The position numbers and the translations under genes are program-made. A stretch of 64,000 nt of DNA, from contig CAKZXA010000037.1 in assembly GCA_937922045.1 (NCBI GenBank), positions 62,001 through 126,000 of the forward strand, written 5' to 3'. The notes under the pieces are model-generated. The model made no database searches, was not told where the DNA came from, and saw nothing but the letters and a program-made list of their open reading frames with translations. Positions 1 through 64,000 of the stretch are shown here, piece after piece (position 1 is the stretch's first letter; each line of letters begins with the position of its first letter). This DNA is from an uncultured Acidimicrobiales bacterium (GTDB lineage Bacteria > Actinomycetota > Acidimicrobiia > Acidimicrobiales > SZUA-35).

Positions 1-1
1 A

Positions 2-1805
<1,804 letters not shown>

Positions 1806-1869
1806 ATTGACACCTCCACGGACATCAGATTGCCACGGAACTCATCGACGGCCCTAAGCCAGCCGGGCG

Positions 1870-2589
1870 TTGATCACTCCCTTGGGCCGAGTAGGCCGAG
1901 TAGGAGAGGTATGCTCCATTCAACCAGCCGCCATCGAGTCGGCACGGTTTGTCGCCGAGGAGACCACCATCACCGCATTCGATCGATTCCGAGCTCACCC
2001 GTGGCATGGCCTTCCTTTTGGCGACGGCGCGCCGACGGTTGTCGACGCCTATATCGAGATAACACCCTTCGACGCGGTCAAGTACGAGATCGATAAGCAG
2101 ACGGGATATTTACGGGTCGATCGTCCTCAGGGGTCTTCTGCCTTGCCGCCGACTCTCTACGGGTTCGTTCCACAGACCTACTGTGGTGACCGGGTGGCGG
2201 CTCTCACGCCGGCAGCCGAAGTCGGCGATGGCGATCCACTCGATATCTGCGTGCTTAGCCAGCAGCGGATCGACCGGGCCGAAATAGTTCTTCCAGCGCG
2301 TGTTCTCGGAGGTCTACAAGTGCTTGACGGGGGCGAAGCCGACGACAAGATCATCGCTGTTCTCGATAGCGACACCGTCTTTCACTACGCCAAAGATGTG
2401 AAGCATCTACCCGTGGCTGTCGTCCAGCGAATTGTGCACTATTTCGCTACCTACAAAATGGATATCACCGGCGAAACGCCGAACGCCATTGAGATCGTCG
2501 ACACCTACGGTGCCGAGCACGCTCGGACGGTGGTTCAGGCATCGCTCGACGACTACAACGAAGCGTTCCGTTCGCCGGACAAGGCCTAA
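1870..2589 (+). CDS. ppa: Inorganic pyrophosphatase (type I), start uncertain
   Basis: Hydrolyses pyrophosphate to phosphate in the cytoplasm, driving biosynthetic reactions. The family I signature is visible: YEIDKQTGYLRVDR, then LPPTLYGFVPQTYCG, and the metal-binding DGDPLDICVLS, in the normal order. The homologous part begins near FRAHPWHG (about codon 40), so the true protein is probably about 200-210 residues. The start is a puzzle. In this frame there is no ATG or GTG ahead of the domain, only TTG at 1870 and 1882. An ATC at 1969 sits 6 nt after a GAGGAG that could be a ribosome-binding site. The coordinates given are therefore the longest frame, not a chosen start. Confidence 0.88.
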   Translation: MITPLGRVGRVGEVCSIQPAAIESARFVAEETTITAFDRFRAHPWHGLPFGDGAPTVVDAYIEITPFDAVKYEIDKQTGYLRVDRPQGSSALPPTLYGFVPQTYCGDRVAALTPAAEVGDGDPLDICVLSQQRIDRAEIVLPARVLGGLQVLDGGEADDKIIAVLDSDTVFHYAKDVKHLPVAVVQRIVHYFATYKMDITGETPNAIEIVDTYGAEHARTVVQASLDDYNEAFRSPDKA

Positions 2590-2600
2590 GCAACCGCTCG

Positions 2601-3347
2601 CTACCTCGCGTCAAGCGGCTCTCTACCAGCCCGGAAGAGCAGCCAGAGCCCAAACCAGCCTTCGGCTAGTACGGCCGGGATCGCCACGATGGTGGTGAAC
2701 AGTGTCTCGTAGTCGCTGTAGTTGGCGAGGAGGGCGTGGGCCGCCGTGTCGATGACATAGGCGGCACCAGCGGCGAGCAGCACGAACCCGAGCGCCTTGG
2801 GGGCACTAGCGGATTGCAGCACGAGGCCACCGATCAGGATCACGTGGATGCCGAAGGCGGCAAGACCGATCAGCCATGTCGAGTTGAAGGTGTCGAGCGC
2901 TATGAGTGCTTGTGCCTCTCTCTGGGTCGCGTCGATGGCGGTGAGGAAATCGGCGTCGCCGAGAAACTGCAACGCCTGGAAGAAGTAGATGAGCGCAGCG
3001 CCGAGGAAGACGGTGTAAATGAGCCGGAACCAGGCGGTCAGGAGCGAGAGATCTCGATTGGCGGCTCTGAAAACGATGTAGAGCGCCCAGGCGACGATCA
3101 CATCGACCAGGAAGATGATGAGGAAGGCGGCCATGCCGAGACGAAAGAGCCCTTCGGAATCAGCGATGTTGGCCGCGGTAGCTTGGGCGTCATCGGTAAC
3201 GACGAGGCCTTCTCGCACGATGAAGTTTGCGAAGATGCCGAGAGCGAACAGGATCACATAGCCGACGCCAGCTATGCGGGCAGCGGTGCGGGGGTTTGTA
3301 TCGGGTCGGCCTTCGGTCGCCGGGGTTGATCGGGTGTCGGTAATCAT
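2601..3347 (-). CDS. DUF4386 family membrane protein
   Basis: A 248-residue multi-pass membrane protein with six or so hydrophobic segments, for example around residues 26-45, 70-92, 105-125, 150-175 and 205-240. The opening RTAARIAGVGYVILFALGIF and the FRAANRDLSLLTAWFRLIYT segment are typical of the DUF4386 family, whose function is unknown. Its ATG overlaps the TGA of the upstream medium-chain reductase by 4 bp (3344-3347), so the two are almost certainly co-translated. They should share the TetR-operator promoter at 4476-4518. A second DUF4386-like gene (5344-5979) carries the same operators, which suggests that this membrane family is the physiological output of the regulator. Confidence 0.8.
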   Translation of the reverse strand: MITDTRSTPATEGRPDTNPRTAARIAGVGYVILFALGIFANFIVREGLVVTDDAQATAANIADSEGLFRLGMAAFLIIFLVDVIVAWALYIVFRAANRDLSLLTAWFRLIYTVFLGAALIYFFQALQFLGDADFLTAIDATQREAQALIALDTFNSTWLIGLAAFGIHVILIGGLVLQSASAPKALGFVLLAAGAAYVIDTAAHALLANYSDYETLFTTIVAIPAVLAEGWFGLWLLFRAGREPLDAR

Positions 3348-4423
3348 GAGTGCCTGGCGCCTTCGGGTCGAACGATGATGGCTGTCTTGCCGCTGGCGTC
3401 GCCAGCAGCGAGCTGATGCATGGCCTGAGGCGCCTGCTTTAGTCCGAAACGCTGGCCGATTACGGGGACGACCCGGCCGGCGGTGAGGTGATCGGCGAGC
3501 CGATCGATGAATTCGTGGTGTTCGGCGCTGATGAAGGTGGTCAGGCGCTGCCGGAGCAGTGGGGACAATGCGATGGCCTGGATCTGGCGACCAACGCCAC
3601 CGGTGAAGCGGTTGCCGTTCTCGCCGCCGACGATCACGAGCGTGCCGGCTCTTGTCAGGACTCGACGAAGATGAGAGACACGGTTGCGGCCTCCGATATC
3701 GAGGATCAGGTGGTAGCGGAGGTGTCCGTCGGTGACGTTGGTTCGGCTGTAGTCGATCACGTGGTCGGCTCCGAGCGAACGGACCAGGTCGAGCTTGGCG
3801 CTGCTGGCCACACCGGTCACCTCGGCCCCGAGAGCCTTGGCCAACTGCACCGCGTTGGTTCCAACACCGCCCGAGGCGCCGAGGATGAGCACGCGCTCGC
3901 CGGGCTGCAGGTTGCCGATGTCGGTCAGGGCTTGGAGGGCTGTGATCCCAGAGACTGCAGCGACCGCGGCTTGCTCGAAGGATAGGTTTGCCGGTTTGTG
4001 GGCCAGTTTGTCGGCAGCGGCCGCTGCGTACTCGGCAAAGGATCCCTTTGCGATACCGAAGACCTCGTCACCCAGAGCGAAGCGGGTGACCTGGGCCCCG
4101 GTGCCGACGACGATGCCAGCGACATCGAAGCCAAGAACCCGATTCTTGGGTCTGGTGACGCCGTAGCCTGCGAACCGGATCAAGTAGGGGAGTCCGGTCA
4201 TCAGATGCTCGGTGCCTCGGTCCACGCCAGCAGCATGGACTTCAATCAGGACCTCGTCCTCCCCGATCGTTGGGCGATCTATCGTCTCGAAGCGGAGAAC
4301 GTCAGCTGAGCCGTAGCGATCCTGGACGATCGCCGTCATCGATGATGCTGACTCTGGTTCGAGAGCGGCCGAAACCCTTGGTAGCCGATCGAGGTAGTTT
4401 CTCTTGTCTCGTGTTGTCTGCAT
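3344..4423 (-). CDS. NAD(P)-dependent medium-chain dehydrogenase/reductase (quinone oxidoreductase-like)
   Basis: A 359-residue cytoplasmic reductase of the MDR superfamily. It has an N-terminal GroES-like domain (MTAIVQDRYGSADVL from about residue 29; VLGFDVAGIVVGTG) and a Rossmann domain with LILGASGGVGTNAVQLAK (about residues 180-200). The catalytic and structural zinc cysteines of alcohol dehydrogenases are absent, which points to a zinc-independent quinone- or enone-reductase-like enzyme. The ATG at 4423 is preceded by AGGAG about 8 nt upstream. A shorter start at 4339 is possible from homology. It is divergent from the TetR gene and overlaps the downstream DUF4386 gene by 4 bp. Operators in the shared promoter suggest repression by the neighbouring TetR. 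The substrate is unknown. Confidence 0.85.
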   Translation of the reverse strand: MQTTRDKRNYLDRLPRVSAALEPESASSMTAIVQDRYGSADVLRFETIDRPTIGEDEVLIEVHAAGVDRGTEHLMTGLPYLIRFAGYGVTRPKNRVLGFDVAGIVVGTGAQVTRFALGDEVFGIAKGSFAEYAAAAADKLAHKPANLSFEQAAVAAVSGITALQALTDIGNLQPGERVLILGASGGVGTNAVQLAKALGAEVTGVASSAKLDLVRSLGADHVIDYSRTNVTDGHLRYHLILDIGGRNRVSHLRRVLTRAGTLVIVGGENGNRFTGGVGRQIQAIALSPLLRQRLTTFISAEHHEFIDRLADHLTAGRVVPVIGQRFGLKQAPQAMHQLAAGDASGKTAIIVRPEGARHS

Positions 4424-4475
4424 AGCAGTTGCTCCTGTTGTTTTTGGAGCTCTCGGCCCCAGATCCGCCCGGCAC

Positions 4476-4521
4476 GTACTTTGTACGACTTGTTGTCAAC
4501 CGTAGTCGTACAAAGTACTGT
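4476..4521. promoter_or_regulatory. Divergent promoter with paired TetR-type operators
   Basis: GTACTTTGTACGAC at 4476-4489 and its exact inverse GTCGTACAAAGTAC at 4505-4518 flank overlapping -35 boxes. On the + strand TTGTCA (4493-4498), a 17-bp spacer and TACTGT (4516-4521) form a convincing promoter for the TetR gene. On the - strand TTGACA (4499-4494) would serve the reductase/DUF4386 operon. Each operator core GTAC-TTT-GTAC is itself nearly palindromic. Binding by the adjacent TetR protein is inference, but the geometry would block both promoters. Confidence 0.72.
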
Positions 4522-4551
4522 TGGCAACAAGAGATCTAGCGAAAGTGGCCG

Positions 4552-5223
4552 ATGACACCACCAGCAAGCAACAAGACAACGTCGAAGCGAGAGCCCCTTC
4601 GTCGGGGTCGAGTGCTCGAAGGCGCTGTCGCCCTGGCCGACGAGGTTGGGATGGAAGGCTTCACCATTCGCAAGCTGGCGACCGCCATCGACGTCAAGCC
4701 GATGACCATCTACCATCACCTGCCCAACAAGGAAGCCATCATCGACGGCATGGTCGACCTCATCTTCGCCGAGATCGATCTGCCCCCCGTCGGAGGCGAC
4801 TGGAAGGAAGCAATGCGACGCCGGGCACGCTCGGCCCGAACCGTGCTGGCTCGGCACCCGTGGGCCACGCCCCTCATGGAATCACGGACCAACCCCGGCC
4901 CAGCGACCTTGAAACACCATGACGCCGTGCTCGGATGCCTGCGACAAGGCGGCTTCTCGATCGAGATGACCGCCCACGCCTACGCCCTCATCGATGCCTA
5001 CATCTATGGGTTCGCGCTCCAGGAAGCCAGTCTGCCAGCCACCGGCGGTGAGGACATGGCTGAGCTCGCCGATGCGATTGTCGAGCAGTTCCCCGCCGAT
5101 GCGTACCCATACCTGATGGAACTCACCACCGAGCACGTCCTCAAGCCGGGCTATGACTTCGGCAGCGAGTTCGAGTTTGGCCTCTCACTCATCCTCGACG
5201 GGCTCGACAGCTCGCCCCGATAA
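4552..5223 (+). CDS. TetR/AcrR family transcriptional regulator
   Basis: A 223-residue regulator with an N-terminal helix-turn-helix ([19 protein letters not shown] ... [18 protein letters not shown], about residues 27-66) and a C-terminal TetR_C-type ligand/dimerisation domain rich in helices. The start ATG at 4552 follows the operator-bearing promoter at 4493-4521. It is divergent from a reductase plus DUF4386 operon and lies upstream of a second DUF4386-like gene; all three transcription units carry GTACTTTGTAC elements. It probably represses itself and both flanking units until an unidentified ligand binds. The family call is secure; the regulon is inferred from the repeated operators. 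Confidence 0.88.
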
Positions 5224-5268
5224 GTCGTCATCGCCCCGACGCTCCTGGGGTGGGTGATGGTTGGCACA

Positions 5269-5322
5269 TTGACGCCCGTACTTTGTACGGCTAGGGTGGA
5301 TGGAAACAGGCGTACAAAGTAC
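5269..5322 (+). promoter_or_regulatory. Promoter with two GTACTTTGTAC operators
   Basis: TTGACG (5269-5274), a 17-bp spacer and TAGGGT (5292-5297) make a good promoter for the membrane gene at 5344. GTACTTTGTAC (5278-5288) lies inside the spacer and its inverse GTACAAAGTAC (5312-5322) just downstream of the start of transcription. The same 11-mer pair occurs before the TetR gene, so the same repressor probably acts here. Confidence 0.7.
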
Positions 5323-5343
5323 GACAGTCGAGGAGTTCATAGC

Positions 5344-5979
5344 ATGACAACATCGCTCAATCGCACAGAAACGACGCGATCCGGGTTGCGTCTCCCCGGC
5401 GACGAAGGCCCGGTCGGCGTTGAATCTGCCATCAATCGCTGGGAGGGCCGACTCTTTGGCGGGCTCGTGTTGGCCGCGTTTCTGCTCTACGGCATTGGAA
5501 GCGCCTTCGCCGAACGCCCTGTAGGGCTAGCTCTGGTACTCGCCAACTCAATCGCAGTATTCACGGTCGGTGCGATCGGGTACCGCCTGCTGCAAAACCA
5601 CCATCGGCGAGCTGGGGTTACCTACCTTGTCGCTCGTGCGACCGAAGCAGTGCTGCTCGCTGGCGGCATCCTGCTGGTCACCCGCACCGATGTCGCGATC
5701 GCCGCCGACACCGGGTACCTGCTCGGCATGGCCGTGCTCAGTGTAGGAAGCTTGCCTTTCTGGCTTGTTGTTGGGCGTGGCCCATGGCTCTCGAAAACCT
5801 TCGCCTACTGGGGCATCGCTGGCTATGCGGTGCTCGCTGTTGGTGCCCTGATCGAGTTGACGACTGGCCTCGGGGTCACGCTCATCGCTGCAATCCCCGG
5901 CGGGCTTTTTGAAGTCGCTGTCGGCGCCCACCTGCTCCAACGCGGCTTCCGTACGGCGTCGGTTGAAGCGGCTATTTGA
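5344..5979 (+). CDS. DUF4386-like membrane protein under TetR-type control
   Basis: A 211-residue membrane protein with about six hydrophobic segments. ATG 5344 is chosen because GAGGAG (5330-5335) lies 8 nt upstream and the longer in-frame start would place the operators inside the coding region. A motif around GYRLLQNHHRRAGVTYLVAR followed by ATEAVLLAGG resembles the central part of DUF4386 proteins, making it a likely paralogue of 2601-3347. It is single-gene, downstream of the TetR gene, with its own promoter and two operators. The last 8 bp overlap the end of the convergent DNA glycosylase gene. Function unknown; family assignment by motif only. Confidence 0.75.
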   Translation: MTTSLNRTETTRSGLRLPGDEGPVGVESAINRWEGRLFGGLVLAAFLLYGIGSAFAERPVGLALVLANSIAVFTVGAIGYRLLQNHHRRAGVTYLVARATEAVLLAGGILLVTRTDVAIAADTGYLLGMAVLSVGSLPFWLVVGRGPWLSKTFAYWGIAGYAVLAVGALIELTTGLGVTLIAAIPGGLFEVAVGAHLLQRGFRTASVEAAI

Positions 5980-6823
5980 GGAACTTGCTCGTGGTGTTGT
6001 CGGCGAGCAGCTTGCCGCCGGTCTGGCGGGTTGGGCAGTAGAACACCGTGTAGCGCCGGTACTCGACCGAGCGGACGGTGCCATCGCAGCCGAAACATGG
6101 ATCGCCGGCCCGATTGTGAACCTTGGAGGGTCGGTCGGCGCTTTTGCCGATGTCGTCCAGTGTGCGTTCATGAGCAATGGACGCATCTGCGATCGAGAGC
6201 ATCGCTTGATGGAGTTGGGCGATGGCCTCCTCGCTCAGCTTTGAAGCGTTAGCGAACGGTGAGATCCCTGCCTCGTAACAGATCTCGTTGGCCAGCATGC
6301 GGCCGAGACCACTCAGGGTTCGCTGATCTCGCAACACGCCATGGATGCGTTTCGATTGATCACCCAGGACGGCCGTGAACTGGTCGAGGTTGAGATCGAT
6401 GGCCTCAGGTCCTAGCCCTAGCAGCGGGTCTTGCTCTGTCGGGTTCCCGTCGACGGCCCAAACGCCGGCTTTGCGCTCGGTGCCGGCCTCGGTCAGGAGC
6501 CAGGCTTCCTCATCGCCCGCCGCATTGGTGAACACCCAGCGAGCGAGACCAAGTCTGGGCTTGCGTGACCTCTTCGGGTCGGGCCGTAGCCTGCCCCCCT
6601 GCATCAGATGGACGACATGAGTATGACCATTGCTGAACTCGAAGAGCAGATATTTCGCCCGCCGACCCATGCCGAGGAGTTGGTGCCCAACCGCGGCGTC
6701 AACCGCAGGACTGAAGGTCTTCAACGCAGCGAAGTTGAGGAGCTCGAAAGCGGCAAGTGTCGATCCCGCCAGGGCACTGCTCATCCGTTCGGTATGGGCC
6801 TGTATCTCGGGCATCTCCGGCAT
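5972..6823 (-). CDS. Fpg/Nei-family DNA glycosylase with altered zinc finger
   Basis: A 283-residue base-excision repair glycosylase/AP lyase. It begins MPEMPEIQ, which supplies the catalytic N-terminal proline and glutamate of the Fpg/Nei fold. A helix-two-turn-helix region follows (LSGLGRMLANEICYEAGISP, about residues 168-187). The C-terminal finger reads CFGC ... FYCPTRQTGG: three cysteines remain and the fourth ligand is Arg (codon CGC, one base from TGC). The tail KLLADNTTSKFLK is typical of actinobacterial Nei-like proteins. Its ATG starts 3 nt after the TGA of the SCP2 gene (6826-6828), so translation is probably coupled. Repair activity with the incomplete finger is uncertain. Confidence 0.85.
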   Translation of the reverse strand: MPEMPEIQAHTERMSSALAGSTLAAFELLNFAALKTFSPAVDAAVGHQLLGMGRRAKYLLFEFSNGHTHVVHLMQGGRLRPDPKRSRKPRLGLARWVFTNAAGDEEAWLLTEAGTERKAGVWAVDGNPTEQDPLLGLGPEAIDLNLDQFTAVLGDQSKRIHGVLRDQRTLSGLGRMLANEICYEAGISPFANASKLSEEAIAQLHQAMLSIADASIAHERTLDDIGKSADRPSKVHNRAGDPCFGCDGTVRSVEYRRYTVFYCPTRQTGGKLLADNTTSKFLK

Positions 6824-6825
6824 GA

Positions 6826-7263
6826 TCAGTACACCGTCGAGGCTCGCAGTTGGGAGAAGCAGTCATTGATGTTGGCCAGGGCCTTGACGGCTTCGTCGCC
6901 CAGCAAGAGCGCTACATCGCCGCCGAGGCGGACATCGCCGTCGAGGAAGGCGCGTTGTGCGCTGAGATGACCTTGAGCGATTGCCGCCGACACGTCGTAG
7001 GACATCGTCATCGACACACCGGCACCGTCGGCGCCGGGGAGAACCCGAAGATTCGTCGGGTCGAGCACGAGTTGATACCGGCGATCACCATCCGGACCAT
7101 CGAGCACCGTAACCCCAACGGCGGTCGATGCGGCCCCCGTCGGCGCGGTCGCTCCCTCACCCGAGGAAGCGTCACCAGCCACTGCGGCCATGCCGACGCC
7201 GACGTCGACCGTCGCGATCGCCTCGTCCGCCGCCTTCAGCCATTCATCGCTCAGATAGCGCAT
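6826..7263 (-). CDS. SCP2 sterol-binding domain protein
   Basis: About 145 residues from ATG 7263 (MRYLSDEWLKAADEAIA), the usual beginning of actinobacterial SCP2-domain proteins. The longer frame to 7356 would run into the upstream GTPase gene. A TACCAT box (7276-7271) lies 7 nt before this ATG, so the message may be leaderless. The fold binds sterols or fatty acyl chains; in bacteria the role is usually unknown lipid carriage. Near the C-terminus the conserved sequence around GHLSAQRAFLDGDVRLGGDV matches the lipid-pocket end of the family. A Gly/Ala/Thr-rich stretch in the middle (about residues 30-45) is an unusual insertion. It is followed immediately by the glycosylase gene. Confidence 0.78.
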   Translation of the reverse strand: MRYLSDEWLKAADEAIATVDVGVGMAAVAGDASSGEGATAPTGAASTAVGVTVLDGPDGDRRYQLVLDPTNLRVLPGADGAGVSMTMSYDVSAAIAQGHLSAQRAFLDGDVRLGGDVALLLGDEAVKALANINDCFSQLRASTVY

Positions 7264-7288
7264 GGTTGAAATGGTAGCGTCCGGCTCG

Positions 7289-8950
7289 TCAGCCTCGCCC
7301 TCCAGAGGCCTTGAGCAAGGCTGAACGCAGCTCGTTGCGTCGACCGAGTTCACCATTCATGGGTTCGATCACCAGCTCATCGGAGATCTCGCGCACCAGG
7401 TCTTCGGCTTCTTTGCGTACAACCCGCGCCCGTCGTTTCCCGCCGACTGCGGCAAACCGTCGAGCGAGAACCCAGAGCAGGAAGCCGGCGAGCAAGCCGC
7501 CGATCAGAAGATCGGTTGGAATGGGAAAGTCGATCCAGGGGTCGGTCGGTGTCGGCACATCGGGCAGGCGAAGGTAGGCGCCGAAGGCCAGGAGGGCGAG
7601 CCAGATAGCGCCGCCGATGGCGGCGAGAGCAAACACGACCTGAAAGGAGTTGACGATGAGCCACCAGGCGGGACGCTTCCCGGTATTGATGGCGCGGACG
7701 GAGCCTGCGATGGCACCCTCGATGCGGTTGTTGAGCGTCGCCTGATCTGGCGTCGCTGCGGAGGCGATCAACTCCGGCCAGGGGTCGGGCAGCTTGTCGC
7801 TTACGGCGGTGGTCGCGTCGCGAACTGCACTTTCCGAACGGGCTCGTTGAACGCCTGATGCTTGGGGCAGGGAAGCCTTACCGCCCGTGCCTTGGCCGAG
7901 ATGCAGGCGACGTAGGGGATGGGGCCGAAGCTTGCGAGCCCAGCGGGTGAAGGGCCAGCCAATGTGGCTGGAAGCATCTCGCCGGTGACCGGCGGCAACA
8001 GCATCACACACCGCCTCAAGACCGGAGGCGCCAACAAGATCGGAAGCGAGTCGTTTCGCCACCTTGTCAGGAACCTTGTCAGACCCCTCGTTGGCCCCGA
8101 GATCGTCGAGCAGGGCAGCGGCCGCAGTCCGGGTGTCGGCTGCGAGCCGTTCGACGGTGGCCTGTTGTTTCGACACGGTCTCAGCCAGCAGAGATCGAAG
8201 CTCGGGCACGCCCTGCCCGGTGGTGGCAGAGATGGCTACGACCGGGGCCTCGGGCAATCCATCATCGGCAAGGAGGCGTTTGAGATCGACGACACAACTC
8301 TTGACATCGGCTTCGCTCAGGAGATCGGCCTTATTGAGAACCATTGCTGTCACTGCGCCATGCTCGCCGAGGCGCCGCAGATAATCGTGCATTGCCTTGT
8401 CGGCATACTTCTCGGCATCGGTGACCCAGAGCAGAAGGTCGGCATGCTCGGCGATCCGTTCCATTTCCATGCGATGCTCGACGGCAACAGAATCGTGATC
8501 GGGCACGTCGAGCAGCACCAGTCCGGACAGGGGAGGAGCGATGCCCTTGTCTGCTACCTCGTGGCGGTTCTTGATCTCTAACCAGTCGAGCAGGCCTTGA
8601 GCGTTGTCTGGCCCCGGCACATCGTCTGACCCGGCCTCGTCTTCACGCCAGTAACAGCTGAGTGTGCTCGAGGTGGTGGGCCGGCGGATACCCGCCGTAG
8701 CCACATCCGACCCGACGAGGGCGTTGGTCACCGAAGACTTACCGCTGCCGGTAGCGCCGAGCAAGGCAACCAGCGTGCTGGTCGTTCCATGGCGGAGCCG
8801 TTCATCGGCCTTGGCCAGAACGTGGCGGCCGAAGACTACATTTTGCTCGTCGAGGCGGCCCTCAGCGTGTTCGAGAGCGGCGGCCAGTCCCTCGAGCTGG
8901 CTCGGAAGGCCTTTGGCTGCACTGCTCTTCCCGGTCAAGGCGCCGATCAA
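7289..8950 (-). CDS. Dynamin-like/YfjP-type membrane GTPase (second of pair)
   Basis: A 553-residue GTPase. The G1 loop is LLGATGSGKSSVTNALVG (about residues 64-81), the switch II/G3 motif is DVPDHD, and the G4 motif is VLNKADLL, all canonical. The C-terminal half has two hydrophobic segments (around FQVVFALAAIGGAIWLALLAF and DLLIGGLLAGFLLWVLA, about residues 430-500) followed by a basic, coiled tail. Its ATG overlaps the stop of the upstream GTPase by 4 bp (8947-8950), a strong sign that the two work as a pair. Paired dynamin-like proteins such as Streptomyces DynA/DynB act at division septa or in membrane repair; that role is only an analogy here. Confidence 0.82.
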   Translation of the reverse strand: MIGALTGKSSAAKGLPSQLEGLAAALEHAEGRLDEQNVVFGRHVLAKADERLRHGTTSTLVALLGATGSGKSSVTNALVGSDVATAGIRRPTTSSTLSCYWREDEAGSDDVPGPDNAQGLLDWLEIKNRHEVADKGIAPPLSGLVLLDVPDHDSVAVEHRMEMERIAEHADLLLWVTDAEKYADKAMHDYLRRLGEHGAVTAMVLNKADLLSEADVKSCVVDLKRLLADDGLPEAPVVAISATTGQGVPELRSLLAETVSKQQATVERLAADTRTAAAALLDDLGANEGSDKVPDKVAKRLASDLVGASGLEAVCDAVAAGHRRDASSHIGWPFTRWARKLRPHPLRRLHLGQGTGGKASLPQASGVQRARSESAVRDATTAVSDKLPDPWPELIASAATPDQATLNNRIEGAIAGSVRAINTGKRPAWWLIVNSFQVVFALAAIGGAIWLALLAFGAYLRLPDVPTPTDPWIDFPIPTDLLIGGLLAGFLLWVLARRFAAVGGKRRARVVRKEAEDLVREISDELVIEPMNGELGRRNELRSALLKASGGRG

Positions 8951-10731
8951 GGTGTCACAACCTTCGCTGCCTCCGAGTACCTCGCCAACGCATCGGTTAG
9001 GGCGCTCGTGGCCTGGGACGAGGTGACGGTCTCGCCCAGTCGGTCAGCGAATCGTTCGGCATCGTTGTCGAGCAGTCTCTCGATGCGTTCCATCAACAAC
9101 CTGCGGGCATCGACGGCCAGTTCTCGCACGGCCTGCTCACCGAAGAGAGCGGTGAGCAATGTTTGCGAAACACCAGCAGTGCCAGCGCCGATGGCGATTT
9201 CGCCACCGGTGATACCACCCGTCTGGGCGAAAAGCAGCACCATGAGTGCGATGCCGATGCTGTTGACACCCAAGGCGAGGACACGAGCGGTCGTGCGCTT
9301 GGTTGCGCCCCGCTCGCGTACCAGATCAAGGATGTCGTCTTGCCAGGCCTGAACCTCGGTACGAACGCTGGATTTGAAGGCTTCTGACGCTCGTTCCAAC
9401 GAGCGATCGTCGCCTAAAACTTGGCGCCCGCCCGGCAGGCTTTTCCACGTCGAGACCGTGGTGGAGGCAGCCTTGTCGGCGTGATCGATCAGGAGCTGCT
9501 CCAGGGTGGAGGTGATCTCGCCCTGAACCTCGGCCGTTGCACCCGTTCGGCCGGTCAGGAATGAACCAATGCGGTCACGAAACCACGAGATTCTGCTCTG
9601 GACGGCCTGCATCAATTCGGCGGTGCCGATGAGCTCCTGCCAACGTTCGAGTACCTCGCCGCGCAAGAGGGTGCCGGAGGAGACATCGGAGCGGAGGCTC
9701 TCTCGCGTGTCTTCGTAGGTTCGTTCCATCGACAGGCGCAGCTCGTCGGCGGCCGCGTTCTGCTGGCCTGATGCAACGGCGACCTCGTCGACGCGGTCGC
9801 CGATCGATTCCATGGCACCGTCTAGCGTCTGGCGGACGACGCTGGCCCGATGTTCGGCGTTGGTGGCCAGTTCGGTCAACATGTCTTTGATGTGAGACAC
9901 GGCCGACGGGGGCAGCATGCCCTCATCGAGTTCGGTTTGTTCCACCGGGAAGACCTTGACGCCGACGAGTCCGGCGTTGGTCAGCATCGACTCGAAATGG
10001 GGAACGATTTCGCCCGAGGCGCCAGGCGGAATCCGGTTGATGACACAGGCCAAAGCGGTGCCACGAGTTTGTGCTTGTCGGAGAAAGTCCCAAGGTACTG
10101 CGTCGGCGTAGCGCACAGCAGTGGTGGCGAAAAGCCACATGTCGGCAGCCGACAATAGCTGGGTTGCTAGGTCGCGGTTGGCGTCTTCGATCGAGTCGAT
10201 ATCGGGCGCATCGATCAGGGCGAGTCCGGGACTTACAGCCTCGGTTGTGGTGAGACGAAGCACGCTCCCGCTGGCGTTCGGTGCTCCGTGGCCTCCGGTG
10301 ACGCGAGCGAGTTCTGGCAGAACGTCGCCGCCGGCGAACCAGCCCTGGTCGTCGGGGTGACAGATCAGTACCGGCGCCCGTGTCGTCGGTCGAAGGACGC
10401 CTGACGGCGACACCTCAACACCGACCAGCGTGTTGGTGATGGTCGACTTGCCGGAGCCGGTCGAGCCGCCGAGCACGACCAGCAGGGGTGCATCGAGACG
10501 GCGAAGTCGCGGAACCAGATAGTCGGTGATTTGATCGGCGAGTTCGTCGCGGCCGTGACGAGCGCTGGCCGCATTGCCAAGATCGAGTTCGAGCCCGGTC
10601 TTTCGCAGAGCGGTGGCTAGGTCTTCAAGCGCGCCGACCGTCGGCGGTAGAGCCGTAGCCGATGCCGATGGAGGTAGTTGTAATGGCGGAGAATCCTCGA
10701 GAGGACCTTCGGCCGGATCTAGTGTAGACAT
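8947..10731 (-). CDS. Dynamin-like GTPase (first of pair)
   Basis: A 594-residue protein with an N-terminal GTPase domain: G1 GGSTGSGKSTITNTLVG (about residues 87-103), a TTRAP-type switch I, and G3 LIDAPDIDS. The G4 position reads CVINRIPPG, so the usual N-K-x-D specificity motif is degenerate. A long helical middle follows, then a paired hydrophobic hairpin (VNSIGIALMVLLFAQTGGI and the Gly/Ala-rich stretch after it, about residues 478-520), as in bacterial dynamin-like proteins that insert in membrane. It is co-translated with the second GTPase through a 4-bp overlap. The two are 553 and 594 residues, and an asymmetric heteromer is plausible. Confidence 0.82.
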   Translation of the reverse strand: MSTLDPAEGPLEDSPPLQLPPSASATALPPTVGALEDLATALRKTGLELDLGNAASARHGRDELADQITDYLVPRLRRLDAPLLVVLGGSTGSGKSTITNTLVGVEVSPSGVLRPTTRAPVLICHPDDQGWFAGGDVLPELARVTGGHGAPNASGSVLRLTTTEAVSPGLALIDAPDIDSIEDANRDLATQLLSAADMWLFATTAVRYADAVPWDFLRQAQTRGTALACVINRIPPGASGEIVPHFESMLTNAGLVGVKVFPVEQTELDEGMLPPSAVSHIKDMLTELATNAEHRASVVRQTLDGAMESIGDRVDEVAVASGQQNAAADELRLSMERTYEDTRESLRSDVSSGTLLRGEVLERWQELIGTAELMQAVQSRISWFRDRIGSFLTGRTGATAEVQGEITSTLEQLLIDHADKAASTTVSTWKSLPGGRQVLGDDRSLERASEAFKSSVRTEVQAWQDDILDLVRERGATKRTTARVLALGVNSIGIALMVLLFAQTGGITGGEIAIGAGTAGVSQTLLTALFGEQAVRELAVDARRLLMERIERLLDNDAERFADRLGETVTSSQATSALTDALARYSEAAKVVTP

Positions 10732-11166
10732 CAGACTTAAAGGCTACGGGAGATTCGAGTCCGAGAGCTGAATGGCCTAGGATTGCAACGGGCTACGCGC
10801 AGCTTCTCTAGGACGTTTCCTTTACTGAAGATTGCGGTTGAATACTCCAAACATGAGAGGAGCACATAGGTGTTCATAGTAGGCTAGATTGTCCGATAGC
10901 AGCTTGTCGTTCGGCCGATTGAAGGCCTAGGATGAGTGGTAGTTCGGAAAACGTTCGAAAGCCGGTGTCGAACTAGAGAAGATCTGAGAAAAATGGTGGT
11001 GTACCTGCTGTACCCGCCGTTTATCGAGTACTGATCGACTGAGGGCATGCGAAAGCATTGAAGGTCGGTCGTGATCGCAGGTCGGCGGGGGTTCAGTCGC
11101 CCGGACCGTCGTCGGCCTGCTCCTTTTCTCCATGAGGAATATGAACCATGGCCAGAAGGACTCGCA
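10732..11166. other. Intergenic region without recognisable gene
   Basis: About 435 bp between divergent genes. Short frames exist on both strands but none has family-like sequence or a good ribosome-binding site. A 10-mer GGCCTAGGAT occurs twice (near 10774 and 10926). I see no convincing terminator, tRNA or operator; it presumably carries the promoters of the two flanking genes. Confidence 0.5.
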
Positions 11167-11835
11167 GTGACCGATGAGCCAAGCCGCCGGATGAGCGAGC
11201 AAGCGGCGCAGGAACACCGCCACAAGCCAGGGGACCCCACCCTGGCATGGCAAGAGGTTCATCGTGTCCAGGCCACCGACGGTCGCCGTTCGATCTTCAT
11301 GCAGATCGGGCTCTTCGCCAACCCCGGAAACCACTCATCGATCACCGCTGGGCTGCACCTCGTCGTCGGCGGCCTGCAGAAGTACCCGCTCGTTCTTTGC
11401 GACAACACACTGCCCGTGCCAGCCGAGCGTTGGGAGTTTCGCTCGTCGGGGGTTTGGTGCGAATTTGTCTGCGAGCAACCTATGCAGCACTGGAGCTATG
11501 GGCTCGAGGCGTTCGCCCTCGGTCTGGACGACCGCCGGGCATTGCTCGGCAAGGGCTACGGGCATCGGATCCCGCTCGGCTGGGAGCTCGATTTCCTCGC
11601 CACCGCCGAAGCCGATGTTGGACAGAACAGCTATCACCAGGCGGGCACCGTCGAAGGGATCGTGCTCGACGATGCAGGCCAACACGACCTTGAACAAATG
11701 GTCGCCACCAGGCAGCACTGGTGGGGCTCAGGCGCTGAGCTTACAGTCCATGCCGCTGCTGGTGCCGTCGACACCGCCCAACCCGACGCGGTAGGAATGC
11801 CGACCCCGGTCGGAACGCTTTGGGTCGTGCCCTAA
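11167..11835 (+). CDS. Conserved-looking hypothetical protein, possibly AttH/CrtC-like
   Basis: I do not recognise this gene with confidence. GTG 11167 (VTDEPSRRMSEQAAQEHR) is chosen because AGAAGGA lies about 6 nt upstream; the frame is open further up to 11071 but with poorer composition. The 222-residue product has no signal peptide or membrane segment. It is rich in beta-type sequence with many Trp, His and Gly. Features such as QIGLFANPGNHSS, WEFRSSGVWCEFVCEQPMQH and GHRIPLGWELDFLAT recall two-domain lipocalin-like AttH/CrtC relatives, in which a Trp-rich barrel binds a hydrophobic ligand. That resemblance is weak. It stands alone, convergent with sdhB. Confidence 0.6.
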   Translation: MTDEPSRRMSEQAAQEHRHKPGDPTLAWQEVHRVQATDGRRSIFMQIGLFANPGNHSSITAGLHLVVGGLQKYPLVLCDNTLPVPAERWEFRSSGVWCEFVCEQPMQHWSYGLEAFALGLDDRRALLGKGYGHRIPLGWELDFLATAEADVGQNSYHQAGTVEGIVLDDAGQHDLEQMVATRQHWWGSGAELTVHAAAGAVDTAQPDAVGMPTPVGTLWVVP

Positions 11836-11901
11836 GAAGCCCATCCGAGGTCGGGAAGTATGCCTGTTGGTTCTTGCGCACCTGCGTTGGTGGGTCGATG
11901 G

Positions 11902-12675
11902 CTACGAGCGAGATGCCATCGTTCGGTTGACCCTCTTTGACTTCACGAAGTCTCGGTTGAGGTAGGCGATGAAATCCTGAGGAATTTCTTTCGGGCAAGC
12001 CTCGGTGCACTCCCCATGATTCGTGCAGGAACCGAAGAACTGCTCCATTGTTTCAACCATGGCTTCAGCCCGCTTGAACCGCTCGGGCTGCCCCTGGGGC
12101 AGCGAGTTCAGGTGCCAGAGCTTGGCTGAAGTAAAGAGCTGAGCGGCCGAGTTGGGGCAGGCGGCAACGCAGGCCCCGCAACCGATGCATGCAGCCGCGT
12201 CCATCGCAGAGTCGGCCACCTCTTTGGGAACGGCGATCTCGTTGGCATCGGGCGCCGTGCCTGTTGGCGCCGAAATGTAGCCGCCAGCCTGAATGATCGC
12301 GTCGAGCGGTGAGCGATCGACCACAAGGTCTCGGATTACCGGAAAGGCGGTGGCTCGCCACGGCTCGATAACGATGGTGTCGCCATCGTTGTACTTGCGC
12401 ATGTGAAGCTGGCAGGTAGCCGTGCCCAACTCCGGCCCATGGGCCCGACCGTCAATCATCACCCCACAGGTGCCGCAAATACCCTCACGGCAGTCGTGGG
12501 GGAACTCGATGGGTAGTTCACCTTCAGAGATGAGGCCTTCGTTGACGATGTCGAGCATCTCCAAGAAGGAGGCGTCGTCTGGGATGCCCTTGGCCTGGTA
12601 GGTTTCGAACCGGCCGCGACTGGCAGCGTTCTCCTGCCGCCAGATGCTGAGGGTGAGGTTTAGTTGCTTGCTCAC
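11902..12675 (-). CDS. sdhB: Succinate dehydrogenase/fumarate reductase iron-sulfur subunit
   Basis: A 257-residue subunit that carries electrons from the flavoprotein to the membrane anchor. The 2Fe-2S domain shows [15 protein letters not shown] followed by a fourth Cys in TATCQ (about residues 63-100). The C-terminal ferredoxin domain has [13 protein letters not shown] and, further on, [17 protein letters not shown], which supply the second and third clusters. It is the last gene of sdhC-sdhA-sdhB, starting 9 bp after the sdhA stop. Length and order match the actinobacterial Sdh1-type (Rv0249c-Rv0247c-like) enzyme. It could run as succinate dehydrogenase or fumarate reductase. Confidence 0.95.
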
Positions 12676-12684
12676 TGATACTCC

Positions 12685-14613
12685 CTACTTGTAGCTGCGC
12701 TGGCTCAGCTCGACCTCTTCAAAGGCGAGCTCTTCTCTGTGCTTGGTTTGGGGTGTGTCTGGCCCATGCCACTCCCAAGCGGAAACGTGGGCGTACGCAT
12801 CATCGTTGCGTAGCGCCTCGCCTTCAGGGGTCTGGCTTTCGGTCCTGAAGTGTCCGCCGCATGATTCGGCTCGATCGAGAGCATCGCGAGCCATCAACTC
12901 GCCGAGTTCGAAGAAGTCGGCGATACGGCCAGCCTTCTCCAGCGAGCTGTTGAGCGATTCGTTGGTACCGAGAACACGAACATCGGCCCAGAACTCTTCG
13001 CGCAGGGCTCGGATCTCGTTGATTGCCTTCTCCAGCCCCTCCTTGCTGCGCTCCATGCCGATGTGCTCCCAGATGATCTTGCCCAACTCGCGGTGGAAGT
13101 ACTCGGGTGAGCGAGTGCCGTTGATCGACAGGAACCGTTGGATCTGACCCTGAAGTTCGGCCTCGGCCTCAATGAAGGCCGGGTCGTCGATCGTCAGCGG
13201 ATCATCACCCAGCAGTGGTGCGAGGTAGTTGCCGATCGTGTAGGGCAGAACGAAGTAGCCGTCGGCGAGGCCCTGCATGAGGGCTGAAGCGCCGAGACGA
13301 TTGGCTCCGTGATCGGAGAAGTTCGCTTCACCGGTACAGAAGAGCCCGGGGATCGTGGTCTGGAGGTTGTAATCAACCCAGAGCCCACCCATGGTGTAAT
13401 GCGTTGCCGGGTAGATGCGCATCGGCGTGCTGTAGGGGTCTTCGCCGGTGATGCGGTCGTACATCTGGAACAGGTTGCCGTAGCGTTCCTCGACGGCGTC
13501 ACGCCCATCGCGTCCGATAGCGTCGGCGAAATCGAGATAAACACCGTTCTTCAGCGGACCGACGCCGAGACCTTGGTCGACGACCGTCTTGGCGTTTCGA
13601 GAGGCGACATCCCGAGGGACGAGGTTGCCGAAAGACGGATACTTCTCTTCGAGGTAGTAGTAGCGATCCGCCTCGGGAACGTCTTTGGCCGCACGTGTCT
13701 CGTCGTAGTTGCGGGGCACCCAGATGCGGCCGTCGTTGCGAAGCGATTCCGACATGAGCGTGAGCTTGGATTGAAACTCGTCCGACGCTGGGATGCACGT
13801 TGGGTGAATCTGTGTGTAGCAAGGATTGGCAAAGAAGGCGCCCTTGCGGTGGGCTCGCCACGCAGCGGTGACATTGCAGGCCATGGCGTTGGTCGACAGG
13901 TAAAACACGTTGCCGTAGCCACCCGTGGCCAGCACGACGGCGTGGGCCGAATGGGAGGTGATCTCACCCGTGATCAGGTTGCGGCACACAATGCCGCGAG
14001 CGGCGCCGTCTTTGACCACAACGTCGAGCATCTCCATATTGGTATGGAGCTTGACGTTGCCCTCGGCGACCTGCCCCATCATCTGCTGGTAGGCACCGAG
14101 CAGGAGCTGCTGGCCGGTCTGGCCGCGAGCGTAGAAGGTTCGGGATACCTGAGCACCGCCGAAGGAACGGTTAGCCAGCAGGCCACCGTACTCGCGGGCG
14201 AAGGGCACACCTTGGGACACCATCTGGTCGATGATGTTTACCGAGACCTGAGCTAGACGGTAGACGTTGGCCTCGCGGGAGCGGTAGTCGCCACCTTTGA
14301 CGGTGTCGTAGAAAAGCCGGAAGACGCTGTCGCCATCGGATCGGTAGTTTTTGGCGGCGTTAATACCGCCCTGAGCTGCAATCGAATGGGCCCGCCGGGG
14401 CGAATCGTGGAAGGTGAACGCCTCCACGTTGTACCCGAGCTCGCCAAGCGTGGCTGCCGCCGACGAACCAGCGAGGCCGGTGCCGACGACGATGATCTTG
14501 AACTTACGTTTGTTGGCCGGGTTTACGAGTTGGATCTTGAACTTGTGGTTGTCCCACTTGTCAGCCATGGGGCCGTCGGGGACAGCTGCGTCAAGGACCG
14601 TTGATGTGGTCAT
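12685..14613 (-). CDS. sdhA: Succinate dehydrogenase/fumarate reductase flavoprotein subunit
   Basis: A 642-residue catalytic subunit interconverting succinate and fumarate, on the cytoplasmic face of the membrane. The N-terminal FAD fold is [21 protein letters not shown] (about residues 40-59 for the first 20). [15 protein letters not shown] contains the His that attaches FAD covalently. Active-site elements are seen around [13 protein letters not shown] and [19 protein letters not shown]. The C-terminus carries the usual helical and capping region. It lies 13 bp after sdhC and 9 bp before sdhB. The length agrees with the approximately 640-residue actinobacterial Sdh1 flavoprotein rather than the 580-590-residue SdhA2 type. 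Confidence 0.95.
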
Positions 14614-14626
14614 GTGCCCGCTCCTC

Positions 14627-15430
14627 TCAGTACCCAGCCGTGATCAGGCTGGGGTCGAACTCGATAATGTTGGCCAACACGGCCAGGGGAAAGCTGATGT
14701 TGCCGATCAAAATGATGATGGCGAGCGATCGTGCGGCCCCCTGTCGGAGCCAGTTGTAGCTCGGATTGTTGATTCCGAGACTCTGAAACATGGAGTACAT
14801 GCCGTGGTAGATGTGGATGGCGACGGCGATGTTGGCCAGGATGTAGATCAAGGCGACGAGTGGATTGCTCAGCGAGTTCACGACATTCGACTGGACTTCG
14901 CCGTGCTCGAACCAATCCGCTCGACCCCAGGTGAGGTCGGCTAGATGGAAGATCAGGTAGAGCAGAACGATCACGCCGGTGTAACGCATGGAGCGAGAGG
15001 CGAAGTTGGCGGCGAGCCAATCCCGCTTCGACTCATACGCCTGGTTGGCGACCATGTTCGATCGACTCAGCGAGTACGCCGAGTGAATGTGAAGGCCAAA
15101 ACCGGCGATGAGCCCCAACCGCATGATCCAGAGCACGACGCCGTGAGGCACGAGGGGCACCAGCAGTTCCCGCAAGGCGTGGGCGTAGTGGTCGACGTCG
15201 TAATCGGAAACGCCGTCGAGCTCGATGACACCGAGATACAGCTTGAGGTTGCCGATCATGTGGACAACAACGAAACCGATCAGCATCAAGCCGGTTATCG
15301 CCATCACCCACTTCTTACCTACCGAGGTTTGGTAGAGGCTGAAGGGAAACGGCAGGCTCCGTGGCGTGGCCCGGAGGGGGCGATCGGCGCTGCTGGTGTG
15401 GCCCTGGTTTGCGGCAGTTGGTGCTGCCAT
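14627..15430 (-). CDS. sdhC: Succinate dehydrogenase cytochrome b subunit (single-chain anchor)
   Basis: About 267 residues with five hydrophobic segments, the b558-type single-polypeptide anchor that replaces SdhC plus SdhD. ATG 15430 ([13 protein letters not shown]) is preferred over the longer frame to 15535 because GGAGG lies 9 nt upstream. Histidines within or next to membrane segments ([48 protein letters not shown]) are candidate haem ligands for one or two haems. It heads the sdhCAB operon; the 210-bp region upstream has no other gene. Transfers electrons from the iron-sulfur subunit to menaquinone. Confidence 0.92.
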
Positions 15431-15640
15431 AGGTGCGAACCTCCGCGTGTAGATGAATCTCGCGCCTGTCTCGCTGCACATGGCGTCGATCGGGGCGGCC
15501 CTCGAAGGGCATTGGTAGCACGACACAACCCGCAAACTCGGCGGCGTCGAGAACGCAGATCGGTGCTACCAGAACCGAGAATAGCGGCGCGGTTCGCTCA
15601 TAGCCCCTTCGAGCGGGAATGTAATGATTTAGCGGGATAG

Positions 15641-17782
15641 CTACGACCGCTCGGCGAAGGCTTCGGCCGCCGGGATAATCACGGTTTGGTAGCGGTTTGT
15701 CGCCACTAACTCATCGGATTCAAGTTCCAGATCGATGATCAGCTGACCGGAGGCCTTGGGCGTTGAGAAGGAGAAGTCTGCGATCTTTTCGCAGGTATCG
15801 GCTCCGAGGTCGCCAGACCAGGTCTGCGAATGGCGCCAGCCGCTGGCGGTAGCGGTTGCGGTTACCGCTACGTTGCCGAGACCACGGTGGAGATCACTGA
15901 TGGCGTGGATGGCGAGGGTGACCGCCTCCTCGGGTACGACGATCGTCGGCGGTCGATCGGCTACTACGATGACCGGCCTACAGGCATCGATCACCATGTT
16001 GTGGGCGGGCTTGGGTAAGCGCCCAAAATCGACGATGCCAAAGCCGCCCGCGGCTTCGGGGTCGGCGAAGGCGGTAATACAGAAACCTCCACTCGGGCGG
16101 TATTTGAGTCTTCGCATCGTTTCGATCTGGGTTCGGAGAACATCAGCCTGGTACGACTGGGTCGCAGCCGCCCAGGCTTGGCCGTTGGGGTAGGCGGTTC
16201 GTGGGAGGTAGCGGTTGAAGCTCGTTGTTTCTGCCGTTGGCCAAGTCGGCGCGTCTTCAGGCCAGTCTCGGACGGCAGCCGACTGGGAGCCGATACCGCC
16301 AGCGAAGAGGCCGAGCCGAGGCCATCGCCGAATGGTGGTTGCGAGATCCTCGGGACGCCCGGCTCGCCATCCCAACCAGAGGTGAGCATCGCTGGCTTCG
16401 CTCAGGCTCGGGAGGGTGGCCGAACGGGTAAGGACGGAGCGAGACGGGTCGGCGTTGCGCAGTTCTCGCCCTATGAGAGGGTCGAGGAGGGAGCGGTTCC
16501 AGCTCGGGAGTAGCTGTCGAGCGAGTTGAAACCCGGCCGCCTGTGCATCTCCCTGGTCTGTTCCCATGGTCATCAACTCGTTTGGCTCACAATGGCCGCA
16601 CCACAGAGCAACGCTCGGATGATGGCCGAGATGATCGACAAGCGCCCGCGCCATCGCTCGAATCTGGCTGCGAACCTTTGAGCTGTAGCCTCCGATGAGG
16701 GGCATGTCTTGCCAGACCAGGATCCCTAACCGGTCGGCCTCATCGTAGAACTCGGGCCGGGTCACGTGGCCGTAGACCCTGACCATGTCAAAGCCGGTTG
16801 CCTTGATGGTCCGAAGATCGCTTCGAAGCTGTTCGGGTTCGAGCTGCCCGAGATGGGGACCCGCCGGACCGTAGGTGACGCTCTTGGCGAAGAGACGGCG
16901 ACCGTTCACCGTAAACGTGAGATCCTTCATCGTGATGGTGCGGAGCCCGGTGGTCCACGAGCGCTGGTCGCTTTGTCGCCCGTTCGAGGCGTCGCCATCG
17001 GTTTCAGCCACGGTGACCGTGACGGCATACAAGGGCTGCTCAGAGGTGTCGCTAAGCGAACTCGGCCACCACAGCTCGGGTTCCTCAACCTCGACCCGCC
17101 ATTCGAGGCGGTTCTCACCGGCGGCGAGGCTGTGGGTGTCTGTGCGCGTGATGGCTTCGGACCCATCTGGTGAGGTCACCGTCGTTGTGATGACGGTGTC
17201 GGAAGCATCAGCCGAGTCGAGGACAAGACGGAGCTGCAGGGTTGCGGTCTCGGTGTTGGCCTCGGTACAGAAAAGGCGTCCATGTCGGATAGCGACAGCA
17301 CCGGTTTCGGTGATCGACACGGGGCGCCAGATACCTCCGGGGTTGCCGGGCGGAGCGAGTGGCCCCGTCTGTAAGGCCCCGGTGAGGGTGGCCTTGTCCC
17401 GGGCTGATCCGCCCGGTGGGCAGCTCACATCGACGGCGAGTAGGTGATCGGTCTGTTGCGACAGAGCGTCGGTGATCTCGAACCGGTTTCGAGCAAAGTA
17501 GCCGACGGTGTCGCCGAGGTAGCTGCCATCGAACCAGATCTCGGCCGAGCTGAGGACTCCGTCAAAGGTGAGCCAGTGGCGACGGCCTGGTTCTGGCCGG
17601 GGTGCGGCGAAGGAATGGCGGTAGAGGAACGGTCCGTCGTGTTCGGCGTAGTCGGACGTCTGGCTCCAGTGGCCGGGAACAGCCACCTCGGCCCACGTCG
17701 AGTCGTCGAGTGTGGGATCGACACCGAGCCGAGCTAGCTCTGTATTGAGGGGAGCTACACGCCACCGACCTGAAAGATCCAC
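15641..17782 (-). CDS. Glycoside hydrolase family 2-like protein, nucleophile apparently lost
   Basis: About 713 residues from GTG 17782 (VDLSGRWRVAPLN), where family 2 sequence begins; the longer frame to 17935 overlaps the divergent ATPase gene. Order: sugar-binding jelly roll (SLDG-like start, AEIWFDGSYLG), an immunoglobulin-like domain, then a TIM barrel with GFDMVRVYGHVTRPEFYDEA and LVWQDMPLIGG, as in beta-mannosidase-like enzymes. The acid/base region is WCGHCEPNE, where the first Glu aligns with W-x-G-N-N-E. The nucleophile region, usually S-E-F-G-x-Q-S, reads GGIGSQS, so the catalytic Glu is Gly. No signal peptide. It may be a carbohydrate-binding or inactive homologue. Confidence 0.78.
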   Translation of the reverse strand: MDLSGRWRVAPLNTELARLGVDPTLDDSTWAEVAVPGHWSQTSDYAEHDGPFLYRHSFAAPRPEPGRRHWLTFDGVLSSAEIWFDGSYLGDTVGYFARNRFEITDALSQQTDHLLAVDVSCPPGGSARDKATLTGALQTGPLAPPGNPGGIWRPVSITETGAVAIRHGRLFCTEANTETATLQLRLVLDSADASDTVITTTVTSPDGSEAITRTDTHSLAAGENRLEWRVEVEEPELWWPSSLSDTSEQPLYAVTVTVAETDGDASNGRQSDQRSWTTGLRTITMKDLTFTVNGRRLFAKSVTYGPAGPHLGQLEPEQLRSDLRTIKATGFDMVRVYGHVTRPEFYDEADRLGILVWQDMPLIGGYSSKVRSQIRAMARALVDHLGHHPSVALWCGHCEPNELMTMGTDQGDAQAAGFQLARQLLPSWNRSLLDPLIGRELRNADPSRSVLTRSATLPSLSEASDAHLWLGWRAGRPEDLATTIRRWPRLGLFAGGIGSQSAAVRDWPEDAPTWPTAETTSFNRYLPRTAYPNGQAWAAATQSYQADVLRTQIETMRRLKYRPSGGFCITAFADPEAAGGFGIVDFGRLPKPAHNMVIDACRPVIVVADRPPTIVVPEEAVTLAIHAISDLHRGLGNVAVTATATASGWRHSQTWSGDLGADTCEKIADFSFSTPKASGQLIIDLELESDELVATNRYQTVIIPAAEAFAERS

Positions 17783-17853
17783 TGAACTAACTGTAGTGGT
17801 GACTGGGCGAGCGCGATCGGGTCTTGGTCTGACGGGGCGGCTAAGGTCGGATC

Positions 17854-19290
17854 GTGAACGCAGATCAGAACACGTCTGGATCCGACTCTCGCCCGCAGAG
17901 CCTGGCGGCGCTTCGAGCCTCTGGGTGGGTGTCACGCCCGGTCAAGGAGGAACTTCGGTCAAACGCCATGGCCAAGATCCAGGCCGGTGAAACGCTGTTC
18001 CCTGGCATCCAGGGCTACGACGACACGGTGCTTCCACAGCTCGAACACGCTGTCCTCGCTGGCCATGATGTCGTGTTTCTCGGAGAACGGGGACAGGCCA
18101 AGACCCGAATGATCAGAGGCCTCACCGGCCTGTTGGACGAGTGGATGCCGATAATCTCTGGCTCCGAAATCAACGATGATCCGTTCAACCCGATCTCTCG
18201 CTACGCCATAGATCTGGTGGCTGAACATGGCGATGACACCGCCATCGACTGGGTGCACCGTTCTGGCCGTTTCGGTGAGAAGTTGGCCACCCCAGACACA
18301 TCGATCGCCGATCTTATCGGCGAGGTTGATCCCATCAAGGTGGCCGAAGGTCGCTATTTGTCGGACGAGTTGACGTTGCACTACGGCCTCGTGCCACGGA
18401 CCAACCGTGGCGTGTTCGCTATAAACGAGCTGCCCGACCTCGCCGAGCGGATCCAGGTGGGCCTGCTGAACGTGTTGGAGGAACGAGACATTCAGATCCG
18501 CGGCTACAAAGTTCGGTTGCCACTCGATCTCTTGCTCGTGGCTTCGGCCAACCCCGAGGATTACACGAACCGAGGGCGGATGATTACCCCCTTGAAGGAT
18601 CGTTTCGGCGCCCAGATCCGAACCCACTACCCGCTCGAGATCTCCACCGAGATCGACATCGCTCGCCAGGAGTCGGTGCTGAGGGAAGACGAAGGCCTAA
18701 CGGTCGCCGTCCCTGAATTCATGGAAGAGCTGATCGCCACCTTCACCCATCTGGCGCGAGCCAGCGGCCAGGTAAATCAGCGCTCAGGTGTGTCGGTTCG
18801 TCTGACGGTGGCGAACCTGGAGACATTGGTGGCAGCCGCTACCCGTCGTGCACTGAAACTGGGGGAGACCGAAGTGGTGCCTCGGGTGAGCGACCTCGAT
18901 GCGCTGATCGCCTCGACCGCAGGAAAGATCGAGGTGGAGTCGCTTGAGGAAGGTCGAGATGCTGAGGTGATCGACCATCTGCTTCGATCGGCCATATTGG
19001 CGGTGTTCAAGCAGCGGATCTCGGGTGAGGAAACCCGACAGATCCTCGATGCCTTCGAGGAGGACGAGATCACGATGAGCGCTGGCGATGATCTCCCGGT
19101 TGGCGACTATCTGAAGCTCCTGGCCGACGTTCCGGCCCTGTCCGCTTCGGTGGTTGGCTTGGTCGGCGACAACGATTCCGATGGTATGCGGGCGTCGGCG
19201 ATCGAGCTTTTGCTTGAAGGCCTGCACCTCTCGAAGCGCTTGAATAAGGATTCGGTCGGTTCGCGAGCCGCCTATCGCGCCCGTAGCTGA
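17854..19290 (+). CDS. MoxR-like/magnesium-chelatase-type AAA ATPase
   Basis: A 478-residue AAA+ ATPase. The P-loop is the atypical FLGERGQAKTRMIRG (about residues 74-88), the Walker B/glutamate segment is FAINELPDL, and the sensor region LLVASANPEDYTNRGRMITP is as in magnesium chelatase and MoxR proteins. GTG 17854 is 6 nt after TAAGGT, so the transcript is probably leaderless. Length and sequence resemble the mycobacterial Rv0958-type ATPase, whose partner is a large VWA-domain protein. Here a matching VWA protein is found 18 kb away (37687-39714) rather than next door. Such pairs remodel or insert cofactors into a client; no client is evident. Confidence 0.85.
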   Translation: MNADQNTSGSDSRPQSLAALRASGWVSRPVKEELRSNAMAKIQAGETLFPGIQGYDDTVLPQLEHAVLAGHDVVFLGERGQAKTRMIRGLTGLLDEWMPIISGSEINDDPFNPISRYAIDLVAEHGDDTAIDWVHRSGRFGEKLATPDTSIADLIGEVDPIKVAEGRYLSDELTLHYGLVPRTNRGVFAINELPDLAERIQVGLLNVLEERDIQIRGYKVRLPLDLLLVASANPEDYTNRGRMITPLKDRFGAQIRTHYPLEISTEIDIARQESVLREDEGLTVAVPEFMEELIATFTHLARASGQVNQRSGVSVRLTVANLETLVAAATRRALKLGETEVVPRVSDLDALIASTAGKIEVESLEEGRDAEVIDHLLRSAILAVFKQRISGEETRQILDAFEEDEITMSAGDDLPVGDYLKLLADVPALSASVVGLVGDNDSDGMRASAIELLLEGLHLSKRLNKDSVGSRAAYRARS

Positions 19291-19325
19291 CAGCCCCGAT
19301 CAGCGACTGAGATACTCTGGCCGAC

Positions 19326-20669
19326 GTGGCCGTACCTCCCCTCCCAACACGACCTGTGTCCGAGGCTGAACTCGACAAGCGCGAGGTTTTTGGCTGGAAG
19401 ATGTACGACTGGGGATGGTCGGCGTTTAGCACGACCATCACCACTGCCCTTCTCGGGCCCTATCTGCTCGAGCTCGCCGAAGACAATGGTGGGGTTGCCA
19501 TCGGTGGCTGGACGATCGACGCCGCCTCCTTCTTTCCCTTCGCGGTTAGCGCATCGGCCGTTCTCCAGGTGCTGGTTCTGCCACTGGTTGGCACGGTCGC
19601 CGACCACACGCCGCACAAGAAGAAGTTGCTCCTCTCGTTGGCGTACGCCGCCAGTGCCTTCACCGCTGCCCTCTTCGTCGTCACCGGCGACAACGTGGCC
19701 GTCGGCGGCCTGCTGTTCATTTTCGCCGCTCTCGGGTTCGCAGCGGCCGGTGTGGTCTACAACTCGTATCTGCCGGACATAGCGCCACCTCAGTTCCGAG
19801 ACCGAGTTAGCTCTGGTGGCTATGCGTTCGGGTATGTCGGTGGTGGTATCTACCTGGCGCTGAACTTCGCTCTGATCGCCCTGATGGATGACACCGCCCT
19901 GGCTGTTCGCCTCAGCCTCGGCGGCGCTGGCGTGTGGGCCGCCGTGTTCATTGCCGCGTTCACTCATCGCCGGCTCAAGGTCCGTCGCCCTCAACGCACA
20001 AAGCCTGCCGACCGGGGCTGGCTTGGTTTCAGCGTTTCGGCTGTCGTGGACACCGCCAGAGAGCTGTGGACCCGCTACCCGGTGACCTTTCGCTACCTGA
20101 TGGCGTACCTGATCTTCAACGATGGCATCCAGACTGTGATCGTGGTCGCCACCTCGTTCGCGGCCGACGAGCTGGCAGCAGAGGCCCAGACCCTGCTGCT
20201 GCTCGTGTTGATGATTCAGTTCGTTGCCGCGCCTGGGGCTATGGCCTTCGGCCGATGGGCCGAACATTCAGGAGCCAAGAGGGCCTTGCTCGCCAACCTT
20301 TGTGTGTGGGCGGCGCTGGTGATCTACGCCTACGCCCAACTCGATTCGATTCCTAAGCTCTGGGCGATGGGTGCGGTTCTGGCCCTGGTGCTCGGGGGTT
20401 CTCAAGCTATCGCCCGCTCTCTGTTCTCTCAGATGATCCCCTCCGATCGCGAAGCAGAGTTCTTTGGCTTCTACGAAATAGCTTCCCGCGGCACCTCGTG
20501 GATCGGGCCGGCTGCGTTCGGCATCGTGAACCAGATCACCGGATCACAGCGCCAAGCCATCGTGTCGCTCATCGTGTTCTTTGTGGTCGGCATCGCCTTG
20601 CTGGCCACAGTCGATGTCCGGCGTGGCATGAGCGATGCGGGGAACGACCCCGACCTCATCAGGATCTAG
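19326..20669 (+). CDS. MFS transporter, UMF1/Atg22-like family
   Basis: A 447-residue protein with about twelve membrane segments. The N-terminal YDWGWSAFSTTITTALLGPYL is the hallmark of the UMF1 (Atg22-like) branch. A further typical stretch is SYLPDIAPPQFRDRVSSGGYAFGY (the first 20 residues form the loop after TM4). Atg22 exports amino acids from yeast vacuoles; bacterial substrates are unknown. GTG 19326 is preceded by TACTCT with 7 nt between, fitting a leaderless message. It lies 35 bp after the ATPase gene and ends 4 bp from the convergent beta-helix gene. Confidence 0.88.
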   Translation: MAVPPLPTRPVSEAELDKREVFGWKMYDWGWSAFSTTITTALLGPYLLELAEDNGGVAIGGWTIDAASFFPFAVSASAVLQVLVLPLVGTVADHTPHKKKLLLSLAYAASAFTAALFVVTGDNVAVGGLLFIFAALGFAAAGVVYNSYLPDIAPPQFRDRVSSGGYAFGYVGGGIYLALNFALIALMDDTALAVRLSLGGAGVWAAVFIAAFTHRRLKVRRPQRTKPADRGWLGFSVSAVVDTARELWTRYPVTFRYLMAYLIFNDGIQTVIVVATSFAADELAAEAQTLLLLVLMIQFVAAPGAMAFGRWAEHSGAKRALLANLCVWAALVIYAYAQLDSIPKLWAMGAVLALVLGGSQAIARSLFSQMIPSDREAEFFGFYEIASRGTSWIGPAAFGIVNQITGSQRQAIVSLIVFFVVGIALLATVDVRRGMSDAGNDPDLIRI

Positions 20670-20673
20670 CAGT

Positions 20674-23235
20674 TCAGGGTCTTGTGGCTGGTGGCAGTTC
20701 GAGATCTGCTGGCTTGCTGATGGGTTCAAAGGTGTTGCCGCTGCCACCGTTGCTGTTCAGATCTGTGAGGCAGTCGGTCATCGACCGATTCTCGAACCCA
20801 ATCCACTGACATCGTGCCACGAGGCCAGATGGCTGATCTTGATAGGAGAACTGGTTGTTGGTGAACAGAGCCGTCTCGGTACCCAAGGCCGACATGGTGT
20901 TCGCGAACACGGTTTGTCGCAGGTCCCCAGGAGCGTTCGTCCGGATTGAGCTGGCGAGGAACAGATTGTCTCGAACCTTGCAGTTCCGCACGGAATGTTC
21001 GATCCAGATTTCACCCGTGCCATCGTGGTATCGATCGATGTCGGTGTCACCGGCAGCATCGAAGGTCAGGTTCACTGCGTCGTTCGTGTAGAAGTAGTTG
21101 TTTCTGATATCGCATCCGTCAACGCCGGCAGCGGTCGCGCCGCCAGATCCGAGTTTGAACCCTGTGGCCGAGCTGTCGTAGACGAGGTTGCCCTCGACCA
21201 CGACGTCTTGTGCACTTTCCGATCCGGCTGTCAGATTCCGATCCAGTTCACCGTTGATGGAGATGCCGATGTTGCAGCGACTGACGCGGTTGGCGACGAC
21301 CTCAACGTCGCGGCCTCCGTCTACATAGATGCATGCCGCGCTCTGGTTGGGAAGCCCGCCATTTTGAGTGTCGGCGTAGGCCTGATTGCGAACGACGCTA
21401 CTGAGAAATCCCCCCTGGCTGCCTCTGGTGTCGACGTTGTAGATCGTGTTTCCTTCGACCTCGCCACCCTGGGTTGAGTAGAACGTGTTGTCGCTTTCTT
21501 GAACGTAGCCAGCCACATCGATCGCTATGTTGTTGGTGTCGTGGATGGTGTTGAACTTGACGAAGAACCGTCGAACATCACCCTTGATCGTCAGCGCTTC
21601 GCTTTTCCCGAGATCCATGTTGTAGATCAGGTTGCTGTAGATCCCGATCGCCTGGATCGTCGAGGGCGCTTCCCTTTCGGTGGAGACAAGAATTCCGTGA
21701 GCAGAACCGCATAACGCCAGAGCAGGACCATTCGTAGCGCAGCCGGTCTCGTGCACCGTCGAGAACTCGAAGATCTCGTTCTTCTGGACGATAATGTTGG
21801 AAGAATTCCCGAGAACATAGATGGCCTTGGGGTTCGATTTGATTGTGGTCGATGAATAGTTCCCAATCTTGAAGTTCTGAACGGTCAGGTTTGAAGCGCC
21901 GTCGATCTGGATGGCGCCGTTGTGGTAGTCGGGTGTCTGATAGCCCGTTCCATTCAGCACAGCACCGTTGGCCCAACCGTCGGTGCCGTCTATCGTGTGT
22001 CCGCCATCGAAGATGAGGCCGCTATGTGCCGACGTGAGGCGTATTCCTGATTGGAAGTTGCCTTCCAGCTTGACCGTCGTTCCAGCCGCCAGCGATTGCC
22101 ATGGGTATCCGGGCTGTCCGTTGAGGTCGGCGTAGAATTCATCGGCAGTTACCGTCACCGTTGTTCCACCGATCGGCGGTGTCGACTCGGTGGAAAGCAC
22201 ACATGCGTCAAAGGTCGATGAGCCTTCGCTGTAGATGGTTGCCACGGCAAACGCTGTACCAGCGGGTGCAATGAGGCTCATTGGTTCGCTCGCCGCCGCA
22301 TCTTCTTTAGACACCGACTCGAGCGTGGCGTAGTTCGAATCCGCAGCGCTGAGCGTGATCGAGGCGTAGCCGGTCGCAACGCTCGAGCTGCAGCCCAGTT
22401 CGAGGTTTGTGCCCGCCCAGTCGCCAGGAATTTCCTGATAAAGACAGGCTGGCGATGGCTCTGTAGCGGTGATGTTGAGCTGGCTTGAATCGATGCTGTA
22501 GCTGTTGGAACTGCCACAGCTCGTCCAACCGTCGACCCCGTCAAACCCACCGTTTTGAAGCAGGTTCACCGCCGGTGGTGGAGGTTGCGGCGGTTCATCT
22601 CGTGAGGAAGCTGTCAGGGTGCAACGGTCGTAGCTTGAGTAGCCGGCGCCGGTGCTGTCGAAGGTGATCCCGATGTGTGCTGACCCTTCGGGCGCGGTCA
22701 AGCTTGCCTCGGTCACACGTGACCCTGCGGTGACAACACTCGAGGTTTCATCGAGCGTTTGCCACGCTGAACCGAGGGCGCTCACGCGTAGTTGGGTTGT
22801 GCCGGGTGCTTCTTCGTAGCTGACACAGCTCAACTCGTAGCGTTGACCTGCGAGCGCGTCAACGGTTTGGAAGACACAGGCCGGTCCTGCGCCGAGCACG
22901 CGAAGGTGGCCCTCCTGGATGTCCCAGTTGTTTTCGTTGGCGCCGACACAATTGGCCCAGCCGTCTTGTTCAGAAAAGTCGGCATTGACCAGCTGGATAG
23001 TCGTCGACGACTGCAGGGTGGAAGCGGCAGCAGCCGACGTGGCCAAGAAAGGACGATTCTGGCTTCGGGCGACCGGTGATACCCAGAATGCCACAGCGAG
23101 GAGGGACAGGAGGACGGCAAAGACGGCACCTAGCCGGGGGCGCCTTCTCGTCGGCTTGTGTTCGGTTCTGGCTCGGAAAGGTAGGAAGCCGCTATCAGGT
23201 AAAGGGCCAGATGGTGGTGTGGTGGTGTTGCTCAT
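20674..23235 (-). CDS. Secreted right-handed beta-helix protein with two N-terminal beta-sandwich modules
   Basis: 853 residues. A basic N-terminus and one hydrophobic segment (AVFAVLLSLLAVAFWVSP, about residues 37-54) direct export and may anchor it. Two modules of about 130 residues follow, each opening with N-A/G-x-F-x-x-x-DGW and containing paired cysteines. They resemble carbohydrate-binding-like sandwiches and are joined by a Pro-rich linker (DEPPQPPPPAVN). From about residue 375 the chain shows repeated N-x-I/V-x-x-N-x-I rungs (for example SNIIVQKNEIFEFS, NNIAIDVAGYVQESDNTFYS), the pattern of parallel beta-helix polysaccharide lyases or adhesins. No catalytic residue can be assigned. 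ATG 23235 follows a TACGTT box by 6 nt. Confidence 0.8.
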   Translation of the reverse strand: MSNTTTPPSGPLPDSGFLPFRARTEHKPTRRRPRLGAVFAVLLSLLAVAFWVSPVARSQNRPFLATSAAAASTLQSSTTIQLVNADFSEQDGWANCVGANENNWDIQEGHLRVLGAGPACVFQTVDALAGQRYELSCVSYEEAPGTTQLRVSALGSAWQTLDETSSVVTAGSRVTEASLTAPEGSAHIGITFDSTGAGYSSYDRCTLTASSRDEPPQPPPPAVNLLQNGGFDGVDGWTSCGSSNSYSIDSSQLNITATEPSPACLYQEIPGDWAGTNLELGCSSSVATGYASITLSAADSNYATLESVSKEDAAASEPMSLIAPAGTAFAVATIYSEGSSTFDACVLSTESTPPIGGTTVTVTADEFYADLNGQPGYPWQSLAAGTTVKLEGNFQSGIRLTSAHSGLIFDGGHTIDGTDGWANGAVLNGTGYQTPDYHNGAIQIDGASNLTVQNFKIGNYSSTTIKSNPKAIYVLGNSSNIIVQKNEIFEFSTVHETGCATNGPALALCGSAHGILVSTEREAPSTIQAIGIYSNLIYNMDLGKSEALTIKGDVRRFFVKFNTIHDTNNIAIDVAGYVQESDNTFYSTQGGEVEGNTIYNVDTRGSQGGFLSSVVRNQAYADTQNGGLPNQSAACIYVDGGRDVEVVANRVSRCNIGISINGELDRNLTAGSESAQDVVVEGNLVYDSSATGFKLGSGGATAAGVDGCDIRNNYFYTNDAVNLTFDAAGDTDIDRYHDGTGEIWIEHSVRNCKVRDNLFLASSIRTNAPGDLRQTVFANTMSALGTETALFTNNQFSYQDQPSGLVARCQWIGFENRSMTDCLTDLNSNGGSGNTFEPISKPADLELPPATRP

Positions 23236-23362
23236 AGGCGCAACGTACCTTTTTGAAGATGACGCCTAAATGATGCTGGACTGCGACGTAGGTAGTGATC
23301 GCCGATCCCCGATCCTGGGGCGGAGAAAGTCAGCCCTTCAAACCGAGTCGGAGCGCCGAGTA

Positions 23363-24319
23363 TTAGGACGGCGGGAGATGGCGCTCGAACCAGGTCGGGT
23401 CAAGCGTTCCAGGAAGGCCGATAGCGACCAGCCGACTGGCCCCGACCGTGCTGGCGGCGGCCGCGATTGGGCGGAGCGACCAGCGCCGTCCCACCCGTTG
23501 TAAAACCCACGCCCGACGATCGTCGTCGCTCAACCGCACGATGCCTTTGAGCCGCTGGACCCCGTCGGGCACGCTGTCCATGGCGGCCTCGATCTGCTCC
23601 CTCTGGAGCGGCCGGTCCACCGACCACGACCAGGTCTCGAACCGTTCCTCGGCGCCGGCGATAGGCGACAGGACTCGCTCTCCTGTGGCGATGGCAGCGT
23701 TGCTGGCGCCGAAGAGCAACTCGGGGGCGAGGACGGCTCCTGTGGTGGCAACCTTTAGCCCGTCGCTGCAGTACTGGTCGAGCCAGGCCTCGATGGTTTC
23801 CACCGCATCGGCATCGGCCAGATCGATCTTGTTGATGATCACAATGTCAGCGGCTCGTAGCTGGGCCTCCACCAGATCACCGACGTAGCGATCTCTGACC
23901 TTGGCCCGCACCGTTTCGATGTCGATAACGACGACGACCGCATCCAGCATCAGCCCGGGAGCGTGGCAGTAACCGGCGACGGTTCCCGGGTCGGCGACGC
24001 CGCTGGCTTCAATAATGATGCGTTCCGGTGGGGGAGACAGGGCGAGCATCGTGGTCAGGGCGGCGCCCAAGCCGTCGACCATGGAACAGCAGATGCAGCC
24101 GTTGGCCAAGCTCATCGTCTCGCCGTCGTGAGATTCGATCAGGTCGGCGTCGATCGTGATCTGACCGAAATCGTTGACCAGCACGGCGAGCCGCTCGGTT
24201 GCGGTCGATAGTAAATGATTCAGAAGCGTCGTCTTGCCTGCTCCCAGATAGCCGCCGATTACGGTCACCGGAACAACCGCTGCCGGAGCGGTCGATGGAG
24301 GGGTGGTGTCGGTGTTCAC
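23363..24319 (-). CDS. CobW/COG0523-family metallochaperone GTPase
   Basis: About 318 residues from GTG 24319; the longer frame to 24391 overlaps the upstream amidohydrolase. It has a G1 loop GGYLGAGKTTLLNHLL (about residues 22-37), the family's GCICCSM metal-binding motif (C-x-C-C) and the NKIDLAD guanine-specificity motif. The C-terminal half carries the CobW_C-like beta domain. Members hand zinc, cobalt or other metals to client enzymes. It starts 13 bp after the amidohydrolase stop, and a metal-dependent amidohydrolase as operon partner suggests, but does not prove, that it is the client. Confidence 0.88.
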   Translation of the reverse strand: MNTDTTPPSTAPAAVVPVTVIGGYLGAGKTTLLNHLLSTATERLAVLVNDFGQITIDADLIESHDGETMSLANGCICCSMVDGLGAALTTMLALSPPPERIIIEASGVADPGTVAGYCHAPGLMLDAVVVVIDIETVRAKVRDRYVGDLVEAQLRAADIVIINKIDLADADAVETIEAWLDQYCSDGLKVATTGAVLAPELLFGASNAAIATGERVLSPIAGAEERFETWSWSVDRPLQREQIEAAMDSVPDGVQRLKGIVRLSDDDRRAWVLQRVGRRWSLRPIAAAASTVGASRLVAIGLPGTLDPTWFERHLPPS

Positions 24320-24332
24320 GAAACGCCGTCGG

Positions 24333-26003
24333 TCATTGGGCGCCCGCAGCCGGGAAATGCTTTCCGCCGACCACGGTGCCCCATACCCCAATGTCTTTTA
24401 GTGTCATCGGGTCGACGCTTAACGGATCGTCGTCCAATACAGCAAAATCGGCGAACTTGCCCGCTTCGATGCTGCCTACAAGGTGGTCGACCTTGAGCTG
24501 GTACGCCCCACCGAGGGTGGCGGCATGGAGCGCCGACTCGACCGAGATGGTCTCCTCCGGCCCCAGTACCTTGCCGGTGGCGGTTCGCCGATTGACGGCG
24601 CACCAGGCCACATGCAGATGGCCCATCGGGGTGACAGGGGTATCGGAATGAAAGGAGAATGACACCCCCTCGCGCTCGGCTGTGCCACACGCATCCATCC
24701 CGGCCGCGCGTTCCGGTCCAACGGTGACATCACGGTGCTGGTCGCCCCAGAAGAAGATGTGGTTGGAGAAGATGTTGGCCGCCATTCCGAGCTCAGCCAT
24801 CCGCCGGTACTGAGCTTTCGTGGTGAGCTGGCAATGCTGCACGGTGTGACGATGGTTCCAGCGGGGATGCTCCTCCAACGCTTTCTCGACCGCATCGATG
24901 AACACCTCGGCTGCCTCGTCACCGTTGCAGTGACAGTGCACGGTGAGGCCAGCCTTGTGGTAAGCCCCGACGATCTCGGGTAGCGCTTCAGGGTCGACAA
25001 GCCACAGCCCGTTGCCGGGGTGATCAGCGGGTGCGTCGTAGTAGTAGGGCCAGCTGATGCGGGCGGTGAATCCCTGGATGGAGCCGTCGATGATGAGCTT
25101 GATAATCCCAAAATGCAGCTTGTCGTTCTCGTCGCCATCCCGCAGCGTCACCGCCTCGCGCGCCAGGTCTTCAGGAGCGGCGGCGCCCCCACCGAACCCA
25201 GGACCAGCGGCCACCATCACCCGAGCCGGATACTCGGGATCGCTGGTAACCCGACGCCATCGGGCCAGTTGTTCCGGATCGCGTAATTGTGATGTGCCGA
25301 GATCGGTGATGAAAGTGTGCCCCGCATTCCGGGCCTCATAGGCGTAGTTCCACGGAACCTCATCACCGGTGAACGAGCCGGTGAGCTTGGCAAAGGCAGA
25401 CGTGGCCAAGTTCATGGCCGCCGGTTCCTGCAACTCGCCATCGGGTTCGCCCTCAGCGTCTACTGCGATACCTGGCGTTGGGCTGTGGCGGTCGATGCCT
25501 TCGGCCTGAAGCAGGGCGGTATTGACCGTGGCCAGATGGCCGCTCACGTGGTAGACGAAGACAGGACGTGTCTCGGAGATTCGGTCGAGATGGCGAGCGA
25601 CGAGCCGTTCGTCGGGGAAATAGATGGGATCGAGGCCCCAGGCCACCAGCACCTCGGACGGATCATCCATGGCGGCATCGATCTCTTGAAGTCGCGCGAC
25701 GATCTCATCGATGGAGGTGCAGCCGGGCGCCGGCGTGCCGTCAGGGGCCACCCGGTCGAAGAAACCGACGTAGGGCAGCTTCCACATGCCCCCGGTCATC
25801 ACATGAGAGTGGGCTTCGACGAATCCTGGCAGGAGCACCTTGTCGGCGAAGGTGGCATCGACCGTGTGTTCACCCCATGCCGCCAACTCCTCGGTGGTGC
25901 CGACGCCGAGGATGCGGCCGTCGCGCACCGCCACGGCTTCAGCCGATGGCAAGGCCGGGTTCATCGTGATGATTCGACGGGCGGTGTAAATCGTGGTGCT
26001 CAC
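24333..26003 (-). CDS. YtcJ-like metal-dependent amidohydrolase
   Basis: About 556 residues from GTG 26003 (VSTTIYTARRIITMNP), with AGGAG (26016-26012) 8 nt upstream; a longer frame runs to 26087. It has the amidohydrolase barrel with metal ligands in FVEAHSHVMTGG (H-x-H), HCHCNGDEA, RHTVQHCQL and the late Asp in SFHSDTPVTPMG. YtcJ relatives hydrolyse N-acyl or formamide-type substrates; the specificity cannot be read. Followed 13 bp later by the CobW gene. A well-formed promoter with repeated -35-like boxes lies at 26077-26130. Confidence 0.85.
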   Translation of the reverse strand: MSTTIYTARRIITMNPALPSAEAVAVRDGRILGVGTTEELAAWGEHTVDATFADKVLLPGFVEAHSHVMTGGMWKLPYVGFFDRVAPDGTPAPGCTSIDEIVARLQEIDAAMDDPSEVLVAWGLDPIYFPDERLVARHLDRISETRPVFVYHVSGHLATVNTALLQAEGIDRHSPTPGIAVDAEGEPDGELQEPAAMNLATSAFAKLTGSFTGDEVPWNYAYEARNAGHTFITDLGTSQLRDPEQLARWRRVTSDPEYPARVMVAAGPGFGGGAAAPEDLAREAVTLRDGDENDKLHFGIIKLIIDGSIQGFTARISWPYYYDAPADHPGNGLWLVDPEALPEIVGAYHKAGLTVHCHCNGDEAAEVFIDAVEKALEEHPRWNHRHTVQHCQLTTKAQYRRMAELGMAANIFSNHIFFWGDQHRDVTVGPERAAGMDACGTAEREGVSFSFHSDTPVTPMGHLHVAWCAVNRRTATGKVLGPEETISVESALHAATLGGAYQLKVDHLVGSIEAGKFADFAVLDDDPLSVDPMTLKDIGVWGTVVGGKHFPAAGAQ

Positions 26004-26076
26004 AACGAGGCTCCTCATGGCATTGCGTGGCGGTCGATCCGCCGGGATCTCCTTCGGCCTCAGCGAGGCTGCTAGG

Positions 26077-26133
26077 AACCTACCCATGTGGGTTCCGCCG
26101 TGTCAATCACTGCGTCAATCACTGCGTCAATCA
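26077..26133 (-). promoter_or_regulatory. Amidohydrolase promoter with three phased 12-bp repeats
   Basis: On the - strand TTGACA (26106-26101), an 18-bp spacer and TAGGTT (26082-26077) form a good promoter. The -35 belongs to a tandem array of a 12-bp unit, GTCAATCACTGC on the + strand, at 26102-26113, 26114-26125 and partially 26126-26133. This gives two further TTGACG boxes 12 and 24 bp upstream. The array includes the stop codon of the MOSC gene. Whether the repeats are alternative -35 boxes or activator sites is open. Confidence 0.55.
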
Positions 26134-26874
26134 AGCATCGCCAGCGGGCTGGCTGTCAACGGTCGTGACCATGTCGCCGACGGCGATGCGGCCAGGGGTT
26201 GTGATGAGAGCGCCAACGCCGAGAAAGGTGTCTCGCTCGCGGTTGATGGTTCGCAACACATCGAGGTCGCGTTCGAGGGCGGGACCTTCGGAGCGGGCTG
26301 GCTGTGGCCGACTAACCATCACACACCGGTCGATCTGTTTGGTGACCGACACGACGGCGTGCCCGAGGGTGGCCGAACCGCCGACCAAGGCGATCTCGTC
26401 GGCTCCGTCGGTGATGATGTTGATTCTGAACCGTCGACGATCCCAGTCGCCCATCGTCGACTCCGAAACCAGCGAGACCTTCGATCGGGTCGAATCGTGA
26501 AACGACCCTGTCGCTCCCGTCCACTGCACCCAATCGCCGGTCTCGGCTTCATCGAGTGTTGTTTCGAAGGTACCTGAGGTATCGGCTGCGGCCCGGCGTA
26601 GCTCGACCGCATACCCTAGCCAGTTCGAAAGAGCGGCATCGTCGGTTGCCACCTTCCCATCGGGCAGCGTGACCACAACCTCGTCGTCGATGACGGAGGC
26701 TGTGGCGTAGAGGAGCTGAGGTTCGCGCCGGGCGGTGAGATGAAGCCCCGTCTCAGCATTGACGAGCGACCAGGCCCGATCGCCGTGGATGCCATCGACG
26801 CCGAGATGCACCTCACTGATTCGTTCGCCTTGCAGAGACTTGACCGGGAACCGCCAGATATCGGTGATACGCAT
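26131..26874 (-). CDS. MOSC domain protein with MOSC N-terminal barrel
   Basis: A 247-residue protein related to the C-terminal part of molybdenum-cofactor sulfurase and to YcbX/mARC enzymes. The N-terminal barrel begins ITDIWRFPVKSLQGERISEV and continues GIHGDRAWSLVNAETGLHLTAR. The MOSC domain includes RRFRINIITDG and the Cys segment KQIDRCVMVSRPQ, where the Cys would bind the Mo cofactor. MOSC proteins carry sulfur or reduce N-hydroxylated compounds, often with a ferredoxin partner; none is nearby. TAAGCT (26886-26881) sits 6 nt before ATG 26874, so the message is probably leaderless. Its stop lies in the repeat array upstream of the amidohydrolase. Confidence 0.85.
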   Translation of the reverse strand: MRITDIWRFPVKSLQGERISEVHLGVDGIHGDRAWSLVNAETGLHLTARREPQLLYATASVIDDEVVVTLPDGKVATDDAALSNWLGYAVELRRAAADTSGTFETTLDEAETGDWVQWTGATGSFHDSTRSKVSLVSESTMGDWDRRRFRINIITDGADEIALVGGSATLGHAVVSVTKQIDRCVMVSRPQPARSEGPALERDLDVLRTINRERDTFLGVGALITTPGRIAVGDMVTTVDSQPAGDA

Positions 26875-26984
26875 CTCGACAGCTTAGATCGGGAAAGGCT
26901 TAGATCAGGAAGGCATGGGGCCGAGGCGGCTAGGAGCGAATGACCCAGCGGAATGATAGGCCTGGACGCTCGCCGGGCCTTCTC

Positions 26985-27318
26985 GTCATAACACTGGCCG
27001 AGGTAGGTCAAACTCAACCCGTTGTTGGTTGGACTGATATCGAGTTCGGCGGGGTCGAACCGGAGCAGCACTTCGTCGACCTAGTTGTCGAGATCGCTGA
27101 ACGCCACCGTCCGCTTTGACGAGCCGAAGCTCGTCGAGTCAGATGCCGGCGGTGCTGCAGTACGACATCAGGTCGAGCCAGCTGCTCGGGGTGTCAGCTC
27201 CGCCCAGCGCCGAGACCCGCAGGTTTGAACAGGCGCCGCTAAAGGGCCGTGTCTGGCTCGTTCCGGCGGCCACGCTGCCGACCTTGAGTCGACAGTCGAT
27301 GATGCCGTTGTTGTTGGC
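26985..27318 (-). pseudogene. Possible decayed CDS of unknown secreted-type protein
   Basis: The - strand shows two protein-like segments. One contains [20 protein letters not shown], reads on to WLDLMSYCSTAGI, and stops at TGA. The next, in a shifted frame, runs VAFSDLDN, meets TAG (27083-27081, one base from CAG), then continues VDEVLLRFDPAELDISPTNN. The composition is unlike the antisense shadows of neighbouring genes. LMSYC recalls secreted metallopeptidases, but I cannot name the family. The region ends where the decarboxylase remnant begins. A shadow reading remains possible. Confidence 0.35.
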
Positions 27319-27870
27319 CCCGGTGGTCGATGTCGTCGATGGCTGCGAGGTGGTTTTGTTCTTCCGTTCGCCGAGCGCCTGGGGCGCAGGGTGCCGCCTT
27401 GGGACTTTCGGGTGAGCGGGGTGACCTCGATTTCGGCCGATGTGCACAAGCTGGGTTACGTCCCGAAAGGGGTTTCGGTGATCCTGCACCGCACGAAGAA
27501 CTGCGTCGATACCAGACGTTCGTCTTCGACGATTGGCTCGGCGGCTTCTATGCCTCCCCCAACCTGCAGGGCAGCCGATCAGGGCTGCCGATGGCGGCGG
27601 CGTGGGCGGTGATGCAACATCTCGGTATCGATGGCCGCAGACCCTGAAGCCGACGGTGCTGATCTCGACATGTTCGCCCTGGCCGACCGGCTTCAGGCCG
27701 ACGGCTGGTTCCACGATCGCCAAACCCCACCCGACTCGCTCCATTCGACCGTGTCCAACTCAAACTCGGGCATGATCGACGCCTACCTCGAAGCGCTGGA
27801 ACGTTGTGTGGCTCAAGCTCGTGGCGAACGCGCCAACGACCGCTCAACCGACTATTCGACACTCGATTGA
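27319..27870 (+). pseudogene. Remnant of PLP-dependent group II decarboxylase/sphingosine-1-phosphate lyase-like gene
   Basis: The frames together read like the C-terminal half of a glutamate-decarboxylase/S1P-lyase-like enzyme. VDVVDGC is followed by a frameshift near 27348, then [17 protein letters not shown] and [20 protein letters not shown] with the PLP lysine in DVHKLGY. A one-base loss near 27500 leads into [17 protein letters not shown] and [20 protein letters not shown]. After LGIDG about 40 residues are missing and the frame changes again to ADLDMFALADRLQADGWFHD, ending at TGA (27868-27870). The N-terminal half is absent. No single frame could make the enzyme, so the gene is dead. 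Confidence 0.85.
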
Positions 27871-27930
27871 GCCTGAACGCCGGCCCGAATATCGGCGGTC
27901 TGGGTGGCACCTGCGTAGTAGCGTGATTCG

Positions 27931-28824
27931 ATGCGAGAAGAGTATCTGGTCGGGGGCGACTGCCTGGAAGCAATAACGACGCTTCTGCAGCGGGTGCGAA
28001 ACGCTCACCCGACGCATGGCCTATATGAGGCGGCCGAAATCCAATGGTGGTGGAGTATTCCACGTTCGACCGACAGCGTCCCTCAACTCTTCTGGTTTGA
28101 CGACCTCGGGCGTCCGGAAGCTGCGGTCTTCGTCACCGATTTCGGCGATGGGTCGTCGGCGCTCTACGAGGATCCAACACTGGTAATCGTCGTCATGCCC
28201 GGCGCACAACGGCAATGGGTTGCTCAGGTCGTCGAGCGCGGGCTCGCCCACGTTCACCAGCACGGCATTGGGACGGTCGAACTCGAGGTTGACCAGGCCG
28301 ACGAGGTGCTCCGCGAAATTCTGTTCGGCCATGGTTTCTCGAACAAGGGCGATGGCCTGGTCGAGTGCTGGTTGGATGCTGAGCTACGGCCCGAAATCAG
28401 CCCGCTGCACGACGGCTACCGGCTGTTCAGCCGACACGAGACAATGGATCTTCCGCATCACATGGCAGAGCCGCGCCGACCTGACGTAGAGAGCCGACTT
28501 CTCCAGACGTCGTTGTACCGCTCAGACCTTGACCTGGTCGTCCTCGACGGTGAGTACAACGTCGCCGGCTATGGGCTGTTCTGGTATGACCCGGAGACGG
28601 CGACGGGTGTCGTCGAGCCGATGCGAACCCAAGACGATCATCAGCAACGAGGACTAGCCCGACACATCCTCACCACTGGCCTTGAACTCCTTGCCAGGGC
28701 CGGCGCTCAGCGCATCTCGATCGGTTTTGAACCCGGCAACCCAGCGTCTGGTCCCCTCTACCGCAGTGTCGGCTTCCAGCCGCATCGACAGACCGATGTC
28801 TTCTTTCGCGGGCTTCGCGCCTGA
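27931..28824 (+). CDS. GNAT family N-acetyltransferase
   Basis: A 297-residue protein whose C-terminal half has the acetyl-CoA-binding GNAT signature: VVEPMRTQDDHQQRGLARHI (about residues 228-247, with the Q-x-x-G-x-A loop), then RISIGFEPGNPASGPLYRSVGF. The N-terminal half looks like a second, degenerate acetyltransferase domain, a common tandem arrangement. ATG 27931 lies 6 nt after TAGCGT (27919-27924), fitting a leaderless transcript. It ends 1 bp before the stop of the convergent winged-helix gene. The acceptor substrate is unknown. Confidence 0.83.
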   Translation: MREEYLVGGDCLEAITTLLQRVRNAHPTHGLYEAAEIQWWWSIPRSTDSVPQLFWFDDLGRPEAAVFVTDFGDGSSALYEDPTLVIVVMPGAQRQWVAQVVERGLAHVHQHGIGTVELEVDQADEVLREILFGHGFSNKGDGLVECWLDAELRPEISPLHDGYRLFSRHETMDLPHHMAEPRRPDVESRLLQTSLYRSDLDLVVLDGEYNVAGYGLFWYDPETATGVVEPMRTQDDHQQRGLARHILTTGLELLARAGAQRISIGFEPGNPASGPLYRSVGFQPHRQTDVFFRGLRA

Positions 28825-28825
28825 T

Positions 28826-29935
28826 CTAAGGATCTACGAATTCGACGATCGCGTCACGTCCAAAAAAGGCCGCCAGCTTAGCGGCCTCGCGGGCGATCAG
28901 TCGCCGTTGTTCAGCGCTGAGACCGGTGGCCAAGCCAAGCCGGATCGCCATCGACTTGTTGCCGCGGTTGGTTCGTTTCCACCAACCAGCGTCGCAACGG
29001 TCCACGACGACGACACCCCCGCCTGCCTCAGCAAAGACATGGGGTTCCTCGCCGCGGGGATGGCCGGGGGTTCGCGCCATGACGACGCTCCGATAGGGAA
29101 GGTAGGCCTCATCAAAGGTGGGCAGCAGCGCTACCCGTCGGCGCGGCGGGTGTGGCTCGATTGAGCGTGAATCAAACCACAGCGTCGCCGCGTCGCAGGC
29201 CATCGTCTCTAGAGTGTCGCCGAGTTCAGCCAGGGCACCGCGTATCTCAGCCAGCGTCAGCGTCGTCCAACGGCGAAGGTCGTGCTCCGACGCAGGCCCG
29301 TGACCGCTGAAGAACCTACTCACCAGCTCTCGAGCTGCGGCGTCCCGCTCACGTGGAGGCGTTGGCGAAATGAGTTCGTCGACAAGCCCATAGGTGTGCA
29401 CCGGGTTGTGCGTTGGCGCTGAGCAAACCAGGCCGCGCAGCTCAGCCACAAGCAGTAGATGGCGAACTGTCTCACCCCGCGAGGGAAGCCCCGCTTCGGC
29501 AAAGCGCTCACCGATTTCGGGCGCAGTCTTGAATTGTCGCTCCCTCAGTATCGTCAAGAGCTCATCGTTGGCTCGGTCGATCAGCTGCCCGTCGACGCTG
29601 AGTTGACGGTGCCGACTCGACAGTGAGGATTCGACCTTCGCCGACGTTAGCGCCAGGATCCACCGGAGATCTTCGGCCGCTACGAAATGCCACGTTGGAC
29701 GCAAAATGTGGGTTCGGACCACATCGCCAGCGCTGAGGGCGGCTCGAACCGAAGCGTCACTACTCTGGGCCGTTCGCAGACCGAGGGAGTAGCGGGCAAG
29801 CGGTGCGTCTTGGGCCTGAGCGCACAGCAGCAGCCTGACGACATCGGCTGGGTCCGAGAGCGGCGCGGTCGTCAACCGTTGTGTTGCGAATCGCTGGTCG
29901 AGCACTTCGTCGGGTGAGCGTTCCATCGGTCGCAT
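28826..29935 (-). CDS. Winged-helix DNA-binding domain protein (HTH_42-type)
   Basis: A 369-residue protein of the family often annotated as winged helix DNA-binding domain-containing, related to the YcaQ-like DNA glycosylases. Recognisable segments are VRLLLCAQAQDAPLARYSLG, VVRTHILRPTWHFVAAEDLR (about residues 72-91) and, toward the C-terminus, LLPTFDEAYLPYRS. YcaQ relatives unhook interstrand DNA cross-links, but this shorter actinobacterial branch has no established activity. The start may be ATG 29935 or the ATG three codons on (29926). The GNAT remnant upstream (29937-30174) ends 1 bp before it. Regulator or repair enzyme cannot be decided from sequence. Confidence 0.78.
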   Translation of the reverse strand: MRPMERSPDEVLDQRFATQRLTTAPLSDPADVVRLLLCAQAQDAPLARYSLGLRTAQSSDASVRAALSAGDVVRTHILRPTWHFVAAEDLRWILALTSAKVESSLSSRHRQLSVDGQLIDRANDELLTILRERQFKTAPEIGERFAEAGLPSRGETVRHLLLVAELRGLVCSAPTHNPVHTYGLVDELISPTPPRERDAAARELVSRFFSGHGPASEHDLRRWTTLTLAEIRGALAELGDTLETMACDAATLWFDSRSIEPHPPRRRVALLPTFDEAYLPYRSVVMARTPGHPRGEEPHVFAEAGGGVVVVDRCDAGWWKRTNRGNKSMAIRLGLATGLSAEQRRLIAREAAKLAAFFGRDAIVEFVDP

Positions 29936-29936
29936 C

Positions 29937-30174
29937 TCAGCTCATCCGGTCGACGGTGCGACCCATGATCAGGTGGGCCGGGTCATCGATCGGATTGTCC
30001 GGTTCGAGGTCGCCCTCGACCAGCAGATCGAACCCGGCGTTGGTCAGGGCCTTCCATGAGGCAACGTTCGCCTTCACGACCGGAACGATCAGATGCTTGA
30101 TCTCCGGTTTTGTGCGGCCAAGCTAGCAGCTCGAAGTCGTCCCGGCTTAATGGCCGAAAGTCAAACCGCAACAT
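29937..30174 (-). pseudogene. Collapsed GNAT acetyltransferase gene
   Basis: ATG 30174 opens MLRFDFRPLSRDDFELLAWP, the typical N-terminus of aminoglycoside-6'-acetyltransferase-like GNAT proteins. After about 20 residues the sequence jumps, in another frame, to a typical C-terminus: NVASWKALTNAGFDLLVEGD and then DDPAHLIMGRTVDRM, ending with TGA at 29939-29937. Some 100 or more central residues, including the acetyl-CoA loop, are gone. Internal deletion plus frameshift makes the gene non-functional. Confidence 0.78.
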
Positions 30175-30183
30175 CGTCCCAGG

Positions 30184-31842
30184 CTAGGCCAGGGCGAACG
30201 TCCGGTAGCCGTCGGCTGCCACCTCGTCACAACGGCGCACATAGTCGGGGAAACCCATCAGCGGCATGTACACCCGAGGTTTGCCGGGGATGTTCACCCC
30301 GAGATACCAGGAATTGCAGGTGGTGAACAGGGTCGCTTCGGCCACCCTGTTCACGTGGCCAACCCATGCGGTTGCCTCCTGCGCGGAGGCCTCGATCGTG
30401 GCGAGACCGTTGGCCGTCAGGTAGACAATGCAGTCTGAGATCCACTCCACATGCTGCTCGATGGCCATGATCATGTTGGTGAGAACCGACGGCGACCCAG
30501 GGCCGGTGACGGTGAAAAGGTTAGGGAATCCGGGCACGGTCAGGCCGAGATAGGTCACCGGCCCCGCCGACCAGGCTTCGGTTAGCCTCTGGCCTGACCG
30601 ACCCTCAAAGTCGACCCGCAGAAGTGAGCCGGTCATGGCGTCGTAGCCGGTGGCCAACACCACAATGTCGAAGTCGTAGCTGGTGTCGCCAACTCGCAAC
30701 CCCGTCGGGGTGAACGTTTCGATCGGGGTGGAACGCACATCGACGAGGTGCACGTGATCCTGGTTGTAGGTGGCGAAGTAGTCGGTATCGACGCACATGC
30801 GCTTGCAGGCGAAGAGCTGATCCGGCGTTAGCAGGGCTGCGGTGTCGGCATCGTCGACGAGCTCAGCGATCTTGTCCGCCACGAATGACTGAGCGGTCTG
30901 ATTCGCCTCCTCATCACTACCGAGATCGCCGAATGACCGGGTCATGGCGAAGCCGCCAGCTTGCCACCGCTCTTCGTAGATCTGCTGGCGCTCCTCTTCG
31001 GAGTACTCCAAAGCCGAGCGCTCATTGCGAGGGACGTGGGAACCGAACGCCGCCTGCTGCTCGCGGTTGGCCTGGCGGAAGCTGGGATAGTTGGTCTTGA
31101 CCCAGGCCTCCCACGCCGGGTCGAGTGGGCCGTTGTGAGCAGGCAAGGAATAGTTCGGTGTTCGCTGGAACACGGTGAGCTCGTCGCACTCGGCCGCGAT
31201 CAACGGAATGGCCTGGATACCGGAGGAGCCGGTGCCGATGACGCCGACCCGCTTGCCGCTGAAGTCGACACCCTCATGAGGCCACTCGCCGGTGTGGTAG
31301 ATCTCACCTGCGAAGTCGTCCATGCCCTCGAAATCGGGCTTGTTCGTGGACGACAAACAACCTGTGGCCATCACCACGAAGCGGGCCTCGAGGCTTGCGG
31401 CACCCTCCGGCCCGCCACCATCCTCGGAACCGGTGCCGTCAGCATGAGTGGCGACCTGCCAGGTCGAGGTTGTCTCGTCGAAGCGAGCGGCGGTGACCCT
31501 TGTGCCGAACGTGATGTCGCGTTTCAGGTCGAAGCGCTCTGCTACGTGTTGAGCGTAGGACAGAATCTCGGGTTGAGAAGCGTAGCGCTCGGTCCAGCGC
31601 CACTCCTGCTCCAAATCGGCGTCGAACGAATAGGAGTATTCGAGCGATTCCACATCGCACCGTGCGCCGGGATAGCGATTCCAGTACCAGGTACCCCCGA
31701 CGTCGGTGGCAGCTTCGACGACGTGGGCCGAGAGGCCATGCTGCCGGCAGCGGTGCAGCATGTACATGCCGGCGAACCCAGCACCCACGATCAAAACGTC
31801 AATCGGGTCATCGTGGGAGGTGTTGGGTGACGTGTCGATCAC
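30184..31842 (-). CDS. Flavin-containing (Baeyer-Villiger type) monooxygenase
   Basis: A 552-residue class B flavoprotein monooxygenase. The FAD loop is VLIVGAGFAGMYMLHR (about residues 14-29) and the NADPH loop is VGVIGTGSSGIQAIP. Between them lies FAGEIYHTGEWP, which fits the Baeyer-Villiger fingerprint F-x-G-x-x-x-H-T-x-x-W-P. GTWYWNRYPGARCDVESLEY is also typical of cyclohexanone/steroid monooxygenases. It would insert oxygen next to a ketone using NADPH and O2. GTG 31842 directly follows the TAG of the upstream crotonase (31845-31843), so translation is coupled. The substrate is unknown; a ketone from a degradative pathway is likely. Confidence 0.9.
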   Translation of the reverse strand: MIDTSPNTSHDDPIDVLIVGAGFAGMYMLHRCRQHGLSAHVVEAATDVGGTWYWNRYPGARCDVESLEYSYSFDADLEQEWRWTERYASQPEILSYAQHVAERFDLKRDITFGTRVTAARFDETTSTWQVATHADGTGSEDGGGPEGAASLEARFVVMATGCLSSTNKPDFEGMDDFAGEIYHTGEWPHEGVDFSGKRVGVIGTGSSGIQAIPLIAAECDELTVFQRTPNYSLPAHNGPLDPAWEAWVKTNYPSFRQANREQQAAFGSHVPRNERSALEYSEEERQQIYEERWQAGGFAMTRSFGDLGSDEEANQTAQSFVADKIAELVDDADTAALLTPDQLFACKRMCVDTDYFATYNQDHVHLVDVRSTPIETFTPTGLRVGDTSYDFDIVVLATGYDAMTGSLLRVDFEGRSGQRLTEAWSAGPVTYLGLTVPGFPNLFTVTGPGSPSVLTNMIMAIEQHVEWISDCIVYLTANGLATIEASAQEATAWVGHVNRVAEATLFTTCNSWYLGVNIPGKPRVYMPLMGFPDYVRRCDEVAADGYRTFALA

Positions 31843-32643
31843 CTAGCGGCCCTTCCACTCCGGCTTGCGTTTTTCGGCAAAGGCCTTCGGGCCTTCTACA
31901 AAATCTTCACTGTGGCGAAGCGATTGAACCGCCTCATAGCGGTGCTCATGAGCAGCCCGCACGCCACCTTGTTCGAAGCCGCCCATCGCCGCCTCCTTGG
32001 TAGCCCGAATCGACATGGGAGAACACTCGAGGATCATGGCCGCCCAGCGGTGAGCGGCATCGAGAAGCTCGGGCTGTGGTACAACCTCGTTCACGAAGCC
32101 AAGCTCCTTACCCTCGGCTGCCGACACATGACGCCCCGTGAGCATCATGCCCATGGCGTTCTTGAGCCCTATCTGGCGAGGAAGCCTGTGTACCCCGCCA
32201 GCGAGGGCGGCGAGGCCGACCTTTGGTTCGGGTAGGGCAAACCTTGCGTTGTCGGAGGCGATGATCAGGTCGCAGGCCAAGGCGATTTCGAAGCCGCCTC
32301 CCATCGCCACCCCGTTGACCGCAGCAATAACGGGCTTGTTCAGATCCCAACGAGAGGTGAGCCCACCGAAGCCAGCGTCGGGCATGGCCGACCGATCGCC
32401 GCCTTCGGCCTGGTACCTCAGGTCGTTGCCAGCGCAGAAGGCACGATCTCCGGCGCCCGTCACGATCGCCACCCAAAGTTCGGGATCGGACTGGAATTCG
32501 TCGAAAAGTGCAGCCATAGCGGCATTGCCAGGCGGGTGCAGGGCATTCATCCGCTCGGGACGATTGATCGTGATCAGGAAAATGTTGCCGTCGCGTTCAG
32601 CGACAGCGAAGTCTTCGGTGTTTTCTGGGGCAGATTCGGCCAT
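31843..32643 (-). CDS. Enoyl-CoA hydratase/isomerase family protein
   Basis: A 266-residue crotonase. The first oxyanion-hole segment is FCAGNDLRYQAEGG. The second is AVNGVAMGGGFEIALACDLI, followed by ARFALPEPKVGLAALAGGVH, all canonical. A late TEWKGR-like C-terminus (PEWKGR) is common in actinobacterial members. It would hydrate or isomerise enoyl-CoA thioesters. TACTGT (32655-32650) is 6 nt before ATG 32643, so the operon with the monooxygenase probably begins with a leaderless message. Confidence 0.9.
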   Translation of the reverse strand: MAESAPENTEDFAVAERDGNIFLITINRPERMNALHPPGNAAMAALFDEFQSDPELWVAIVTGAGDRAFCAGNDLRYQAEGGDRSAMPDAGFGGLTSRWDLNKPVIAAVNGVAMGGGFEIALACDLIIASDNARFALPEPKVGLAALAGGVHRLPRQIGLKNAMGMMLTGRHVSAAEGKELGFVNEVVPQPELLDAAHRWAAMILECSPMSIRATKEAAMGGFEQGGVRAAHEHRYEAVQSLRHSEDFVEGPKAFAEKRKPEWKGR

Positions 32644-32676
32644 TGCACGACAGTAGCGAAGCGCATTGGCTGTCGC

Positions 32677-33744
32677 CTAGTTGTCGACGGCGACTGGCTC
32701 TTCTTCTGCTTCTAAGGATGATTGTGGGGTGGCTGCCGAGGCCGAGGCCAGAAGCGGGTCGGAGGCCAGAAGGATGCGATCCCGGTTAAACGGATAGAGG
32801 AGCTGGCCTGTCAGGCTCGTCAGAAGATCGACCGGCGAGTATGACTTCGGTTCAGGGAAGTTGGTGTCGCTGATCCCGGTGGGCGGGTACGAGGTCGAAT
32901 CTGGGTGCTGAAACCCGAAGAGCCGATCCCAGGTAAGAATGCTGGCGTAGTTGGCGTTGTAGTGAACGGGATCCAGTGAGTGATGGACCCGGTGCGACTG
33001 GGGGGTGACCAGGAAGTACCGAAGCGGCCCCAAATTGGTTCGAATATTTGCGTGTTGAAGTCTCGTAAACCAGCCAGCCACCAGGCTGATCACCAGCACG
33101 GCTTGTTGTTGCTCAAGGAAACTTGGGAAGAAAAAGAAGAAGGGCAGAAAAAGTATGAAATGTTCGATTATGTAGTCGATCGGGTGGAGTTTGTTGGTGG
33201 TAAAGACGTTCAGGTCCGCCTGTGAATGGTGGACGATGTGGAAACGCCAGAACAGTGGCACCCGATGTTTAATAACGTGGGCAAACCACGAACCGAAGTC
33301 GGCAATGGTAAGCCCGGCTAAGGCGGCCAGCCACAGCGGCCATGATCGAGTGGAATCGAGCACCGGCACGTTGGCTGTGTCGCGAAGCCAATCGGCAGCG
33401 GGAAGCGTTAGCACCGCCGCCAATGCTCGAGCTACGGGAAAGATAGCCAGCATAAAGAAGGCATCGAGCAGGACCGACGGTGACATGATTCGCTGCTCAG
33501 GGTTGGCGGGAAAGAAATGTTCCAGCAGAAATATGGCTGGGATTACCACGAGAAACTGAATCGAAACGATGAGCAGTAGCGACTCGCCAAGCATCGATTG
33601 CACCGCTTGCCCGAGCCCACCGGGTCGTCCCGTAGCGAGCATGTAGACAGCAAAAACCAGAAGGCTTGCTACCGCTATGTTTCCGACATATTTTCGCCCT
33701 GCCGTTAGGAATGTCGGCGTTTTGACGGCCACCGGCTTGACCAT
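32677..33744 (-). CDS. Sterol desaturase/fatty acid hydroxylase family membrane protein
   Basis: A 355-residue integral membrane di-iron oxygenase. The histidine clusters are WFAHVIKHRVPLFWRFHIVHH (about residues 158-178; HxxxH then HxxHH) and, later, QSHRVHHS plus nearby His. Four to five hydrophobic helices surround them. Such enzymes hydroxylate or desaturate sterols, carotenoids or fatty acids using O2. A hydrophobic-substrate pathway is consistent with the two crotonases and monooxygenase around it. It has its own promoter with a 22-bp palindrome at 33764-33785, so regulation separate from the crotonase upstream is likely. Confidence 0.87.
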   Translation of the reverse strand: MVKPVAVKTPTFLTAGRKYVGNIAVASLLVFAVYMLATGRPGGLGQAVQSMLGESLLLIVSIQFLVVIPAIFLLEHFFPANPEQRIMSPSVLLDAFFMLAIFPVARALAAVLTLPAADWLRDTANVPVLDSTRSWPLWLAALAGLTIADFGSWFAHVIKHRVPLFWRFHIVHHSQADLNVFTTNKLHPIDYIIEHFILFLPFFFFFPSFLEQQQAVLVISLVAGWFTRLQHANIRTNLGPLRYFLVTPQSHRVHHSLDPVHYNANYASILTWDRLFGFQHPDSTSYPPTGISDTNFPEPKSYSPVDLLTSLTGQLLYPFNRDRILLASDPLLASASAATPQSSLEAEEEPVAVDN

Positions 33745-33753
33745 ACCTTTTCA

Positions 33754-33785
33754 AGTGTAGCAATGACCTGATCCGCGTCAGGTCA
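33754..33785 (-). promoter_or_regulatory. Desaturase promoter with 22-bp palindromic operator
   Basis: TGACCTGA-N6-TCAGGTCA (33764-33785) is a perfect inverted repeat. It covers a -35-like CTGACG (33781-33776) and the 16-bp spacer before TACACT (33759-33754), nine nt ahead of ATG 33744. The arms would suit a dimeric repressor. A hairpin terminator is less likely because no T-run follows on either strand. Confidence 0.6.
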
Positions 33786-33816
33786 GTAGGTAATTTACCC
33801 TGTTGCGTACCAGCCT

Positions 33817-34602
33817 CTAGCGGCCAGTCCATTGAGGGGCACGACGTTCGAAAAACGCAGATACGCCTTCGGAAGAGTCTTCCGATTCGCCGATGATGCG
33901 GCGCGCCTGTTGGGTAAGTTCCCAGCCTCGGGCATCGTCGGTGCTGGCGAGCGCATCGACCACCTGGAGCGACTGCTGCACGGAGATAGGCGCATTGGCC
34001 TCGATGGCCGAGGCCAGCGCCAACGCGTTGGCAAGGACGTGGCCCTGCTCGACCACTTCGGCGACCAACCCGAGTCGGTGGGCCTCGGCAGGTGCCAGCT
34101 CAGCTCCGGTCAAAAGTAGATATTTCGCTACGTTGAGCGGAAGCACCCGCGAGGCCCGAAAGAGGGCGCCGCTGGTGGCGACGAGACCGCGTTTCACCTC
34201 GGGCAACGCAAACCGAGCCTCGGCCGAGGCCACAACCAGATCGCAGGCCATCACGACCTCGAAGCCGCCGCCGAAGGCAACGCCCTCCACCGCCGCGATC
34301 AGCGGCTTGCGTCGGGTTCGGCCGACGACACCGTAGACGCCGCCTCGTTCGGTTGGTGTACCGGAGGTGGCAGCCATGTCGGTTCCCGCGCAGAACATCT
34401 CGGTCCCGCCGGTGAGAATTCCAACCCAGAGGTCGGGGTTGTCGTCCAGCTCGTTCAAGGCAGTATCTAGAGCTTCGGTCATTGCCCCGTCGATGGCGTT
34501 GCGCTTCGCGTGTCGGGTCATGGTCACAACAAGGGTGTGGCCGACGACATCGACCTTTGCCCGGTCGGGATTTACAGTGAAACCTTTTGAGAGCGCGGTC
34601 AT
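33817..34602 (-). CDS. Enoyl-CoA hydratase/isomerase family protein
   Basis: About 261 residues from ATG 34602 (MTALSKGFTVNPDRAKVDVV); the longer frame to 34758 lies antisense within the next gene's 3' end and lacks crotonase sequence. Active-site segments are MFCAGTDMAATSG and AVEGVAFGGGFEVVMACDLV, followed by ARFALPEVKRGLVATSGALF. TAGGGT (34616-34611) is 8 nt before the ATG and overlaps the stop codon of the upstream glycosidase gene. A paralogue of 31843-32643 but not a recent duplicate by sequence. Confidence 0.9.
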   Translation of the reverse strand: MTALSKGFTVNPDRAKVDVVGHTLVVTMTRHAKRNAIDGAMTEALDTALNELDDNPDLWVGILTGGTEMFCAGTDMAATSGTPTERGGVYGVVGRTRRKPLIAAVEGVAFGGGFEVVMACDLVVASAEARFALPEVKRGLVATSGALFRASRVLPLNVAKYLLLTGAELAPAEAHRLGLVAEVVEQGHVLANALALASAIEANAPISVQQSLQVVDALASTDDARGWELTQQARRIIGESEDSSEGVSAFFERRAPQWTGR

Positions 34603-34613
34603 GGACCGCAACC

Positions 34614-35798
34614 CTAGTTTGTGGCCTGGAACCGACGGAAAACGTCGGCGGCTGATCGTTCGGTTCGGTCCGAAGAAATCAAGGAAGCCGGGGCCTGCGG
34701 TGCTGCCTTCGGGCCAGAGCTGTCCAGCCGGTATCCCTCGATCGGTGAACTCTGCCACCAGCCAGCGAGCTTAGTCCCGGCGGTCATCTCCGCGGCTGCA
34801 TCCATCATGGCTTGCTGATGATCGGGCTGGGAGTGGCCGTCGTCGACCACCCCAGCCAAGGAACCGGCGGCCACGAACTCGTGATCTGAGAGCTCATCGA
34901 CCGCCTGGTGGAGAGCCTCAATCATCAGGTTCGGAACGGGGCGTTGTGTCTGCCATCGCCCCTCCTCGTCCACCAGTACTGGCGGACGCAGCTCAACGAT
35001 GACCCGATCGAAGGCGCCCCGAAGCTGGGGCACCTCGAGCTCGGGAAGACCGCCCGCGATCTGACGGCCCTCGCCCAAGGCGGCCAACCACGGCTGCCAC
35101 AAGAGGCGTTCGGTGTTCGTGGCCTGCTGCTGGGCCTTCACGTTCTCGAAACCACTGTCTGAAGGCGCGGCTCGAATCATCCTGACGGTCTGATACGTGG
35201 CGACGGGAGCCGTGCCTGCGAGCAACCGCCAGGCCTCGCCATCGGCCCACATCGAGGCCCGCACCGCTTCAGCCGCCTTCACAACGTCGCTGACCCCAGG
35301 CGGAGCGCTGGCATGGAGATACCGTCGCAGCGCCCACAGCAAGGGTTCGCGTTGGGGAACCCAGCCGGCTACGAGATGGCCAAATGTTTCACCTACTCGG
35401 TCGATGTGGCGCGGCCAGGTCAGCTTGCGACTCTCGTCATCGAGGAAGCCGCCGTCGTCATCGCTGAACCAGCCCGGCAGAGTGCCATCGACCAGGCAGA
35501 GCCATGGCTCGAGGCCGAGCTCACTTGCCACCTCAAGACGTTCGGTGAGCAGCTCGACCGCTTCGGCACTGTATGGCGAAGGCGCCGGATGTGGCGCCAA
35601 TCGGGCCCACTCGGCCGTTAGCAGCACCGAGCGGGCGCCAAGCCCGGCGAGTTGGGCGAGATCATCGCGCCAGGTCGTGGCGAAACCGGCGCCGTCGCCG
35701 GCGTTGGCTGCTCGGCCAGCTTGGATCCAACGTGACCAGTCTGCTGTCGGCGCCACGCCGTCCAGTTCGGCTGAGGTCAGCACTGCTCCGAGTTCCAT
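34614..35798 (-). CDS. Glycoside hydrolase family 1-like protein, divergent
   Basis: About 394 residues from ATG 35798 (MELGAVLTSAELDG). The frame extends to 36185, but that part is antisense-like sequence overlapping the lipoprotein gene. The barrel shows GH1-like strands: WRDDLAQLAGLGARSVLLTA, then EPWLCLVDGTLPGWF and FGHLVAGWVPQREPLLWALR (about residues 157-176). In active GH1 enzymes the last segment carries N-E-P; here it is R-E-P. Near the C-terminus PPVLVDEEG stands where T-E-N-G is expected. Both Glu positions are kept but the flanking residues are changed, so activity is uncertain. No signal peptide. Confidence 0.68.
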   Translation of the reverse strand: MELGAVLTSAELDGVAPTADWSRWIQAGRAANAGDGAGFATTWRDDLAQLAGLGARSVLLTAEWARLAPHPAPSPYSAEAVELLTERLEVASELGLEPWLCLVDGTLPGWFSDDDGGFLDDESRKLTWPRHIDRVGETFGHLVAGWVPQREPLLWALRRYLHASAPPGVSDVVKAAEAVRASMWADGEAWRLLAGTAPVATYQTVRMIRAAPSDSGFENVKAQQQATNTERLLWQPWLAALGEGRQIAGGLPELEVPQLRGAFDRVIVELRPPVLVDEEGRWQTQRPVPNLMIEALHQAVDELSDHEFVAAGSLAGVVDDGHSQPDHQQAMMDAAAEMTAGTKLAGWWQSSPIEGYRLDSSGPKAAPQAPASLISSDRTERSAADVFRRFQATN

Positions 35799-35889
35799 AG
35801 GCGCAAGTAAAGCACCGGCTCGGCTGGCATCAAACAGTGCCTGGGGTAGAGCGGCCTGCTCGCTGGCCGTGATGGCTGAAGCCGAGGTG

Positions 35890-36300
35890 CTAGTACTTGA
35901 CCTCGCCCGGTTGACCACCGCTGACGCCCTCGACCAGTCCAGGCGTCGATTCGCAATCGAATCGCTTTCCGTAGCCGGGGCCGTCGTCGCTCTTGTTGTT
36001 GCCCGCCTTGACCCAAACAGTGGTGATGTCGGCCATATCAACGCGGTAACGCTTACCCGACATGTCTTCGAACTTTGTGTGTTCGCCGCCAACTTGTTCG
36101 ACGACGACATTTGAGATGTCATGCCGCTCGGTTTCGATGTCGGCACCGGCTTCGTCACACGTGACCGTGATCGGCTGCTCGGCAAAGGCCAGCGAGTCGG
36201 CTGGTTCGGCCAGCTGGTCGTCAGAGCCGCAACCGGCGCCGAGCAGGGCCGATGCCACCAGGACCGATGCAGACAATCTTGTTCTTCGAGCGTTCATCAT
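35890..36300 (-). CDS. Small lipoprotein of unknown function
   Basis: 136 residues. A basic start, a hydrophobic stretch (LSASVLVASALLGAGC) and a clear lipobox LGAGC with the acceptor Cys near residue 24 predict a lipid-anchored extracellular protein. The mature part is acidic, with two further Cys and an alternating-strand look, but no family I recognise. GGAGG lies about 7 nt before ATG 36300. It is divergent from the HTH-metalloprotease gene. Confidence 0.75.
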   Translation of the reverse strand: MMNARRTRLSASVLVASALLGAGCGSDDQLAEPADSLAFAEQPITVTCDEAGADIETERHDISNVVVEQVGGEHTKFEDMSGKRYRVDMADITTVWVKAGNNKSDDGPGYGKRFDCESTPGLVEGVSGGQPGEVKY

Positions 36301-36447
36301 TGCCTCCGGGGCACGTGGGTTTACTTCGCATGCTTCGGTCGATGTGGTGCCACCATTGAGCGCGAGTTTTATGGGGAGTCACGTCAGCCGACGCTGCCGG
36401 CCGAAAAAGGCGTAACGGTCATCGCCGTGCCCGCCGATGACCTAGGT

Positions 36448-37608
36448 ATGAGTGGACATGGCGAATCGCCGATTCCTGCCCATCGGTTCGGAGCACTTCT
36501 TACCACCAGCCGGGTTAGCCGAGGTCTAGAACTGGAAGACCTGGTCGAGATCTCTGGCGGTTCCTATAGCGCCGAGGCCCTCTTCAAGGCTGAGCGTGGC
36601 TTGCTGCAGCTCGAAGATGATGTGCTGCGAAGACTCTGTCGTCTCTATGAGGTAAAGGTAGGTTCTGCGCAGGACAACAGAAGTCGGCTCGTGGTCGACC
36701 TAAGCTCTCGGCGCCTAGCGGTCGGTGACCAGTCGATCGATCTGAAACTCGGAGGCATCGACCGAAGTGACGAGGAGCAACACGAGCGGCAGGTCGCCTA
36801 CATCCTCGAACGCTACCTGTCGCTTGTTTACATCTTGCGCCAGATCGATCCCGGTGAACAGCTTCCGCTGCGGGAGCCTGATCTCCTCGTTCTTTCCCAG
36901 AGTCTGACCTACGAGGTCGAGAGTCTTGAACGCCTTCTCACCTCAATGATGCGAAGTCCGGCGGTGAGCGGCCGAACCAAAGCCCTTCTCAAGCGGTTCC
37001 TGGTACCAAACGCTGGCTTGATGGTCGGGACCTTGGCCTTGGGCGCCCTCGTCATCATCGGCGGCTCCGATGTTGGATCGCTAAGCACACCGGTATCTGA
37101 GCGGCAGATGGTCGCCTACAGCGAGGGCGACACGCTAGCCGCCGCCACCCCTGGCTCGGAGGTGCGAACGCAGGCCGAGTTGACGGCCATCGGAGCACAG
37201 GCCGAGGCCATGATCGGCTACGACTGGAAATCGATACTTCCGGAGTGGACGGTTACTTACATGAACGACAGCGCGCGTTACAAGGGCCTTACCCAGCGGT
37301 CGACAAAATCGATCGTGATCTATGTCGACGCTGGCGCCGCCGCCCACGACGTCGCCGGAGTGTTGGCCCACGAGATCGGCCACGCGATCGATATCACCCA
37401 CCTGGACGACGACGCCCGCGTGCGATGGCTGAAGGCCCGAGACCTGCCCATGGTTTGGTGGGCAGGAGACGGACTGAGCGATTTCAGCGTTGGCGCCGGC
37501 GATTTCGCCGAAGCGGTGGCCGCCTCCTGGGTAAACTCGCCGAGCGATTCGAGCTTCGGGGCGTTCACCGAGGACCAGCTTTCCTTGGTCGAGGATCTTC
37601 TGCCCTAG
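36448..37608 (+). CDS. HTH - transmembrane - zinc metalloprotease-like protein
   Basis: About 386 residues from ATG 36448 (GTG 36427 is an alternative). Residues about 10-60 look like an Xre-type helix-turn-helix region (FGALLTTSRVSRGLELEDLV, then SYSAEALFKAERGLLQLEDD). A helical middle follows, then one membrane segment (NAGLMVGTLALGALVIIGGS, about residues 190-209). The outer domain contains VLAHEIGHAIDITHL (about residues 311-325), a zincin H-E-x-x-H motif, and a later E in FAEAVAASWV. The layout suggests a membrane protein joining a cytoplasmic DNA-binding-like domain to an extracytoplasmic protease-like domain. I know no family name; the function is inference. Confidence 0.72.
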   Translation: MSGHGESPIPAHRFGALLTTSRVSRGLELEDLVEISGGSYSAEALFKAERGLLQLEDDVLRRLCRLYEVKVGSAQDNRSRLVVDLSSRRLAVGDQSIDLKLGGIDRSDEEQHERQVAYILERYLSLVYILRQIDPGEQLPLREPDLLVLSQSLTYEVESLERLLTSMMRSPAVSGRTKALLKRFLVPNAGLMVGTLALGALVIIGGSDVGSLSTPVSERQMVAYSEGDTLAAATPGSEVRTQAELTAIGAQAEAMIGYDWKSILPEWTVTYMNDSARYKGLTQRSTKSIVIYVDAGAAAHDVAGVLAHEIGHAIDITHLDDDARVRWLKARDLPMVWWAGDGLSDFSVGAGDFAEAVAASWVNSPSDSSFGAFTEDQLSLVEDLLP

Positions 37609-37686
37609 GGGTGCGCCCTTCTGGTCGACGCTCTCAACCCTGCACCCGCTTCGAGGCGGGCGACAGGCCTGGGCTAGGCTTAGCCG

Positions 37687-39714
37687 ATGGTCGGTCAGCG
37701 CTATCGCTACTCAAAGTGGGACGGAACGCAACGGGGTTTCGAGCTTGACGCTTTTGATGTGCTGGCGGAGCTGACCGATGATCTCATGTATCACGGCGAC
37801 CCCATGGCCGCACTGCGGCGCTTGATGCAGGACGGCTTTGAGGATCGAAACGGCGAGCGTGTTCAGGGTTTGCGCGAGATCATGGAACGCCTCCGTGAGG
37901 AACGTCAGGAGCGGTTGGAAAACTACGACCTCGGCGGCGTCTACGACGAGATCAATGATGAGCTTTCCGAGCTGACAGCTCAAGAGCGTCAGGCCCTAGA
38001 GGATCGCCACTCGCTCGCCGATCTAGAACTCGGAAGTTTGGCCGATACCGACGAGGATCGGCGGGCTGCGGAGCTGGCCAAGGAAACCACCACGAACAAG
38101 CAGATGCAGCTCGACATGCTGCCCGACGATCTGGCCGGCAAGGTTCGGGGGCTCCAGAACTACGAGTTTGAGTCGGATGAGGCCCAGTCACGCTTTGATG
38201 AGCTGCTCGACAGGCTTCGTCAGCAACTGATGGAGCAGCAGTTCGACCAGATGGCTGGAGCGATGGGCGATATGTCACCGGAAGACATGTCGCGCATGAA
38301 AGACATGATGGCTGAGCTCAACAAGATGTTGGAGCAGCGGGCTAGGGGTGAAGAACCCGACTTCGACAAGTTCATGGAAGAGTACGGCGACTTCTTTCCC
38401 AACAACCCTGAATCGTTGGACGAACTCCTCGAGGATATGGCCCGCCAGATGGCGGCTATGCAGGCCTTGCTGAACTCGATGACACCCGAACAACGCCAGC
38501 AGCTGATGGACCTCTCCAACCAGCTGATGGAAGACCTCGACCTCAACTTCGAGGTCAGCCGGCTCGGCCAAAACTTGCAGGAGCTCTTCCCGGACGCAGG
38601 CTGGCAAGAGAGCTACGACTTCTCGGGCTTCGATCCCCTCGGCCTGGCCGAAGCCTCCGACATGATGCGCGAACTTGGCCAAATCGATCAGCTTGAACAG
38701 TTCCTTCGCCAAACATCGAACCCGCAGGCTTTGGCCGAGGTCGATCTCGAGCAGGTGAAACGACTGCTCGGCGAAGAATCGGCCGCCTCCCTCGAACGGG
38801 TGAGCGAACTGGCCAAGATGATGGAGGAGCAAGGTCTTATCCAGAACAAGGAAGGCCGCCTTGAACTGACGCCGCGAGGCCTTCGTCGGCTTGGCCAGCA
38901 GGCGCTAGGCGACCTCTTCAAGAGGCTTTCGCCCGACAAGATGGGCCAGCACGACAGCGACCGCACCGGCATCGGCCACGAGCGCAGCTATGCGACGAAG
39001 CCTTACGAGTTCGGCGATCCGTTCAACCTCAACATCGAACGGACCGTCGGAAACGCTCTGCGTCGTAGTGGGGGAGGGACCCCAGTCCGCCTGACGCCGG
39101 AAGACTTCGAGATCGAGCAGACGGAACGGCAGGTTCGGTCCTCGACCGTGCTCATGCTCGACCTCTCACTTTCGATGCCGATGCGCAACAACTTCCTTCC
39201 GGCCAAGAAGGTAGCGATCGCACTCCACTCTCTGATCACCTCACAGTTCCCGCGGGACTACATGGGCATCGTGTCGTTTAGCGAGGTGGCCAAGGAGTTG
39301 ACGGCGGCCCAGCTTCCCGAGGTCTCTTGGGATTTCGTTTACGGCACGAACATGCAGCACGCCTTCAGGCTGAGCCGAGCCATGCTGGCCCGCCAAACCG
39401 GGACCAAGCAGATCATCATGATCACCGACGGCGAGCCGACGGCCCACCTGCTCGATGATGGCCGCCCGTTCTTCAGCTACCCGCCAGCCCAGGAGACCAT
39501 CGAACAAACCCTGGCAGAGGTGATGCGCTGCACGAGGGATGGGATCACGATCAACACCTTCATGTTGGATCCCGACTGGGGATTGCGTGGCTTCGTCGAG
39601 CGAATTTCGGCCATCAACAAGGGTCGCGCCTTCTTCACGAGCCCCGAGAATCTCGGCGACTACGTGCTCGTCGATTTCATCGAACACAAGCGAACACTGC
39701 TCAAAGGGCGCTAG
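37687..39714 (+). CDS. VWA-domain protein (Rv0959/CoxE-like)
   Basis: 675 residues. The N-terminal 400 residues are a long, charged, helical region rich in Gln, Met and Glu (for example MLEQRARGEEPDFDKFMEEY). The C-terminal von Willebrand A domain begins STVLMLDLSLSMPMRNNF with the D-x-S-x-S metal-ion site, followed by MIITD-type strand IIMITDGEPT. This is the usual partner of a MoxR-like ATPase; the likely partner here is 17854-19290, far away. ATG 37687 is 6 nt after TAGGCT (37675-37680), so the message is probably leaderless. VWA/MoxR pairs act as metal-insertion or protein-remodelling machines. Confidence 0.85.
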   Translation: MVGQRYRYSKWDGTQRGFELDAFDVLAELTDDLMYHGDPMAALRRLMQDGFEDRNGERVQGLREIMERLREERQERLENYDLGGVYDEINDELSELTAQERQALEDRHSLADLELGSLADTDEDRRAAELAKETTTNKQMQLDMLPDDLAGKVRGLQNYEFESDEAQSRFDELLDRLRQQLMEQQFDQMAGAMGDMSPEDMSRMKDMMAELNKMLEQRARGEEPDFDKFMEEYGDFFPNNPESLDELLEDMARQMAAMQALLNSMTPEQRQQLMDLSNQLMEDLDLNFEVSRLGQNLQELFPDAGWQESYDFSGFDPLGLAEASDMMRELGQIDQLEQFLRQTSNPQALAEVDLEQVKRLLGEESAASLERVSELAKMMEEQGLIQNKEGRLELTPRGLRRLGQQALGDLFKRLSPDKMGQHDSDRTGIGHERSYATKPYEFGDPFNLNIERTVGNALRRSGGGTPVRLTPEDFEIEQTERQVRSSTVLMLDLSLSMPMRNNFLPAKKVAIALHSLITSQFPRDYMGIVSFSEVAKELTAAQLPEVSWDFVYGTNMQHAFRLSRAMLARQTGTKQIIMITDGEPTAHLLDDGRPFFSYPPAQETIEQTLAEVMRCTRDGITINTFMLDPDWGLRGFVERISAINKGRAFFTSPENLGDYVLVDFIEHKRTLLKGR

Positions 39715-39744
39715 AAATCGGGCCAAATCTGGCCTGAGCCGCTG

Positions 39745-41130
39745 CTATCGGCCGACGAGCGGAACGAGAACGATCGCTGGTGGTGCCAGTCCCTCGGATG
39801 CAGAGTCGACCGCGAAATAGCACCGCTGCAGGCCGCAGTTTTCGGCGCTTCCTGGGATTGTCCATTGAACGGTCGCGGCGCCATTCACCACATCGGCAAA
39901 CTTCCAACCGCAATACCCGTCACCACCGGGGCACCAGCCGATGGCTGTGTCGTCACCCGTGAGTCCGGTCGCTTCGACGGTCACGGTTTGCCCGCTCCGA
40001 TACGGGGGCGGTTCGGCGATCGAAAGGGTGGGTCGTTGCGATGGCCAGCTCGCAGGCACGTCGATCGCTACTCGAATCGAGTCACCCTCATCCCCGAGCT
40101 CTCCGCCGCCAGGCTCGGGATGCAGCCACGACATTTTGATCGTGACGAAGCATGAGCTCGTCGCACAGTCGATCCATCCTCCATATCCATAAATGTTGCG
40201 CTGTAAGCGGACTTCGAGAATCCCGTCTGAACCAATGCCGTCCAAGGAACCTTCGACGGCGTCCCCATCACAGACTGGACCAAAGAAGTGGAGCGGATCG
40301 CCCTCGTTTTCGTTTTCATCGCCGACGTTCCACCACGATGGCTGATCGATCAAGTCCTCGCTGCCGATCGGCGCACCGGCCGAGCCATACCCACACATCG
40401 AACCCACCGACCAATCGATCTCCAAGCGCTCTCGATCGAAACTGCCGTACTCGGAGATGGTCGCCTCGATACGTGCCAAGTCCTCGGGTGGCAAACGATT
40501 GAGGCTTTCGTCGAGGTCCATGTTGTTCGTATCGATTCGCACGACTCCGGGTTCGTTGGTCAACTCGGCAGAAACTCGCACCAGAGGCTCGGCCAGCTCG
40601 CCGGTGAACGTGAGAATCGCGCTGGTCAGGAACTCGCCAGCCTCATTCCGCCAGAGCAGCCGGCATGCAACGCCGGCCGCGCCGCAGTCGAGGGGTCCGG
40701 ATGAATCGAAGTTTGAACGGGTCAGGTCAACGGTGACCGCCTGCGTCCCTGCTGGTGGCGTTCTGACCGGTTTAGGTTTGAGTGGTTCGGCGCCGCAGAC
40801 TTCAGGCTCTTTGCCGACGACGGCACAGACTCGAGGCCACGAGTTGTAGAGGTCGATCGACGCGTCGTCATCGGCATAGAGCGTGACTTGCTGACCATCG
40901 ATGTAGGGTCCGCCTGGCTCAATGTGCATCTCTCCCGCCGAAATCGACGGCAGCACGATTGGTGTTGCCGTGGTCGGTGCGCTCGTAGCCCTCAGTGCAG
41001 TCGTCGTCGGTGAATCGAGGGCCTCTAGGGGGTCTTGCTCGGAGCGCTCCACCGCGAGACCGTCGCCACACCCTGCAAGAACGATGACCATCCCAACGCT
41101 TCCTATGATGCAACGCCACGACGTGCTCAT
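39745..41130 (-). CDS. Lipoprotein with neocarzinostatin-like beta domains
   Basis: About 461 residues from ATG 41130 (MSTSWRCIIGSVG); the frame can be opened two codons earlier at a TTG. A hydrophobic segment ending VIVLAGC gives a lipobox, so it is probably lipid-anchored outside the cell. A Thr/Pro/Ala-rich linker follows. At least two regions look like neocarzinostatin-type immunoglobulin-like domains: GPYIDGQQVTLYADD near the N-terminus, and PPPYRSGQTVTVEATGLTG with paired Cys (GWCPGGDGYCGWKF, CGLQRCYFAV) at the C-terminus. A middle domain of about 170 residues is unassigned. Ligand and role are unknown. Confidence 0.72.
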   Translation of the reverse strand: MSTSWRCIIGSVGMVIVLAGCGDGLAVERSEQDPLEALDSPTTTALRATSAPTTATPIVLPSISAGEMHIEPGGPYIDGQQVTLYADDDASIDLYNSWPRVCAVVGKEPEVCGAEPLKPKPVRTPPAGTQAVTVDLTRSNFDSSGPLDCGAAGVACRLLWRNEAGEFLTSAILTFTGELAEPLVRVSAELTNEPGVVRIDTNNMDLDESLNRLPPEDLARIEATISEYGSFDRERLEIDWSVGSMCGYGSAGAPIGSEDLIDQPSWWNVGDENENEGDPLHFFGPVCDGDAVEGSLDGIGSDGILEVRLQRNIYGYGGWIDCATSSCFVTIKMSWLHPEPGGGELGDEGDSIRVAIDVPASWPSQRPTLSIAEPPPYRSGQTVTVEATGLTGDDTAIGWCPGGDGYCGWKFADVVNGAATVQWTIPGSAENCGLQRCYFAVDSASEGLAPPAIVLVPLVGR

Positions 41131-41198
41131 AGCCAATCATCTCATAGCGGACGTCTCGCGCGCTGGGCAGGCTTCTGGACGTGCCCTACCGTTGGCTC

Positions 41199-42017
41199 AT
41201 GGACGAATATCGCAAAACCAATCTGACGAATTGGGATGAGCGTGTGGATGGCCACATGGCTCCGGACGGGTACGACATCGACCGGCTGGTTGACGATCCT
41301 GATTGGATCACGCCGGTCGTGCGCCACGACGCGTCGAAGCTAGGAGATGTCGATGGGCTCAGCATCTTGCACTCCCAGTGTCACATCGGCTCAGACACGC
41401 TGTCGTGGGCAAAGCTTGGAGCAGTGGTAACCGGCCTCGACTTTTCGCCAAAAGCGATCGCTGCTGCGCGCAGCATCGCCGATCGGATGCAGGTTGATGC
41501 CACGTTCGTCGAAACCGAACTCTACGACGCACCCAACCACATCGGGGGAACATTTGATTTGGTCTACACAGGCGTCGGCGCCATCTGTTGGCTGCCCGAC
41601 CTGAAGACCTGGGCGAGGGTCATGGCCAGCTTTGTTAAGCCCGGTGGGCGGTTCTGGATCCGCGATTCTCACCCGGCGATGATGGCGCTTGACGACTCGC
41701 GAGACGACGATCAGCTCGTTGTTCGCTACCCGTATTTCCACCAGGCCAAACCAATCAACTTCTCCGCTACCGAGAGTTACGCCGGCACCGCCAAGCTCAA
41801 GAATCCCGACTCATACTCGTGGGCTCACTCGATGGCCGACGTCATCAATTCACTCATGGAGGCGGGCCTCACCCTCGTGCGAGTCGACGAGTATCAGCAT
41901 CTCGACTGGCAGTTTCTGTCGTTCATGGAGAAGCGGGACGATGAGAGCTGGGTGTTGCCCGAAGCGGTGCGCGACAACGTACCGATGCAGTTCTCGGTCC
42001 TTGCCAGCAAGCCGTAA
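41199..42017 (+). CDS. Class I SAM-dependent methyltransferase
   Basis: About 272 residues from ATG 41199, chosen because TACCGT (41187-41192) lies 6 nt upstream, the pattern seen before many genes here; GTG 41181 is an alternative. Motif I is altered (LSILHSQCHIGSDTLSWAKL, where a G-x-G-x-G loop is usual), motif II is VVTGLDFSPKAIAAAR, and post-I is FDLVYTGVGAICWLPDLKTW. It belongs to the ubiquinone/menaquinone-type methyltransferase fold; the substrate is unknown. Divergent from the lipoprotein gene. Confidence 0.85.
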   Translation: MDEYRKTNLTNWDERVDGHMAPDGYDIDRLVDDPDWITPVVRHDASKLGDVDGLSILHSQCHIGSDTLSWAKLGAVVTGLDFSPKAIAAARSIADRMQVDATFVETELYDAPNHIGGTFDLVYTGVGAICWLPDLKTWARVMASFVKPGGRFWIRDSHPAMMALDDSRDDDQLVVRYPYFHQAKPINFSATESYAGTAKLKNPDSYSWAHSMADVINSLMEAGLTLVRVDEYQHLDWQFLSFMEKRDDESWVLPEAVRDNVPMQFSVLASKP

Positions 42018-42498
42018 AGCTACTTCACCACGCACAGCTGATCCGTAATTCGCCCCAGAACCGCTTGTGTGTCGAAAGTCACATCAACGAAGGTTTGGCG
42101 TCGGCGTAGGTAGCTTCACTCACCGATCTTGATCTCCGGTTTGAGCGCGTTGGCTGTACCAGCGTGATTTTCGAGACGCGCCGGTATCACGCACTGTGAG
42201 CAGTTGAGCAAGGTTGGGGCGAGAGGTGGCGTCTTTGCGCCGGGGGCTTGCAGGCACCTAGTTCATAACAGAAATCGCGGATCTGGTGGGGGATGGGCGC
42301 GTTCGGCATCAAGCTGTCGCAAAGGGGGCCTTCGACGTGATCTCACGTTGAGTGGTCATTTTGGTAAGGATTTTAACTTTGTGCTGCGGCGTCGGCGGGC
42401 CATTGGTGTAGGAAGATCACTGATGTGTCATCTGCTTCGACAACCATAAACCCGCGTAAACAGAGGGGGTTTTCTGTATTTTTACTTGTGTCCAGACG
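42018..42498. other. Long intergenic region upstream of whiB
   Basis: About 480 bp with no convincing gene. Base composition is lower in GC than its surroundings toward 42350-42500. AAACCC (42448-42453) and GGGTTT (42467-42472) could form a short hairpin followed by a T-rich stretch, a possible weak terminator. A small RNA or a long regulatory region for whiB could lie here; nothing in the sequence proves either. Confidence 0.45.
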
Positions 42499-42536
42499 TT
42501 GGAAAGGGCAAGATCACAGTGTTGTAATTACAACAC
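42499..42536 (+). promoter_or_regulatory. whiB promoter with 18-bp perfect palindrome
   Basis: TTGGAA (42499-42504), an 18-bp spacer and TGTAAT (42523-42528) form a plausible promoter for the whiB gene. GTGTTGTAATTACAACAC (42519-42536) is a perfect palindrome laid across the -10 box, the position expected of a repressor operator. The binding protein is unknown. Confidence 0.6.
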
Positions 42537-42578
42537 CATAAGCATTCACGGGCTATCAAGCGGAAGTCGGGAGCCACT

Positions 42579-42950
42579 GTGAGTACACACGCCATCACAT
42601 CTGAAACTGATTATGAGAACGCGGCCCCTAAGGCGGGGCCTGTGCGAGGAGGAAGCATGCGCATAGGGCGAAAGCACCTCATGCTCGATACGAGCTGGCA
42701 GGAGTACGCCAATTGTCTCGGTGTAGACCCAGATCTGTTCTTCCCTGAACGAGGAGCCTCGACCAAGGAGGCCAAGGGTGTCTGTATGGGCTGCGTCGTG
42801 CGAGAAGACTGTCTTGAGTTCGCATTGGCCAACGGCGAAAAGTTCGGCATCTGGGGAGGCATGAGCGAGCGCGAACGACGTCGCATCCGGCGTCAGCGAG
42901 CTCTGGAACGCCAGCACCAGGCCGCCGTGGCATCGGTTGAAAGCGCCTAG
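42579..42950 (+). CDS. WhiB-family transcription factor
   Basis: 123 residues from GTG 42579, with GGGAG 5 nt upstream. Four cysteines bind an iron-sulfur cluster: one in EYANCLGVDPDLFFPE, then CMGC and C in VCMGCVVREDCLEFALANGE. They are followed by the G-[IV]-W-G-G turn (GIWGGMSERERRRIRRQRAL) and a basic C-terminus. WhiB proteins bind the principal sigma factor and control development, cell division or redox responses. An N-terminal extension of about 35 residues precedes the core, as in WhiB2-like members, but the subfamily is not certain. Upstream lies a perfect palindrome over its -10 box. Confidence 0.93.
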   Translation: MSTHAITSETDYENAAPKAGPVRGGSMRIGRKHLMLDTSWQEYANCLGVDPDLFFPERGASTKEAKGVCMGCVVREDCLEFALANGEKFGIWGGMSERERRRIRRQRALERQHQAAVASVESA

Positions 42951-42956
42951 AGCGCC

Positions 42957-42985
42957 TTCAACTCTTGCCCTAGCTGAGATAGGAT
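42957..42985 (+). promoter_or_regulatory. Leaderless promoter of tatA
   Basis: TTCAAC (42957-42962), a 17-bp spacer and TAGGAT (42980-42985) end 6 nt before ATG 42992. Transcription would begin at or next to the A of the start codon, so there is no room for a ribosome-binding site. Confidence 0.6.
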
Positions 42986-42991
42986 AGTCCC

Positions 42992-43165
42992 ATGATCGCT
43001 TTCCTCTCGCCAAACGAGATGCTCATCGTCGTGCTGGTTCTTGTTCTGCTCTTCGGCGGAACCCAGATCCCCAAGCTGGCGCGCAGCCTTGGCCAAGCCC
43101 AGAAGGAGTTCAAGGACGGACTCCAGGAAGGCGCGGAAGCGCTCGACGATTCAACGTCTAGCTGA
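42992..43165 (+). CDS. tatA: Twin-arginine translocase subunit TatA
   Basis: A 57-residue gene. MIAFLSPNEMLIVVLVLVLL is a single N-terminal membrane helix. It is followed by FGGTQIPKLARSLGQAQKEF, the hinge and amphipathic helix with the F-G-x-x-x-[IL]-P motif of TatA/TatE, and a short acidic tail ending at TGA 43163-43165. TatA oligomers form the pore that exports folded proteins. No tatC or tatB is nearby, so the gene stands apart from the rest of the Tat machinery. Confidence 0.9.
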   Translation: MIAFLSPNEMLIVVLVLVLLFGGTQIPKLARSLGQAQKEFKDGLQEGAEALDDSTSS

Positions 43166-43201
43166 TCTATTTTCCCTCCACCCTCTTGTGCCCAAGGTGC
43201 T

Positions 43202-43292
43202 CCGACCCAAATGTCGGGGCTGTGCGTGAGACCACGCACGAGATGGAAACGTACCTGTTGCCGGTCGACCAGTTGGGTCGGCCGGTTTCGTG
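43202..43292 (+). terminator. Three consecutive hairpins, last one terminator-like
   Basis: CCGAC/GTCGG (43202-43206 with 43213-43217), GTGCGTG/CACGCAC (43222-43228 with 43233-43239, 4-nt loop) and a 10-bp stem CCGGTCGACC/GGTCGGCCGG (43261-43270 with 43276-43285, one G-T pair) follow one another between tatA and the convergent whiB. The last is followed by TTT and, shortly after, TTTT, so it could end tatA transcription. The two earlier stems are unexplained. Confidence 0.5.
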
Positions 43293-43296
43293 GTTT

Positions 43297-43545
43297 TCAG
43301 CCGGTAGCGGCTGCAGCAGCCTCTGCTCGTCGAGCCTTCAGGATTCGACGCCGTTGCCGTTCAGACGTCCCGCCCCACACCCCATGATCGATGCGGTGGG
43401 CGAGTGCGTATTCAAGGCACGGCTCCTGTGAAGGACAGGTCAGGCAGATCTTTTTGGCCTTTTCAACCCCGACCCCATCGCTGGGGAAGAACTTGTTGGG
43501 TGGATACTCGTTGCAGGCCCCTTCGGCCATCCAGTTTCTCTCCAT
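43297..43545 (-). CDS. WhiB-family transcription factor (short)
   Basis: About 82 residues from ATG 43545 (MERNWMAEGACNEYPPNKFF). The frame can be extended to a TTG at 43563, and ATG 43530 has a better-spaced GGAGAG, but the conserved Trp before the first Cys favours 43545. Cluster ligands: C in EGACNEYPP, CLTC, and C in QEPCLEYALAH. They are followed by GVWGGTSERQRRRILKARRA. The C-terminus is Ala-rich and short. It is a second WhiB within 1 kb of the first, on the opposite strand, flanking tatA. The target genes are unknown. Confidence 0.9.
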   Translation of the reverse strand: MERNWMAEGACNEYPPNKFFPSDGVGVEKAKKICLTCPSQEPCLEYALAHRIDHGVWGGTSERQRRRILKARRAEAAAAATG

Positions 43546-43693
43546 ACTAGAAGAGACGTACAACTAGGTCATTTGGTTCCCTGGATAGGCCAAAAGTCTA
43601 GAAAATTCTTGGTGGAGCCGATGGAAGCCCGCGCTGAAACAAGGCGGGGAGAGGCCACCAGACCGCCCGGTGACACCGCTAGAATCATGGTCT

Positions 43694-44170
43694 ATGACCG
43701 ATCTCGCCACTGAAGAAGATCTCACGCCTGTCGCCCATGTAACCCTGGTATACAACGGTCCGGTGGCACCGCACTGGGAGATGAAGGTGCGCTACGGCGA
43801 CACCCAAATGCTGGACGATTTCTGGAACAGGGTGCGGGCGCGTCTGCTGCTCCTGCCGAAGCATGATCCCCAGTTTCGCCGAAACCGAGAGCGCGTGAAC
43901 CGCGATGCCGAGCGAGAGCTCATCACCTGCGATTGGGATCTTGGCGAAGGCGATGCCGAGACAACCTCAACCCCGGTCCGTCAGCAAGCCGCCGTTGAAA
44001 CGACGCCTGTTGAAGCCGCACCGGTTGACGCTGTTCCTGTTGACGATGCTGCCGACGAGGTCACCCCTGGCGACGCAGACACGCCGGCCGTCGAGGTCGA
44101 TGACTCAACCGATCTCGTCGCCGACGCTTCAGATGAGGCCGACGCAGCCGACAACTCAGAAGAAGAGTAG
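43694..44170 (+). CDS. Hypothetical protein with acidic repeat tail
   Basis: 158 residues from ATG 43694, which follows TAGAAT (43680-43685) by 8 nt. I do not recognise the family. Residues 1-90 look folded: AHVTLVYNGPVAPHWEMKVR, then a basic helix around LLLLPKHDPQFRRNRERVNR. The remaining 65 residues are a low-complexity acidic tail of V-[ED]-x-[AT]-P-V-like steps with many Asp, Glu, Ala and Thr. No signal peptide or membrane segment. It lies 42 bp before the ROK kinase gene, so it may be in one unit with it. Confidence 0.7.
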   Translation: MTDLATEEDLTPVAHVTLVYNGPVAPHWEMKVRYGDTQMLDDFWNRVRARLLLLPKHDPQFRRNRERVNRDAERELITCDWDLGEGDAETTSTPVRQQAAVETTPVEAAPVDAVPVDDAADEVTPGDADTPAVEVDDSTDLVADASDEADAADNSEEE

Positions 44171-44212
44171 ACGCTCGCTGCGGACGCAGCGGCGGTGGCT
44201 CCATTCCTCAGC

Positions 44213-45208
44213 ATGAGCAAAACTAAGAACGAAAAGACCAAGAAGTCAGCGAAGAGTTCGCAGTATCGCGATCCCGTTGTCGGCGTCGACCTGGGTGGAA
44301 CGAAGGTTCTCGCCCGCCTTGTCGACAGCGACACCGGAGCGGCGTCTGGTCGGCACAAGCAACCCACGCCGAAGGACGGGCCTGCCTCCGTGCTCGACGC
44401 GGTTGCCGAGGTGGTCCGCAAGGTTGAGGGGTGGGAAGACGTCGCCGCTGTCGGCGTCGGTATCCCGGGCCCCGTGAATCGTCGCGGTGTCGTGGCCTAC
44501 TGTCCAAATATCGACGGCTGGGATCGTCCTATCGACGCCGCCTCCGAGCTTGAGAAGCGGCTGGGAAAGCCGGTGGTCGTGGCCAACGACGTCAACTGTG
44601 GCGCCGTGGCTGAACATCGAGTGGGGGCTGGTCGTGGTGTTTCGGCCATGCTGGCCGTCTTCGTTGGCACAGGTGTGGGTGGTGGACTCATCCTCGACGA
44701 CGAACTGGTAGTAGGGGAGCGAGGCCAGGTCGGCGAAATCGGTCACGTGACGGTCAAGCCTGGCGGTCGTCCGTGCGGTTGCGGGGGCTTCGGCCACCTC
44801 GAGACCTATGCGGGGAGGGCAGGCATGATCCGGGAGGCAAGGCGCTTGGCCTCGGAAACCGACGAGGGAAACTACCTCGCCGACACCATTCGTGAGGGCA
44901 CGATCAAATCCCGCCACATCGCTCAGGCTCTCGATGCAGGCGACCCGGTAACAATCCGCTTGCTTCAAGACGCGGCCGATGCGCTCGCGCTCGGTATCGG
45001 CAACATTGCTACCGTGAACGACATCCCTCTGGCCGTTCTCGGCGGTGGCATCGTCGATCGACTCGGGGAACCGTTTCTGGATCAGATCCGGCAGTCGCCC
45101 GACTTTGGCGGCTTGGGACCCGACTTCGTTGAATTGCGACTAGCCCAACGTCTCGATGACGCTGGCGCAGTAGGTGCGGCCATTCTCGCCGCCGACGCTA
45201 TTGCCTGA
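44213..45208 (+). CDS. ROK-family glucokinase
   Basis: About 331 residues from ATG 44213 (MSKTKNEKTKKSAKSSQYRD). The ATP-binding DPVVGVDLGGTKVLARLVDS opens the fold. VGIPGPVNRRGVV and VVVANDVNCGAVAEHRVGAG hold the sugar-binding Asn/Asp, and EIGHVTVKPGG precedes the ROK zinc motif. That motif reads CGCGGFGHLE: the third Cys of C-x-C-x-x-x-G-C-x-E is His, still a possible zinc ligand. It would phosphorylate glucose or a related sugar with ATP or polyphosphate. It is followed 31 bp later by polyphosphate kinase, which makes polyphosphate-linked phosphorylation an attractive but unproven idea. Confidence 0.87.
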   Translation: MSKTKNEKTKKSAKSSQYRDPVVGVDLGGTKVLARLVDSDTGAASGRHKQPTPKDGPASVLDAVAEVVRKVEGWEDVAAVGVGIPGPVNRRGVVAYCPNIDGWDRPIDAASELEKRLGKPVVVANDVNCGAVAEHRVGAGRGVSAMLAVFVGTGVGGGLILDDELVVGERGQVGEIGHVTVKPGGRPCGCGGFGHLETYAGRAGMIREARRLASETDEGNYLADTIREGTIKSRHIAQALDAGDPVTIRLLQDAADALALGIGNIATVNDIPLAVLGGGIVDRLGEPFLDQIRQSPDFGGLGPDFVELRLAQRLDDAGAVGAAILAADAIA

Positions 45209-45239
45209 TCTGGTAGCGAAGGGGAACCCGAAGGACACG

Positions 45240-47438
45240 ATGCCCGACGCTTACTACTTCAACCGTGAGTTGTCCTGGCTCGACTTCAACAGCCGGGTTC
45301 TGGCCCAAGCCGAAGATGCCGAGCTCCCCCTCCTCGAAAGGTTGAAGTTTTGCGCAATCTACGCGTCGAACCTCGATGAGTTTTTCATGGTCCGGGTAGC
45401 CGGCTTGCGGGATCAGGTGGCAGCCGGTATCACCAAGGCCCCGCCCGATGGGTTGCGCCCACTGGCCCAGCTCGCTGCGATCCGAGATCAGCTCGATCTG
45501 CAGATCGATCGCCTCGAACGTGTGCAGCATGATGTGCTCTTGCCGATGCTGGCCGACGAGGGCATCGATGTCCTTGGCTGGGACGAGCTTTCCGAGGATG
45601 AACGCAAGGTAGCGAACGGCGAGTTCGAGGACCGGATGTTCGCCGTTCTCACACCGTTGGCCGTCGATCCCGGTCACCCATTTCCTTACATCTCCAACCT
45701 TTCGCTGAACATAGCGGTGCTTGTCGCTGACCCCGACAGCGGCCAACACCGGTTTGCTCGGGTGAAGGTTCCACCGACGATGGACCGCCTTATCGAGGTG
45801 GCCGACAACCGATTCGTGCCGATCGAACAGGTCATTGTCGCCAACCTCGATCAGCTGTTTGCGGGCATGAAGCTGCTAGGTGGCTGGCCCTTCCGGGTCA
45901 CGAGGAACGCCGATCTCACCCTCGATGAAGACGCCGACGACCTGCTCGAGGCCGTTGAAATGGAGCTTCGCCGCCGCCGCTTTGGCCGGGCCATCCGACT
46001 CGAAGTCACCCATGACATCCCACCCGAAGCCTACGAATTGCTCGTGCGCGAACTCGACCTCGAAGACGATGGTGTCTTCATCTATCGAGGGTTGATCGAC
46101 TCGACGGCGTTCTGGCAGTTGCAGGCCCTCGATCGGAGCGACCTGATGGTCACGCCGACAGGTGGTGTTGTTCCTGCCCGTCTGCGGGATGTCGAGACCA
46201 GCCAGGATTTCTTTGCTCGCGTCCGCCACGCCGATGTGCTGCTGCATCATCCCTATGAGTCGTTCGGGGCTTCGGTCACCGAGTTCATCGGTCACGCCTC
46301 GCGAGATCCCCAGGTCCTCGCCATCAAGATCACCCTGTACCGCACGTCTGGTGACAGCCCGATCATCGATGCCTTGATCCATGCTGCTGAGCAGGGCAAG
46401 CAGGTGGCGGCTTTGGTGGAACTGAAGGCCCGTTTCGATGAACAGAACAACATCACATGGGCTCGTCGCCTCGAGGATGCAGGTGTTCATGTCGTGTACG
46501 GGCTCGTCGGATTGAAGATCCACACCAAAACAACCCTGGTTGTACGCGATGAGCCCGATGGGTTGCGTCGCTACTGCCACATTGGTACCGGCAACTACAA
46601 TCCCAAGACCGCCCGTATCTATGAGGATGTTGGGCTGTTGACCGCAGATCGGGCGGTGGGTGACGATCTCAGCCAGCTCTTCAACCTTCTCACCGGCTAC
46701 GGACGTGACGTGAAGTACCGCCGCTTGTTCGTGGCTCCCCATAGCTTGCGCACGTCGTTGGAATCATTGATCGACAACGAAACGCGCGCCCCGGTGGGTG
46801 AAGGCCACATCATCATGAAGATGAACAGCCTCGTCGACGCCGAACTGATCGATCGGCTCTATGCGGCAAGCCAGGCCGGGGTGAGAATCGACTTGATCGT
46901 TCGTGGCATCTGCTGCTTGCGGCCAGCGGTCGAAGGTCTCTCGGAGAACATCACCGTTCGCAGTCTCGTCGGACGTTACCTTGAGCATTCGCGGCTGTTC
47001 TACTTCGCCCACGGTGGCATGGTCGATGCCACCTCAACCGTGAACCTTGCTGCTCGTGAGACCGTCGAGGACCTTCACGAGCTCCAGCAGCGTGGCGTCG
47101 AACGGTTTTACCTGGGTTCGGCCGATCTCATGCCTCGCAATCTCAACCGCCGGGTCGAGGCGCTGGTTCGGGTCGACGACGAGGAAGCCCAAGCGCGCCT
47201 GGCCGAAATACTCGACGTATCGCTGGCGGATACAGCCCTGGCCTGGGAGCTTGCGGCCGACGGCTCCTACCACCGTTTGGGCGGAAACGTTTCGGCTCAC
47301 GATGAGCTTGAACAGCTGGCCAGCACCCGTTCAGCTCAACCGGCGGTGGCTGAAACGGACGATCGAACAAGACGCCCACCTGCGACCCCAGGACGCATTC
47401 GTCGCATTCTGCCCGCGATACGCTCAGCGCTGGGTTAA
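45240..47438 (+). CDS. ppk1: Polyphosphate kinase 1
   Basis: About 732 residues from ATG 45240 (MPDAYYFNRELSWLDFNSRV). The four PPK1 domains are all present. The catalytic core has LKARFDEQNNITWARRLEDA, GLKIHTKTTLVVRDE with the phosphorylated His, and RRYCHIGTGNYNPKTARIYE. A second His lies in FYFAHGG. It makes polyphosphate reversibly from ATP at the membrane. It follows a ROK kinase and precedes a Nudix hydrolase, as in many actinobacteria. The phosphate transport and sensing genes begin about 2 kb downstream, so storage and uptake are neighbours. Confidence 0.95.
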   Translation: MPDAYYFNRELSWLDFNSRVLAQAEDAELPLLERLKFCAIYASNLDEFFMVRVAGLRDQVAAGITKAPPDGLRPLAQLAAIRDQLDLQIDRLERVQHDVLLPMLADEGIDVLGWDELSEDERKVANGEFEDRMFAVLTPLAVDPGHPFPYISNLSLNIAVLVADPDSGQHRFARVKVPPTMDRLIEVADNRFVPIEQVIVANLDQLFAGMKLLGGWPFRVTRNADLTLDEDADDLLEAVEMELRRRRFGRAIRLEVTHDIPPEAYELLVRELDLEDDGVFIYRGLIDSTAFWQLQALDRSDLMVTPTGGVVPARLRDVETSQDFFARVRHADVLLHHPYESFGASVTEFIGHASRDPQVLAIKITLYRTSGDSPIIDALIHAAEQGKQVAALVELKARFDEQNNITWARRLEDAGVHVVYGLVGLKIHTKTTLVVRDEPDGLRRYCHIGTGNYNPKTARIYEDVGLLTADRAVGDDLSQLFNLLTGYGRDVKYRRLFVAPHSLRTSLESLIDNETRAPVGEGHIIMKMNSLVDAELIDRLYAASQAGVRIDLIVRGICCLRPAVEGLSENITVRSLVGRYLEHSRLFYFAHGGMVDATSTVNLAARETVEDLHELQQRGVERFYLGSADLMPRNLNRRVEALVRVDDEEAQARLAEILDVSLADTALAWELAADGSYHRLGGNVSAHDELEQLASTRSAQPAVAETDDRTRRPPATPGRIRRILPAIRSALG

Positions 47439-47475
47439 GTAAGACGGTGGCCAAAAGGCCTTAGCATAGAGAGCT

Positions 47476-47952
47476 ATGGCCAGCGCGAACGAGAAGTCGT
47501 CGGACCAGAAGGCTCAGCGAGACGATCGTGTCCGGGCCGCTGGGTGCGTTGTCTATCGGCGTAGCGGATCGAACCCGGACGACATCGAGGTGCTCGTAGC
47601 TCATCGCCCGCGCTACGACGACTGGGATTTCCCCAAGGGCCATGTCGATGAGGGTGAGACCGAGCGAGAGGCAGCGATCCGAGAAACGCTGGAAGAGGTC
47701 TGCGCCGAGGGAGAAATCGGGGTTGAGCTCCCCACCATTCATTACAAAGTGAAGGGCAAAGACAAGAGCATCCGGTGGTGGCTTATGCACTTCTCCGCTG
47801 GTCAGTTTGAGCCGAACGACGAGGTCGATGCGGTGGTTTGGCTGCCGCTGGAAACCGTCGGCGAACGGTTGAGCTACGAGAACACCGCTTCGCTGCTTCC
47901 CTATGTGCGCCAAGCCTTAACCGATGAGGCCGCAGCGCCGGAGTCTGTGTAG
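47476..47952 (+). CDS. Nudix hydrolase (MutT-like)
   Basis: 158 residues with a complete Nudix box, GHVDEGETEREAAIRETLEE followed by V (about residues 55-75; G-x5-E-x7-R-E-x2-E-E). FPKGHVDEGE and the N-terminal RAAGCVVYRR resemble diadenosine-polyphosphate or MutT1-type hydrolases often found next to ppk in actinobacteria. The likely substrate is a nucleoside di- or polyphosphate derivative. ATG 47476 follows TAGCAT (47462-47467) by 8 nt. The next gene starts 8 bp after its stop. Confidence 0.9.
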   Translation: MASANEKSSDQKAQRDDRVRAAGCVVYRRSGSNPDDIEVLVAHRPRYDDWDFPKGHVDEGETEREAAIRETLEEVCAEGEIGVELPTIHYKVKGKDKSIRWWLMHFSAGQFEPNDEVDAVVWLPLETVGERLSYENTASLLPYVRQALTDEAAAPESV

Positions 47953-47959
47953 CCCGACG

Positions 47960-49210
47960 ATGCAGCGCCGGCCTTCTCTCTGGTGGCCAACACCGGCTCG
48001 ACCCCAACGGTTCTTTAGCGATGCCGACCTGTCGGCTTCGTTGGCCTACAACCACCCACTACGTCGAGCCGGTTTGCTGGCTGCGCTGTCACGCCTCGTG
48101 CTTCTCGTGCTCGCCGCCCGACTTGCCGGACTGATCGATCAGGCTATGGCCGATGATCCAGCTACATCCGAAACCATGCTCGACTCCTTTTCAGCGTCGG
48201 CGATTCCGGCGTTGACCGGCGGCGTTCTGACCGCGCTGGCCCTGCGTCTGCCGTCTAATGTTGCCGACGCCTGGTTCGAGTATCGACACGAACCCAGGGT
48301 TCTCGGTACTGTGCCATCGCCGGTTCGTTGGTTTCTCGGTGTGGTGACGGCCACGACACTACTTTTCGCCGCCATTTCCACCGTCGGGTCCTGGGCTCTG
48401 TTTCAGCTCGTTGGTTCGCGTGAACAGTGGCCTTTGATCCTGTCGTCGGCCATTGTCGGTTCGGTCATCGCCGTGACCGCACTGGAACGATCGGTTCGTC
48501 ATTGGGTGAAGGTGCGAACCGGCCGTATCTGCGAAAGCGGTCTCGATCCGGCAAGGGCGGACTTTGAGCACCTCGCCACCCTCTTTGGGCTCGACGGGAT
48601 CTCGTTTCTTTGCGAGCGAGGCCGGGCTTCTGAGACGCTCGATGCGGCTCTTCCTGCAGAGCACTCGCCGGTCTCGATGCTGGACGGAGCCACCGCCTAC
48701 ACGACCGGGATCGGCCCCAACCGCCGAGTCGTCGTATCGCAGAAGTTGATGAGTGAGCCGCCGGCGACTCGCAACTTTGTCGTGGCCCACGAGATCGCTC
48801 ACGTTTCGGCGCGCCATGTCCTCGTCCAGACGCTGATCGGCACAACATCGGCGATCGCCTTTGTTTGGATCTGTGCCGCCCTGGCTGCTGACGGTCGCCC
48901 GTGGGCCTGGTTTGGCATGGAACCTTTGAGCCCGTGCAGCCTGCCGATCCTCGCCCTCATCGTCACGACCTATTCGGCCCTCGTTGCACCGGCGACCTCG
49001 TGGCTGGCCCGCTCTCATGAGCGACAGGCCGACCTCGGTGCTTTCGGCGCCGTCGGCCTGCAGGATCTCGATGTCATACGCACGCTGTATCTGGCGCCCG
49101 ACATCGATCTTGAACCTCCCTGGTGGGTTCGGTTGTACTCCAACCATCCGACACCAGCCGAGCGCCTTGAGTTTCTACGCCGGCTCGGTGTCGGCCGGTC
49201 GTGGGCGTAG
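47960..49210 (+). CDS. M48-family membrane metalloprotease
   Basis: About 416 residues from ATG 47960, just after the Nudix stop. Four or more membrane segments (around residues 38-60, 80-100, 118-145 and 290-345). The zinc site is NFVVAHEIAHVSARHVLVQT (H-E-x-x-H), with the third ligand in SHERQADLGAFG. This is the Ste24/HtpX class, which cleaves membrane or prenylated proteins from within the membrane or its cytoplasmic face. Residues near the C-terminus (LYSNHPTPAERLEFLRRLG) match the family's closing helix. It ends 80 bp before pstC. Confidence 0.87.
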   Translation: MQRRPSLWWPTPARPQRFFSDADLSASLAYNHPLRRAGLLAALSRLVLLVLAARLAGLIDQAMADDPATSETMLDSFSASAIPALTGGVLTALALRLPSNVADAWFEYRHEPRVLGTVPSPVRWFLGVVTATTLLFAAISTVGSWALFQLVGSREQWPLILSSAIVGSVIAVTALERSVRHWVKVRTGRICESGLDPARADFEHLATLFGLDGISFLCERGRASETLDAALPAEHSPVSMLDGATAYTTGIGPNRRVVVSQKLMSEPPATRNFVVAHEIAHVSARHVLVQTLIGTTSAIAFVWICAALAADGRPWAWFGMEPLSPCSLPILALIVTTYSALVAPATSWLARSHERQADLGAFGAVGLQDLDVIRTLYLAPDIDLEPPWWVRLYSNHPTPAERLEFLRRLGVGRSWA

Positions 49211-49228
49211 CCTCTTTATTCGTGCACC

Positions 49229-49283
49229 GTTAATCTTCCGTTTACCTCTCCCGACCCCTGTTGTAACGTCGGTGCCGTACTGT
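49229..49283 (+). promoter_or_regulatory. pstC promoter with PHO-box-like direct repeat
   Basis: GTTAATC (49229-49235) and GTTTACC (49240-49246) are direct repeats spaced 11 bp apart, the arrangement of actinobacterial PHO boxes (GTTCACC-type units). TACTGT (49278-49283) lies 7 nt before ATG 49291. The adjacent OmpR-type regulator (54322-55086) is the natural candidate to bind. The match to the consensus is partial. Confidence 0.5.
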
Positions 49284-49290
49284 TCGGTTC

Positions 49291-50283
49291 ATGACGACCG
49301 TGCTGCCTGGCGGGCCGATGGCACCGAACCCTGAGCGCTTGCTCAGAGCCAATCCCCGTCGCCAACTGAAAGAACGCTTGGTGAAGGCGTTGGTGGCCGC
49401 CGCTGCCTTGCTATCGGTACTGATCAGCATCGCCATCGTGGCCTCGCTCGTGGTTCGGGCGCTGCAGTTTGTCACCGGACTCATGGCGCCAACGGCAGAC
49501 ACGATGGACGAGGCGACCGGTCCGGTCTCGCTGTGGAATCTGGTTGCGGACCAGTGGGCGCCCCGTTTCTTCGAGTTCGGGATCGGCACTCTGATCGTCG
49601 GCAGTCTCCTGGTTACCGTCATAGCGATGGCCCTGGCCACGCCGATCGGTTTGGGTGCGGCCATCTATCTCTCCGAATACGCCGATGCTCGAGTGCGGAG
49701 GATCGTCAAACCAATCCTGGAAGTCCTGGCTGGTATTCCTTCGGTCGTCTTGGGTTTCTTCGCTCTGCGATGGATCTCGCCCAACCTCGTCCAAGTGATC
49801 TTTCCAAGCGCTGGAGGCCAGAACCTCCTCGCTGCCGGGCTCGGCGTTGGCCTTCTGACGATCCCACTCATCGCCTCGATCTCTGAGGATGCGATGGCCT
49901 CGGTGCCCGATGCGCTGCGTCAGGCGTCGGCCGGGCTTGGGGCTCGGAAGCGACGGACCACGCTGTCGGTCGTGTTGCCAGCCGCAGTGTCGGGGCTCGT
50001 AGCCGCCCTCATCGTGGCTGTATCTCGGGCTATCGGCGAAACCATGGTTGTCTTTCTGGCCGCCGGGGCCTCCGGTAACTCAGCCCAGTTCACGGCCAAT
50101 CCGCTCGATCGGGGTTCGACGATGACCGCAGCTATGGCGTCACAGGCTTCGGGAACCGATGGCACGATCTCGGAGCTGGGCTTCAACTCTCTATTCTTCG
50201 TTGGTTTCGTACTCTTCGTAATCACCCTGCTCCTGAACCTGCTCGCCGATCGTTTCGTACGCCGAGTACGACAGAGCTACTAG
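49291..50283 (+). CDS. pstC: Phosphate ABC transporter permease PstC
   Basis: A 330-residue inner-membrane permease of the high-affinity phosphate transporter. Six membrane helices; the permease domain contains GLGAAIYLSEYADARVRRIV and the EAA-type loop DALRQASAGLGARKRRTTLS (about residues 208-227). The N-terminus has a short cytoplasmic extension. It is the first gene of pstC-pstA-pstB-phoU, starting 80 bp after the protease gene with a PHO-box-like repeat between. No pstS lies upstream, which is unusual. The message is probably leaderless. Confidence 0.93.
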   Translation: MTTVLPGGPMAPNPERLLRANPRRQLKERLVKALVAAAALLSVLISIAIVASLVVRALQFVTGLMAPTADTMDEATGPVSLWNLVADQWAPRFFEFGIGTLIVGSLLVTVIAMALATPIGLGAAIYLSEYADARVRRIVKPILEVLAGIPSVVLGFFALRWISPNLVQVIFPSAGGQNLLAAGLGVGLLTIPLIASISEDAMASVPDALRQASAGLGARKRRTTLSVVLPAAVSGLVAALIVAVSRAIGETMVVFLAAGASGNSAQFTANPLDRGSTMTAAMASQASGTDGTISELGFNSLFFVGFVLFVITLLLNLLADRFVRRVRQSY

Positions 50284-50292
50284 GCGGAACCG

Positions 50293-51258
50293 ATGGCTGT
50301 TACCTCTCCACTCCTCGACAAGAAGACGGCCGACCGTGTTCGAGCCGAGCTCGAAACCGGAGGCAAAGATCGCGGTGAACTGATCTTCAAGACAATGATC
50401 GGTGCAACGCTCGCCTTCGCCCTGCTGGTGCTCGGCATCCTGCTCTTTGATGTGATCACCGGTAGCTGGCCTGTGTTCAGCGAACGTTTCGGTAGCTTCG
50501 TCTCGCGGGGCACACGAACCTCGGCTGAGGAGACCGGCATCTTCCAGGGGTTGCGTGGCACCTTCTGGATCGGTGTCTTTGTCGTTGTCGTCACCTTTCC
50601 GATCGGTATTGCCGCCGCCGTCTACCTCGAAGAATATGCCGCCGACAACTGGCTGACCCGAGTGATCAGCATCAACATCCGCAACCTGGCTGGGGTCCCG
50701 TCGGTCGTCTATGGCATCCTGGGATTCACCGTCTTTGTCGGTCTGCTCAAGGGCATCTACGGCGATGTGGCCTTCTCGCAGGGCAACACCATCATGGCCG
50801 GCGGATTGACGCTGGCCGTCCTCGCCTTGCCGGTTGTTGTGATCACCTCATCGGAGGCGATCCGGGCTGTGCCGTCGACGCTGCGTGAAGCGGCCTACGG
50901 CGTCGGAGCGACAAAGTCTGAGGTCATTCGTTCCCATGTGATCCCCTATGCCGCTCCTGGCATCCTGACCGGCACCTTGTTGTCGCTGGCGAGGGCGCTG
51001 GGCGAAGCGGCCCCCCTGATTCTGGTGGGCGCGGTTCAAGGCAAGCTCGGCCCGAAGAGCGGATTCTTTGAGCTCGGCCAATTAGGCGAGAAGTTTACGG
51101 CCATGCCGATTGTGATTACACACTTCGCCAGTCAGCCAGGCGACGACTGGCAGCCGGTGGCGTCGGCGGCGATTGTTGTGCTGCTGCTTGTCGTGCTGAG
51201 CTTTAATGCGGTTGCTGTACTCCTGCGAAACAGATTTGAGGCTAAGCGTGAGCGGTAA
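50293..51258 (+). CDS. pstA: Phosphate ABC transporter permease PstA
   Basis: A 321-residue partner permease with six hydrophobic segments. Typical stretches are [20 protein letters not shown] (about residues 102-121), [20 protein letters not shown] and the coupling loop [20 protein letters not shown] (about residues 195-214). It starts 9 bp after pstC and its last codons overlap pstB. PstC and PstA form the membrane channel. Confidence 0.93.
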
Positions 51259-52165
51259 GATCAAAATAGGAACACAGGCCGGCCCGGATGGATCGCAACC
51301 GATGACAGAACAAAGCTCGAGCAGAATCGACCAAAGCGCAGCAGTCGCTGGCTACGCCAGCGCCCTCGATGTTGAGCCCAAGGGCCCGACGGTGATGAAC
51401 CTCGATCAGGTCTCGGTCTACTACGGCGATTTCCGCGCTGTACGAGACGTGACGATGCCGGTTTACGAACACGAGATCACCGCCATGATCGGCCCGTCCG
51501 GCTGCGGGAAGTCAACCGTGCTCCGCAGTTTGAATCGGATGAACGACCTGATTCCGACCGCTCGGGTGGAGGGCTCTATTTCCTACATGGGCGTCGATCT
51601 CTATGGCCCAAACGTCGACCCGGTCGAGGTTCGCCGACGGATCGGCATGGTCTTTCAAAAGCCCAACCCGTTCCCGAAGTCCATCCGTGAAAACATCACC
51701 TACGGCCCAAAGATCGCCGGAATCGCAAAGAGCGAATGGCCGGCACTCGTCGAGTCTTCGCTGCGTTCGGCCGCAATCTGGGATGAGGTGAAGGACCGCC
51801 TCGACGACTCGGCGCTGGGCCTTTCGGGCGGCCAGCAGCAGAGGCTGTGTATCGCCCGTGCGATCGCCACCAAGCCTGACGTCTTGCTGATGGACGAACC
51901 GTGCTCGGCCCTCGACCCAATTGCCACTGGCCGGATCGAGGATCTCATGCAGCAGCTGAAGGACGAGTATTCGATCGTCATCGTCACCCACAACATGCAG
52001 CAGGCGGCTCGGGTGAGCGATCATTGTGCATTCTTTACCACCGAGGTCGACGCCGACAGCGAACGACGTACAGGTCAGCTGGTCGAGTTCTCGGAAACGA
52101 CAAGAATATTTTCGAACCCAAGTGATGAGCGGACAGAGAACTACGTAACAGGGCGATTTGGTTAA
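51248..52165 (+). CDS. pstB: Phosphate ABC transporter ATP-binding protein PstB
   Basis: About 305 residues from GTG 51248 (overlapping pstA by 11 bp, GAGG just upstream); ATG 51302 would give a shorter protein. Walker A is [20 protein letters not shown], the Q-loop is in [15 protein letters not shown], the signature is [10 protein letters not shown], and Walker B is [13 protein letters not shown]. The order and sequence are those of PstB. The N-terminal extension of about 45 residues before [13 protein letters not shown] is longer than usual. Confidence 0.93.
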
Positions 52166-52208
52166 CCCTGCTGACCGCATGCAACCACCTACCAGTGAGC
52201 TATGGCCA

Positions 52209-52991
52209 ATGTCTGATATCGAAGAACCAACACATCCAGGTCCACCCCAGGTCAAGCAGCGTCTCGCCTACCATCGAGAGCTCGATGATCTGACGGCCGG
52301 CGTCCTGCGGCTTGGCGCCCTCGCGTCCGAGACGATTCCGCGAGGCACAGCGATGCTGCTCGACGGAAACCTGAAATCAGCGCAGGACCTGATCGATGCC
52401 GACGACGAGATCGACAATCTCACGCTGGCCCTGGAAGACAAGTGCTTCTCGCTGATCGCCCTCCAGTCGCCGATGGCTGGCGAGCTTCGTCGCCTGATGA
52501 CGATCACAAAGGTGGTGGCGGAGATCGAACGTTCCGCCGACCTCATGGTCAACGTCTGTAAGGCAGCTCGGCGAATGTACGGGGCCCAACTCAGCCCTAC
52601 CATCCGCGGGCTGATCGCCTCGATGAGCACGGAGGCCAACAAGCTGCTCCGTCTTTCGCTGGATGCTTTCGCCGACGAGAACGTCTCGCTCGCAGACGCC
52701 CTGCCCGACATCGACAATGAGCTCGACCAACTCAACCGCGACATGGTTGGCGCTATCTTCTCCGCTCACGCTGAGGAGCAGATCGACCTGGCCGCTGCGG
52801 TGCAGCTGGCCCTCATCGCCCGTTACTACGAGCGGATTGGTGATCACGCGGTGAATGTTGGTGAGCGCGTTTCCTACATGGTCACCGGCTGGCTCCCTGA
52901 ACACAATGGCCGGCTTCGAGCCGAGTATCGGGTACGGATGGCGGCCGAGGCTGAGGATGCAGCTGACAACGACGCGGAGAACGAGGAGTAG
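52209..52991 (+). CDS. phoU: Phosphate transport regulator PhoU
   Basis: About 260 residues from ATG 52209 (MSDIEEPTHPG); earlier in-frame starts at 52179 and 52158 are possible. Two PhoU three-helix repeats are present, each with the metal-binding E-x-x-x-D-x-x-x-N/D pattern: KVVAEIERSADLMVNVCKAA and ARYYERIGDHAVNVGERVSY. PhoU links the state of the Pst transporter to the sensor kinase and dampens phosphate-starvation signalling. Followed after 8 bp by the sensor kinase gene, which fits that role. Confidence 0.93.
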   Translation: MSDIEEPTHPGPPQVKQRLAYHRELDDLTAGVLRLGALASETIPRGTAMLLDGNLKSAQDLIDADDEIDNLTLALEDKCFSLIALQSPMAGELRRLMTITKVVAEIERSADLMVNVCKAARRMYGAQLSPTIRGLIASMSTEANKLLRLSLDAFADENVSLADALPDIDNELDQLNRDMVGAIFSAHAEEQIDLAAAVQLALIARYYERIGDHAVNVGERVSYMVTGWLPEHNGRLRAEYRVRMAAEAEDAADNDAENEE

Positions 52992-52999
52992 AGGTTCTC

Positions 53000-54265
53000 A
53001 TGGGCCTCTACCTCGGGCTGGCTATCGCTGTTGTCGCTGGGCTCCTCGGCGCAGGTCTTGGTAGCTGGTGGGCTCGTCGGCCGGGAACCGAAGGTTTGTC
53101 GCAACGACGAACGGTCGAGCCCAGCACGGCATCCAGCCGGCGAGACGTATCGCTGCATACCGACGCACGGGTCGTGCGGGCAGTCACCGATCTCGAGCTT
53201 GGCGTCGTGGTGACCGATGCCGACGGCGGCGAGGTTTTTCGAAATCGTAGTGCCGAGCAGTACGCGACTGGTCGGCATGGAAATGCCCTGGTTGGTGCAG
53301 CCCTCGAGCGTGTGATCGACGGCGCTCGAGTGGGACTATCGCTCGAAGAAAGCGTCGACCTGTACGGCCCACCGGCTCGAAACCTCCAGGTACAGGCCTC
53401 ACCCTTGATGGTCGAGAGTCGTATCGACGGCGTGGTGGCAGCGATCGAGGATGTAACCGAGGCCCGCTACAACGACCGGGTCCGCTCCGATTTCGTCGCC
53501 AACGTCAGTCATGAACTGCGTACCCCTGTCGGAGCGATGAGCATTTTGGCCGAAACGCTCGTCGATTCCGAAGATGTCGCCGTCAAGACTCGGATGGCGA
53601 AACGCATCCAGTCCGAATGTCTTCGACTCTCTGAGACCCTCGAAGATTTACTCGTGTTGTCCCGGCTTGAGTCCGGACCAACCTCGGAGCCTGAAACCCT
53701 CGATATGCAGTCGGCGGTAACGATGGCGGTCGAGCGCACCTCGGCTGCAGCGAGACGACGCGGTGTCGACGTGGTGGTCAGTAAGGAGACGAACGGTCCG
53801 GTGCTGGTCGACGGTGACCATTCCCAACTGACCTCAGCCGTTGCGAACCTTCTCGACAACGCCATCAAGTATTCCGATGAGGGCCGAGGTATCAAGATCT
53901 CGATCGGCACCGAATCGACGGCTTTAGGCTCCCGCGGCGCCATGGCCACGGTGTCGGTAATCGACGGCGGGATTGGGATCCCCGAAGCCGACCGGAAACG
54001 CATTTTTGAACGGTTTTATCGGGTTGATTCGGCCCGCAGTCGCGAGACCGGAGGCACCGGTCTCGGACTTGCGATCGTACGTCACGCCATGATCAACCAC
54101 GGAGGTTCCGTCGAGGTTGTCTCCAAGGAGGGGACGGGTTCAACCTTTACGCTTTCGATCCCGCTTTCCCCGACCCAGCTCCAAACCGACTCATCGTTTG
54201 GTGAGGCCAATGCTGAGGACGTCGGAATCAGGGACCATCGCACGATCGAGGACTCAGAAGCCTAA
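53000..54265 (+). CDS. senX3: Sensor histidine kinase, SenX3/PhoR-like
   Basis: 421 residues. One membrane segment at the N-terminus (LGLAIAVVAGLLGAGLGSWW, residues 5-24), then a PAS-like domain (AVTDLELGVVVTDADGGEVF, about residues 60-79). The H-box is FVANVSHELRTPVGAMSILA with the phosphorylated His. The ATPase N-box is NLLDNAIKYSD and the G-boxes are GGIGIPEADRKRIFERFYRV and GGTGLGLAIVRH. A single N-terminal helix with a cytoplasmic PAS and no large sensor loop is the SenX3 architecture. It probably senses phosphate through PstSCAB-PhoU. Confidence 0.92.
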   Translation: MGLYLGLAIAVVAGLLGAGLGSWWARRPGTEGLSQRRTVEPSTASSRRDVSLHTDARVVRAVTDLELGVVVTDADGGEVFRNRSAEQYATGRHGNALVGAALERVIDGARVGLSLEESVDLYGPPARNLQVQASPLMVESRIDGVVAAIEDVTEARYNDRVRSDFVANVSHELRTPVGAMSILAETLVDSEDVAVKTRMAKRIQSECLRLSETLEDLLVLSRLESGPTSEPETLDMQSAVTMAVERTSAAARRRGVDVVVSKETNGPVLVDGDHSQLTSAVANLLDNAIKYSDEGRGIKISIGTESTALGSRGAMATVSVIDGGIGIPEADRKRIFERFYRVDSARSRETGGTGLGLAIVRHAMINHGGSVEVVSKEGTGSTFTLSIPLSPTQLQTDSSFGEANAEDVGIRDHRTIEDSEA

Positions 54266-54321
54266 TACTCCTCTAGGTGGTTCAAGATCGGTAATCTTCG
54301 GCGACGTGGACAGGAGATCAG

Positions 54322-55086
54322 ATGAGTGACAACGCTGAAGACAGCGACCGAGGTTCGACGACAATCTTGGTCGTTGAGGACGAGCCAGCCTATGTCGACG
54401 CCCTAGAGGTGGCTCTGGAACGCGAAGGGTTTGCCGTGGCTGTCGCCCGAGACGGAGCCGAGGCGTTGGATCGATTCGATGACGTTGATCCAGACCTGGT
54501 TCTCCTGGATCTGATGTTGCCCAAGATCTCGGGGGTCGACGTTTGCCGGGAGCTGCGAGTCCGCTCGACCGTGCCCATCATCATGGTGACCGCCAAGTCG
54601 GCCGAGATCGACACCGTCGTCGGTCTTGAGGTTGGCGCCGACGACTATGTGACGAAGCCCTATCGCATGCGAGAGCTGATGGCTCGCATGAGATCCCTGC
54701 TCCGACGGGCCGAGTTCGCAGCCGTCGAAGCCGAGTCGCTGGTCCGTTCCGCTGTCGTTTCGGACGCCGAGATCGCGGGCCCGCTCGTTGTCGGCGACAT
54801 TTCGATCGACGTTGCCCGCCACGAGGTTGTGATTCGAAGGCAGCCGGCCCAACTGCCTCTGAAGGAGTTTGAGTTGCTCCACTATCTGATGAGCAACGCT
54901 GGCAACGTGCTTACCCGCGACGCCCTGATCGACCGGGTTTGGGGACACGATTACGTTGGCGACACCAAGACGCTCGACGTCCACATCAAGCGCTTGAGAT
55001 CCAAAGTGGAGCCAGATCCGTCGAAGCCGACATGCATCATCACAATCCGTGGCTTGGGCTACAAATTCGAGGACCCTAGGCTGTAG
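54322..55086 (+). CDS. regX3: Response regulator, RegX3/PhoP-like (OmpR family)
   Basis: 254 residues. The receiver domain begins TTILVVEDEPAYVDALEVAL, with the phosphorylated Asp in LVLLDLMLPKISGVDV (about residue 59), Thr in PIIMVTAKS and Lys in DDYVTKPYRMREL. The winged-helix output domain contains FELLHYLMSNAGNVLTRDAL and DTKTLDVHIKRLRSKVEPDP (OmpR type). AGGAG lies 7 nt before ATG 54322. It pairs with the sensor kinase 56 bp upstream and is the likely binder of the PHO-box-like repeat before pstC. Confidence 0.93.
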   Translation: MSDNAEDSDRGSTTILVVEDEPAYVDALEVALEREGFAVAVARDGAEALDRFDDVDPDLVLLDLMLPKISGVDVCRELRVRSTVPIIMVTAKSAEIDTVVGLEVGADDYVTKPYRMRELMARMRSLLRRAEFAAVEAESLVRSAVVSDAEIAGPLVVGDISIDVARHEVVIRRQPAQLPLKEFELLHYLMSNAGNVLTRDALIDRVWGHDYVGDTKTLDVHIKRLRSKVEPDPSKPTCIITIRGLGYKFEDPRL

Positions 55087-55106
55087 CTATTACGAACTCG
55101 ACGGCC

Positions 55107-56573
55107 TTGGCTGGCTCCGACGGCACTGGCGACGACGATCACGGACGCGACGCAGGCGAAACAGCGTCACTTCGCGTGTCTCCGTTTCAGCGTTTGGCGC
55201 GCACCCACGCCCTTTCGGTAGCGGGCGACACGCTCTTCGCCATCGCCTTGGCCGATTCGCTCTTCTTTGCGGTCAATCCCAACGATGCCCGCTGGAAGGT
55301 GGGCGCCTACCTACTTCTCACAATCGCGCCCTTTGCCATCGTCGCCCCCGTGCTCGGCCCCGCCATGGACAGGGTCCGCGGTGGCCATCGCTACATGATC
55401 ATCGGTTCGGCCCTCGCCCGAGCGCTGCTGATGGCGGCTCTCGTGCGGTACGTCCAAGACCTTGCCCTGTTCCCGCTGGCATTCGCGATGCTCGTGATGG
55501 GCAAGACCTATGCGGTGGCGAAGAGCGCCGTGGTTCCCACGACGGTGGCAACCGAGCACGCTCTGGTCCGATCCAACTCTCGACTCTCCGTTCTCTCGGC
55601 GCTGTCAGGAGCGGTCATCTCTATCCCTGGCGTTGCCCTCCTACGGCTAGGGGGCGCCACCTGGGTGCTGTCCTTGGGTGTGCTGGTGTTCGTAGGCGCT
55701 GCCGTTATGGGGCTTCAAATGCCCTCCAAACGAGTGGCCGAAGGGCGAGAGCGTCAGGAGGAACGAGCGGAGCTGCGCTCGGCCGGTATCTTGCTGGCTT
55801 CCAGCGCCATGGGCTACCTACGAGGTGTCGTTGGCTTCGTCACCATGCTTCTGGCTTTCGATTTGAGAGGCGGAATCGATCCCGGCCCGACCAGTGTCGG
55901 CGTTGAGTTGGGCCATCAAGTGAGGGAGTCGATCGGGTTCGAACGGCTCGACCTATCCAGCGGCGGTGCCCCACCCTGGCACTTCGGTGTCGCCCTGATC
56001 GGTGTTGGTCTTGGAGGCCTGACCGGTTCGGCCATCGTGCCGAAGGTTCGGGACCGGTTACCCGAAGAACGGATTCTGGCCTACGCCCTTCTGGGGCTTA
56101 CCGGCTTTGCTCTGTTGGCTGCCATCTCAACTGGCCTGGCTGGAGCCTTTCTTACCTCGATGGCCATCGCCCTAGCCGCTCAAGGCGGTAAGCAAGCGTT
56201 TGACGCCATCGTGCAACGCGACGCCCCGCGGGCAAACCTCGGCCGAACCTTTAGTCGATATGAGAGCCGTTTCCAGCTGATCTGGGTCCTCGGCGCCTTC
56301 TTGCCGGTAGCCATTCCGCTGCCGGCACGGCTTGGCTACCTGCTCATAGCCGGTTCGGCTGCCTTCGTGGCCGCGACCTACTGGGTTGGTCGTACCCCGA
56401 ACCCGGCGGCCATTGTCTCCGACGGTGTTCTCGCCGCTGGCCTCGACCGGCTAGCAGAGGCCTCGCCAAGCTGGTTAGCCGAGCGGTTGAGGGCCCGGCC
56501 ATGGGCGCGCACCGAGCGTTCGACCACACCAACAGAATCGAAAGCGGAACAAACGCCGGCAAGCGACGGCTAA
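55107..56573 (+). CDS. MFS transporter
   Basis: A 488-residue protein with about twelve membrane segments and a loop motif between TM2 and TM3 (GPAMDRVRGGHRYMIIGSAL) typical of the major facilitator superfamily. The substrate is unknown; actinobacterial relatives are usually only called MFS. The first in-frame start codon is TTG 55107 (an ATT at 55089 is the only alternative), 20 bp after regX3, with no clear ribosome-binding site. The C-terminus is a soluble tail of about 50 residues, Arg, Pro and Thr rich. Confidence 0.8.
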   Translation: MAGSDGTGDDDHGRDAGETASLRVSPFQRLARTHALSVAGDTLFAIALADSLFFAVNPNDARWKVGAYLLLTIAPFAIVAPVLGPAMDRVRGGHRYMIIGSALARALLMAALVRYVQDLALFPLAFAMLVMGKTYAVAKSAVVPTTVATEHALVRSNSRLSVLSALSGAVISIPGVALLRLGGATWVLSLGVLVFVGAAVMGLQMPSKRVAEGRERQEERAELRSAGILLASSAMGYLRGVVGFVTMLLAFDLRGGIDPGPTSVGVELGHQVRESIGFERLDLSSGGAPPWHFGVALIGVGLGGLTGSAIVPKVRDRLPEERILAYALLGLTGFALLAAISTGLAGAFLTSMAIALAAQGGKQAFDAIVQRDAPRANLGRTFSRYESRFQLIWVLGAFLPVAIPLPARLGYLLIAGSAAFVAATYWVGRTPNPAAIVSDGVLAAGLDRLAEASPSWLAERLRARPWARTERSTTPTESKAEQTPASDG

Positions 56574-56602
56574 GGCTCCGGTCACAGGGCTAGTCTTTCG
56601 CT

Positions 56603-57397
56603 ATGACGTCTTCGCCTACCAGCCTCCGTCGCCTGATCACGATCGTGGCGTTCTCTCTTGCGGCCCTGCTTGTCGCCGGTCTGATTTTGTTTCTCGTAAC
56701 ACGAGAAACACCCGATGAGGTGACGCTCGATGATGCTGTCGCTCAGATCGACGACACGGATGCTTCCCGTGACGCGACACCGGCGGAGGAAGACGAGACG
56801 GCGGTTGAGGACGGCGAGACAGAACTGGCAGTATCGGGTGGCATCGATGGAACGTGGTCGGTCGATACGTCGGTTGGCGACTTTGGTTTCGAGGACTCGA
56901 CGGGTACCTTTGTCGGCTTCCGCGTAGATGAGGAGCTCTCATCAGTTGGCGCCATCACAGCCGTTGGTCGGACCCCCGAGGTCTCCGGCACGCTGGTGGT
57001 GGCGGATGGCACGGTCACCGAGGTCACGGTCGAAGCCGATATGAACGCTCTTGTCACCGACGACGGTCGCCGCGACTCAAAGACCCGGGGAGCGTTGGAG
57101 ACCGGTGATTTCCCGACCGCCTCGTTTGTTCTTACCGAACCGATTGAGCTACCCGCCGACGCTGGCGAGACGAGCTTTAGCGTCGACGCTGTTGGCGAAC
57201 TGACCGTGCGCGGCGTCACCAACCCGGCAACCTTCGCCCTCGAAGCCCGACTCGTGGATGACGTGGTCGTCGCCATCGGTTCGAGCCAGATCACGTTCGC
57301 TGATTATGGCGTTGTTCCGCCGTCAGCGCCGATCGTTGTCTCGATCGCCGATTCGGGCCTCGTCGAACTTCAGCTCTTCTTTAGTCGCAACGGCTAG
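56603..57397 (+). CDS. YceI-family lipocalin-like protein, membrane-anchored
   Basis: 264 residues. One N-terminal membrane segment (ITIVAFSLAALLVAGLILFL, residues 12-31), an acidic linker of about 55 residues, then a YceI domain. The domain shows DGTWSVDTSVGDFGFEDSTG, DGRRDSKTRGALETGDFPTA and VDAVGELTVRGVTNPATFAL, the core beta-barrel pattern. YceI proteins bind isoprenoid quinones or other lipids outside the cytoplasm. ATG 56603 follows TAGTCT (56591-56596) by 6 nt, fitting a leaderless message. Convergent with the kinase gene. Confidence 0.88.
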   Translation: MTSSPTSLRRLITIVAFSLAALLVAGLILFLVTRETPDEVTLDDAVAQIDDTDASRDATPAEEDETAVEDGETELAVSGGIDGTWSVDTSVGDFGFEDSTGTFVGFRVDEELSSVGAITAVGRTPEVSGTLVVADGTVTEVTVEADMNALVTDDGRRDSKTRGALETGDFPTASFVLTEPIELPADAGETSFSVDAVGELTVRGVTNPATFALEARLVDDVVVAIGSSQITFADYGVVPPSAPIVVSIADSGLVELQLFFSRNG

Positions 57398-57418
57398 CGT
57401 AGGCCGACGGGGTTTGGG

Positions 57419-58957
57419 CTAGGGGGCGAGAGCGCCATCTACGACCACGGTTTGGCCGCCATCGAGGCATGCCTTCTTCTCGATCCACATGCTCCCGTTG
57501 GTCCACAAACGTCCTTCGGGAGCGGTGAGAGTAATCACATAGCAGTCAGCCTTGACGGTGAAGTCATAGGTTCCGGCCGCCTCTGTACGCTCATCGCGAA
57601 TCCATTCGCCGCGACTGCCGTCGGCCGATTCTTCAAAGAGGCCAACGAGCACCGACGAAAGCGCCGTTCCGTCGTCATCGGTGATCATCCCCTCGATCGT
57701 GGATCGGTCACCCTCGGGGATCGTCGTTGTTGTGGTCGTCTCGATCGTGGTCGTCGTTGGTTGGGTTGTTGTCGCCTGTTCGGATTCTTCGGTGTCACCG
57801 TTCTCTTCGGCGCCGCCCTCTAGGTCTGAGGCTGATGCTGAGGCTGGCTCGATATCGATGCTGGCGTCGAGACCCTTGGCGCTGTCGTCACTGCTAGAGG
57901 TGGAGATCAGGTAGCCGGCTCCGATGGAGGCAACGGCGACCGTGACGAAGATGAAGGCTGCCCCCGCCATTCGAGCGGGCCGCGAGCCTCGACGGTTTGA
58001 GATCTCGGCGTGAGTCTGAGCCAACGGATCTGAATCGCTCGACAAGGAGGCGGCCCGATTGGTGAACCGATCCACGGGCTGCGTCAAACTCGCCGTGTTG
58101 GCGTCACTCGGGCCGAGGACGCGGGCGGCGGCCGGGTTCAACGTAGCCGTTTCCCCAGCGGCGAAGGCCGTAAGTCGCCTCGCCACCTCCATAGCCGACG
58201 AGGGTCGCAGCTCAGGTGTTCGGTCCATCAGCTGGGCCACGTACTCCACGACCTCGCTGGGCGCATCGGCGACGCTGAGCCGGGGTGGCCCGGCCGAATC
58301 CAGGATGTTCCGCATCGCATTGGCCGAACTCTCATGCCAGTAGGCGGGATGACCGTTGATGAGGGTGTAGAGGGTGGCGCCCAAAGTATAGATGTCGGAT
58401 GCTTGCGAAGCCCTCTGTGAGTCGAGCATCTCCGGGGCCGCATAGAGAACGGTCAGGGCCGGATTCTCGCTGACGGTGCGAAAGGGATCTGAGCTTGAAG
58501 AGAGGCCGAAATCGCTCAGCACCGGCCCCGAATCGAAGGCACCGACAAAGATGTTGGCTGGCTTGATGTCACGATGGAGGTAGCCCGCCTGATGAACGGC
58601 GGAAAGAGCGTTCGCGGCCCGACCCATCAACTCGCAGGCTTCGAACCAGGGCAAGGGTCCCTGCGTGGCCAGGAGATCGGCATAGGTCCCATGACGGTAG
58701 AGAGGGGTGACGAGAAAAGGCTGGCCATCGTCGCTAAATCCACTGTCGAGAATGGTCACGATGCCGGGATGATCTCCCAGCTCGGCCATCACCGCTATCT
58801 CATTGCGAAAGCGTTGACGGGACGTCTCCTCGTCGGCGGTCTCGTTCAAGACCTTTATGGCCACCGCTCGGCCGTGGCGCGGATCGATGGCTCGGTAGAC
58901 CGTCGACGATCCACCGTTCGCCAGCCTCGTCAGTTCGCTGTATCCACCTAGCTCCAT
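57419..58957 (-). CDS. Transmembrane Ser/Thr protein kinase (Pkn-type)
   Basis: About 512 residues from ATG 58957 (MELGGYSELTRLANGGSSTV); the frame is open to 59014. Kinase domain: glycine loop LANGGSSTVYRA, VAIKVL lysine, YLHRDIKPANIF catalytic loop, SDFGLSS and YAAPEML. One membrane segment (AGAAFIFVTVAVASIGAGYL, about residues 330-350) leads outside to a Thr-rich linker of about 20 residues. A final domain of about 95 residues begins GMITDDDGTALSSVLVGLFE and resembles a carboxypeptidase-regulatory/Cna-B-like beta-sandwich. No PASTA repeats are present, so it is not the PknB cell-wall type. The outer domain probably senses a ligand or anchors the protein. Confidence 0.88.
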   Translation of the reverse strand: MELGGYSELTRLANGGSSTVYRAIDPRHGRAVAIKVLNETADEETSRQRFRNEIAVMAELGDHPGIVTILDSGFSDDGQPFLVTPLYRHGTYADLLATQGPLPWFEACELMGRAANALSAVHQAGYLHRDIKPANIFVGAFDSGPVLSDFGLSSSSDPFRTVSENPALTVLYAAPEMLDSQRASQASDIYTLGATLYTLINGHPAYWHESSANAMRNILDSAGPPRLSVADAPSEVVEYVAQLMDRTPELRPSSAMEVARRLTAFAAGETATLNPAAARVLGPSDANTASLTQPVDRFTNRAASLSSDSDPLAQTHAEISNRRGSRPARMAGAAFIFVTVAVASIGAGYLISTSSSDDSAKGLDASIDIEPASASASDLEGGAEENGDTEESEQATTTQPTTTTIETTTTTTIPEGDRSTIEGMITDDDGTALSSVLVGLFEESADGSRGEWIRDERTEAAGTYDFTVKADCYVITLTAPEGRLWTNGSMWIEKKACLDGGQTVVVDGALAP

Positions 58958-59132
58958 GGTCCTGCGCCCCTCGTCGGTGCCCTTGACTGGCCGATTGTTG
59001 CCTGCCACCGGCACAACTCTAACCGATCCCGGTTTCGGATTTTATTGGCATCGGATCTGCCTCTGATCGCAGCGACCAGAACGCTGGCAAGAAGCGCTCA
59101 AGCAGAGTGCGTGTGAAGCCGATACTCAGGCG

Positions 59133-59420
59133 GTGTCGCAGACCATGGTGGATACCACCGATGACGGTGAGGGACAACGGCTGGAGCGAACCGGTCGTTC
59201 TTGGCTTCTTTGGTCGTTCATCCTGTGCCCCTGTCATCTGCCGTGGACACTCGCCATCCTGAGTGCCGTGGCCGGTGGATCAACGCTCGGTGTCGCTCTG
59301 GTTCGTTACCGCACGCTGGTGGGGATCACGATTGCCGTGCTCTATCTCGCCGGTGTTGGCATCGGATTCAGGTACCTGCGGCAGGCCAAGTCCGAAGGCG
59401 CCTGCCGGGTGCGGTTGTAG
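59133..59420 (+). CDS. Small membrane protein, MerE/MerC-like
   Basis: 95 residues from GTG 59133 (ATG 59145 is an alternative). Two hydrophobic segments surround FILCPCHLPWTLAILSAVAG, where the Cys pair CPCH matches the TCPCHLP signature of the MerE/MerC mercury-transport proteins, and a second segment lies at about residues 62-80. A late Cys (EGACRVRL) is also present. No mer regulator or reductase is nearby, so mercury transport cannot be assumed; other small CPCH membrane proteins exist. Confidence 0.6.
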   Translation: MSQTMVDTTDDGEGQRLERTGRSWLLWSFILCPCHLPWTLAILSAVAGGSTLGVALVRYRTLVGITIAVLYLAGVGIGFRYLRQAKSEGACRVRL

Positions 59421-59460
59421 GCACGGGCCAGAAGAGATCAGACGGTCTGAAGGGGCGAGG

Positions 59461-59489
59461 TCGACTGATCGGATGGTTGTTCTTAGACT
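59461..59489 (+). promoter_or_regulatory. Leaderless promoter of the hydratase gene
   Basis: TCGACT (59461-59466), a 17-bp spacer and TAGACT (59484-59489) end 6 nt before ATG 59496, so transcription would start at about the first base of the coding sequence. Confidence 0.55.
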
Positions 59490-59495
59490 TGTTCA

Positions 59496-60326
59496 ATGGC
59501 TGATGCTGAGACGCAAGCGAACCCCGCCGGAAATGGTGAGCCCGATCTCGTGGAGCTGCTGGTCAGCGCCCGTCGAGACGCAACCCCGATCGCGGTCGAC
59601 CGGCTCGGTGAAGCCGCGATTCCATCGTCGGCGGCTGCGGCGTTGATCGTGGATGACAACGTGTGTGAGCGGTTGGGAGCGCCGCTCGGATGGAAGGTCG
59701 GATGTACCTCGGTCCACGCCCAGGAACTCCTCGGTGCCGACGGCCCGTTCCCTGGACGGGTCTACGACGTGATGCAATCTGGTGCCGTTGTCGGTGAGTC
59801 GATGATGAACGGGCGCTCACTTCTTGAGGGCGAATTCGCCTTCACCATCGGCCAGGGCCTCGAGGTTGGCTCTCAACCTCCAACTCGGGCCGAGGTGCTG
59901 GCGGCCGTCTCCACCATTCATCCCGCGATCGAGGTCGTCGGTGGTCGCTACGATCGCTTTCTCGGCATCCCCTTGCCGCTCGTCATCGCCGACGCTGGAG
60001 CCAACCGCCTGATCATTCTTGGTGACGGCCAACCGTTTGGCCCTGATGGCATAGCCGACGATTCGCTGGCTGAACGCGTGGCCACGATGACGGTAGACGG
60101 CCGGCAGACAGGACAGGGGAGCGGTGCAGACGTACTCGGTGATCCCTTCGGCGTCCTCGTATGGCTGGCGGAACATCTTTGGGAACGGTCACTGTCACTC
60201 CGGACAGGCGATGTCATCACCACAGGAACAGCAACCCAGGTGACCGAGCTTGAGCCAGGTCAGACGGCGATCGTCGCCATCGAAGGTCTCGGCACAGCCA
60301 CGCTTACCCGCAGCGAGAACCAATGA
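59496..60326 (+). CDS. 2-keto-4-pentenoate hydratase family protein
   Basis: A 276-residue cytoplasmic enzyme of the fumarylacetoacetate-hydrolase fold. The middle shows GWKVGCTSVHAQELLG, LEGEFAFTIGQGL with the metal-binding Glu pair, and HPAIEVVGGRY, typical of MhpD/2-oxopent-4-enoate hydratases and 4-oxalocrotonate decarboxylases. Toward the C-terminus GDVITTGTATQVTELEPGQT is the usual closing motif. It would hydrate or decarboxylate a 2-oxo acid from aromatic or catechol breakdown. No other meta-cleavage gene is in view. Convergent with the E1 gene. Confidence 0.85.
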   Translation: MADAETQANPAGNGEPDLVELLVSARRDATPIAVDRLGEAAIPSSAAAALIVDDNVCERLGAPLGWKVGCTSVHAQELLGADGPFPGRVYDVMQSGAVVGESMMNGRSLLEGEFAFTIGQGLEVGSQPPTRAEVLAAVSTIHPAIEVVGGRYDRFLGIPLPLVIADAGANRLIILGDGQPFGPDGIADDSLAERVATMTVDGRQTGQGSGADVLGDPFGVLVWLAEHLWERSLSLRTGDVITTGTATQVTELEPGQTAIVAIEGLGTATLTRSENQ

Positions 60327-60334
60327 AACGACGC

Positions 60335-62530
60335 TTAGGCGCCTAGAGCGGCCTGAACGATCCGGTCTTCGTCGACCAGAACCAGCTCGGCTGCTGCCCC
60401 CAAAGGGATGAAGCAATCGTCGGCAGTAATGCGACGCAACCCACCGAGAAAGCCCGCGTCGATCAGCTCGGCCATGATGGCTTCGCTAACCCCACCACTG
60501 CGCCTGGTTTCATCGACCACGAGAACTTTTCCCGTCGCTTCGGCCTCGCGAATCATGTCGTGAATCGGAAGTGGGGCCAGCCAGCGAAGGTCGACAACAC
60601 GCCAATTCTGACCGTGATCTCGGTTGAGTCGTCGGCTGGCCCGCAAGCTCAGGTACAGCCCGTTTCCCCACGTGAGGATGGTGCCGTCGGTGCCTCGTCC
60701 GTGAGTGCGGGCCGAGCCGATCGAAATCGGCTGAACCACCGGCGGTGACGTCCAACGGCCATCGTCCTCCTCGAAAAGCTCGTTGGTGTGATACCGCGCT
60801 ATCGGTTCAAGAAAAGCGGAGACGGAGCCGTGGGTTGCAGCGGCGGCAATGCAGGTCGCCAACATGGGGCCGGCATCGGACGGGTGTGATGGTGAAGCGA
60901 TCACGATCCCTGGAATGTCGCGCAGCGCTGCGACGGAGTTGTCGTTGTGGAAGTGGCCGCCGAAGCCGCGTTGGTAGGCGTAGGCAGCGATCCTCACCAC
61001 CATCGGGTTGCGATACTGCCCGTTGGAGAAGAAGGGAAGTGTCGCCGCCTCGCCCCTCAACTGATCGGCAGCGTTGTGCAAATAGGCCAAGTATTGAATC
61101 TCGGGAATGGGGACGAAGCCGTTGAGCCCAGACCCTAAGGCCATCCCGAGAACGGATTGTTCGTCCAAGATTGTGTCGAAGACGCGGCCCTCGCCAAACC
61201 GGGACTGCAAGCCTCGGGTAACGCCGTAGACGCCACCCTTGCGGCCAACGTCCTCGCCGAAGACGACGACGTTGTTGAGGCGATCGAGAGCCGCAGCGAG
61301 GGTAGCGTTGATGGTCTGAGCCAGTGTTAGAGGCTCTGGCGAAGCCGCCGCCGCCGTTTCCATGAGCTGGACAGCTAGGGCCTCCACCACCTGATTGCCG
61401 TCGAGCTGGTCTGGTGTATCCAGCGGTTCGGCCACCTGCTTCGCGGTGGCTAGCTCACACTCGTTCGGGTCGTGGTGGAGGTCAAGCGCACGCGTCCGCA
61501 TCTCGGCTCGCTGCTCCAGATACCAGGCCACGAGCTCATCAGCGCCGCAGACACCGCCAGCGACCACTTCGCTCGCGGTGGCCAGCAGGGGGTCGCGAGC
61601 AAGATCGTCTCGAAGCTCACTCGGCGAGCGGTAGGCCGACTCAACGTCGGTTCCAGCGTGGCCGAGAAAACGTACGGTGCGGAGATGAAGGAGGCCGGGG
61701 AGGCCCTGGTCACGGATCGTTTCCGCCAGCTCCGAGGTGGTCTCGTAGACGTCGCCGGGTTGAGCACCATCAACGCTGGCCCACTCCAGGTTGAGGCGCG
61801 AGGCGGTCGAAGCCGCCACCCACCCATCAGGGGTTGGCACGCTGATCCCAAGCCCGTTGTCTTCAACGACGAACAGGATCGGTACTCGTTCTCCACGATG
61901 GCCCGCGTTGCACGCCCAATTGATCGCTCCCTGGGCGGTCGAATGATTCAGGGATGCATCACCAAGGCTGCAGATGACGAGTGAGTCTTCTGGATAGGCA
62001 GCCTCGTCCTGATCAAACCAATCGATCTCGGACCCGATGCTAAGCGCGAGACCAACGGCCCGGGGAAGATGGGAGGAGATGGTGGAGGTCTGGGGAACGA
62101 TGTTGAGTGCCTTGTTGCCAAACACCTTGTGGCGACCACCGGCGATCTGGTCGCTGGTGAGCGCCAGCATCCCCCTCAATACATCACCGGCCGGGTCCTG
62201 GCCTGGAAGCTGCGAGGCCCGGCCGAAATAGAAACCGCCCGATCGGTAGTGCAGGAGGGCTGGGTCACTGGGACGCAAGGCCATAGCGACCGCAGCATTC
62301 GACTCGTGTCCAGCCGACCCGATCGTGTAGTACCCAACGCCATGGTTGGAGCGCAGCCAGCGGGCGGTGTGGTCGACCAGTCGAGAACCGACCTGGGCCT
62401 CGAACAGCTCGGCAGCTAGCGCCGGGTTGAGGCGAGGAGCGATGAAATCTGGGTGGAGTTGACCGATCGCGTCGAGCAGTGCCTGCTCGATACGATCCAG
62501 ATCCTCTGGCAGGTTCAATGATCTCTCCAA
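60335..62530 (-). CDS. Fused alpha/beta 2-oxoacid dehydrogenase E1
   Basis: 731 residues. The N-terminal half is an E1-alpha domain with the thiamine-binding motif VICSLGDASLNHSTAQGAIN (about residues 192-211). The C-terminal half is an E1-beta/transketolase domain, beginning about residue 405 with MINAT-type LAQTINATLAAALDRLNNVV and containing VFGEDVGRKGGVYGVT. The best match in style is branched-chain or acetoin-type E1. It would decarboxylate a 2-oxo acid and pass the acyl group to an E2 lipoyl protein, which is not in the window. The start is TTG 62530 or, with GGAGAG just before it, TTG 62518. Confidence 0.88.
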   Translation of the reverse strand: MERSLNLPEDLDRIEQALLDAIGQLHPDFIAPRLNPALAAELFEAQVGSRLVDHTARWLRSNHGVGYYTIGSAGHESNAAVAMALRPSDPALLHYRSGGFYFGRASQLPGQDPAGDVLRGMLALTSDQIAGGRHKVFGNKALNIVPQTSTISSHLPRAVGLALSIGSEIDWFDQDEAAYPEDSLVICSLGDASLNHSTAQGAINWACNAGHRGERVPILFVVEDNGLGISVPTPDGWVAASTASRLNLEWASVDGAQPGDVYETTSELAETIRDQGLPGLLHLRTVRFLGHAGTDVESAYRSPSELRDDLARDPLLATASEVVAGGVCGADELVAWYLEQRAEMRTRALDLHHDPNECELATAKQVAEPLDTPDQLDGNQVVEALAVQLMETAAAASPEPLTLAQTINATLAAALDRLNNVVVFGEDVGRKGGVYGVTRGLQSRFGEGRVFDTILDEQSVLGMALGSGLNGFVPIPEIQYLAYLHNAADQLRGEAATLPFFSNGQYRNPMVVRIAAYAYQRGFGGHFHNDNSVAALRDIPGIVIASPSHPSDAGPMLATCIAAAATHGSVSAFLEPIARYHTNELFEEDDGRWTSPPVVQPISIGSARTHGRGTDGTILTWGNGLYLSLRASRRLNRDHGQNWRVVDLRWLAPLPIHDMIREAEATGKVLVVDETRRSGGVSEAIMAELIDAGFLGGLRRITADDCFIPLGAAAELVLVDEDRIVQAALGA

Positions 62531-62696
62531 CCGGGTGGTGGTCGTGTTGTGGCAGTGCTCCCAACACTATCGAATGGCCCAGCCATTGTGGAGGCCACCG
62601 CTGGCCTCGCTCATACGCCGCTCACTCATATCGATGGACTACGGTCAACCGTGCCAGCGGCCGACGGCCCTTGACAATAAATTGGAGAGACGAGCT

Positions 62697-63785
62697 ATGA
62701 CCACCCTCGATTCTGTCGCTGTCCTTGGCCTCGGCAAGGTTGGCATGCTGGCGGCGCGACTTCTCGCCGACGCCGGTTTTCAGGTGACCGGTCATGACAT
62801 GCGCCTGGCGGCGACCAGCCATCGAAAGCCTGAAGTGTTTGAGATTCGCTCGACCGACGTCACCGATGTCGCCGACCTTACAACAGCGCTCTCCGGTTCT
62901 GATGCCGTTCTCTCCTGCCTGCCGTACTCACTCAACATCGGTGTCGCCGACGTGGCCCACGGCCTAGGAATTCACTACTTCGACCTCACCGAGGATGTGC
63001 CGACAACCCACCACATTCGTGAACTCGCCGCGACCTCGGATGGTGTCATGGCACCCCAGTGCGGATTGGCGCCGGGCTTCGTTGGCATCGTGGCCGCAGC
63101 CCAAGCAGCGTCGTTCGACCGTTGCCGCTCGATTCGAATGCGGGTTGGCGCCCTGCCCGAACATCCCACCGGTCTGCTGGCCTACGCCTTCAATTGGTCG
63201 CCCGAGGGAGTCGTCAACGAATACCTCAACGACTGTGAGGTGATCGAGGAAGGGGTGCACAAGTGGGTGTCTCCCATGGAGTGGAAGGAGAACATCTACG
63301 TTGCTGGCACCCGGCTCGAGGCGTTTACCACCTCGGGAGGTCTAGGAACGATGTGCGAGACCTATCTCGACCGGGTCGAGAACCTCGACTACAAAACGAT
63401 GCGATATCCCGGCCATATGGATCTCATGAATTTCTTCTTCCACGAGCTGTTGCTGCGCGATCGACGAGAGCTCGCGGGCGAGATCCTGACCAACGCGAAA
63501 CATCCGGTCGACGAGGATGCGGTCTACATCCATGTGTCATCCGAAGGCTGGATCGATGACCAGCTCAAACGGCTTGAGTATGTGCGCAAATTTCGCCCCG
63601 TCGATGTGGCTGGTCACCGAGCGACGGCCATTGCCTGGACGACCGCAGGTTCGGTGTCGGCGGTCATCGAGATGGTGCGCGCCGGCAGTCTCGCTCCCAC
63701 CGGGTTCATCAAGCAGGAGGAGATCCCCTTCGACGCCTTTCTGGCCACGCCGACCGGTCAACTGTTCTCGAAGGGAACCGACTAG
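62697..63785 (+). CDS. Saccharopine dehydrogenase-like protein
   Basis: About 362 residues from ATG 62697 (GGAGAG 7 nt upstream); an earlier frame extends to 62535. The N-terminal Rossmann fold begins SVAVLGLGKVGMLAARLLAD and is followed by VLSCLPYSLNIGVADVAHGL. The C-terminal catalytic-type domain contains LAPGFVGIVAAAQA and VSPMEWKENIYVAGTRLEAF. The family includes saccharopine and carboxynorspermidine dehydrogenases and lysine-catabolic enzymes. Next to a 2-oxoacid dehydrogenase E1, a role in amino-acid breakdown is plausible but unproven. Confidence 0.87.
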   Translation: MTTLDSVAVLGLGKVGMLAARLLADAGFQVTGHDMRLAATSHRKPEVFEIRSTDVTDVADLTTALSGSDAVLSCLPYSLNIGVADVAHGLGIHYFDLTEDVPTTHHIRELAATSDGVMAPQCGLAPGFVGIVAAAQAASFDRCRSIRMRVGALPEHPTGLLAYAFNWSPEGVVNEYLNDCEVIEEGVHKWVSPMEWKENIYVAGTRLEAFTTSGGLGTMCETYLDRVENLDYKTMRYPGHMDLMNFFFHELLLRDRRELAGEILTNAKHPVDEDAVYIHVSSEGWIDDQLKRLEYVRKFRPVDVAGHRATAIAWTTAGSVSAVIEMVRAGSLAPTGFIKQEEIPFDAFLATPTGQLFSKGTD

Positions 63786-64000
63786 GGCTCGATTACGACC
63801 TTGCCGACAGCTTGGCGATCCATCAGGCTTCGCATGGCTTCACCAGCGCCATCCAATCCGTAGCGGGCTGAGATGTGCGGCTTCAGTTCACCGCTGGTTG
63901 TGAAGCCGATCAGATCGTCCTGGATCTCAGCCGCTAGCTCCGGCTCTTTGGTGGTCATGGCGCCCAGAAATACCCCGACGATCTGGCAGCTCTTCAGCAG
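63782..64000 (-). CDS. Zinc-independent medium-chain reductase, C-terminal part
   Basis: Partial gene running off the right edge; 72 C-terminal residues are visible, ending with TAG (63784-63782) and overlapping the stop of the saccharopine-type gene by 2 bp. KSCQIVGVFLGAMTTKEPEL and HISARYGLDGAGEAMRSLMD, ending GKVVIEP, are the closing part of NADPH:quinone oxidoreductase-like MDR proteins. The cofactor-binding domain lies outside the window. Confidence 0.85.
   Translation of the reverse strand: MLKSCQIVGVFLGAMTTKEPELAAEIQDDLIGFTTSGELKPHISARYGLDGAGEAMRSLMDRQAVGKVVIEP

Follow-up and report, generated by a model that had tools for sequence, protein, structure and literature searches.

A putative TetR regulon with paired operators at reductase and DUF4386 genes in an uncultured Acidimicrobiales bacterium

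In a 64,000-nucleotide stretch of an uncultured Acidimicrobiales genome (the window), four elements of the form GTACnnnGTAC lie on both sides of a TetR-family gene, at predicted promoters that also serve a quinone-oxidoreductase-type (QOR) reductase and two members of the DUF4386 membrane family. Taken as a whole, the locus is best explained by an autoregulating, ligand-released TetR repressor of QOR and DUF4386 units, a reading to which we assign a probability of about 0.88. At the level of sequence, the predicted operators, their conservation, the promoter geometry and the content of the regulon are established here, and the regulon is accordingly well supported; binding, repression, the ligand and the physiological role are what we infer. 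An initial annotation had proposed that the reductase and the two DUF4386 members are controlled together, which appears to be right, and the regulon is probably one unit larger than it claimed.

The locus and its predicted promoters

The features of the locus are as follows.

2601..3347, minus strand: DUF4386 membrane protein A (DUF4386-A), 248 aa; PF14329 at 6.2e-51, 173.7 bits versus a cut-off of 27.6
3344..4423, minus strand: QOR-type medium-chain reductase/dehydrogenase, 359 aa; PF13602, PF00107 and PF08240 over cut-off
4476..4486: predicted operator O1, GTACTTTGTAC, shortly past the predicted QOR start site
4493..4521, plus strand: predicted TetR promoter; -35 TTGTCA (4493-4498), N17, -10 TACTGT (4516-4521) overlapping O2
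4499..4527, minus strand: predicted QOR-DUF4386A promoter; -35 TTGCCA (4527-4522), N17 with O2, -10 TACGGT (4504-4499)
4508..4518: predicted operator O2, GTACAAAGTAC, in the spacer of the QOR promoter; it also overlaps the TetR -10
4552..5223, plus strand: TetR-family regulator, 223 aa; TetR_N and TetR_C_1; recognition helix VKPMTIYHH
5269..5297, plus strand: predicted DUF4386-B promoter; -35 TTGACG (5269-5274), N17 with O3, -10 TAGGGT (5292-5297)
5278..5288: predicted operator O3, GTACTTTGTAC, within the -35/-10 spacer of the DUF4386-B promoter
5312..5322: predicted operator O4, GTACAAAGTAC, shortly past the predicted DUF4386-B start site
5344..5979, plus strand: DUF4386-B, a divergent DUF4386-like membrane protein, 211 aa; PF14329 at 1.2e-05, under cut-off

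The regulator belongs to the TetR family by its N-terminal helix-turn-helix (PF00440, 8.8e-09, 35.5 bits, over the cut-off of 24) and a predicted C-terminal ligand-binding/dimer domain (PF02909, 2.4e-24), which is all-helical in the AlphaFold model (mean pLDDT of the protein, 88.6). The reductase has ADH_N and ADH_zinc_N domains; its best NCBIfam model is the PIG3-type quinone reductase, at 178.9 bits under a cut-off of 296.8, and among the 25 NCBIfam models listed no match is strong enough to reach the respective cut-off. QOR comes first and DUF4386-A after it, the stop of the one and the start of the other overlapping by 4 bp. The predicted model of DUF4386-A is all-helical and confident (mean pLDDT 92.7), and a Foldseek comparison with the PDB gave no significant match (best E 0.37). 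In a second structure comparison, Z was 9.8 for TMEM45A, 8.8 for cytochrome b561 and as high as 15.5 for designed bundles, scores that helical bundles can attain simply through their shared arrangement, and no function is drawn from them. The second DUF4386-like gene scores 25.8 bits on PF14329 alone, below the cut-off of 27.6; its aligned relatives, which are genes beside other copies of this TetR (L078, L126, L166, L186), exceed the cut-off at 49.1-116.6 bits, and it is by way of these relatives only that the family identity proposed for it holds, as a divergent member. Adjoining the locus are an Fpg-type DNA glycosylase (5972-6823, minus strand) and an SCP2 sterol-transfer-like protein (6826-7272, minus strand).

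All four elements lie where the initial annotation had placed them, and O1-O4 are the sole exact copies in the genome (4.88 Mb). Within the window, GTACNNNGTAC occurs five times against 0.12 expected (none of 100 shuffles reached five), the fifth copy, GTACCAGGTAC at 31684, being of a different kind. Across the whole assembly (4,878,135 bases in 128 contigs), GTACWWWGTAC occurs at five sites, all of them at TetR, QOR or DUF4386 units, and the reversed-pattern control at none, so that the near-exact motif is not found as often elsewhere as at promoters. Looser forms behave otherwise: with up to two mismatches, the 11-mer occurs six times in the window against 3.77 expected, no clear enrichment, and the 13-mer is rarer genome-wide (24 forward and 32 reverse) than its reversed control (94 and 97). 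Only the near-exact form is informative, and since loose matches show no excess in the genome, the regulon is not extended by weaker ones. The inverted repeats had been described as perfect over 14 bp; the one at O1/O2 is indeed perfect and spans 15 bp (4476-4490 and 4504-4518), whereas the one at O3/O4 covers 16 bp at 94%. Within each pair, the predicted operators are separated by 32 or 34 bp, roughly three helical turns, and lie on the same face.

The promoters were placed by hand and by geometry conserved in relatives, and their hexamers are weak or variant. A generic sigma-70 consensus scan of 4300-5450 found no promoter, so the earlier description of each element as sitting on a good promoter does not hold by consensus alone. 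Promoter geometry supports the proposed three transcription units. At both the QOR and DUF4386-B promoters, 3-bp gaps separate the spacer operator from each hexamer, and the second operator (O1 and O4, respectively) lies beyond the predicted start. An alternative QOR promoter with O1 over the -10 box, placed by eye, was dropped: the conserved -35 TTG sits on the TetR side of O2. The predicted placement of the TetR promoter has moderate support, with TTG at a spacing of 17 or 18 in 13 of 58 loci and T as the sixth -10 base in 28 of 58 (window included in both counts).

The fifth genomic site is a relaxed copy, GTACTAAGTAC at position 11443 of contig C118, just upstream of a minus-strand DUF4386 gene that scores 170.3 bits on PF14329, over the cut-off of 27.6. 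A family search of the genome detected three DUF4386 genes, namely 2601-3347, the C118 gene and, as a weak match, 5344-5979; all three therefore sit in units with an element at the promoter. The C118 unit has a single site and a poor -35, with a -10 (TATCGT) at the usual 3-bp distance from the operator, and is likely to be a fourth unit of the regulon, although the weakest case. The C118 gene itself (L091:3227-3946, G000:C118) has no in-frame ATG or GTG near the expected N-terminus, possibly owing to an assembly frameshift or an unusual start.

Conservation of the predicted operators

At E<=1e-25, there are 62 matches to the TetR protein within the order, spread over 52 of the 397 genomes. The loci compared are the closest ones, 30 of the 62 order matches plus the best 80 out of at least 565 relatives from named genomes (Acidimicrobiales and Chloroflexi MAGs, Arthrobacter, Streptomyces and Nocardioides, among others), giving 110 loci, or 108 after removal of two duplicates; among those best 80 of at least 565, the closest relatives are Acidimicrobiales MAGs. 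Viral contigs yielded no TetR relative. In loci with the recognition-helix type of the window (KP-like; window excluded, duplicates removed), GTACnnnGTAC is present upstream in 57 of 60, the scanned stretch beginning 260 bp before the TetR match and ending 40 bp within it, and the remaining three carry variant palindromes. The conservation beside homologous TetR genes that the initial annotation called for is thus found, as is the concentration at promoters: 101 sites fall in 18.0 kb of upstream DNA, and the other 450 kb of these loci contain 4, which makes the upstream density about 630-fold higher. Neighbouring sites in this group are 22-25 or 32-37 bp apart in 43 of 45 pairs, or about two and three helical turns.

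A second helix type (EA) has TTACnnnGTAA instead, in 29 of 46 loci. When helix and operator types are tabulated, with the two duplicate loci and the window included and 17 of the 110 rows left out as unclassed, 57 KP-like rows are G-type and 34 EA rows T-type, with one exception each (Fisher 4e-23). On the tree there are three helix changes, four operator changes and two to three independent pairs, so the covariation is mostly one deep split, and it is not counted as independent evidence; what it shows is that the operator belongs to the subfamily, and repeated coevolution is not implied. Among the relatives, 25 of 57 with the KP-like helix and 11 of 29 with the EA type show the QOR-type promoter layout, versus 10 of 22,000 random positions. 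Some EA-type loci (L033, L036, L172, L190) have operators upstream of TetR with a 4-nt spacer, CTTACnnnnGTAAG, rather than 3, and Arthrobacter sp. H5 (L153) carries a tandem pair of TetR-QOR units.

The exact TTT/AAA pair, searched over 298 genomes, was found in the window's own genome only, and a relaxed WWW form was needed. Paired elements, defined as two copies of GTACWWWGTAC with 5-33 bp between them, are present in 16 of the order's 397 genomes, every one of which belongs to the 52 that are TetR-positive (hypergeometric 7.7e-16, with kinship ignored). The reversed control pair occurs in two genomes (G077, G219), both outside the TetR-positive set. All 18 pairs stand at TetR, QOR or DUF4386 promoters. 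Thirteen have TetR on one side and a QOR or DUF4386 gene on the other, including that of G057, where QOR is only a weak fragment (84 bits). The other five are away from the TetR promoter, upstream of QOR in G321, G134 and G211 (in the last, QOR is cut by the contig end and was recognised by eye from its N-terminus), of a DUF4386 gene in G235, and of DUF4386-B here, and the promoter layout is found at all five.

Single sites, variable partners and alternative readings

Single sites are less telling. In 25 chosen genomes, a subset of the 52 TetR-positive ones plus others such as G214 and G388, GTACWWWGTAC occurs 51 times versus 27 for the reversed control, about twice as often, and, among genomes that have both patterns, the two counts are equal in G291, G356, G273, G344 and G094. 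One single site is also present in each of G240 and G079, which have the other TetR type. With counts so near the control, a lone site in a relative means little; the signal resides in the pairs and their promoters. Single sites in L079, L082, L083 and L085-L089 were treated as chance, having no promoter layout and in several cases lying inside ORFs; among the single sites outside TetR loci in relatives, none of eight shows the layout. Exact copies of GTACTTTGTAC within one coding sequence, where they encode the peptide KKYFVL (L082:3026, L083:3070, L085:2999), are a trap for motif scans; this coding sequence, in G235, G356 and G291, is presumably carD-like.

The partners of the regulator vary as well. 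Among 17 chosen relatives with a TetR match, six are without a DUF4386 gene at E<=1e-5. In all, 26 DUF4386 genes were found in the 17 relatives, and 17 of these genes have no site in the 1.5 kb searched, although one of them (in G024) stands behind a DUF4386 gene with a pair. DUF4386 is thus not an obligatory target. Neighbour tallies rest on mechanically picked ORFs, many of which are probably not genes: the ORF picked after QOR is DUF4386 in 5 of the 46 loci aligned (of 50 picks; L159, L180, L183 and L184 were left out), and where QOR is missing (38 loci), the picked ORF matches NmrA/NAD(P)-binding (NAD_binding_10) families in 11 cases and DUF4386 in seven. The constant partners are so TetR and usually a reductase, with DUF4386 frequent and not obligatory. 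In a Streptomyces locus of the EA type that was checked singly (L132), TetR is divergent to an NmrA-kind gene; several EA-type Streptomyces loci like it, with an NmrA/NAD_binding_10 neighbour, have no strict operator in the scan. The DUF4386 gene adjoining the second TetR copy of G024 (L078:2147-2992, G024:C106) has one in-frame TGA.

The alternative that survives best, itself improbable, is that the regulator controls only its own divergent unit and that O3/O4 at DUF4386-B are a functionless remnant of local duplication. A DUF4386 gene that follows TetR in G057 lacks any site of its own, as this would predict, and DUF4386-B is unmatched in seven of eight related genomes searched and weakly matched in the eighth (7.9e-4), a near-absence that leaves its regulation not comparable among near relatives. 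A remnant fits poorly, however, with the fact that O3/O4 share little with O1/O2 beyond the operator cores and yet keep the same 3-bp gaps and N17, and the pairs with this layout away from TetR in G321, G134, G211 and G235 argue against control of the own unit only.

Less probable still is a different DNA-binding protein that reads elements merely near the TetR gene. The paired elements keep to genomes with this TetR (16 of 16), the operator type follows the recognition helix (57 and 34 rows, mostly one split on the tree), and two same-genus genomes without a TetR match at the threshold (G214, G388) have no single site, against 2 and 5 for the reversed control, all of which is more consistent with the TetR-family protein as the reader.

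That the elements are transposon ends, recombination sites, hairpins or chance palindromes is very improbable: GTAC-N3-GTAC is a short palindrome with chance copies in the coding sequence of G235, G356 and G291, and the scan that gave no sigma-70 promoter called four terminator-like sites versus 0.6 expected, including O1 with its flanks (4475-4487), but the regular spacing and the position relative to -35 and -10 fit operators, and an RNA hairpin or terminator in a promoter spacer would not be transcribed. O1 as a terminator hairpin was rejected, and it is read as an operator because such sites occupy promoter spacers in relatives.

A proposed mechanism and its meaning

For the preferred reading, an autoregulating TetR repressor of QOR and DUF4386 units, we propose that TetR dimers bind CGTACTWWGTACG-type operators. 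Each regulated promoter of the locus would have one operator in the -35/-10 spacer and a second just past the start site, and repressor bound at both would exclude RNA polymerase. O2 would serve two face-to-face promoters, those of QOR-DUF4386A and TetR; O3/O4 would repeat the same layout at DUF4386-B, and the single C118 site, at the same distance from its -10, would precede the third DUF4386 gene. The spacing of the sites and their position at the promoter point to repression by steric exclusion, two dimers sitting on one face of the DNA in the manner of tetO1/tetO2. A small molecule, probably lipophilic or electrophilic, may release the repressor; the quinone/enone class is suggested by the reductase alone. 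The reductase would then convert the releasing compound, and the DUF4386 proteins may act at the membrane in the same response.

The tetracycline repressor TetR (Tn10 and relatives) has the same TetR_N and TetR_C_1 domain pair. Its tetracycline-contacting residues are N82, H100 and R104; in an alignment with 5mru the corresponding residues here are R, E and N, which do not preserve the contacts, and the window protein scores 76.6 bits on the tetracycline repressor equivalog model of NCBIfam (PRK13756), far below the cut-off of 265. The operator sequence also differs, and in place of the efflux pump that tetracycline TetR targets, a reductase and DUF4386 proteins would be controlled here. ActR and SimReg2/SimR, which regulate antibiotic exporters, are among the nearest relatives by sequence that have a solved structure, as are 5ojx and 3bqy.

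In the available part of one study of Streptomyces (Ahn et al., 2012; PMC3511530), tetO1 and tetO2 are described as two palindromic operators between divergent genes, both of which are repressed; a pair of predicted palindromic operators is placed in the same way here. According to the same part, a TetR-family gene located less than 200 bp away from a divergent neighbour is most likely its regulator, and oxidoreductases are the most frequent class of predicted targets; the likeness to those cases lies in a TetR divergent to an oxidoreductase. In contrast, none of the operators in that part is GTACnnnGTAC or TTACnnnGTAA, and targets away from the regulator fall outside its rule. CssR of Corynebacterium, as far as the available part of its description goes (PMC8176726), has a different operator and different targets. 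Searches with the exact motif and its variants returned unrelated papers only, and a search for the DUF4386 name or accession found no paper in the library searched.

Overall, the kind of system is ordinary, a TetR repressor with twin operators. Within one TetR subfamily, the association of two operator types with two recognition-helix types would provide a natural specificity pair. A broader idea, which we consider rather doubtful, is that this orphan TetR subfamily senses a quinone- or enone-like compound, that the response to it is widespread in actinobacteria and has DUF4386 proteins as its membrane components, and that the repressor controls the genome's entire DUF4386 complement, including a gene in trans on another contig. 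It is the DUF4386 lead that is the interesting part, as it would tie a membrane family of unknown function to an assayable reductase and a repressor. With a defined repressor, operator and partner enzyme, DUF4386 becomes testable, and the releasing compound may offer a way into its function.
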